A stretch of DNA of 32,764 nt, taken from assembly GCA_021794655.1 (NCBI GenBank), contig JAJYQJ010000150.1, positions 1 through 32,764 of the forward strand, written 5' to 3'. A program made the position numbers and the translations under genes. This stretch comes from Actinomycetes bacterium (GTDB lineage: Bacteria; Actinomycetota; Acidimicrobiia; Acidimicrobiales; RAAP-2). Position 1 is the first letter of the stretch. Each line of letters opens with the position of its first letter. The notes under the pieces were generated by a model. That model had not been told where the DNA came from, ran no database searches, and saw only the letters and a list, made by a program, of their open reading frames with translations. Shown one piece after another: positions 1 through 32,764 of this stretch.

Positions 1-2
1 GG

Positions 3-1024
3 CGGGCCTTGACGAGTGGTAGTAAGACCACAATGCCCACCGGAAGCGAAGGGAACCAGGTGACCGAAGACCGTTCGCAGTCACCGCCTGGTCAGGACTC
101 ACTCCTGATCAGTGTTTAGGAACGGTTGAACCTGGTGGTTATCTGCGTGCGGGTGAACCCGCCGTGGGGCGGGATGCCCTTGGCCCTGCCTATCGCGGTG
201 CGTCTCCACCAAAAGGGCGGGGCGACCATGCCCGAGCTGGCCGCCGAGATGATGGTCGCACTTGCGGTTCAGTTACCCGGGGCGTCGTTCGTCTTGTGCG
301 CAGACGGGGCCTATGCAACCTTGGCCGGCGCTGGTCTTCAGCACCGTCGTCGTCAGCCGGATGCGTCGCGATGCGGCCCTCTACTTGGCGGCCCCGCCCA
401 AGACCGGTAAGAGGGGAAGGCCGAGGACCAAGGGCAAGCGGCTCTGCACCCCAAAGGTCCGCTCCACCCGCTTGAGACGCAAGGACTTCACATTGACAAC
501 CTGTGAGTTCAGGGGATCAAAGGTGGAGAAGCTCTTGTGGTCGACCGACGTGCTCTGGCACCGGGTCAGCCCCACCGCCATGGTCCGCCTCGTCATCGTG
601 CGTGACCCCACTGGACGCGAGCCAGACGACTACTTCTTCACCACCGACCTCACGATATCAGCTGTCGATGTGCTTTCGACCTACGCCGGAAGATGGAGCA
701 TTGAGATCGCGTACAGAGATGTCAAACAGATCGTTCGAGGTCACCAACCCCAGTCATGGAAGGGCGAGGGTCCCGAGCGCGCCGCCGGCCTTTCATTCTG
801 GCTCTACAGCGCGGTGTGGGTCTGGTATCTCGACGTCTGTGGCAAGCCCAGGCTTCGCTGTCACGCCGTGGTTCACCAAGAAGTCCACCCCGTCATTCGC
901 TGACGCGTTGGCCGAGCTGCGCCGCACGCTGTGGCATGAACGTATTTCTCCCACTTCCGACGGTGCCCCGCTCAACGCACAAACCGTGAAGATATTGGTG
1001 GAGGCACTCGCCGTGGCTGCATAG
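3..1024 (+). pseudogene. IS701-like transposase, decayed (frameshifted, 5' end outside or degraded)
   Basis: The coding signal runs through three frames. Residues typical of IS701-type DDE transposases appear first in the frame of 126-~335 (NPPWGGMPLALPIAVRLH, then LCADGAYATL with a catalytic-type Asp), continue in the frame of ~340-842 (KTGKRGRPRTKGKRL, then DDYFFTTDL and RWSIEIAYRDVKQ, which carries the catalytic Glu), and end in a third frame at 1022-1024 (FADALAELRRTLWHERI). At least two frameshifts, near 335 and near 845-865, are needed to rebuild one protein, and a stop at 117-119 blocks the first frame upstream. The first catalytic Asp region is not recognisable. I did not see terminal inverted repeats, so the element's ends are undefined. 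The family call rests on motif order; the pseudogene call is read directly from the frames. Confidence 0.8.
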
Positions 1025-1111
1025 TGGCTGTGACCGAGATGTCGGGGCGTCGAGAAAGTACGAAAGTCGACCTCAGGAGTACGCAGAATAACTGGAGGAG
1101 TTACTACCCCC

Positions 1112-1924
1112 TCAGAGCGAGACGTCTGCGAGTATCCGGCATCCATCGACAGTAAGAACGACCGCTCGTGAGCGTTGCGTCGTGCCGTTGGAGCCGGCAC
1201 TGCTCGACGTACTTGCAGAGATCGGTGGTCGGCTGCCGTTGGGTGTGATAACGAGTGCTAACGCTCGCACGCCGTTATAGGTGAGCTTGTACGCGTAGAG
1301 GGGATATGTGCTTTGGTCGGAGAGCGCCGATGTGGTAGCTCTACATCGGCTAGGTAGCGTTTGGGTGAGACCGCCCACGTTGCCGTGGGCCGACGCTCGA
1401 GTTGGCGACCCGAAGTTTGATTTGATGAGCACGGTGAGTTTGGATCTCAGCATTCGAGGTGAGTTAATCGAGCCGAGATCTCCCAACACCGAGACCGTCG
1501 GTTGGGTCGGCATGGCGCCTCGAGCGTTGCTCGCCGTGCTGTTTGTCTGGGTGCCGTGGTTGTGGAGGCCAAACGTGAGCGCACCGGCGATGACGACAAC
1601 GACGACCGCTGCGGCCGTCGCAACCAAGACCCCACGTCTTGCCGGGCGGGTTCTATCGACACTCTCGAGCGCAATCGTCACGTCGTGGTCACGGTGGGCG
1701 CGCTCCACCGGTCTCACCGGCGTCGCTACCAGATCTCTCGCTCGCTCAAGTCTCGCCAAGCGCGCTCGGCACCGTCCGCACTCGCCCAGGTGTGCATCGA
1801 GTTCGCCTGGCTGCATTCCAGGTGTCGGCTCTCGATCTATTCGAGACGAGAGGTCTTCGTCGCTCGGGTGGGTCACAGGTACGCGTTCTTTGTCCGGTGT
1901 TTCGTCGACGGGCCGATCGGTCAT
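1112..1924 (-). CDS. Anti-sigma factor with zinc-binding HxxxCxxC motif, single transmembrane segment
   Basis: A 270-residue protein predicted to hold the adjacent ECF sigma factor inactive at the membrane. Near the N-terminus (about residues 44-56) the motif AHLGECGRC gives the HxxxCxxC pattern of zinc-binding anti-sigma (zf-HC2/ZAS) domains. One hydrophobic helix (GVLVATAAAVVVVVIAGAL, about residues 98-116) separates this cytoplasmic domain from a Ser/Thr/Asn-rich C-terminal region of about 150 residues that should lie outside the membrane and is not recognisable. The ATG overlaps the stop of the sigma gene as ATGA (1924-1921), so the two are translationally coupled, which is usual for sigma/anti-sigma pairs. 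The signal sensed cannot be told from the sequence. Confidence 0.85.
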   Translation of the reverse strand: MTDRPVDETPDKERVPVTHPSDEDLSSRIDREPTPGMQPGELDAHLGECGRCRARLARLERARDLVATPVRPVERAHRDHDVTIALESVDRTRPARRGVLVATAAAVVVVVIAGALTFGLHNHGTQTNSTASNARGAMPTQPTVSVLGDLGSINSPRMLRSKLTVLIKSNFGSPTRASAHGNVGGLTQTLPSRCRATTSALSDQSTYPLYAYKLTYNGVRALALVITPNGSRPPISASTSSSAGSNGTTQRSRAVVLTVDGCRILADVSL

Positions 1925-2535
1925 AGTCCCTCCGGGTCATCTCTGTTCAAGAGCGGGCCAGCCTTTCCGGAGGTACTCGCCGATTCGGACGTTTCTGACT
2001 CGGGCTCTTCTCCTAACACTTGTTTGACGTCACGTATTCGCGCAAAGTTCCCACGTTCGTCAACTCTCACCCGCTCGACCTCGTCATCGAGGAGGTCCGC
2101 GAGCATCGCGCGGCCCCTTGCTATCCGGGATCTCACCGTGCCGACTGGAACTTCCAACACGGCCGCTATCTCATCGTAGGGGAGATCACAGATGTCGCGC
2201 AGGACTACCGCACAGCGAAACTCCGTTGAGATCTTCCCGAGAGCGACGTCGACGTCGACCTTGTCCGTCGCCGCCCGCGCGGGGTCGAGCGTCGCTGATC
2301 GTGGGAGTCGTGTCGACCCTGGATCGCACGACTCAACTGACGACGCGGCTGACGGCGATATTCCGACGATCGCGTGCCGCTTGCGGCGCCGTAACTCGTC
2401 GACACAGGAGTTCGTCGCGATCCGGTAGACCCACGTCGCAAACGTGGAACGAGAGTCGAAACGAGAAATCGATCGAACGACGGCGAGCATCGTCTGTTGA
2501 GTAGCGTCCTGCGCGTCGACATCGTTGCCGAGCAT
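1921..2535 (-). CDS. ECF (extracytoplasmic function) RNA polymerase sigma factor; N-terminal start unclear
   Basis: Region 2 is seen as DAQDATQQTMLAVVRSISRF followed by FATWVYRIATNSCVDELRRR, and region 4 as FRCAVVLRDICDLPYDEIAA followed by VPVGTVRSRIARGRAML, the helix-turn-helix that reads the -35 element. The C-terminal ~45 residues after region 4 are a Ser/Glu-rich tail. The first ATG is at 2535, but the same frame upstream (2536-2649) still encodes normal sigma region 2.1 sequence (DALQELLGSHYDRVYALCRR), so the real protein should start about 38 codons earlier. No ATG, GTG or TTG exists in that frame before a TAG at 2661-2659; only an ACG at 2649 fits. A GTG with a good AAGGAG ribosome site at 2714 is in another frame. 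Either a non-standard start, a frameshift, or a truncated protein is implied. The gene is coupled to the anti-sigma factor downstream. Confidence 0.8.
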   Translation of the reverse strand: MLGNDVDAQDATQQTMLAVVRSISRFDSRSTFATWVYRIATNSCVDELRRRKRHAIVGISPSAASSVESCDPGSTRLPRSATLDPARAATDKVDVDVALGKISTEFRCAVVLRDICDLPYDEIAAVLEVPVGTVRSRIARGRAMLADLLDDEVERVRVDERGNFARIRDVKQVLGEEPESETSESASTSGKAGPLLNRDDPEGL

Positions 2536-2858
2536 GCGTCGGCAAAGAGCGTAGACCCGGTCGTAGTGGGAACCGAGGAGCTCTTGTAAGGCGTCGCGGT
2601 TCCCCCTCTTCGCCGCGGCGACGAGTATCGCATCGGTATCGGTGTTCGTAGCGCCAGCCTAGAACACCTGGGCGCAAAGATCCGAGAACGCCCGGATTGG
2701 ACGTGCCGCCTCACCTGGCTATCTCCTTACGGGCCGGGTTGCGCAGATGGGCAAGAGTCGGCAAGTCGGGAACCGGTGTGACGGGCGCGAGGTCGGGTCC
2801 TCGGATGTCCGCTGCACACACGACAGTTAGACCGGACTAGAACTCGACCCGTGCCGAG

Positions 2859-3011
2859 ATGACTGCGCTGCGTGAGACCATCGCCATCCTCTCCGACCCC
2901 GGGGCAGTCGACGACATTCGCCGAGCAGAGGCCGATGTCCTTGCCGGGAACACGGTTGAGGTCGAAGAGTTGCGCGACTCGATGCTCTCGCGCCACAACA
3001 CCACCGCGTGA
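2859..3011 (+). pseudogene. Phd/YefM-type antitoxin, C-terminal remnant
   Basis: A 50-residue reading frame starting at ATG 2859 encodes ETIAILSDPGAVDDIRRAEA and VEELRDSML, which is the toxin-binding C-terminal part of Phd/YefM antitoxins. The N-terminal DNA-binding half (about 40-45 residues in the family) is missing: the frame is closed by a TAG at 2841-2843, just upstream, and the ATG has no ribosome binding site. The stop overlaps the GTG of the following toxin remnant (GTGA, 3008-3011), the usual antitoxin-toxin arrangement. I read it as a decayed antitoxin, though a short protein could still be made. Confidence 0.6.
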
Positions 3012-3281
3012 CGGGTCGCTGGAACGTCGAACTCACCGGCCCGGCACGACGGGCGCTCGGAAAAGTTCCCCCTGAGCCCATTGCGTGGGCGGCACACGTT
3101 CATCGCCGAGCGGCTTCCCATCAACCCGTATCGCCTCGGTGGCGACCTGTCAGGGCCTTATGCAGGTAGCCGCGCTGCCCACCTCGGCACCTATCGCGTG
3201 GTGTACCGCATCGACGAGGACCACCGAACGGTCTACGTCCTTTCGATCCTGCTTCGGGGCGACGTCTACGGCGTCCGCTGA
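3008..3281 (+). pseudogene. RelE/ParE-type toxin, frameshifted
   Basis: The frame opened by GTG 3008 encodes the typical RelE start (TGRWNVELTGPARRALGKVP). Around 3085-3097 the similarity moves to the frame of 3081-3281, which carries the family's second half: FIAERLPINPYRLGGDL, then GTYRVVYRIDED and VYVLSILLRGDVY ending at TGA 3279-3281. One extra base in this short stretch explains the break. RelE proteins cleave mRNA on the ribosome and are about 85-90 residues long; the sum of the two parts gives that length. Together with the truncated antitoxin upstream this is a dead or dying RelBE/YefM-YoeB type module. A sequencing error at the shift point is the main alternative for this gene, but would not restore the antitoxin. 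Confidence 0.7.
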
Positions 3282-3389
3282 CCGTTCCCCGCACTATCAG
3301 CGAATATCTCACTTACCTTGAGACCTCGTGTCGGGGTCTAGGCGGAGGTCTTGGATCAATCAATGTGCGGTAGTTCAGCGTCAGAGACT

Positions 3390-3409
3390 GCGAATCGAAA
3401 GAGATTCGC
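3390..3409. other. Perfect 7-bp hairpin between RelE remnant and tRNA-Arg
   Basis: GCGAATC and GATTCGC pair around a six-base loop (gaaaga). It lies 57 bases beyond the 3' end of the tRNA on the minus strand. There is no T-run on either strand, so a terminator or processing role is only a guess. The rest of 3282-3466 shows nothing else that I can name. Confidence 0.4.
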
Positions 3410-3466
3410 CCGCGGGAATGTAACCGGTACCGAAACGTGCGGACGACGTGCGGACCCCAGCCAGCG

Positions 3467-3538
3467 CGCCCCAGGCAGGACTCGAACCTGCGCTCCCGGC
3501 TCCGGAGGCCGGTGCTCTATCCACTGAGCTACTGGGGC
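3467..3538 (-). tRNA. tRNA-Arg, anticodon CCG
   Basis: Read on the minus strand from 3538 to 3467 the sequence folds as a 72-base tRNA: acceptor arms GCCCCAG and CTGGGGC with discriminator G, D-arm GCTC/GAGC, anticodon stem CCGGC/GCCGG closing the loop CTCCGGA (anticodon CCG), and a T-arm GCAGG/CCTGC with the loop TTCGAGT. The CCA end is not encoded. CCG reads the CGG arginine codon. In many Actinobacteria a tRNA-Arg lies at this place next to the argS/lysA/hom cluster. Confidence 0.95.
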
Positions 3539-3631
3539 GTGGTGGAGATCAAACGTAGCGCCCACGCTGTTTCGCTGAACCAGCTTACAGTCCCTACTGA
3601 GTGCCCAGAGGACGCAAGGATTCTTCGGCCG

Positions 3632-4696
3632 CTAGGGGGTAGTTGTGAACCGTTCGCCGGTGAGTTCGCCGACGATCGCGTCGAGGTCGGGCTCGACGAC
3701 GGTCGGTACGGAGATCTGGCTGATCGCAAGGTCTGGATCCTTCAGACCGTGTCCGGTCAAGACACACACGACCGTCGCGCCCTGCGGTACTCCCACCTTG
3801 AGCAAACCCGCGACCGACGCCGCCGACGCCGCCTCGCAAAAGACCGACTCTTTCTCGGCCAAGAAGCGGTACGCCTCGACGATCTCGGCGTCACTCACCG
3901 CCGTGATCGATCCACCCGATTCCTTGGCCGCCTCGACGGCTGGTTCCCAACTCGCCGGGTTCCCGATCCTGATCGCGGTCGCCACCGTCTCTGGGTCTTC
4001 AACTGGATAACCGAGCACTATCGGAGCAGCTCCTTGCGCCTGGAAACCGAGCATCCTCGGAAGCTGCCGCGACTTTCCCGCAGCGTGGTACTCGCGGTAT
4101 CCCCTCCAGTACGCCGTGATGTTCCCCGCGTTCCCGACCGGTATGCAGTGGACGTCAGGCGCGTCTCCGAGCGTGTCGACTATCTCGAACGCGCCCGTCT
4201 TTTGTCCTTCGATCCGGTACGGGTTCACCGAGTTGACTACCGTCACCGGAGCGACCTCTGGGAGTTTGCGGACGATCTCAAGAGCTTGGTCGAAGTTCCC
4301 GCGCACCTGGAGAACTTTCGCACCGTGCATCAGAGCCTGTGCGAGCTTGCCAAGCGCGATGTGGCCCTCGGGGATCAAGACGACACAGTCGAGCCCCGCT
4401 CTCGCCGCGTACGCCGCCGCGGACGCAGAAGTGTTCCCCGTCGACGCGCAAACTACCGCTTTCGCGCCCTGAGCGACAGCCATCGATATCGCCATCGTCA
4501 TCCCGCGATCCTTGAACGAACCCGTCGGGTTCGCCCCTTCCACCTTCAAGTAGACCTTCGCTCCGACCCGACGCGACAGCTCCGGAGCACTGAGCAACGG
4601 CGTCGCACCTTCTAACAGAGTGACGACTGGATCTCCAACTCTGCCCGGCAAGAACTCTCGATACTCAGCGATTATCCCACGCCACGCACTCAACAT
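3632..4696 (-). CDS. thrC: Threonine synthase
   Basis: A PLP enzyme that converts O-phosphohomoserine to threonine, the last step of threonine synthesis, in the cytoplasm. The 354-residue length is normal for the short (class II fold, bacterial/actinobacterial) form. The PLP lysine is in GSFKDRG (Lys about residue 62), the phosphate-binding loop follows as [13 protein letters not shown], and [14 protein letters not shown] is the conserved glycine-rich segment near the cofactor. The start ATG at 4696 has a GGAG ribosome site five bases upstream. It lies 31 bases downstream of hom on the same strand, so hom-thrC are one operon. No thrB (homoserine kinase) follows in this window, although it commonly does in related gene orders; the kinase must be encoded elsewhere. 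Confidence 0.95.
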
Positions 4697-4727
4697 TTCA
4701 CTCCAACGATCGGTCTTTGAGTCGGCC

Positions 4728-6041
4728 TCATTCGTCCCCGACCACTCTCAGGACTCCTCCCACCCTGTCTACGACGTCTAAGTTACCGAGCTCCACCAGC
4801 GTCGCCGCGACGTCACCTTCTCGCGCCACGTGAGTAAGAAAAATCAGCCGCGCCTCGGATCCCAGTCCAACTTGTTCCATCACGCGAATCGACACCCCGT
4901 TCTTTCCAAACACCGTCGCGACCGACGCGAGCACTCCGGGTCGGTCGACGACCTCGACGCTCATGTAGAACGCAGATCTCAACTCCTCTCGCGGCCAGAC
5001 CTCCATCGGCGCCCTGCGGGGCTGTGGGCCAAACGTACCAGCCGACAGATTTCTCGCCGCGTCGATAACGTCGCCCAACACCGCACTCGCCGCCGCGGCT
5101 CCCCCCGCCCCGGGGCCGTAGAACATGAGCTCTCCACAACCGTCTCCTTCGACAAAGACCGCGTTGAAGGCACCCCTCACCGACGCTAGGGGATGCGTTC
5201 GGGGCACCATAGCTGGATGGACTCTCACCGAGATAGACGGACCACCATCGAGCAGTTCAGCGATAGCGAGGAGTTTGACTACGTAGCCGAGCTTTCGCGC
5301 GAACTCGACGTCGACGGCCCGGACGCCGGTGATCCCTTCTCGATGGACGTCTGTGCCGTTCACGTCACAGCCAAACGCGAGCGACGCGAGGATCGCCGCC
5401 TTCGACGCCGCGTCGTCTCCGCCTACGTCCGCGGAGGGATCGCGCTCTGCCAACCCAAGCCTTTGAGCCTCCGCTAGTGCCGTCTCGTACTCTTCGTCGT
5501 CTTCATCCATCCTCGTCAAGATGAAGTTCGTCGTCCCGTTCACGATCCCCATCACCCGTTCGATGTGCTCTCCCGCGAGCGACTCCCGCAGCGGACGTAC
5601 TACCGGGATCGCACTCGCGACCGCCGCTTCATATAGCAGGTCTACGTGGTTCGCCGACGCGATCTCCGCGAGCTCTCCACCGGCGAACGCCAAGAGAGCC
5701 TTGTTCGCCGTCACAACCGGACGGCCCTCCAAGAGCGCCGCTTCAACCACCGATCTCGCCGGATCGATCCCTCCCATCACCTCCACGACGACGTCCACGT
5801 CATCTCTCGTCGCGAGCCCGATCGCATCGGTCGTGATCAGCGTCCGCGCTATCCCAACCTTCCTCTCGCGTGCCACGTCGGACACCGCGACGCCCGCGAT
5901 CTCAAGCGATATACCTGTCCTCGCCTCGATCTCCGCGGACCTATCCTCGATCATCTCGACGAGCGCCCCGCCAACGTTCCCGCAGCCGAGCACCGCGACA
6001 CGAACCACGTTTGTACTGGGCGCCGCCGACGAAGAAGTCAC
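4728..6041 (-). CDS. hom: Homoserine dehydrogenase with C-terminal ACT domain
   Basis: Reduces aspartate semialdehyde to homoserine with NAD(P)H, the branch point to threonine and methionine. The 437 residues show an N-terminal Rossmann fold ([16 protein letters not shown], about residues 15-30), the catalytic/dimerisation domain with the family signature [15 protein letters not shown] (about 163-178), and a C-terminal ACT domain ([19 protein letters not shown], about 355-430), which in this family senses threonine for feedback control. The start is GTG 6041; it has no ribosome binding site but a TAGCGT box lies exactly 6 bases upstream (6048-6053), consistent with a leaderless mRNA. It is divergent from the regulator-like gene at 6127 with only 85 bases between the starts. 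Confidence 0.95.
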
Positions 6042-6091
6042 CGGATCACGCTAGCGCTTCGTGAAACGTTCATTGAAAGATATCACCTGTA

Positions 6092-6120
6092 TTGCGTATA
6101 TGCGAAACACGCACTATAAT
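6092..6120 (+). promoter_or_regulatory. Promoter of the XRE/AbiEi-nucleotidyltransferase module, with operator-like inverted repeat
   Basis: TTGCGT (6092-6097) and TATAAT (6115-6120) are spaced by exactly 17 bases, and the start codon ATG at 6127 begins 6 bases after the -10 box, where transcription should start. Between the boxes lies the inverted repeat TGCG-aaaca-CGCA (6101-6113), a likely binding site for the helix-turn-helix protein encoded directly downstream. The region also separates this module from the divergent hom promoter. Confidence 0.7.
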
Positions 6121-6126
6121 AATTGT

Positions 6127-6909
6127 ATGTTGCCGGCCGCCAGCATTCTCGTGAACGCACGTACCCTGAGCGGACTGTCGCGCCGACAGGTCGCTCAGCT
6201 AGCTGATGTCGCTCCGTCCACGGTGAGTCGGATTGAGAGTGGGGAAATCTCCCCCACCGTCGAGATGCTAGGGCGTCTGCTCGACGCCATCGGGTGCGAA
6301 GTCTCGCAGGTGATCACCCCAAAGTCCGATCCGGTGGCGATAGCTGCCGCCCGTTCAGTTCTGGACCCAAGTAGCGGTCTGGGTGCGGTGCCTGGAGTAG
6401 CTGATTGGCTGGAGCGGTGGAAGACAATTGGGCTGATTACTGTCGGAGGTGAAGCTCGGGACAACGCGAAATTGGCCAAGACAGCCGGTCTATCGGCGCG
6501 CATTGCACGTCGAGAAGGACTGACTAAATACGTCCGAGAAGGGTCGTGGGTGGACATCGCATCTCGAATCAGGGCGACAGGTGAGTCTTGGGCGGCGACG
6601 GGTGGGGCAGCAGCCAATCGTCTACTGCCAAGCGCCGATGCGCCGTGGCCGATCTTCTACGTCTCGGACCCAACGACCGTGGCTACATCTGCCGGGTTTG
6701 TGGCAAAGACTGATATCGGGCCAACTATGAGCCTGCTCCCGTTTGATGGAATCGCTGACGTCGGTGTGACAGAGGACAGTGCCGGATTCTACTGGGTTGA
6801 TCCTCTTCAGGTGTTGATCGACTGCTACGGCGGGACGGATCGGATGCCGGAACAGGCCGACGCTCTGGCAGCAATGTTCGATTCGGACTCGACGTTGTCC
6901 AATGTCTAA
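6127..6909 (+). CDS. XRE-type HTH protein with AbiEi-like C-terminal region (putative antitoxin/regulator)
   Basis: The 260-residue protein begins with a Cro/C1-type helix-turn-helix (about residues 6-60: LSRRQVAQLADVAPSTVSRI, ESGEISPTVEMLGRLLDAIG). The remaining ~190 residues resemble the C-terminal part of AbiEi-family antitoxins: a TGGAAANRLLP segment, a VSDPTTVATSAGF strand pair, a conserved PFDGIADVGV stretch and the DPLQVLIDCYGG motif near the end. I chose ATG 6127 over the in-frame 6061 start because a consensus promoter lies within 6092-6120 and would make 6127 the first transcribed codon (leaderless). Its TAA overlaps the start of the nucleotidyltransferase gene (6902), so the two are translationally coupled. 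By family knowledge such a protein would repress its own operon and counter the partner; neither is shown here. Confidence 0.75.
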   Translation: MLPAASILVNARTLSGLSRRQVAQLADVAPSTVSRIESGEISPTVEMLGRLLDAIGCEVSQVITPKSDPVAIAAARSVLDPSSGLGAVPGVADWLERWKTIGLITVGGEARDNAKLAKTAGLSARIARREGLTKYVREGSWVDIASRIRATGESWAATGGAAANRLLPSADAPWPIFYVSDPTTVATSAGFVAKTDIGPTMSLLPFDGIADVGVTEDSAGFYWVDPLQVLIDCYGGTDRMPEQADALAAMFDSDSTLSNV

Positions 6910-7867
6910 TCTTCCGAGGCGTTGGGGAAGGGGCGCCCCAGCGGGTAGGCAGTTCGTTGGGAACGTTCACCCGGAGTCCAGTACCGAGCTGGGATCATCC
7001 GACCTCTATGCAGCCTACAGCTACGACCTCGGAACTGCTGGCGCCAGGGATGCGCTGCTGGACGTACTTGTTGCGTTAGAGGCGCATCGGGAGGCTCTTG
7101 TTATTGTCGGAGCACAAGCCGTGTATGAGCGGACAAGACATCTATCTGGGGTGGTTCCCACCTCCACCAAGGACGGCGACATAGCCGTTGACCCAACCCT
7201 TCTATCAAAAGAGCCGCTAATTGGGGAAGCAATGGCTGGGGCCGGATTCTTTGCAGCCCGTCCGGAACGTCCTGGTATTTACTCTCAGGCTCCTACTCCC
7301 CCCGGTGGAAACCCTGTCCCGCCGACCATCGATCTTATAGCTCCAGAGGTGATAGCCGGAGTCCAAAATGTTGGTGCTAACAAGAAGCGCGGGGCACGGA
7401 TTGAGGGGCACGGTAAGAAGGTGGTGGGTCGAGCCGACGGCATTGAAATGGCGATGATTGACCGGGACCTACTTGTCATCGAGCCGATGAATACCAGCCA
7501 TCGCACACCCATCGAAGTAAAGGTCGCCGGTGTCGGTGGCTTGCTCTCTGCCAAGGCGTGGAAACTCCACCAGCGTTTTGTGGAGGCAGATGGAGGAAAG
7601 CCACATCGTCTTCTCCCGAAGGATGCTGGGGACGTATGGCGACTCATGGCCGTATCGGACCCGAACAAGATCAGAGAGACCTTCGATCAGTGTGAGCAAC
7701 ACCCACAGTTTGGAGTCTCGACGGCCATTGGGCGGCAGCGATTGATCGAGATGTTTGCTCCGGGCGGGAGAGGCTCTGCACTGGCGGAAGAGAACTTTTT
7801 GGACCAGATGGACGGAGATCGGGTTCGGGCCGTGATTGACGCTTGGGTGGCCCGTTTCACCGCCTGA
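6902..7867 (+). CDS. Nucleotidyltransferase, AbiEii-like putative toxin
   Basis: A 321-residue protein with a nucleotidyltransferase fold signature: VIVGAQAVYERT (about residues 62-73; the G[AGS]xAV helix) followed by TKDGDIAVDP, whose Asp-x-Asp pattern matches the metal-binding residues of the family. The middle contains a basic stretch (GANKKRGARIEGHGKK) and a later KAWKLHQRF segment similar to the Lys-containing helix of AbiEii/MenT-like proteins. It overlaps the upstream HTH gene by 8 bases. Related toxins transfer nucleotides to tRNA or other targets and are silenced by the partner gene. The first ~45 residues are not recognisable. Its 3' end overlaps the 3' end of lysA on the other strand by 11 bases. 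Confidence 0.75.
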   Translation: MSNLPRRWGRGAPAGRQFVGNVHPESSTELGSSDLYAAYSYDLGTAGARDALLDVLVALEAHREALVIVGAQAVYERTRHLSGVVPTSTKDGDIAVDPTLLSKEPLIGEAMAGAGFFAARPERPGIYSQAPTPPGGNPVPPTIDLIAPEVIAGVQNVGANKKRGARIEGHGKKVVGRADGIEMAMIDRDLLVIEPMNTSHRTPIEVKVAGVGGLLSAKAWKLHQRFVEADGGKPHRLLPKDAGDVWRLMAVSDPNKIRETFDQCEQHPQFGVSTAIGRQRLIEMFAPGGRGSALAEENFLDQMDGDRVRAVIDAWVARFTA

Positions 7868-9185
7868 CCCCGTCGTCATCCACGACGTCGAGACGGAGCA
7901 AGTCTTCGTACGTCTCCCCCCGCACCACAAGACGCGCTTCACCGTCTCTTACGAACACGATCGGCGGTCTCGGGACCTTGTTGTAGTTCGACGCCATCGA
8001 GTAACCATACGCACCCGTCACCGGCGTGGCCAAGATATCGCCAACTACCAGGTCGTCGGGAACGTACGCCTCCGAGATCAGCGTGTCCCCGGTCTCGCAG
8101 TGCTTCCCGACGACTCGAACGGACCTCGGACGACTCGCCTCGACCTCTCGCGCGAGGAACGCCTCATACCCACTCCCGTAGAGGACCGGGCGCGGATTGT
8201 CACTCATCCCTCCGTCGACCGACACGTACGTCCGGATCCCCGGGAGGTCCTTGATCGTCCCTACCCGATACAGCGTGATCGCGGCCCTCGCTACGATCGA
8301 ACGGCCCGGTTCCGCGCTCACCCTCACCGACTCGCTAAGTCCCACCCTCTTGCACGCCGACCTCACCGCCTCGGCCCACTCTCGTTGGCTCGGCGCCGTC
8401 TCACCGTTGACGTAGGGCACTCCGAGACCGCCTCCGACGCAGAGCTCCTCCAAAGCGAACGGAACGAAGAACTCCGCGAGGATCTCGGCCGCCCTCTCGA
8501 ACGACCTCACTTCGAACACCTGGCTACCGATGTGAGCGTGTATCCCTCTCAGCTCCACTCCATCCACCCCAACGAGTCTCTCGACCGCCTCGCTCGCCGC
8601 CCCCGACGCGACCGAGAATCCGAACTTCGTGTCCTCTTGGCCGGTCCGGACGAACTCATGTGTGTGCGCCTCGACACCGGGGGTAACCCTTATCAGGACC
8701 CTCACCGGCGCCGGCAACGCGCCCGCCCGCCCGACGAGTCGCTCTACGCGATCTATCTCGTCGAACGAGTCGACGACTATGCGACCTACTCCGATCGAGA
8801 CCGCCTCGGACAGCTCCGCTTCGGACTTGTTGTTCCCGTGCATCACCAACCGTTGTGGCGGGACCCCCGCAGCCAACGCCGTGTATAGCTCCCCTCCCGT
8901 CGAGACGTCCAGGCACATCCCCTCTTCGAACGCGACCGACGCCATCGCCCGGCACAGGAACGCCTTCGTCGCGTACGCAACCCCGTCCCCCCACGCCTCC
9001 ACCGCCTCACGGCACGCCTCTCGCAAGTGCTCTTCGTCGTAGACGAACAACGGAGTCCCGAACTGCTCCACGAGCTCCAACACGTCCGACCCGCCGACCA
9101 CAAGACGCCCCCCCGCGCCGACCGACGCCGTCATCGGCAGCAGCGCGCGCTCCAGCGGGTCAGTTTTGTGAGACTCCGGTGCCAT
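7857..9185 (-). CDS. lysA: Diaminopimelate decarboxylase
   Basis: Decarboxylates meso-diaminopimelate to lysine with PLP, the last step of lysine synthesis. The 442-residue protein has the alanine-racemase-like barrel with the PLP lysine in YATKAF (about residue 74), the HIGSQ motif (GIHAHIGSQVF), the phosphate-binding GGGLGVPY, the SAEPGRSIVARA segment and the catalytic cysteine in KHCETGDTLI. I take ATG 9185 as start: the longer frame to 9230 adds 15 residues with no family character, and a TATCCT box lies 7 bases before the ATG (9193-9198), fitting a leaderless mRNA. Elsewhere in Actinobacteria lysA, hom and thrC run together; here a foreign-looking two-gene module separates lysA from hom. 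Confidence 0.95.
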   Translation of the reverse strand: MAPESHKTDPLERALLPMTASVGAGGRLVVGGSDVLELVEQFGTPLFVYDEEHLREACREAVEAWGDGVAYATKAFLCRAMASVAFEEGMCLDVSTGGELYTALAAGVPPQRLVMHGNNKSEAELSEAVSIGVGRIVVDSFDEIDRVERLVGRAGALPAPVRVLIRVTPGVEAHTHEFVRTGQEDTKFGFSVASGAASEAVERLVGVDGVELRGIHAHIGSQVFEVRSFERAAEILAEFFVPFALEELCVGGGLGVPYVNGETAPSQREWAEAVRSACKRVGLSESVRVSAEPGRSIVARAAITLYRVGTIKDLPGIRTYVSVDGGMSDNPRPVLYGSGYEAFLAREVEASRPRSVRVVGKHCETGDTLISEAYVPDDLVVGDILATPVTGAYGYSMASNYNKVPRPPIVFVRDGEARLVVRGETYEDLLRLDVVDDDGVRR

Positions 9186-9238
9186 CGAGCCAAGGATACG
9201 GCACCACCGTGCCCACCCGACAGCCCGCACCGCTCACC

Positions 9239-9341
9239 GTCTCGGCGACAGGAGGGTCTCGGTCGCAGGAGGGTCTCGGCGGCGCGGTCTCGACAGCGGC
9301 AGGGTCTCGGCGACACGGTCTCGACAGCGGCAGGGTCTCGG
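9239..9341. repeat. Cluster of seven GTCTCG repeats, including a 26-bp unit repeated exactly
   Basis: GTCTCG occurs at 9239, 9256, 9273, 9287, 9304, 9318 and 9335, at 14- or 17-base steps. The 26-bp block at 9285-9310 (CGGTCTCGACAG to GGGTCTCGG) recurs without change at 9316-9341. No open frame across it resembles a known protein. Together with the flanks it fills most of the 9186-9573 gap between lysA and the HEPN remnant; the remainder, 9342-9573, shows nothing else I can name. Confidence 0.75.
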
Positions 9342-9573
9342 TCGCGGAGCAACGAACACCCGTTTGTTATGGTGGTGTACGTGAGCAAACCCAAAGTTCG
9401 CGACCGAGCAGAGTATGCGTTCCGTATCGAAGTGCACATCCGCCGTTCATCGCGCACCGACCGGCGGAGGCGGCGAGCCAGACCAACGAACAGCGTTATC
9501 GGGTACGGGACGTGACCCCGAAACTCGCCCATCGGACCGGGTCGCCAGCGCCCATCCGGTTCGAGCTCGGGCC

Positions 9574-9890
9574 GTGAGCCCGGTTGCCTACGAGGTCCGC
9601 GACGGCAAGGCCCGATACGACGGGCGGACCTTGTCTCAGTGGGTGCCAGAGATCATGCAACGACTCGTCGGTAGATGCTTGTGGGCGACCGAGGATCTAG
9701 TCGCCGCTCGGCACAGCGCCGACGACACAGAGGTCGCTCCCAGGGTCGCATGCAGCCTGGCCCAACAGGCGGCCGAGAAGGCCATTAAGGCGATGTTGGT
9801 CTCGTCCGCCCTCGATGACGCCACTTCCCGTGACGCTGGACCGGTGGAACTGGACGTCGCTCCCGACGAACGCCGTCAGCATGGGTTACC
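9574..9890 (+). pseudogene. HEPN-domain protein remnant
   Basis: In the frame opened at GTG 9574 the segment WATEDLVAARHS, followed by VACSLAQQAAEKAIKAMLV (about residues 30-75), is the core of a HEPN domain, the RNase-like half of MNT/HEPN toxin-antitoxin modules. Beyond about 9815 the expected continuation (a THDLDRLxxLLP-type helix) appears only in another frame, as TLDRWNWTSLPTNAVS, and the gene then runs into the end of the antisense higA-like gene at 9893, so the last third is lost. The short N-terminal stretch SPVAYEVRDGKARYDG resembles the tail of an MNT nucleotidyltransferase and may be a relic of a fused or adjacent partner. No intact MNT gene is visible. Confidence 0.55.
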
Positions 9891-9892
9891 GC

Positions 9893-10216
9893 TCAGGCCG
9901 ACTTCGCGGCCTCGTCGTCCGCCCCCAGCAGCCGGGTCTTGCGGCGGCCCTCGACGATGTTCACTTCGAGCTTTGCGCCGAGTGCCTCGACGTAGTGTTC
10001 GAGTACCTCGATCGTCACGTTCTGCGAGCGTTCGATGGCGGCGACGCGTGGCTGGGAGACGCCCAGGCGCTCCGCGAGCTCACGCTGGCTTAGTCCAGCG
10101 CCTTCACGCAACGCCGTGAGCCGGCTGGCGAGAAGGAGTTCCTGTTCGATCTCGGCCACTCGTTCCTCGGCGCCTTCTGGCGCAAGGACCCGCTTTTCCC
10201 AGTCTCGTAGGCTCAT
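9893..10216 (-). CDS. HigA-like antitoxin, XRE-family HTH
   Basis: A 107-residue DNA-binding protein. The helix-turn-helix is clear at about residues 35-75 ([20 protein letters not shown] followed by QPRVAAIERSQNVTIEVLEH), with an N-terminal helical part (RDWEKRVLAPEGAEERVAEI) and a C-terminal GAKLEVNIVEGRR strand typical of antitoxins paired with HigB/Gp49-like toxins. ATG 10216 overlaps the toxin's stop (ATGA), the order being toxin first, as in higBA. The gene looks intact while its toxin is frameshifted. It would repress the operon and, with a working toxin, neutralise it. Confidence 0.85.
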   Translation of the reverse strand: MSLRDWEKRVLAPEGAEERVAEIEQELLLASRLTALREGAGLSQRELAERLGVSQPRVAAIERSQNVTIEVLEHYVEALGAKLEVNIVEGRRKTRLLGADDEAAKSA

Positions 10217-10616
10217 TGTCCCTTCCTTTCCCTTCTTCCCTTCGTCTGACCTCGCTCGGCGTTCATCCCTCCGAGATGGGCGTTGTAGCGCTCGTCCGCG
10301 ATCGGCACGTTCAGCTCGTACCACTTCGACCATGCGTTCGACTTGTCGCCCCCGACGAGCAGGATTGCCTGCCGCTTCGGATCGAACGCGAAGAGGACTC
10401 TCATCTCCGTCCGTCCTGTGGATCCGGGCCGCAGCTCCTTCATGTTCTTGTGCCGACTGCCCTTCACCGAGTCGACAAGCGGGCGACCGAGCGCCGGACC
10501 GTGGTTCGGAGGACGCGAACGGCAGCCAACAGCGCTTCGGCGTCGGCTTGATCGAGGTCGTCGACCCACCTCTCGAATGTCAGATCGAACTCGACCTCCC
10601 ACGATCGTCCCGGCAC
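10213..10616 (-). pseudogene. HigB-like toxin (Gp49/RelE superfamily), frameshifted
   Basis: The N-terminal part is in the frame from GTG 10616 (WEVEFDLTFERWVDDLDQAD, then AEALLAAVRVLR), and the rest is in the frame ending at 10213 (NHGPALGRPLVDSVKGSRHK, MKELRPGS, VLFAFDPKRQAILLVGGDKS, YELNVPIADERYNAHL). The two parts join near 10506-10508, where one missing base explains the shift; together they give the normal ~125-130 residues of a HigB-type mRNA interferase. A TATCGT box lies 6 bases before the GTG (10623-10628), within the inverted repeat CGATAA-N8-TTATCG (10618-10637), the probable autoregulatory operator. A sequencing error or programmed frameshift cannot be excluded, but the site is not a slippery homopolymer. 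Confidence 0.75.
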
Positions 10617-10617
10617 G

Positions 10618-10637
10618 CGATAACGATACCATTATCG
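10618..10637 (-). promoter_or_regulatory. Operator-like inverted repeat upstream of the higBA-type pair
   Basis: CGATAA (10618-10623) and TTATCG (10632-10637) form an inverted repeat with an 8-base centre, directly before the toxin's GTG (10616). It overlaps a TATCGT -10 candidate on the minus strand (10623-10628). The position fits autoregulation by the HigA-like protein. Confidence 0.5.
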
Positions 10638-11003
10638 ACTCCCAGCGCGGAACATCGTTGGCACTTGCCACGGTCTCTCACTGGTAGTGCTCGGTACCGT
10701 ATCGCCAACGTGGGCCAGTTCTAACGGCGGGAGCGCTGGGAGAACGATGCGAAAGTGGCCCACGATCGGGCGAATAGACCCCGTAGGTTGCCCCGGCGCC
10801 TCAGGTGCGTTACTATGGTGTCAATCCAATAGCGCCTCGAAGCGGAAGCTGCGACTCGATCCGGAGATCCAGATAACGTTGTCGTAGCGGATGGACGTGG
10901 GGGTGGTTCGGTGGACCGCTGATACCTATCCCAACTTCCCGTTTTTCCCGAAGAGCGCGGTGCACGTGCATACGCGAGTCATTTCACAAGATTGAGGAGG
11001 CCG
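10638..11003 (+). promoter_or_regulatory. Intergenic region and leader of rho, with candidate promoter at 10788-10816
   Basis: About 370 bases without a convincing gene. The best promoter candidate is TTGCCC (10788-10793), a 17-base spacer and TACTAT (10811-10816), which would give a leader of about 180 bases before rho. Long leaders are common for rho genes, which limit their own expression by early termination; I see no clear hairpin-plus-T-run here. The ribosome site GAGGAGG lies at 10994-11000. A 66-codon frame at 10687-10887 has no family features and I do not regard it as a gene. Confidence 0.4.
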
Positions 11004-12728
11004 ATGACTGCCGAACAGCAGCTCGAACGGTCGGTGCTCGAAAGCAAGGAGCGAGACGAGCTCCACGCGATAGCCCAGGCGATGGCCATAAAGACCAACA
11101 CCCGGACGAAGAAGGCCGACATTATTGACCAGATCCTGAGTGCGACCGGAGTTGACGTCTCTTCAAATCCACCGTCTCGAAACGGAACTTCGGCAACCGC
11201 CGTCGAAGCTAGCTCGAACGGATCCGAACCCGCCGGCGAGAGTTCGTCGAAGAACCCGGTCGCCGCCTCGCAGACCGACGCCGACGAATCCGGCGGCCCG
11301 CCGGAGAGCATCGAGGATCGAGGAAGCTCATCAGAGCTCTCGGATCAACGCGGACTCGACGGTGAAGCAGACGCCGAATCGCCCAGAACCCCCCAGCGTC
11401 GGGGGAACACTTCGAACGGTCCTCGCGGCGGGAACCAGGCGGGATCCCAGGGGAACGTCGAAGCCGGCAACCGACGAGGTGGTCGGCGTCGGAGAGGGAG
11501 AGAACGCTCTTCGGGCGCTCAAGGCGGTCAAGGTGGTCAAGGTGGAGAGCTCCAGGGGGGAGCGAATCAAGACGCCGCTTACCAAGGTGAACTCGTCGAC
11601 GTCAAAGGACTCTTGGACCTACGCGACGAGGGGTACGGCTTCTTGCGCTGCGACGGGTACCTACCTTCCAGCAAGGACGTCTACGTCTCGATCAGCCAGG
11701 CGCGCCGCTTCGCTCTTCGAAAGGGGGACTACATCGAAGGCGCCTGCCGGCCGGCTTCTAACAACGAGAAGTACCCCGCCCTACTGAGAATCGACGCGAT
11801 ATGTGGGATGACCCCCGACGAAGCGCGGGCCCGCCCGCGTTTCGAAGACCTCACCCCGCTCTTCCCCGACTCGCGGCTCAATCTGGAGATGCCCGGCTCA
11901 AAGGACAACGTCACCGCTCGGATCGTCGATCTCCTCTCGCCGATCGGGAAGGGGCAACGTGGCCTGATCGTCTCTCCGCCGAAGGCCGGGAAGACGACCG
12001 TGATGAAGCAGATAGCCCACTCGATCGAAGCAAACAATCCAGACGTCCACCTCATCGTCCTCCTCGTCGACGAGCGCCCCGAAGAGGTGACCGATATGCG
12101 AAGGTCAGTACAGGGCGAGGTCGTCGCGTCAACCTTCGATCGCCCCTCCGACGAGCACACCGCCGTCGCCGAACTCGCGATCGAGCGCGCGAAGCGGCTC
12201 GTCGAAGGCGGGACCGACGTCGTGATCATCTTGGACGGGATCACGCGGCTCGCACGAGCGTACAACCTCGCAGCTCCCGCGACCGGGCGGATCATGTCCG
12301 GAGGTGTCGACTCCGGCGCCCTCTATCCACCGAAGAAGTTCTTCGGCGCCGCACGAAACATCGAGGAGGGCGGATCACTCACCATCTTGGCCACCGCACT
12401 CGTCGAGACCGGTTCGAAGATGGACGAGGTCATCTTCGAGGAGTTCAAGGGGACCGGCAACATGGAGCTTCGCCTCGACCGGCGGCTCGCCGAACGGCGC
12501 CTCTACCCCTCGATAGACGTCAACGCGAGTTCGACGCGACACGAAGAGCTCTTGTTCGACCGTGGGCAGCTCCAACAGGTCTGGAAGCTCCGCCGCGTTC
12601 TCAACGCGCTCGCCAACGACGGCAACACCGCGTCGGGGCTCGAGTTATTGATGGACAAGATCCGTGCGACCGCCAGCAACGACGAGTTCTTGGCCGAGAT
12701 CGCCAAGGGACAGACGCCCAACGGTTGA
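11004..12728 (+). CDS. rho: Transcription termination factor Rho
   Basis: Hexameric RNA helicase/translocase that ends transcription of untranslated RNA. The 574 residues hold the Rho N-terminal helical domain (about 8-50, [20 protein letters not shown]), a long low-complexity insertion (about 51-190, Ser/Glu-rich then Gly/Arg-rich with GGQGGQGG), the RNA-binding cold-shock-like domain (about 195-270, [20 protein letters not shown]) and the RecA-type ATPase with Walker A PPKAGKTT (325-332), the Walker B region [16 protein letters not shown] and the Q-loop/R-loop segment near [15 protein letters not shown]. The insertion is typical of actinobacterial Rho. I chose ATG 11004 because GAGGAGG precedes it by 3 bases; the in-frame TTG 10992 would put that ribosome site inside the gene. 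Confidence 0.97.
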
Positions 12729-12824
12729 GCGACTAGCGGCTGAGTTAACGAACGCTCGCCGCGGCAAGTCCGTTATGCGGGGGGAGAGGAGTCTTGGCCC
12801 ATCGCCTCTGCCTATCGAGAAATT

Positions 12825-12871
12825 AACCGTACGGTTTTTAGCGTATTAGAGACAAAAACCGTACGGTTTTT
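12825..12871. repeat. Two copies of the palindrome ACCGTACGGT forming a large inverted repeat (terminator and/or operator)
   Basis: AACCGTACGGTT (12825-12836) and the perfect 18-bp palindrome AAAAACCGTACGGTTTTT (12854-12871) share the 14-base direct repeat ACCGTACGGTTTTT, start-to-start 32 bases apart (about three helical turns). The two can also pair with each other: CCGTACGGTTTTT (12827-12839) against AAAAACCGTACGG (12854-12866) makes a 13-bp stem with a 14-base loop followed by TTTTT, which is the form of an intrinsic terminator about 100 bases after rho. The second copy covers the -35 position of the TATAAT box at 12877-12882, which suits an operator for the ATPase gene. Confidence 0.75.
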
Positions 12872-12876
12872 GATAC

Positions 12877-12882
12877 TATAAT
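12877..12882 (+). promoter_or_regulatory. -10 box of the AAA/DUF4143 ATPase gene
   Basis: A perfect TATAAT. There is no recognisable -35 hexamer at the right distance; the AAAAACC palindrome arm sits there instead. Transcription should begin near 12889-12892, which makes ATG 12892 the first usable start and excludes ATG 12886. Confidence 0.6.
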
Positions 12883-12891
12883 GAGATGGCA

Positions 12892-14376
12892 ATGAATGAG
12901 GGACAGGTCGGCGTTGCGGTGCGGCGCGATAGCCCCTGGTGGAGGAGCCCAGCTTGGGCGGACTCTGACCGAGACCTGCGAGACGTAAGATCCTCAGGCA
13001 TCAGCTATGACCCACGGCCGTTGGCCGGGATCGTCCCCGGGGGACTCTATCTACTCTACGGCCCACGGCGTGTCGGTAAGACCGTTTCGGTAAAGAGGGC
13101 CATAGAAGAACTCCTCGCGACGGGTATAGACCCATTGCAGATCGCCCGAGTTAGCGTCGACGGGTGGCAATCCAACCGGCTCGGAACGCTATACGAATAC
13201 GTAGTTCGTGTGCTCACGAGTTCGATCGGAAATAAGCACCGCTACTGGTTCATCGACGAGATCACCGCGTCAACCGGCGAGTGGTGGTCCGTCGTAAAGA
13301 ACCTGCGAGACAACACAGCATTCGGCGATGACTGCATAGTGCTCACCGGCTCGTCAAATGCTGGCCTCGACGAGGCTATCAAGGCGTTCGCTGGCCGACG
13401 AGGAACCGCCGTCTATCCCGACCGGACTCTACTGCCGATGGACTTCGGGGACTTTTGTACAAGCGTCGGCGCAGACCTTCCTCAAATCGACGGTCTGCGC
13501 GCCGACGAACTTCTCTCGAGGCGAGCAGAGGCCACCTGGCTTGATCTAGCGCGCTACACCGATGACCTCGTAGCGGCCTGGCAGGCCTATCTCGAGGTAG
13601 GCGGATACCCAAACGCGGTCGCCGACTGGCGGCGGTCCAACCGGGTGGAGGTTTCTACAACACAGGCGCTTTGGGACGTCGTGCGTGGTGAGGCCCTCAC
13701 CACAGCGATGAACGAAGCTGTCCTGGGAGCGGTCCTCGGCGGTATCTCATCGAGGCTTACGAGTTTGGTGAACCAGGCTCGCTTCGCTGAAGATACAGGA
13801 GTCACCAGAGGGACCCTATCCACGCGCATCGACGCGCTTATTGGCGCGTTCCTCGCCTGGAGTTGCCCGCGTGCCACCTCTTCGGGGGCACCCGACTATG
13901 CCAGACAACGCAAGCTGTACTTCCTCGATCCGCTCGTTGCCCAACTTCCCCACCTCATCTACGGCCACGAATCACCCGATATCACCCGATTAAACGAACA
14001 ACAGCTCGGTGTCGCCTTGCTCGCCTGGAACGAGCGGGTGCAACCAGGATCAATACGTTCAGCCCAGTGGGTTACCCATCACCGCGGCACCAAAGGTAGC
14101 GAAATCGACTTCGCCGGCATTTGCGCGGACTCACGCCAACGCTCGACGCCGATCGAGGCGAAATACGTTTCTGACGCGTGGCGCCAAGACGCCCTCAGCA
14201 TCGCGAATTCCACACTGAGACACGGCATCGTCGCTACCCGCGACATCCTCGAGGTTTCTGACGCAAACGCGGTCTGGGCGGTTCCGGCCTCTTTTGTCGC
14301 GTATGCCCTGAGCTCCTACTCCAAGGCCACCTTGAACAGTCGATCGCGTGAACCGGCGGTGCCTGTAGTAGGTTAG
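12892..14376 (+). CDS. AAA-family ATPase with DUF4143 / PD-(D/E)XK-like C-terminal domain
   Basis: About 494 residues. The N-terminal ATPase domain shows a Walker A GPRRVGKT (about residues 57-64), a Walker B YWFIDEI (about 118-124) and a sensor-like VLTGSSN segment, as in the AAA_14 group. The C-terminal third (DUF4143 in this group) ends with a nuclease-like set GSEIDFAGI and TPIEAKYVSDAW, giving the Glu/Asp...Glu-x-Lys pattern of PD-(D/E)XK folds. Such proteins are widespread, often horizontally transferred, and their cellular role is not settled. The ATG at 12886 lies only three bases after TATAAT, so I prefer 12892. It stands alone between rho and rpmE, genes that are normally adjacent, so it looks inserted. 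Confidence 0.85.
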   Translation: MNEGQVGVAVRRDSPWWRSPAWADSDRDLRDVRSSGISYDPRPLAGIVPGGLYLLYGPRRVGKTVSVKRAIEELLATGIDPLQIARVSVDGWQSNRLGTLYEYVVRVLTSSIGNKHRYWFIDEITASTGEWWSVVKNLRDNTAFGDDCIVLTGSSNAGLDEAIKAFAGRRGTAVYPDRTLLPMDFGDFCTSVGADLPQIDGLRADELLSRRAEATWLDLARYTDDLVAAWQAYLEVGGYPNAVADWRRSNRVEVSTTQALWDVVRGEALTTAMNEAVLGAVLGGISSRLTSLVNQARFAEDTGVTRGTLSTRIDALIGAFLAWSCPRATSSGAPDYARQRKLYFLDPLVAQLPHLIYGHESPDITRLNEQQLGVALLAWNERVQPGSIRSAQWVTHHRGTKGSEIDFAGICADSRQRSTPIEAKYVSDAWRQDALSIANSTLRHGIVATRDILEVSDANAVWAVPASFVAYALSSYSKATLNSRSREPAVPVVG

Positions 14377-14414
14377 CTCGTAGATGGTCTAGAATGACCT
14401 GAACTATCTACTAC
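14365..14414. repeat. Nested inverted repeats before rpmE
   Basis: GTAGTAG (14365-14371) is mirrored by CTACTAC (14408-14414), and inside it GTAGAT (about 14380-14385) by ATCTAC. The outer left arm includes the last codons of the ATPase gene. A TAGAAT -10 candidate lies at 14390-14395 in the centre. It could be the rpmE promoter with an operator, or a weak terminator; there is no T-run. Confidence 0.4.
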
Positions 14415-14476
14415 TTGTCTATGTTCCTGCCGTTGAATCCCGGCGAACGCCCCAGACGACATAAGGGAGTTTTGCA

Positions 14477-14728
14477 ATGAAGCCCGATATCCACCCCGCA
14501 TACGTCGAGGCCCAGGTGAGGTGCTCGTGTGGCAACACGTTCTCAACTCACTCCACCAAGGCCGACCTACACGTCGAGTTGTGCAACGAGTGTCACCCAT
14601 TCTTCACCGGCAAGCAGAAGTTGGTCGACTCCGGCGGGCGAGTCGAGAGGTTCCAACGCCGCTACGGCAAGCGAACCGCGAAGCGCAAGACGACAGACGC
14701 GGACACGGCGTCCAACGCCAGCTCCTGA
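14477..14728 (+). CDS. rpmE: 50S ribosomal protein L31 (zinc-binding, C+ type)
   Basis: A component of the large ribosomal subunit that bridges to the small subunit. The 83 residues carry RCSCGNTF and [20 protein letters not shown], giving the CxC...CxxC cysteines of the zinc-containing form, followed by the [10 protein letters not shown] segment. The C-terminal tail is Thr/Ser-rich and a little longer than usual. A GGGAG ribosome site lies about 9 bases before ATG 14477. rpmE normally follows rho directly in this gene order. Confidence 0.96.
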
Positions 14729-14862
14729 CCGAACTCACTCTTGAGCGACGGTGAGCGGACTCCTCTGACAGAACCGGGGGTCGAGCGATCTCGATTTCGT
14801 TGCGACGGTCCTTCTTCTCCCTGCCGGGACTCCGTTGCGCGACGGCCGTATAGCCTTTAATA

Positions 14863-15942
14863 ATGCTCAGCGACCGCATGTCCTCGATCGAGGAGGAATT
14901 CGACGCCGTTAGGGCTGCGCTCTCTGATCCCTCGGTCTCCTCGGACCCCGCGCGCCTAAGGGACCTCTCACGGCGCCATAAAGAGCTCGACGAGATAGTG
15001 TCGACTTGGCGGCGTCTCGGACAAGCCCGCTCTGACTTCGACACCGCGCGAGAGATGATTGCGGAAGCCTCCGGCGATGATCGTGAGCTATTGCATGCAG
15101 AAATCGAGTCGGCCGAAGCCGATATCGAATCACTCGAGGCTCGCCTGAACACCCTCCTCATCCCAAAGGACCCCAACGACGGCCGCAACGTAATCGTCGA
15201 GATCAGAGGCGCCGAGGGTGGCGAAGAAGCGAACCTGTTCGCCCGCGATCTATTTGACATGTACAGCCATTACGCCGCCGCGAGGGGCTGGAAGCTCGAC
15301 GTCCTCTCGGAGAGTCCCTCGGAACGTGACGGACTGAACGAAGTCGTCTTCATGGTGAAAGGTGAAGACGCCTGGACGCGCTTGGAACATGAAGCCGGGC
15401 CACATCGCGTACAGAGAGTTCCCGTCACCGAGGCAAAGGGGAGGGTCCACACTTCCGCGGCAACCGTAACCGTCCTCCCCGAAGCCGACGAGGTGGACGT
15501 ATCGATCGACCCCGGTGACTTGAAGATCGACGTCTATCGCTCCACCGGGCCAGGTGGTCAGTCGGTCAACACGACCGACTCCGCCGTACGAATAACTCAC
15601 TTGCCGACCGGGATAGTCGTTGCGATGCAAGACGAGAAAAGCCAGATCCAGAACAGGGCAAAGGCGATGGTCGTCCTCAGGGCAAGGTTGTTGAAAGCAG
15701 AACAGGACCGCCAGGCACAAGAACTCGCGCAACAGAGACGAAGCCAAGTCGGAGGGGGTGGGAGGTCCGAGAAAGTCCGAACGTATAACTACAAGGAAAA
15801 CCGCGTAACCGACCACAGAGTCAACCTGACACTCCACAAGCTCGATCAGGTCCTCGCCGGTGACCTCGACATGCTCGTCGACGCGCTCGTCGCCGACAAG
15901 CGCACCCGGCAACTCGCCGGTGACCATGAACTTAAATCTTGA
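14863..15942 (+). CDS. prfA: Peptide chain release factor 1
   Basis: Recognises UAA and UAG in the ribosomal A site and releases the finished peptide. The 359 residues include the codon-reading PxT tripeptide as PVT (187-189, within HRVQRVPVTEAKGRVHTSAA) and the GGQ motif (231-233, STGPGGQSVNTTDS) that enters the peptidyl-transferase centre. Length is normal for RF1, and the PxT tripeptide excludes RF2 (SPF). ATG 14863 has no ribosome site; a second ATG five codons on (14878) is possible. It overlaps prmC, whose product methylates the GGQ glutamine. Confidence 0.96.
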   Translation: MLSDRMSSIEEEFDAVRAALSDPSVSSDPARLRDLSRRHKELDEIVSTWRRLGQARSDFDTAREMIAEASGDDRELLHAEIESAEADIESLEARLNTLLIPKDPNDGRNVIVEIRGAEGGEEANLFARDLFDMYSHYAAARGWKLDVLSESPSERDGLNEVVFMVKGEDAWTRLEHEAGPHRVQRVPVTEAKGRVHTSAATVTVLPEADEVDVSIDPGDLKIDVYRSTGPGGQSVNTTDSAVRITHLPTGIVVAMQDEKSQIQNRAKAMVVLRARLLKAEQDRQAQELAQQRRSQVGGGGRSEKVRTYNYKENRVTDHRVNLTLHKLDQVLAGDLDMLVDALVADKRTRQLAGDHELKS

Positions 15943-16846
15943 GACTTCTCGGCGAGCCGATACGGTGAAAACGCCCACGCTAACCAGGAAAGAGTTGATC
16001 GACGACTTGGGAACAAGATTGGGTTCCCGCTCCGAGGCGACGTGGATCATCGAGGACGTCCTCGGGTCACGGACGTCTTCGATCCCCAACGACGCGTTCG
16101 TCCGCCTCAACGAACTCGTCGAGCGGAGAATAGCGGGAGAGCCTCTCCAGTATCTCCTCGGACACTGGTCCTTCAGGGAGATCGATCTCATCGTCGACGG
16201 CCGGGTCCTTATCCCACGACCCGAGACCGAACAAGTCGTCGAAGTCGCGTTGGCCGAACTCGCTCGTACGACCGCCACCCGGCAGAAAGACCGCGCTCTC
16301 GTGGTGGATATCGGCACCGGATCCGGATCGATCGCGCTCTCGATATCAGCCGAAGCAGGACTCGCCATTCCCGGGATGCGAGTGCTCGGTACCGACGTCG
16401 ACGCAGACGCGTTGGAACTCGCACGCGAGAACTTGGAGCGGGTCTCTCTCGATCGTCCCCACTGTAGGGAACAAGTGGAGTTCTTCGTCGGCGACTTGTT
16501 CGGCGCGTTAGGCGAGCATCTGAAAGGCCAGATCGATCTGGTAGTTTCGAACCCGCCCTACGTGGATGCGAGCGAGTGGCCCGATCTTGATCCCGAGGTG
16601 AGAAGAGAACCACTTCGTGCTTTGCTCGCTTTGCCCGGCAGTGACGGGACTCTTGGTTTTGGACTCGTCGAGCACGTCGTCGAGTCCGCACCCGCCTGGC
16701 TCTCCGACGCCGGGGTCCTCGTCGTCGAGATCGCGCCACACCAGTCCGCAGCAGCGCTCTTAACCGCTTCGAACGCCGGCTTTCGCGATCTCTTCGTTGT
16801 TCCAGACTTAGCGGGTCGTGAGCGCGCGCTCGTCGCACGGAAGTGA
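15926..16846 (+). CDS. prmC: Release factor glutamine N5-methyltransferase
   Basis: Methylates the Gln of the GGQ motif of RF1/RF2 with S-adenosylmethionine. About 306 residues: an N-terminal helical substrate-binding part (LTRKELIDDLGTRLG to GEPLQYLLGHWSF), then the methyltransferase with motif I VVDIGTGSGSIALS and the catalytic NPPY in VVSNPPYVDASE. I use ATG 15926, which overlaps the end of prfA by 17 bases; the longer frame from 15860 adds sequence that is only the shadow of prfA, and GTG 15965 is an alternative. Gene order prfA-prmC is the standard one. Confidence 0.94.
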   Translation: MNLNLETSRRADTVKTPTLTRKELIDDLGTRLGSRSEATWIIEDVLGSRTSSIPNDAFVRLNELVERRIAGEPLQYLLGHWSFREIDLIVDGRVLIPRPETEQVVEVALAELARTTATRQKDRALVVDIGTGSGSIALSISAEAGLAIPGMRVLGTDVDADALELARENLERVSLDRPHCREQVEFFVGDLFGALGEHLKGQIDLVVSNPPYVDASEWPDLDPEVRREPLRALLALPGSDGTLGFGLVEHVVESAPAWLSDAGVLVVEIAPHQSAAALLTASNAGFRDLFVVPDLAGRERALVARK

Positions 16847-16898
16847 GACTCGCCGCACTCGATCTGTGCCGGCAACAGCCTCCATTATCGGGGGAGTC

Positions 16899-17513
16899 GT
16901 GATTGAGACGGGTACCCAAGCGGACGCTCTCCGGGCGTTGTCCGATGGTGAGGTGGTCGCTATTCCAACCGATACGGTCTATGGATTGGCAGCCCGGCTG
17001 GACCGTCCTCGTGCGATCGAGTCAATCTTCGCGATCAAGATGAGGCCTCATGACCAGTCGCTTCCCGTCCTGATCGGCCGGATCAAGCAGCTCGACTCTG
17101 TCGTCGCCGAGTGGCCGAGAGCCGCGCGCCAGTTAGCGAACCGGTTTTGGCCAGGAGCGATCACCCTCGTCGTTCCTGCCCGCCCCGACGTCGGCGAGTT
17201 AGTCGGAGGGTCGGGCGAGACCATAGGGGTACGGCTACCACGAAATCGGATCGCACGGTCGCTAATCAAGAAAGCAGGTCCACTCGTCGTCACCAGTGCG
17301 AACCTTCACGGTCAACCCGAAAGCACGACTTCGTTAGATGTCGCCGACAGCTTTGTGGGAGGCCAGGACGATCGCTCGTCTCCCGTTCTCGTGCTCGACG
17401 GCGGGACCTGTGCCTCCGCGCCCTCCACCGTCGTCGACTGCACCGTCTCTCCGCCCATGTGCATTAGGGAAGGTGGAGTGCCGTGGTCGTGGGTCGAGGC
17501 GGCCTTGCGCTGA
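16899..17513 (+). CDS. tsaC: L-threonylcarbamoyladenylate synthase (TsaC/Sua5/YrdC family)
   Basis: Makes threonylcarbamoyl-AMP from threonine, bicarbonate and ATP for the t6A modification of ANN-decoding tRNAs. The 204 residues are the YrdC domain: GEVVAIPTDTVYGLAARL (nucleotide and threonine site), IFAIKMRPHDQSLPVLIG (KxR...P motif), WPGAITLVVPA, IGVRLPRN and the closing VVTSANLHGQPE. I choose GTG 16899 because GGGGGAG lies just upstream; the frame open from 16818 adds residues without family character. The C-terminal ~25 residues (CIREGGVPW) finish the fold; no separate Sua5 domain is present. Confidence 0.93.
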   Translation: MIETGTQADALRALSDGEVVAIPTDTVYGLAARLDRPRAIESIFAIKMRPHDQSLPVLIGRIKQLDSVVAEWPRAARQLANRFWPGAITLVVPARPDVGELVGGSGETIGVRLPRNRIARSLIKKAGPLVVTSANLHGQPESTTSLDVADSFVGGQDDRSSPVLVLDGGTCASAPSTVVDCTVSPPMCIREGGVPWSWVEAALR

Positions 17514-17567
17514 GATAGCTGCGATAGGCTTAGATATGGTGAGAACGATCGCGACGCGGGATTAGAT

Positions 17568-17975
17568 GTGGTCGGTGTACGACGGGGAGCGCTTCCCATC
17601 GCTCAAGTTGCCGAGCGAATAGCTCACTCGCTCAAGGAAGGTCAAGAACGGACCGCCTGGCGATGGTTGATGCAATTCATCGATGATTTCAGCGGCTCCT
17701 CGCCAAGAGGGCGCGCGTCTCTGGTGCGAGATCCGCCTGCCGAGTTCACCGGTGATCGGCGCTACGACGCTGCTCTCGCCGCGTTGGTGGAGCATCTGTG
17801 TGTGAAGGTTGACGTCACAATTCCATCTTGGACCGATGATCCGCGGTGCTTCGCTGAGCCGTGGTGGTTTGTCGCGGGGTTGCCCGGCTATCGCGCCGTT
17901 GCACTGCGCGACAGCCCGATCTCCTTTAAACGTCACGGAGTCTTCGTTACGAAAAATGCGCTTGACCGCGTCTGA
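17568..17975 (+). CDS. Uncharacterised protein, partner of a nucleotidyltransferase
   Basis: A 135-residue protein of no named function. It resembles small actinobacterial proteins that stand directly upstream of DUF6036-type nucleotidyltransferase genes: an N-terminal helical part (AERIAHSLKEGQERTAWRWL), a segment RRYDAALAALVEHLCVK, and the conserved C-terminus with PSWTDDPRCFAEPWWFVAG followed by SPISFKRHGVFVTKNAL. Start GTG 17568 follows a nine-codon open frame at 17536-17565. The nucleotidyltransferase begins 22 bases downstream. By analogy this would be the second component of a toxin-antitoxin-like pair; that is inference from position and pairing only. Confidence 0.6.
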   Translation: MVGVRRGALPIAQVAERIAHSLKEGQERTAWRWLMQFIDDFSGSSPRGRASLVRDPPAEFTGDRRYDAALAALVEHLCVKVDVTIPSWTDDPRCFAEPWWFVAGLPGYRAVALRDSPISFKRHGVFVTKNALDRV

Positions 17976-17997
17976 TCTCTTTGGTTCAGCAGAGATC

Positions 17998-18357
17998 ATG
18001 TTCGCGTTTGACAATTTAGCGTCCGAGTTGGCCCGGCGCCGTGTCAGGGGAGAGCTGTTCGTTGTCGGCGGATCTACTGTCGCGCTCGTTTACGAATCGG
18101 AACGCACGACACGTGACGTAGATGCCGTGTTCTTGAACAGGTGCCTGCCCAATCTCGAAATTCCTCGAAAAACTGCCGATCTGCTAAATGAGCTCTTCGG
18201 CCCCGAAGCAGGTGAGCGAGGTGAGCGAAGTGGAGGGCCAGCGCGTGGGAGTGACCGCATTGCTAGTGTCCGGTGCAGGGAATGTGGTCGGATCTTGCGG
18301 TCGCACTCGAGTATCTTGGCCGGTGTTGGGCCTAAGTGCGCTCAAAGGGCGCGCTAG
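17998..18357 (+). CDS. Truncated DUF6036-like nucleotidyltransferase joined to a DUF6011-like zinc motif
   Basis: The 119-residue frame starts as a nucleotidyltransferase: ELFVVGGSTVALVYESE followed by TTRDVDAVF, i.e. the GGS helix and the Asp-x-Asp metal site. After about residue 45 the expected rest of the fold (another 80-120 residues) is absent. Instead the frame passes through a Gly/Glu/Arg-rich stretch and ends with CRECGRILRSHSSILAGVGP, then KCAQRAR, whose CxxC...GxGPxCA pattern resembles the small DUF6011 zinc-binding motif. This looks like a deletion or recombination that joined the 5' end of one gene to the 3' end of another. A programmed chimeric protein is less likely. ATG 17998 is preferred over the longer frame from 17809, which is a shadow of the upstream gene. 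Confidence 0.55.
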   Translation: MFAFDNLASELARRRVRGELFVVGGSTVALVYESERTTRDVDAVFLNRCLPNLEIPRKTADLLNELFGPEAGERGERSGGPARGSDRIASVRCRECGRILRSHSSILAGVGPKCAQRAR

Positions 18358-18419
18358 GGCGAGGAAACAGTGCACGACGTGTACGACGTGTCGACTGTCC
18401 CAAGACCTGCTTTCACGCG

Positions 18420-19973
18420 CTACGCGAGGGTGAGTACGCCGTTCTCTTGCAGGGTGCCGGTTCTGCCACAACCTTCCGATGTCGTGATCGATTCTAACGA
18501 GTCGGGATCGGTGATGTTCGCCCACGTCCTCCTCCCGTCGTCGAAGACGCACGCGACGATCGCTCGCTCCGGCGCCCCCTCGCGGTCGTAGGTGACGGCG
18601 TACGTCTCGATCACGACCGCACCGACAGCGGAGGAGTCCACGCTCCTCTGGGGGAGTGAGTCGACTTCATCCTGCACGTCTCTCCATCTGAAACCATCTA
18701 CCCCGTCGTGCGCCGGCGGCCTCGACGCGAAGACCCCGATCGAGTGTTTCGTCGCGTACCAACCGAGCCCCGTCACCAACCCTACCGATCCCGGCTCCTC
18801 GCGTAGCTTCGTCACCACAGACGCAATCGCGTGTGACGTGTAGTTGTTGCCCGGACCCCCGCCGAATGTCAGCCCCCCCGTCAACGTGAGCGGTCTCGCC
18901 GGGTCGTCTATTCGCAGGCCTAGTTCGTGCGCCGCGATCTGTACCGCGCACGGAAAGCACGAGTACAAGTCGATCAGACCGACGTCGTCTATTCCAACTC
19001 CGGCCATCTCCAGCGCGGCGCGTCCCGCCAAGTGGATCGCCGGTGATCTGTGGAGCTCCATTCGATGAGACAAGAACCAGTGGTCGTGGGCGTCCGCCCC
19101 CGCTAAGGGAAAGATGAGACGTTCCTTTGGAACTCCAGCGCTGAGTGCCGCTTCGAGCGAGCAGACGATGTATCCAGCGCCTTGGTCAACCTGCAAGTTC
19201 GCCGTACACAACTTCGTGTAGGGAAACGTGACCATCCGATTCGACGCGGTTGCCTCGACGATCTCCTCTGGACTCTTGAACTCGCGAATCCACGCGTACG
19301 GGTTGGACGCCGCGACCTTCGAGAACGACGACCAAAGGCGGCCGATCCGTGCGCGATGTTCCTCGACGCTCCACCCGTTCGCTCCCCGCAACGCATTCTC
19401 CAATAGCGGGTACGCGTGGATCGGAAGCATGATCCCGCGTTCGAGCTCGAAGTTCGTAACCGGCGGTCGATCCGTCCCAAACTCGACCGGCTCCGGCGTC
19501 GACTCAGCAGGCTGAGTCGGCCAGTTGAGCGATCGCCCTCCGGGTTGTCGGAGGGCAGCCGAGTGGGTGTACATGCACTCCGCACCGGTAACCGCGACGA
19601 CGTCCATCTCGCCCCTTGAGATCGATAGAGCGCTCGCGTGCAGGATCGACTCCGGGTTGTTCCCGCCAACTCCAGAGAGTACGAACTCCCGGGGTTCTAT
19701 CCCTAGAATTTGTGCGACGCTAAGCGCCGGATTCTTCGTCCGCCATCCGAGCGGAGCGACGACTCGAAGGCTGGAGGCACGCCGGAGGAGTCTGTCGCCA
19801 ACCGACGCGGCCCCCCCTGGGTTAGACCCGCCACAGTCCTCAGCTGCCAATCGAAGTGCCCGCGCCATCAGCGCTGATGGATCGGGTCGATCGATGAGTT
19901 CGACGTCAGGATCGGGGAGGTTCGTCACCTGCCCGACTCCGGCGATCACCGGCGTTCTTAGATCTAGCACCAT
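18420..19973 (-). CDS. Thiolase-like acyl-CoA enzyme without the usual nucleophilic cysteine
   Basis: A 517-residue thiolase-superfamily protein of the SCP2/acetyl-CoA acetyltransferase-like group. Seen: start TPVIAGVGQVTN, VLSGVGGNNPESILHASALS where standard thiolases have the reactive CxSG, the VVAVTGAECMYTHSA strand, IDDVGLIDLYSCFPCAVQIA with His-containing AAHELGL, and GGLTFGGGPGNNYTSHAIAS, the C-terminal His loop. A ~100-residue C-terminal extension (DGFRWRDVQDEVDSLPQRSV and beyond) is also typical of this mycobacterial-type group. Because the nucleophile position reads GGNNP, ordinary thiolysis is doubtful. ATG 19973 is chosen; a TACGCT box is 8 bases upstream (19982-19987). It faces away from rpiB and is unrelated to its neighbours in function. 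Confidence 0.8.
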   Translation of the reverse strand: MVLDLRTPVIAGVGQVTNLPDPDVELIDRPDPSALMARALRLAAEDCGGSNPGGAASVGDRLLRRASSLRVVAPLGWRTKNPALSVAQILGIEPREFVLSGVGGNNPESILHASALSISRGEMDVVAVTGAECMYTHSAALRQPGGRSLNWPTQPAESTPEPVEFGTDRPPVTNFELERGIMLPIHAYPLLENALRGANGWSVEEHRARIGRLWSSFSKVAASNPYAWIREFKSPEEIVEATASNRMVTFPYTKLCTANLQVDQGAGYIVCSLEAALSAGVPKERLIFPLAGADAHDHWFLSHRMELHRSPAIHLAGRAALEMAGVGIDDVGLIDLYSCFPCAVQIAAHELGLRIDDPARPLTLTGGLTFGGGPGNNYTSHAIASVVTKLREEPGSVGLVTGLGWYATKHSIGVFASRPPAHDGVDGFRWRDVQDEVDSLPQRSVDSSAVGAVVIETYAVTYDREGAPERAIVACVFDDGRRTWANITDPDSLESITTSEGCGRTGTLQENGVLTLA

Positions 19974-20113
19974 GAGAACGCAGCGTACCGGGTTATCGGC
20001 CCGCGCTCTAACCCGGGAGCCACCGGCCATCGCCGCTCGTCACGACCTCGTCGGACCTCGTAACGCCTCTCCTGTAGGTCTTCTTGGGTCGCAGCGTTCG
20101 CTACACTTCAAGT

Positions 20114-20578
20114 ATGCGAATAGCTGCCGGGTCCGATCATGCCGGCTTCGAGCTCAAAGAACTTCTCGTCTCGTACCTAGAGGCCCAAGGGCACGAAGTC
20201 GCCGATCTCGGGACCACCAACGGCGTCGACTCGGTCGACTACCCCGACTTCGGCGCCGCAGTCGCTAGAGCCGTCGTCTCCGGAGACGCCGACCTCGGGG
20301 TCTGCGCGTGCGGGACCGGGATCGGGATCGCGATCGCCGCGAACAAGATCCCCGGAGCCCGCGCCGCGGTGATCCACGACGTCACAACCGCTAAGCTCGC
20401 AAGAGAGCACAACCACGCAAACGTCGTCTGCCTCGGTGGTCGCACCACAGGCACCGCAACCGCAACGGACGCCCTCGCCGCGTTCTTGGCGGCCACTCCC
20501 GAACGAGGGAGACACGACAAGCGTATCGAAAAACTTCGAGACCTCGACGGTAGCTCGACGAAGGGAGACCCCCAGTGA
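20114..20578 (+). CDS. rpiB: Ribose-5-phosphate isomerase B
   Basis: Interconverts ribose 5-phosphate and ribulose 5-phosphate. The 154 residues show the LacAB/RpiB fold: [16 protein letters not shown] at the start, [13 protein letters not shown], and [18 protein letters not shown] with the catalytic Cys, then [19 protein letters not shown] and [12 protein letters not shown] 20114 starts the family sequence and follows TACACT (20102-20107) by exactly 6 bases, as expected for a leaderless mRNA; the frame open from 20084 adds nothing conserved. Its TGA overlaps the GTG of glyA (GTGA, 20575-20578), so the two genes are coupled. Confidence 0.95.
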
Positions 20579-22077
20579 TCAGTGATCGTGACCACGACCC
20601 GCGCGACGCGCACGACCGCGGAGTCCGACGTCGAGACGACGGTCCTTTTGCGCATTGGTTGGACAGTGACCCTCACGTCGCCCGCCTTCTCGACGCAGAG
20701 ATGGACCGTGAGTCCTCTACCCTCCAGCTGATCGCGTCAGAGAACTTCACCTCACGAGCCGTCCTCGCTGCGACCGGCTCTATCTTGACCAACAAGTACG
20801 CGGAGGGGTATCCCGGGAGGCGCTACTACGGCGGGAACGAGATCGTCGACGAGGTCGAAGAGCTCGCCAGGCAGCGAGCCGTCGCGCTCTTCGGGGCCGA
20901 CCACGCAAACGTCCAACCCCACGCCGGCGCGAACGCGAACCTCGCCGCCTACCAGGCCCTGTTGGAACCCGGCGACACAGTCTTGGCGATGCGCCTCGAC
21001 CACGGCGGGCATCTCACCCACGGGTCCCCGGCATCGATCACCTCCAAGATATGGCGGTTCGTCGCCTACGGCGTCACTCCCGCTCGAGACACCGGCGGCG
21101 ACGGAAGCGGTCACGGTCACGAGAGCGTCGGCGGTCACGAGAGCGTCGGCGGTCACGAGAGCGTCGGCGAGGTAATCGACTTCGACCAAGTCGCCGACTT
21201 GGCCAACTCCGAGCGCCCCAAGCTGATCGTCGCCGGATCGACCGCCTACGCGAGGCAGATCGACCCACAGCCCTTCAGGGAGATCGCGGACTCCGTCGGC
21301 GCGTTGTTCATGTTCGACGCCGCCCACCCCGCGGGCCTGATCGCAGGTGGCGCTCATCCAAATCCCGCCCGACTCGCCGACGTGATGACGTTCACGACCC
21401 ACAAGACCTTGCGCGGCCCAAGAGGTGGTGCAATTCTCTGCCGCTCCGACCTCGCAAAGAAGATCGACAGCGCCGTCTTTCCCGGGCTCCAAGGCGGTCC
21501 ACTCGAACACGTCATCGCCGCAAAGGCCGTCGCCTTCGCCGAGGCCGCGACCCCCGACTTCGCCGCCTACGCCCATCAGGTCGTCGACAACGCACGTAAA
21601 CTCGCAACAGCTCTCGCAAACGAGGGTTTCCGGCTCGTCTCCGGCGGGACCGACAACCACATGGTCCTCGTCGACCTGCGCACCTTCGACGCCGACCTCA
21701 CAGGAAAAGAGGCCCAAGAGGTCCTCGATCAAGCCGGCATAACGTGTAACCGCAACACGATCCCAGACGACCCTCGTTCGCCGTTCGTCACCTCCGGTCT
21801 CCGTCTCGGTACCGCCGCCGAGACGACCGCCGGAATGGGTCCTGACGAGATGGTCCTGATCGCAACCTTGATAGGTAGGACGCTTCGCAACAGAGCCGAC
21901 GACGGCGTCGTCTCGACGACGCGAAAAGAAGTAGCCGAGCTCTGTCGCTCCTTCCCGCCGTACCCACCCGCCGCTTCGGGTGTGTCGGGTTCGTCGGGTG
22001 TGTCGGGTTCGTCGGGTTCGTCGGGTTCGTCGGGTTCGTCGGGTTCGTCGGGTTCGTCGGGTTCGTCCCGGAGTTGA
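20575..22077 (+). CDS. glyA: Serine hydroxymethyltransferase with in-frame repeat insertions
   Basis: PLP enzyme that moves the serine hydroxymethyl group to tetrahydrofolate, giving glycine and methylene-THF. At 500 residues it is longer than the usual 415-440. Core motifs: [53 protein letters not shown], and [14 protein letters not shown] with the PLP lysine at about residue 277. Two repeats explain the extra length: three exact 18-base units (21115-21168) encode GHESVG three times at about residues 181-198, and ten 9-base units (21976-22065) give an SGS/SGV tail after the natural end. GTG 20575 has a good AAGGGAG site. It is coupled to rpiB. Confidence 0.95.
21115..21168 (+). repeat. Three exact 18-bp tandem units inside glyA
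   Basis: GGTCACGAGAGCGTCGGC is repeated three times without a mismatch (21115, 21133, 21151), encoding GHESVG each time. The repeats lie in a loop region between the substrate/cofactor segments of the enzyme. The exact identity at the base level, including third positions, points to recent slippage or unequal exchange. Confidence 0.95.
21976..22065 (+). repeat. Ten 9-bp tandem units at the 3' end of glyA
   Basis: Ten units of TCGGGTTCG, of which the first and third read TCGGGTGTG, follow each other without gap. They encode a Ser/Gly-rich tail of about 30 residues that is not part of the enzyme fold. The unit count is likely to vary between strains. Confidence 0.95.
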
Positions 22078-22181
22078 TGAGCGCTCGGTCAGATGTTTCC
22101 AAACAGCGTCCCGCTCTGTTGCAAGGCTGAACGCGCCTTAACGCCCACTTCACCGACAACTTCAGCGATAAAGGTGTCGTA

Positions 22182-23336
22182 GTGCCGGAGCTCGGCTGGT
22201 ATCTCTTGGTGCTCGTCGTCGCCGCAGTCGTCACCGGCGCCCTCACTTTGCCGGCTCAACGCATCTCGCAGAAGGTCGGTTACGTCGCGTTGCCCGACGA
22301 ACGAAAGATTCACGGAAGAGCGACCCCCTACGGTGGCGGCGCCGCAATGTTCATGGGGTTCTCGGCCGCGATGATCGTCGCCGCCCTCCTGCCCGGTCTG
22401 CATAGGGTGTTCGCAGGGACGTCGGAACCTTTGGGCGTCGTCCTCGCCGGCGCCGCGATCTTCGCGATCGGTCTGATCGACGACGTGCGAGACATGTCTG
22501 CGCCCGCAAAGATGGCCGGACAGGTGCTCGCTGCGAGCATCTTGTACTTCCTCGGTGTTACGATGTACCAGTTCAAAGTACCCCTCGCCGGGTTCATAGT
22601 GCTCACCCCCGGATGGATACCGCTGATAACCGCTATATGGGTCATCGCTCTCACGAACGCCGTGAACCTGATCGACGGCCTCGACGGGCTCGCCGCCGGA
22701 GTCGTCGCGATCGGCGGAGGCGCGCTCGCCGTCTACGGTCTGCGCCTGATGGATCTAGGTCTCTTGCCGCTCAACAACGTCGGTCCGCTCGTCGCCGTAG
22801 TTGCCTGTGGGGTCTGCCTGGGATTTCTCCCGTTCAACTACCACCCCGCACGGGTCTTCATGGGAGACGCCGGGGCGCTCTTACTTGGTCTCCTCATGTC
22901 CGCGTCCACGATGGTAATTGGTGGACGTACCCCACCGACGAGCGGCGTCACCTACTTCTTCTTCGCCCCACTGTTCATCCCGTTTTTCATTCTCGGCGTT
23001 CCACTCGTCGACATGGCTTTCGCGTTCGTCCGGCGTACCGCTCGCGGTACGGGATTTCACACGCCCGATAAGGACCATATCCACCACCGCCTTCTAAGGC
23101 TCGGCCACGGGCACCGGCGTACCGTCGTGATCCTTTGGGTTTGGACCGCCCTGCTCTCCGGGTTCGTCTTGTTCCCCCTCTTCGTCCACCAGGTCAACGC
23201 GATCATTCCCTTTGGAGCCGCAGCGTTCGGCGTCGGTCTCTACACCCTCTTCCACCCGGGGTTGCGCCACCAAGACCTCGATCAGGACGAAGCTTCGACC
23301 ACCCGCGTCGCTACCCACGTCGCAGACCGTCGCTGA
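22182..23336 (+). CDS. wecA: Polyprenyl-phosphate sugar-1-phosphate transferase (WecA/Rfe/MraY family)
   Basis: Membrane enzyme that loads a sugar phosphate (usually GlcNAc-1-P) from a UDP-sugar onto undecaprenyl or decaprenyl phosphate, the first step for cell-wall linkage or polysaccharide units. The 384 residues contain about ten or eleven hydrophobic helices and the family motifs: LPDERKIHGRATPYGGG, LIDDVRDMSAPAKM (Asp-Asp), NAVNLIDGLDGLAAG, FNYHPARVFMGDAGALLLG and the cytoplasmic HIHHRL loop. These fit WecA rather than MraY. GTG 22182 has an AAAGG site upstream. A wecA-type gene immediately before the atp operon is the usual actinobacterial order. Confidence 0.9.
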   Translation: MPELGWYLLVLVVAAVVTGALTLPAQRISQKVGYVALPDERKIHGRATPYGGGAAMFMGFSAAMIVAALLPGLHRVFAGTSEPLGVVLAGAAIFAIGLIDDVRDMSAPAKMAGQVLAASILYFLGVTMYQFKVPLAGFIVLTPGWIPLITAIWVIALTNAVNLIDGLDGLAAGVVAIGGGALAVYGLRLMDLGLLPLNNVGPLVAVVACGVCLGFLPFNYHPARVFMGDAGALLLGLLMSASTMVIGGRTPPTSGVTYFFFAPLFIPFFILGVPLVDMAFAFVRRTARGTGFHTPDKDHIHHRLLRLGHGHRRTVVILWVWTALLSGFVLFPLFVHQVNAIIPFGAAAFGVGLYTLFHPGLRHQDLDQDEASTTRVATHVADRR

Positions 23337-23349
23337 GGGTTGTCTCAGT

Positions 23350-23388
23350 AACGGTCGTCGGTAACGGTCGTCGGTAACGGTCGTCGGT
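23350..23388. repeat. Three 13-bp tandem repeats after wecA
   Basis: AACGGTCGTCGGT is repeated three times exactly (23350, 23363, 23376), followed by AACGCC, starting 14 bases after the wecA stop. With a 13-base period it is not coding. Confidence 0.9.
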
Positions 23389-23435
23389 AACGCCTAAAGA
23401 CGCCTCGATGCGATCGCTGCAAACGCCGCAAGACC

Positions 23436-23475
23436 GCTGATCTTTGAAGTGCTGATCTTTGAAGTGCTGATCTTC
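23436..23475. repeat. 15-bp tandem repeat before the atp operon
   Basis: GCTGATCTTTGAAGT occurs twice exactly (23436, 23451) followed by a partial third copy GCTGATCTTC (23466). Together with the 13-bp array it occupies part of the ~360-base gap 23337-23693. In the remainder I see a 30-codon frame (23540-23632) without family features and a weak promoter candidate TTGATG-N18-TCTAAT (23648-23677) for the atp operon; I do not claim either as firm. Confidence 0.85.
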
Positions 23476-23693
23476 TTGGACCTGAACATTCCAAGAGTAC
23501 CTGTAACCGGCAGTTTTGCCGTCTGAGCGCAGAGATGGGATGATTAGCGCCGTGCTGGGCGACGTCTATGCAACAGATCAGAATTGGGATCGTACTCAGG
23601 GCTTGGCCCCAGGTACGCCTACCGACGCGTGAGTTTGGAGTTATGGATTGATGCGCTCTGGTATGTGCTCGTCTAATGCGCCCGGCTCGATAG

Positions 23694-23972
23694 ATGACAC
23701 GAGAAGGTCCGGCGGACTCGGACTCGGACTCGGACTCGGACTCAGACTCGGACTCGGACTCGGGTCAACCTCGCTCGAATCGCGAACCCAAGTTGGGCGA
23801 CCTCTTCTGGGTGGGAACCGGCGTTGCGCTCTGTGTGGTCGGGGGAGGCGCCGCGGGATACGCAATCGACGCCGCGGCTCACAGCTCGCCATGGGCGACG
23901 TTCGGGGGGCTCGGCTTCGGCATCGTCTTGGCGGTGCTCCTCACCGTATCCCAGGTGCGAAAGTACCTATGA
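23694..23972 (+). CDS. AtpZ/AtpI-type small membrane protein, first gene of the ATP synthase operon
   Basis: A 92-residue protein with two predicted membrane helices (FWVGTGVALCVVGGGAAGYA and FGGLGFGIVLAVLLTVSQV), as in AtpZ-type proteins that accompany F-type ATP synthases and may help with ion supply or assembly. Residues 7-24 are a (Asp-Ser) repeat encoded by eight 6-base units GACTCG (23715-23762, one variant GACTCA). The hydrophilic N-terminus before the first helix is where this tract lies, so it would be on the cytoplasmic side. The next gene starts 30 bases later. Confidence 0.75.
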   Translation: MTREGPADSDSDSDSDSDSDSDSGQPRSNREPKLGDLFWVGTGVALCVVGGGAAGYAIDAAAHSSPWATFGGLGFGIVLAVLLTVSQVRKYL

Positions 23973-24002
23973 CCTACCGCGAACGGGCGTAGCGTACATT
24001 CG

Positions 24003-24596
24003 ATGTTCGCCGTCTTCGATCGCTTCTCACTTCCGGATTTGGCCCAACTGTCAAAGAGGACAGTAATAGGTGCGCTCGTCATCGGTGTCGTCGGACTCGT
24101 CTTCTGCCTAGTTCTCGGAGCCGCCCTCGCGGGCGTCGGTCTCTGCATCGGGCTCGGGCTCGGCATATCCAACTTCAGAATGATCCATTCGTCGGTCGCG
24201 AAAGTCGGGGCGAGGATGGACGAGAACAAGCGTCGCCCGCTCGTCTTTAACACGATGGGTCGGTTAGCCGTCGTCTCCGTCATCGCCTTGGGGCTGACGT
24301 TCATCTCGTTTGATCTCGGGCTTGGGGTGATGGGCGGTCTCGCACTTTTCCAGTTCTTGTTGCTCCTTAACGTCACACGTTCCATGTTGCGCCCGGTCGA
24401 CGGCACGGTAGCGGTAATCGACGCCGACTCCCACGACATCTCCCACGACATCTCCCACGACATCTCCCACGACGTCTCTGGCGGCGTCGACTCCAACGGC
24501 TCTGGCTCTCATGGCACAGTTACTGGTGACGCACTCAGCCCCCTCGCGAAGCCTGGCTCGGGTTCGACTCACGCTGACGGCGAAGGGTGGCGATAG
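24003..24596 (+). CDS. atpI: ATP synthase subunit I (AtpI) with C-terminal repeat tail
   Basis: A 197-residue protein with four hydrophobic helices (ALVIGVVGLVFCLVLGAALA; LCIGLGLGISNF; LAVVSVIALGLTFISF; LGVMGGLALFQFLLLL), as in the AtpI/ATP-synt_I family that assists assembly of the c-ring. The ~60-residue C-terminal tail is unusual: four 12-base units TCCCACGACATC (24429-24476, the last ending GTC) encode SHDI three times and SHDV, followed by a Ser/Gly-rich end. Its stop is four bases before the GTG of atpB. Confidence 0.8.
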   Translation: MFAVFDRFSLPDLAQLSKRTVIGALVIGVVGLVFCLVLGAALAGVGLCIGLGLGISNFRMIHSSVAKVGARMDENKRRPLVFNTMGRLAVVSVIALGLTFISFDLGLGVMGGLALFQFLLLLNVTRSMLRPVDGTVAVIDADSHDISHDISHDISHDVSGGVDSNGSGSHGTVTGDALSPLAKPGSGSTHADGEGWR

Positions 24597-24600
24597 AGAA

Positions 24601-25467
24601 GTGGGAAGTTGGTTGAGCGGGCCCGCCTTTCACCTTCTCGCGGCGAACATAACCGTCGGAGACCACATCCAGCGAAAGGTCTTTGGCCTCACGTTGAACA
24701 TGGACACCGTCTGGGCGACCGGCCTCGCCATGCTCGTGGTCCTACTGCTCGGGCTGATGATACGGCGCCGGGCGACGAGCGGTGTGCCGGGGAAGTTCCA
24801 GGTTGCCTGGGAGATGGGCATCGAAGCGATCACAAAGCAAGTCGAGGGTTCCATTGGCCCAAGGGGAAAGAGCGTTATCCCTCTGGCTATGGCGCTTTTT
24901 GTATTCATCCTCGTCTGTAACGTTTTCGAAGTAGTTGGACTGGGAAGCAAGTACGAGTGGCTTCCTGCCCCGACCGGCGACATCAACCTTCCCTTAGCGT
25001 TGGCGGTCTTTGTCATCGTCCTCGTCCACATCTACTCGATTCGCAGCCGCGGCATCGTCGGATACGTGAAGCACTATCTCTTGCACCCGTTTCCTATCTA
25101 TCTCATGCCGTTCAACTTGTTCATCAACCTCGTAGAGGAGATAGCAAAGCCAGTCACGCTCGCCTTACGTCTCTTTGGGAACCTGCTCTCTGGCGCGCTC
25201 ATGTTGAGCCTGATAGCCGCACTCGGGAACTGGAAGTTGAGCGGGGCCCAGATCGGCTACGTTGCCGTATTCATATTCAACCCCATCTGGAAGGTGTTTG
25301 ACCTGGGTATCGGGGCCATCCAAGCGTTTATTTTCGCGCTACTCACGATCTTGTACTTTGACGTCGCGATGAGCGTCGATCACGGGCCAGATAGCGAAGA
25401 ACTTGTTGTCGTCACAGAGCCGTCGGAGTCGGAGTCGTCTGAACTTTCTTTATCCAGTAATAATTAG
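24601..25467 (+). CDS. atpB: ATP synthase F0 subunit a
   Basis: Stator channel subunit of the proton path. The 288-residue protein has the expected five to six membrane helices and the signature LALRLFGNLLSGALML with the essential arginine that faces the c-ring, preceded by FNLFINLVEEIAKPVTL. GTG 24601 lies just after the atpI stop; the open frame to 24511 overlaps atpI and adds no family residues. The C-terminal ~25 residues are acidic and Ser-rich (EPSESESSELS). Confidence 0.93.
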   Translation: MGSWLSGPAFHLLAANITVGDHIQRKVFGLTLNMDTVWATGLAMLVVLLLGLMIRRRATSGVPGKFQVAWEMGIEAITKQVEGSIGPRGKSVIPLAMALFVFILVCNVFEVVGLGSKYEWLPAPTGDINLPLALAVFVIVLVHIYSIRSRGIVGYVKHYLLHPFPIYLMPFNLFINLVEEIAKPVTLALRLFGNLLSGALMLSLIAALGNWKLSGAQIGYVAVFIFNPIWKVFDLGIGAIQAFIFALLTILYFDVAMSVDHGPDSEELVVVTEPSESESSELSLSSNN

Positions 25468-25497
25468 CGTATCCAATAGACAAGAAGGAGATGTAGA

Positions 25498-25806
25498 ATG
25501 GCAGACCCAACGCAGCTGGCCGCTGTAGTTCACCACGCCGCTGCAACGCACGACACGACTCAACAGGCGATCCAGCTTGCAGGTGCAATGGTGGGAGGTG
25601 GCCTCGCTCTCGGCGGTGGCGCCGTCGGGGCAGCCATCGGAGACGGCCTCGCGGGTAGCCAGACGATTGCCGGAGTCGCACGTCAACCAGAGGCCCAAGG
25701 GCGTCTCTTCACGATCATGTTCTTGACGGTCGGACTCGTCGAGGCGATGTACTTCATCAACCTCGCGTTCACCGCGCTGTTCGTCTTCTCGCTGTACAAG
25801 AAGTAG
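25498..25806 (+). CDS. atpE: ATP synthase F0 subunit c
   Basis: The proteolipid of the rotor ring. The 102 residues contain two helices: [20 protein letters not shown] and [20 protein letters not shown], with the ion-binding glutamate at residue 82, and the ARQPEAQG polar loop (about 61-68) that touches the gamma and epsilon subunits. The N-terminal ~25 residues ([13 protein letters not shown]) are longer than in most c subunits. A strong AGAAGGAGAT site precedes ATG 25498. Confidence 0.96.
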
Positions 25807-25835
25807 AGCGAGAAGAACCGACGAGGTCTATTTCC

Positions 25836-26372
25836 ATGTTCATCGCTACGAGCAACTTTTTGATTCCGAACGGGACTTTTGTAGTTGAGCTGATCGCGTT
25901 CGTGATCGTGTTGGGAGTGCTCGCCAAGTTCGTTCTCCCACTCCTCAACGAGAAACTTTCCGAGCGTCAAGACAAGATTCGTAGCGAACTCGCCGCGGCA
26001 GACGAAGCTAAGGCGGATGCCCAAGCGGCCGACGACGAGCGCAAGGCTGAACTCGACAGGGCTCGTCAGCAAGCTCGCGAGATCGTCGCTCAGGCCCACC
26101 GGACCGCCGACAACGTCGTCGCTGAGGCCGAACAGCGCGCATCTGTGGAGTACGCGAGGTTGGTATCGAACGCTGATACGGCGATCGCGATGGCGCGCCA
26201 GAAAGCACTCGACGAAGCCTCCGCGCGTCTCGGTCAGTTGATGGTCGACGTAGTAGGGAGGATTCTTGCCAGAGAGATCGATGCGGAAGCGCATCGCGAC
26301 CTGATCGACGCCGCTATCAGCGCCCTTCGTGAGGAGTCGGGCGCGTTGAGTGATACCGGGTCAGGCGTTTAG
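25836..26372 (+). CDS. atpF: ATP synthase F0 subunit b
   Basis: Peripheral stalk subunit. The 178 residues have one N-terminal membrane helix (FVVELIAFVIVLGVLAKFVL) followed by a long charged coiled coil rich in Ala, Glu, Arg and Lys (ERQDKIRSELAAADEAKADA onward), ending near the delta-binding region. GAGG sits about ten bases before ATG 25836. Its stop overlaps the possible start of atpH. Confidence 0.93.
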   Translation: MFIATSNFLIPNGTFVVELIAFVIVLGVLAKFVLPLLNEKLSERQDKIRSELAAADEAKADAQAADDERKAELDRARQQAREIVAQAHRTADNVVAEAEQRASVEYARLVSNADTAIAMARQKALDEASARLGQLMVDVVGRILAREIDAEAHRDLIDAAISALREESGALSDTGSGV

Positions 26373-27279
26373 GTTGAACCCCGCTCTTCAAGGATACGCC
26401 GCGGCAATTCTCCAAGACGGCGCAGATGCGTCCGTCCTCGCGGGTGAGCTTGGTTCGGTTGATCGACTATTTGGCACTAATTCGAGACTCAGGGCGGCAA
26501 TGAGCGACACCGCGGTGAACGCGAAGGCCCGTAAGCTCGTCGTCGAGGAGTTGTTGGACCAAAAGGTGTCAGACAAGTGTCGCGACGCGGTCGGCTTCGC
26601 CGTCGCTAGCGTCCCCGCACCTGAGGTCCCGCTCGCGGTCGGGTGGCTCGCGCACCGCGCGAGGCAGGTTGCCGACCTCCACGACGTAACAGAACCGGCC
26701 CTCGGGCACAGCGCTTCGCGCGAACGCGTCGGCGGGTTTGCCTCGGCCGTCCTCGCCGATCTGCCGGTAGAGCGTCTCGAAGAAGTCGAGGACCAGCTCT
26801 TCAGATTTGCCCGCGTCGTCGAGAGCACGTCACCCCTCCGTGCCGCGATGACCGACGGCGAGTTGCCCGCAGAGGTCAAAGAAGCCGTCGCGAGAGACAT
26901 CCTGGCGGGAAAGGTCGAGCCGGTAACCGAACGACTCGTCGCCTACACGATCAGGGGAGGACGTCCTCGTGACTTCGTTGGAACTCTCGACTGGCTCGTC
27001 GAGAAGACGGCATCGATCAGGGGTTGGAAGGTTGCGCGAGTCTGGTCTGCCGCCGAAGTGGATCTGGACCAAGAGGCTCAGTTGGCCGATTCGCTCGCTT
27101 CGGTCACAGGAGGAAGGGTGGAGCTACAGGTAATCGTAGATCCGGCCCTCCTCGCCGGCGTCGTCGTAGAGATCGGTGATCTTCGCCTGGACGCCACCGC
27201 ACGCCACCGGCTGTCTCAACTACGAGAGCACGTCACCTTCGCCGGGTGGGACGATCGCGTGCACGGAGACGCACAGTGA
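26350..27279 (+). CDS. atpH: ATP synthase F1 subunit delta (OSCP), with duplicated N-terminal domain
   Basis: Joins the F1 head to the peripheral stalk. At 309 residues it is far longer than the ~180 of E. coli. The N-terminal helical OSCP domain appears twice: LRAAMSDTAVNAKARKLVVE (about residues 48-67) and LRAAMTDGELPAEVKEAVAR (about 160-179) sit at matching points, and the true C-terminal domain follows (VEKTASIRGWKVARVWSAAE, then LAGVVVEIGDLRLDATARHR). A doubled N-terminal domain is known for actinobacterial delta subunits. GTG 26350 overlaps atpF by 23 bases; TTG 26374 (NPALQGYAAAIL) is an equally plausible start. Confidence 0.9.
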   Translation: MIPGQAFRLNPALQGYAAAILQDGADASVLAGELGSVDRLFGTNSRLRAAMSDTAVNAKARKLVVEELLDQKVSDKCRDAVGFAVASVPAPEVPLAVGWLAHRARQVADLHDVTEPALGHSASRERVGGFASAVLADLPVERLEEVEDQLFRFARVVESTSPLRAAMTDGELPAEVKEAVARDILAGKVEPVTERLVAYTIRGGRPRDFVGTLDWLVEKTASIRGWKVARVWSAAEVDLDQEAQLADSLASVTGGRVELQVIVDPALLAGVVVEIGDLRLDATARHRLSQLREHVTFAGWDDRVHGDAQ

Positions 27280-27372
27280 CTAAGACTCGGACCTTAACGA
27301 CCAGCGGGATCACACTACAGAGGACTGCGACGAACCGGTCGCGTCGCTCGATGTTATGGAGGTAGGTAACTG

Positions 27373-28896
27373 ATGGCAGAGCTGACGATTGACGCAGCTG
27401 ATATTACAGACGCGCTCAAGCGCCACGTGGACGCTTACGTTCCAACGGTCGGAGCGGAGCAGATCGGGCGCGTCGTGGAAGTCGGCGACGGGATCGCCCG
27501 TGTCTCTGGGCTCCCGGGCGTCGCGGTCAACGAACTTCTCGAGTTCGAAGACGGCACGTTGGGCCTCGCACTCAACCTCGACGAGGAGAGCATCGGAGCC
27601 GTAGTCCTTGGCGAGGTCGACAGCATAGAAGAAGAGCAGGTCGTCAAGGCGACCGGACGGATACTCTCTGTCCCCGTCGGAGATGCGTTATTAGGGCGCG
27701 TCGTCAACGCGCTTGGCGATCCGATCGACGGCAAGGGGCCGGTTGCGTCCGTTGAGACACGGCGGATGGAGGTCCAGGCGCCCGGCATCGTCGGGCGTCA
27801 GCCCGTATCGGAGCCGCTGCAGACGGGGATCAAGGCTATCGACGCGATGACGCCGATCGGCAGAGGCCAGCGTGAGTTGATAATCGGTGACCGAAAGACC
27901 GGCAAGACGACGGTCGCGATCGACACGATCATCAATCAGCGTGGGGAGGGTGTCAAGTGTATATACGTCGCTATCGGTCAGAAGAACTCGTCGGTCGCCC
28001 AGACCGTCAGCACGCTCGCGTCCCACGGTGCGCTCGACTACACCGTCGTAGTAATTGCCTCGGCCGGTGATCCTGCCCCGTATAAGTATCTCGCTCCCTA
28101 CGCCGGATGTGCGATGGGTCAGCACTGGATGGAAAACGGAGAGCACGCCTTGATCGTCTACGACGACCTCTCCAAACAAGCCGAGGCCTACCGGCAGATA
28201 TCGCTCCTCTTGCGGCGCCCCCCGGGTCGTGAGGCGTACCCAGGTGACGTCTTTTACCTTCACAGCCGACTCCTCGAGCGTGCCGCAAAGCTATCCGACG
28301 ACCGAGGTGCTGGATCTTTGACGGCGCTCCCGATAATCGAGACAAAAGCCGGAGACATTTCGGCCTACATTCCCACCAACGTGATCTCGATCACCGACGG
28401 CCAGATTTTCTTGGAGTCAGACCTCTTCTACTCTGGTCAACGCCCTGCTATCCACGTCGGCAACTCGGTGAGTCGAGTCGGTGGCGCCGCCCAAGTCAAA
28501 GCGATGAGGAGCGTCTCTGGTACGTTGAAGATCGACCTCGCTCAGTTCCGCGAGCTCGAAGCGTTCGCGACGTTTGGATCCGAGCTCGACAAGATATCCC
28601 AGGCCCAGCTGGACAGGGGATACAGGCTGAGCGAGCTGTTGAAGCAGCCCCAGAACGCTCCGGTTCCAGTCGACGAACAGGTCCTCGTCGTCTACGCGGG
28701 TACGAACGGTTGGACGGACTCGGTCCCGGTATCAGAAGTTATTCGCTTCGAGTCAGAGGTGCGAGCGTACTTTCGAAACAACCACCCCGACCTGCTCGCG
28801 ACCATCAGAGAGACCGGCGCCCTCCCGGAGAAGAGCCAGATGGACAAGGGTCTGCAGGAGTTCTTGGACGGATTCGATATCGGGAGCTCAGACTGA
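27373..28896 (+). CDS. atpA: ATP synthase F1 subunit alpha
   Basis: Non-catalytic nucleotide-binding subunit of the F1 hexamer. The 507 residues show the N-terminal barrel ([19 protein letters not shown]), Walker A GDRKTGKT (172-179), the Walker B region [18 protein letters not shown], and the alpha signature [27 protein letters not shown] precedes ATG 27373. A 93-base gap separates it from atpH without visible regulatory features. Confidence 0.97.
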
Positions 28897-28961
28897 ATCG
28901 TGAGCCGTATCGAAGACGAAACTGACGTCTATACCCCCTATATCCCCCGCGAGGTTATCTG

Positions 28962-31392
<2,431 letters not shown>

Positions 31393-31393
<1 letters not shown>

Positions 31394-32064
31394 TGGCAGC
31401 GGGGATCTTCTTGCTCGACGTCGTGACGCCAGAATCGACCCTCTTCTCCCACGACGTGCGATCGATCGTTCTTAGAAGCTCAGACGGCGAGCTCACCGTT
31501 CTCGACGGCCACACGCCACTCGTCACCGACGTCACAGCCGGCACCGTGAAGGTCGCAACCGACGAAGACGAGACCCTCCGTCTCGCAGTCCACGGGGGAT
31601 ACATCCGTGTAGACACCGGCCACGGCGTCAACTTGGATCCACTCGAGCGGCCCACCCGCGACGCTCTCTTGAAGAACGCTACAGGCGCCAAGTCGCCAGA
31701 TGTTAAGCCGGCAGACGCCAAGCCGGCAGACGACTCGATCGCGACCAGAGTTACGCTGCTCGCAAGCGCCGCAGAGTTCGGAGACGAGATCGACGTCGAG
31801 CGTGCCCGGCGGGCGAAAGAGGCCGCCGAAGAACTCGTAGAGGCACTCAAGGCCACCGTCGCCGCCGCGGGTTCCACGAGCGTGGCTGTGGGCTCATCGG
31901 GGTCGTCCGCTGGGGATTCAGGCAGTTCAGGAGCCGATCTCGGCAGCTCCGCGGATCCTGGCTCGACGCTCTCGGCCATGACGCCCGAGCAGCTCGAACT
32001 CGCCGACGCTCAAGCGGCGCTGCGCCGGGCAGAGGTCCGTTTGGACGCTGCAGGAGCAGACTGA
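31393..32064 (+). CDS. atpC: ATP synthase F1 subunit epsilon with expanded C-terminal region
   Basis: Subunit that couples the shaft to the c-ring and can inhibit ATP hydrolysis. The first ~85 residues are the normal beta-sandwich (TPESTLFSHDVRSIVLRSSD, then GELTVLDGHTPLVTDVTAGT). The total of 223 residues is far above the usual 85-140. Extra material: a repeat SPDVKPADAKPADDS (about 98-112) and, between the two C-terminal helices (DVERARRAKEAAEELVEALK and PEQLELADAQAALRRAEVRL), a Gly/Ser-rich linker of about 50 residues (SSGSSAGDSGSSGADLGSSA). The start ATG 31393 overlaps the atpD stop. Confidence 0.93.
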
Positions 32065-32098
32065 ACGAGAACGCGCCGAGGACTACATGTGGTCGCGG

Positions 32099-32764
32099 TT
32101 AGAAGCTACCCGGGTCGCTACGTCCGATCCTGTTGACGAGGAGGCCTGCTTTGAGTGCGGTTATGCCCGACGAGCTGTTCGCGTCGAGACCGGTGAGTGC
32201 TCTGATCCTGCGGAGACGGTAGTCGAGGGTGTTTGGATGGATGTGGAGCAACTCCGCGCTCAACCGTCGATCGAGTTGAGTGCTGAAGTAGGCGTCGAGC
32301 GTCTCGATGAGATCGGTACCGTGTTCTTCGAGTGGACGCAGTGTGTCGGCAAGGGCAGCCATAGCTGAGCGGTCCCGGCTCAGCGCGTACTCCAACGCGA
32401 GGTCTGCGAGCCGGTAGGCGCCGGGCGGTAGACCGAGTTGGACCGCGAGCGTCGCGAGCGCTTTCGCCTCGGTACCACTTTCCATCACCCCCGTCGCTTC
32501 AGGGTGCCAGGCGTACCCAGCGGTGATCGGGGAGCGTGCCGCATCGGCGAGTGAAGAGATCAGAGCAGGAACGCTTTTCGCGAGCGCTTCTGCGTGGTCG
32601 GGATCGGTGGGGATCAAGATGACACCCCCCGTGACGTCGAGGAGGGTCAGTGCGTCCGTTCCGAGCACGTCACGAGCCGCGGTGTCCACCCGCCGTATCT
32701 TGCGCCGGGCGGCTACCGTGCGCTCCACTTCGGGGCACTCCTCGTCCAGGGAGTGTCCGATCTC
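32099..32764 (-). CDS. PucR/CdaR-family transcriptional regulator (5' end outside window)
   Basis: The frame is open to the window edge on the minus strand, so the N-terminus is missing. The C-terminal helix-turn-helix is clear: ETLDAYFSTQLDRRLSAELL, then HIHPNTLDYRLRRIRALTGL, the PucR C-terminal HTH signature (HxNTLxYRLRRIxxLTG). Upstream is a GGDEF-like/sensory central part (LLDVTGGVILIPTDPDHAEA; AYRLADLALEYALSRDRS) typical of the family. The ligand is unknown. The gene converges on atpC with 34 bases between the stops and no obvious terminator. Confidence 0.85.
   Translation of the reverse strand, partial: EIGHSLDEECPEVERTVAARRKIRRVDTAARDVLGTDALTLLDVTGGVILIPTDPDHAEALAKSVPALISSLADAARSPITAGYAWHPEATGVMESGTEAKALATLAVQLGLPPGAYRLADLALEYALSRDRSAMAALADTLRPLEEHGTDLIETLDAYFSTQLDRRLSAELLHIHPNTLDYRLRRIRALTGLDANSSSGITALKAGLLVNRIGRSDPGSF

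What the first reader, a model, noticed from the sequence alone, without database searches (positions are those of the whole stretch)
17568..18357. Second nucleotidyltransferase pair, its last third replaced by a zinc-binding DUF6011-like motif
The nucleotidyltransferase keeps its active-site motifs but stops after about 45 residues, then continues in frame into CxxCGR...GVGPxCA. Either a deletion has fused two genes or this is an unusual short nucleotidyltransferase with a zinc tail. The upstream partner is intact and belongs to a little-studied family.
Basis: partly seen in the sequence, partly recalled or inferred. Interest (0 to 1): 0.5.

Follow-up and report, generated by a model that had tools for sequence, protein, structure and literature searches.

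The report
Gutted toxin-like gene with zinc tail
A bacterial gene resembling a toxin enzyme has lost its middle half, including catalytic parts, in a clean in-frame deletion, while the protein encoded just upstream, probably its antidote, is intact; similar losses recur in related bacteria, and this particular copy is most likely a dead toxin.

Summary
One ORF (17956-18357, +) really joins the start of a nucleotidyltransferase (NTase) to a DUF6011 zinc motif, but its last third was not replaced. Against six near relatives the window lacks a net 93 residues from the middle (279 nt, in frame, junction 18132/18133); the NTase's own C-terminal end is kept and the tail follows it. The lost part holds 8 of 11 invariant positions and the residues aligned with MenT1 K137 and D152, so the remnant is very probably catalytically dead. 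The upstream partner is intact.

Relatives form a two-gene cassette, mostly in Actinomycetota, also on plasmids; the full-length NTase resembles MenT1. Of 101 intact partners 26 lack an intact NTase; of 97 intact NTases 1 lacks an intact partner. A mycobacterial plasmid fuses both in one protein. This looks like a toxin-antitoxin pair with an undescribed antitoxin; toxicity is untested.

No other examined NTase of this family has a DUF6011 tail, but an unrelated NTase-like protein in an IS1595-type element has (L207), so the tail may be native. The window copy is a decayed member of a known kind.

The parts
17568..17975 (+). Upstream partner gene, 135 aa, intact; probable antitoxin
   Evidence: Matched by tblastn in 73 of 80 named loci that hold the NTase; 0 mismatches at 13 conserved columns, as in 33 of the 50 aligned partners; AlphaFold2 model pLDDT 94, mostly helical
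17956..18357 (+). Whole fused ORF, 133 aa from ATG 17956 (119 aa from ATG 17998), start overlapping the partner's end
17956..18132 (+). Retained N-terminal NTase part with motif I (VVGG) and motif II (TRDVDAVF)
   Evidence: Profile of 17 relatives matches residues 3-60 at 58.8 bits
18132..18133 (+). Deletion junction: net 93 residues (279 nt) missing in frame
   Evidence: Same net size against G291 (cut by its contig end), G161, G191, G166, G293, G326; 92-94 in 16 of 25 relatives measured without selection
18133..18213 (+). Retained C-terminal end of the NTase (LNRCLPNLEIPRKTADLLNELFGPEAG)
   Evidence: C-terminal profile E 4e-8, 0 of 20,000 shuffles; L097 local alignment RCYIPDASIPDHTMELLAQMF
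18214..18264 (+). Linker, with GGTGAGCGA twice in a row at its start (one copy begins in the previous feature's last codons or just after)
   Evidence: Read from the sequence
18265..18348 (+). DUF6011 zinc-type motif CRECGR...GVGPKCA, in frame
   Evidence: PF19474 above cut-off

Best explanation
The locus is a toxin-antitoxin-like cassette whose toxin has been inactivated. Full-length relatives encode a MenT1-like nucleotidyltransferase, probably one that adds nucleotides to an RNA such as the tRNA acceptor end (inferred), and a small helical partner upstream that probably neutralises it (inferred from gene-loss asymmetry). In this genome an in-frame deletion of 279 nt removed the central half of the NTase, including strands of the core, the conserved lysine and the acidic residues of motifs III and IV (shown by comparison). 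What remains is motifs I and II, the C-terminal helix and a DUF6011 zinc tail. The product very probably cannot fold as an NTase or catalyse (inferred). The intact partner survives as an orphan antitoxin (inferred). The zinc tail was probably already on the full-length gene before the deletion (inferred).
For: Deletion: net 93 residues against six relatives, C-terminal end matched at E 4e-8, 0 of 20,000 shuffles; without selecting relatives, 16 of 25 give 92-94, and all nine best-scoring ones give 92 or 93. The lost part (L097 model residues 60-152) holds 8 of 11 invariant columns (W82 L83 N84 D85 K121 R126 D130 L137) and strands 99-104 and 107-111 of the model. K121 and D133 align with residues 136 and 151 of the MenT1 chain sequence, which I read as K137 and D152; K137A and D152A abolish MenT1 toxicity (PMC10435456, passages). 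Motif III and IV substitutions abolish AbiEii toxicity (PMC3985639, passages). Fold of the full-length relative L097: MenT1 is first by Foldseek (prob 1.00, E 2e-3; no PDB match reaches E 0.001) and among the top rows by VIA-align (Z 8.7, 153 aligned, rmsd 5.0, tied with ANT(2'')-Ia). Asymmetry: 26 of 101 intact partners lack an intact NTase, 1 of 97 intact NTases lacks an intact partner (Fisher p 8e-8). Relaxed constraint: the window's N-terminal part breaks 4 of 16 conserved columns, the 57 others at most 3; the partner breaks 0 of 13. A second copy in the same genome (C77) has both genes in broken frames. One protein fuses partner and NTase on plasmid pMK12478; a M. intracellulare plasmid copy sits next to RES/Xre and PIN genes.
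Against: No toxicity or neutralisation was tested. The reading frame, the start overlapping the partner and the zinc motif are all intact, which a long-dead pseudogene need not keep. Only one genome of the genus is held, so a mis-assembly cannot be excluded. A first multiple alignment placed residues 61-85 near the middle of the NTase with a 4-residue insertion, and 13 of 81 pairwise alignments favoured a place near the middle; nine of the 25 relatives, all with low scores (11 to 30), place it elsewhere. The mid-region profile gave the real segment no score. ANT(2'') antibiotic adenylyltransferases score as well as MenT1 in the fold comparison.
Confidence: 0.72

Rival explanations
1. The short form is a functional protein: an in-frame mini-NTase with a zinc tail, kept for binding (to RNA, the partner or a full-length toxin) and not for catalysis, for instance as a decoy or regulator.
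For: Deletion exactly in frame, start and zinc motif intact; another in-frame loss (motif I gone) beside an intact partner in G270.
Against: Seen in one genome only; conserved columns of the retained part are eroding (4 of 16); several relatives lose the NTase by frameshifts and stops, which points to plain decay.
Confidence: 0.13
2. Two genes were fused: the NTase lost its stop and reads into a formerly separate downstream DUF6011 gene.
For: No NTase of this family in 80 and 27 loci carries the DUF6011 pattern; a DUF6011 place with an open frame of only 83 aa exists in the order (L208).
Against: The NTase's own C-terminal end precedes the tail, so at most a stop codon was lost; apart from the TTG at the junction itself (18133), no ATG, GTG or TTG lies in frame before the motif (read); another NTase-like protein carries the tail in one ORF.
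Confidence: 0.12
3. Assembly artefact: a collapsed or chimeric join in a draft genome of 155 contigs.
For: Draft of 155 contigs, single assembly, no other genome of the genus held.
Against: The join is exactly in frame between homologous parts of the same gene; no second full-length copy was found in the assembly for it to be collapsed with.
Confidence: 0.06

Closest known systems
MenT1 / MenAT1 of Mycobacterium tuberculosis (PDB 8an4, 8an5)
   Same: The full-length relative L097 shares the fold (Foldseek prob 1.00, E 2e-3) and the family profile aligns at motifs I-II and III-IV; small partner gene upstream
   Different: Partner is about 135 aa and helical, no PDB match at E 0.001; MenA1 is 68 aa (PMC10435456, passages); the window copy lacks the residues aligned with K137 and D152
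AbiEii / DUF1814 NTase toxins (AbiE type IV systems)
   Same: Motif I GG, motif II DhD, motif III K...R and motif IV acidic pair in full-length relatives (motif definitions PMC3985639, passages)
   Different: L097 scores 22.1 bits against a cut-off of 22.5 for Pfam AbiEii, though L144 passes with 30.1; no AbiEi-type match for the partner
DUF6036 (PF19502) nucleotidyltransferase family
   Same: Full-length L097 NTase is above cut-off; plasmid copies are annotated DUF6036
   Different: Window copy is below cut-off and covers profile positions 3-52 of 164
NTase-like protein with DUF6011 tail in L207 (G430)
   Same: In-frame DUF6011 tail, 47% identical over 30 residues
   Different: No Pfam NTase hit, NTase nature read by eye; longer; inside an IS1595-type element with 29-nt inverted repeats

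Membership tests
DUF6036 nucleotidyltransferase (PF19502) | Score over the curated cut-off, window copy | tested here: not met
   22.9 bits against 23.6, positions 3-52 of 164
DUF6036 nucleotidyltransferase (PF19502) | Score over the curated cut-off, full-length relative L097 | tested here: met
   36.3 bits; of the two others tested, L144 passes (25.3) and L065 does not (22.3)
MenT/AbiEii-type NTase toxin | Motifs I and II (hGG...DhD) | tested here: met
   VVGG and DVDAV in the window ORF
MenT/AbiEii-type NTase toxin | Motifs III (K..R) and IV (acidic pair) in the window copy | tested here: not met
   Segment deleted; present in relatives
MenT/AbiEii-type NTase toxin | NTase fold of a full-length relative (L097) | tested here: met
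   Foldseek prob 1.00 to 8an5_B, E 2e-3; VIA Z 8.7, 153 aligned, rmsd 5.0, tied with ANT(2'')-Ia
Toxin-antitoxin pair | Two adjacent co-directional genes conserved together | tested here: met
   96 of 97 intact NTases whose upstream side is not cut by a contig end have an intact partner upstream
Toxin-antitoxin pair | Toxin harms cells and partner neutralises it | not testable with these tools
   Only indirect: asymmetric loss
DUF6011 (PF19474) | Score over the curated cut-off | tested here: met
   36.4 bits against 26.6
DUF6011 (PF19474) | Zinc binding | not testable with these tools
   Cysteine pattern only; a zinc role is inferred

The most novel reading that the evidence does not exclude
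The deletion made, and selection keeps, a non-catalytic zinc-tailed mini-NTase that works with the intact partner as a stand-alone anti-toxin unit, protecting the cell against full-length copies of the same cassette arriving on plasmids; DUF6011 would then be a recurrent targeting tail for NTases.
Probability: 0.1. Interest if true: 0.65.

Novelty: new member of a known kind. Interest (0 to 1): 0.4.

Why it matters
The window copy itself is most likely a dead toxin gene. What it points to is more useful: a cassette seen in Actinomycetota, a few other bacterial MAGs (by record title) and mycobacterial plasmids, in which a MenT1-like nucleotidyltransferase is almost never found intact without an uncharacterised helical partner (1 of 97), while the partner is often found without it (26 of 101). 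That makes the partner a testable candidate for a new antitoxin family, and the natural partner-NTase fusion on a Mycobacterium kansasii plasmid gives a ready handle. No paper in the held open-access library names DUF6036 or DUF6011 or their Pfam numbers.

Tried and rejected
C-terminal replacement: rejected once near relatives were found, because their end block matches window residues 61-86. Before that, wide-family tests were weaker: with an HMM of 90 NTases, 5 of 5,000 shuffles reach the real score for the C-terminal block; pairwise, 61 of 81 best matches lie at the C-terminus and 13 near the middle, and 6 of 300 shuffles give as many C-terminal matches. The profile was built from six relatives chosen after their ends had been seen; one search repeats the measurement on 25 of the 27 relatives (two had no recognisable motif II for my pattern): 16 give 92-94, nine give other values at low scores.

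Frameshift in the window as the cause: the other two frames after 18132 were read by eye in ORF lists and translations (whose output was cut) and show no NTase middle; the own-genome search with the family alignment found no displaced middle beyond the decayed C77 copy and three weak matches.

More NTase-DUF6011 fusions: L207 protein in 396 genomes of the phylum (2 matches, neither with the tail), plasmids (none), viral contigs (none). The window's 119-aa product in phages: none. The NTase alignment in viral contigs: 1 distant locus, not followed. In one search only the best 18 DUF6011 candidates of a genome were scored.

Partner fold: no PDB match at E 0.001 by Foldseek; VIA-align second look best Z 4.7, designed helical and other helical proteins, not taken as relatives; this shows neither a new fold nor a known one.

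Neighbour genes: the Sua5-like query was translated in a wrong frame; one search repeats it with the right one, with the same outcome (no match to any of ten neighbouring window genes in 90 fetched stretches).

Counts: a first count of broken NTases took normal stop codons for lesions and was replaced. One search used 109 of the 128 distinct partner places (recounted); left out were 18 weak places (E 6e-9 to 0.009) and the own-genome C77 copy. The 101 include the window. Outside the 101 are 4 places with an intact partner at a contig end and 4 with a broken partner. In one search, 126 loci reduce to 107 distinct NTases, 7 of them broken, 3 intact with the partner's side cut by a contig end. 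Seven of the 9 absent cases show no remnant that I could see, so an NTase may never have been there; some frameshifts in draft genomes may be sequencing errors. The two sets were gathered with different anchors and are not independent by descent, so the Fisher value is descriptive.

Promoter and terminator scan 17400-18500: none found. Papers seen only as search listings were not used as evidence.

Full report
What is there. The window is one whole contig (C17, 32,764 b) of a draft genome of 2.7 Mb in 155 contigs. Two overlapping genes lie between a Sua5-like gene and a thiolase-like gene (names recalled from the translations): a 135-aa partner (17568-17975) and an ORF of 133 aa (17956-18357; 119 aa from the second ATG at 17998). 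Pfam gives DUF6036, just below cut-off and only for the N-terminal part, and DUF6011 above cut-off for the C-terminus; the partner has only one weak Pfam match, below cut-off, and none in NCBIfam. So the fused ORF exists as described.

What happened to it. Related pairs are common in the family: of 120 genomes, 49 match the fused ORF and 51 match the partner at E 0.01 or better, the weakest of these including chance matches. Wider family tests already leaned to an internal loss, although one multiple alignment placed the segment near the middle. Nearer relatives, found by searching 397 genomes of the order, settle it. Their proteins end in blocks such as LLARYLPGEDVPEATVELLEAMFPG or LLRCYIPDASIPDHTMELLAQMFG. 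The window reads LNRCLPNLEIPRKTADLLNELFGPEAG immediately after TRDVDAVF. Against six relatives (G291, itself cut by its contig end, G161, G191, G166, G293, G326) the missing stretch is a net 93 residues; the profile of their ends matches window residues 61-86 at E 4e-8 (search space of one sequence), and 0 of 20,000 shuffles reach it. I chose these six because of their ends. Without choosing, 16 of the 25 measurable relatives give 92-94 missing residues, among them all nine with the best scores; nine low-scoring ones give other values.

What was lost. In an alignment of 52 full-length relatives, 8 of 11 invariant columns lie in the lost part: WLND, K121, R126, D130, L137 (the lost segment is residues 60-152 of L097). 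In the model of L097 (pLDDT 92) the loss takes strands 99-104 and 107-111, helices 62-76, 86-90, 114-124 and 127-141, and most of 146-154. By sequence profile the best PDB relative is MenT1 (8an4, E 0.0044). Its residues aligned with K121 and D133 stand at 136 and 151 of the chain sequence, which I read as K137 and D152; substitution of either abolishes MenT1 toxicity (PMC10435456, passages read). AbiEii needs its motifs III and IV as well (PMC3985639, passages read). Foldseek puts MenT1 first (prob 1.00, E 2e-3; nothing reaches E 0.001); VIA-align gives MenT1 Z 8.7 (153 aligned, rmsd 5.0), tied with ANT(2'')-Ia. The remnant is thus very likely inactive. Its retained N-terminal part breaks 4 of 16 conserved columns, more than any of 57 other sequences (maximum 3, in three of them), whereas the partner breaks none of 13.

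What the pair is. In the 80 loci from named genomes (the best 80 of 508 confirmed stretches) tblastn finds the partner in 73 and the NTase part of the window in 73, and none of ten other window genes within the fetched flanks of at most 3 kb (which corrects a mis-framed query). The two genes therefore travel as a cassette. By record title most loci are Actinomycetota; a few are labelled Thermoflexus, Dormiibacterota or Fimbriimonadales. Among 109 partner places, 101 have an intact partner and are not cut by a contig end: 75 with an intact NTase, 17 with a broken one, 9 with none recognisable. Among 107 distinct NTases, 97 are intact with the partner's side not cut by a contig end: 96 have an intact partner, 1 a broken one. 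The imbalance (Fisher p 8e-8, descriptive only) is what a toxin and its antitoxin would leave. The NTase lesions are varied: frameshifts (G020, G239, G124), stops (G089), internal deletions out of frame (G140, G240) and an in-frame loss of motif I (G270) (partly by eye). The same genome holds a second pair on C77 with both genes in broken frames. On plasmid pMK12478 of Mycobacterium kansasii one 359-aa protein contains both the partner (E 3e-31) and the NTase (E 2e-47), behind an N-terminal stretch that looks like a helix-turn-helix by eye. On a M. intracellulare plasmid the pair lies next to RES/Xre genes and a PIN-domain gene. Nothing here tests toxicity; the function is inferred.

The zinc tail. 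No DUF6011-like pattern was found in 80 loci (six frames) or 27 loci (three frames) that hold this NTase family; the pattern is narrower than the Pfam model. In the order, DUF6011 above cut-off was found at 7 places in 6 of 397 genomes (the 18 best candidates of each genome were scored). One of the six places other than the window, L207, is the tail of a nucleotidyltransferase-like protein of another kind (GG and DDFDL motifs by eye; no Pfam NTase hit). It sits between 29-nt inverted repeats together with an IS1595-type transposase, so it looks like a transposon passenger. Two relatives of the window's NTase carry a different cysteine-rich tail (L065, L144; 2 of 107 loci). Zinc-type tails thus seem to arise repeatedly on such NTases. 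The simplest order of events is tail first, deletion later, but this is inference.

Verdict. Observation partly confirmed, interpretation partly supported. The window copy is a decayed toxin-like gene beside an intact partner; interest lies in the pair as a candidate toxin-antitoxin family with an undescribed antitoxin. No paper in the held library names DUF6036, DUF6011, PF19502 or PF19474; subscription papers and preprints were not searched.

Noticed in passing
L207 (G430:C139), 706-2544: A nucleotidyltransferase-like gene with a DUF6011 tail lies between 29-nt inverted repeats beside an IS1595-type transposase: it looks like a transposon passenger.
   Followed up: partly
L281 (pMK12478, Mycobacterium kansasii), 1907-2986: One 359-aa protein fuses an N-terminal stretch that looks like a helix-turn-helix, the partner and the NTase.
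   Followed up: partly
L061 (G000:C77), about 4980-5850: Second partner-NTase pair of the same genome, both genes in broken frames.
   Followed up: partly
L065 2917-3660 and L144 3001-3699: Two relatives of the NTase carry another cysteine-rich C-terminal tail (C..G...DG.RC.R....G..CPAHGW).
   Followed up: partly
L270 (G270:C7): In-frame loss of the first 35 or so NTase residues (motif I) beside an intact partner: a second in-frame inactivation.
   Followed up: partly
   Followed up: partly
window 9893-10671, - strand: Small ORF followed by an HTH-like ORF, looks like a HigBA-type pair by eye.
   Followed up: no
window 21114-21169, 21976-22067, 23713-23763, 24428-24478: Short tandem repeats inside open reading frames, giving in-frame amino-acid repeats (glyA-like gene and genes before the ATP-synthase genes, names by eye).
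   Followed up: no
window 262-903: ORF that looks like a transposase fragment at the contig's left end (by eye).
   Followed up: no
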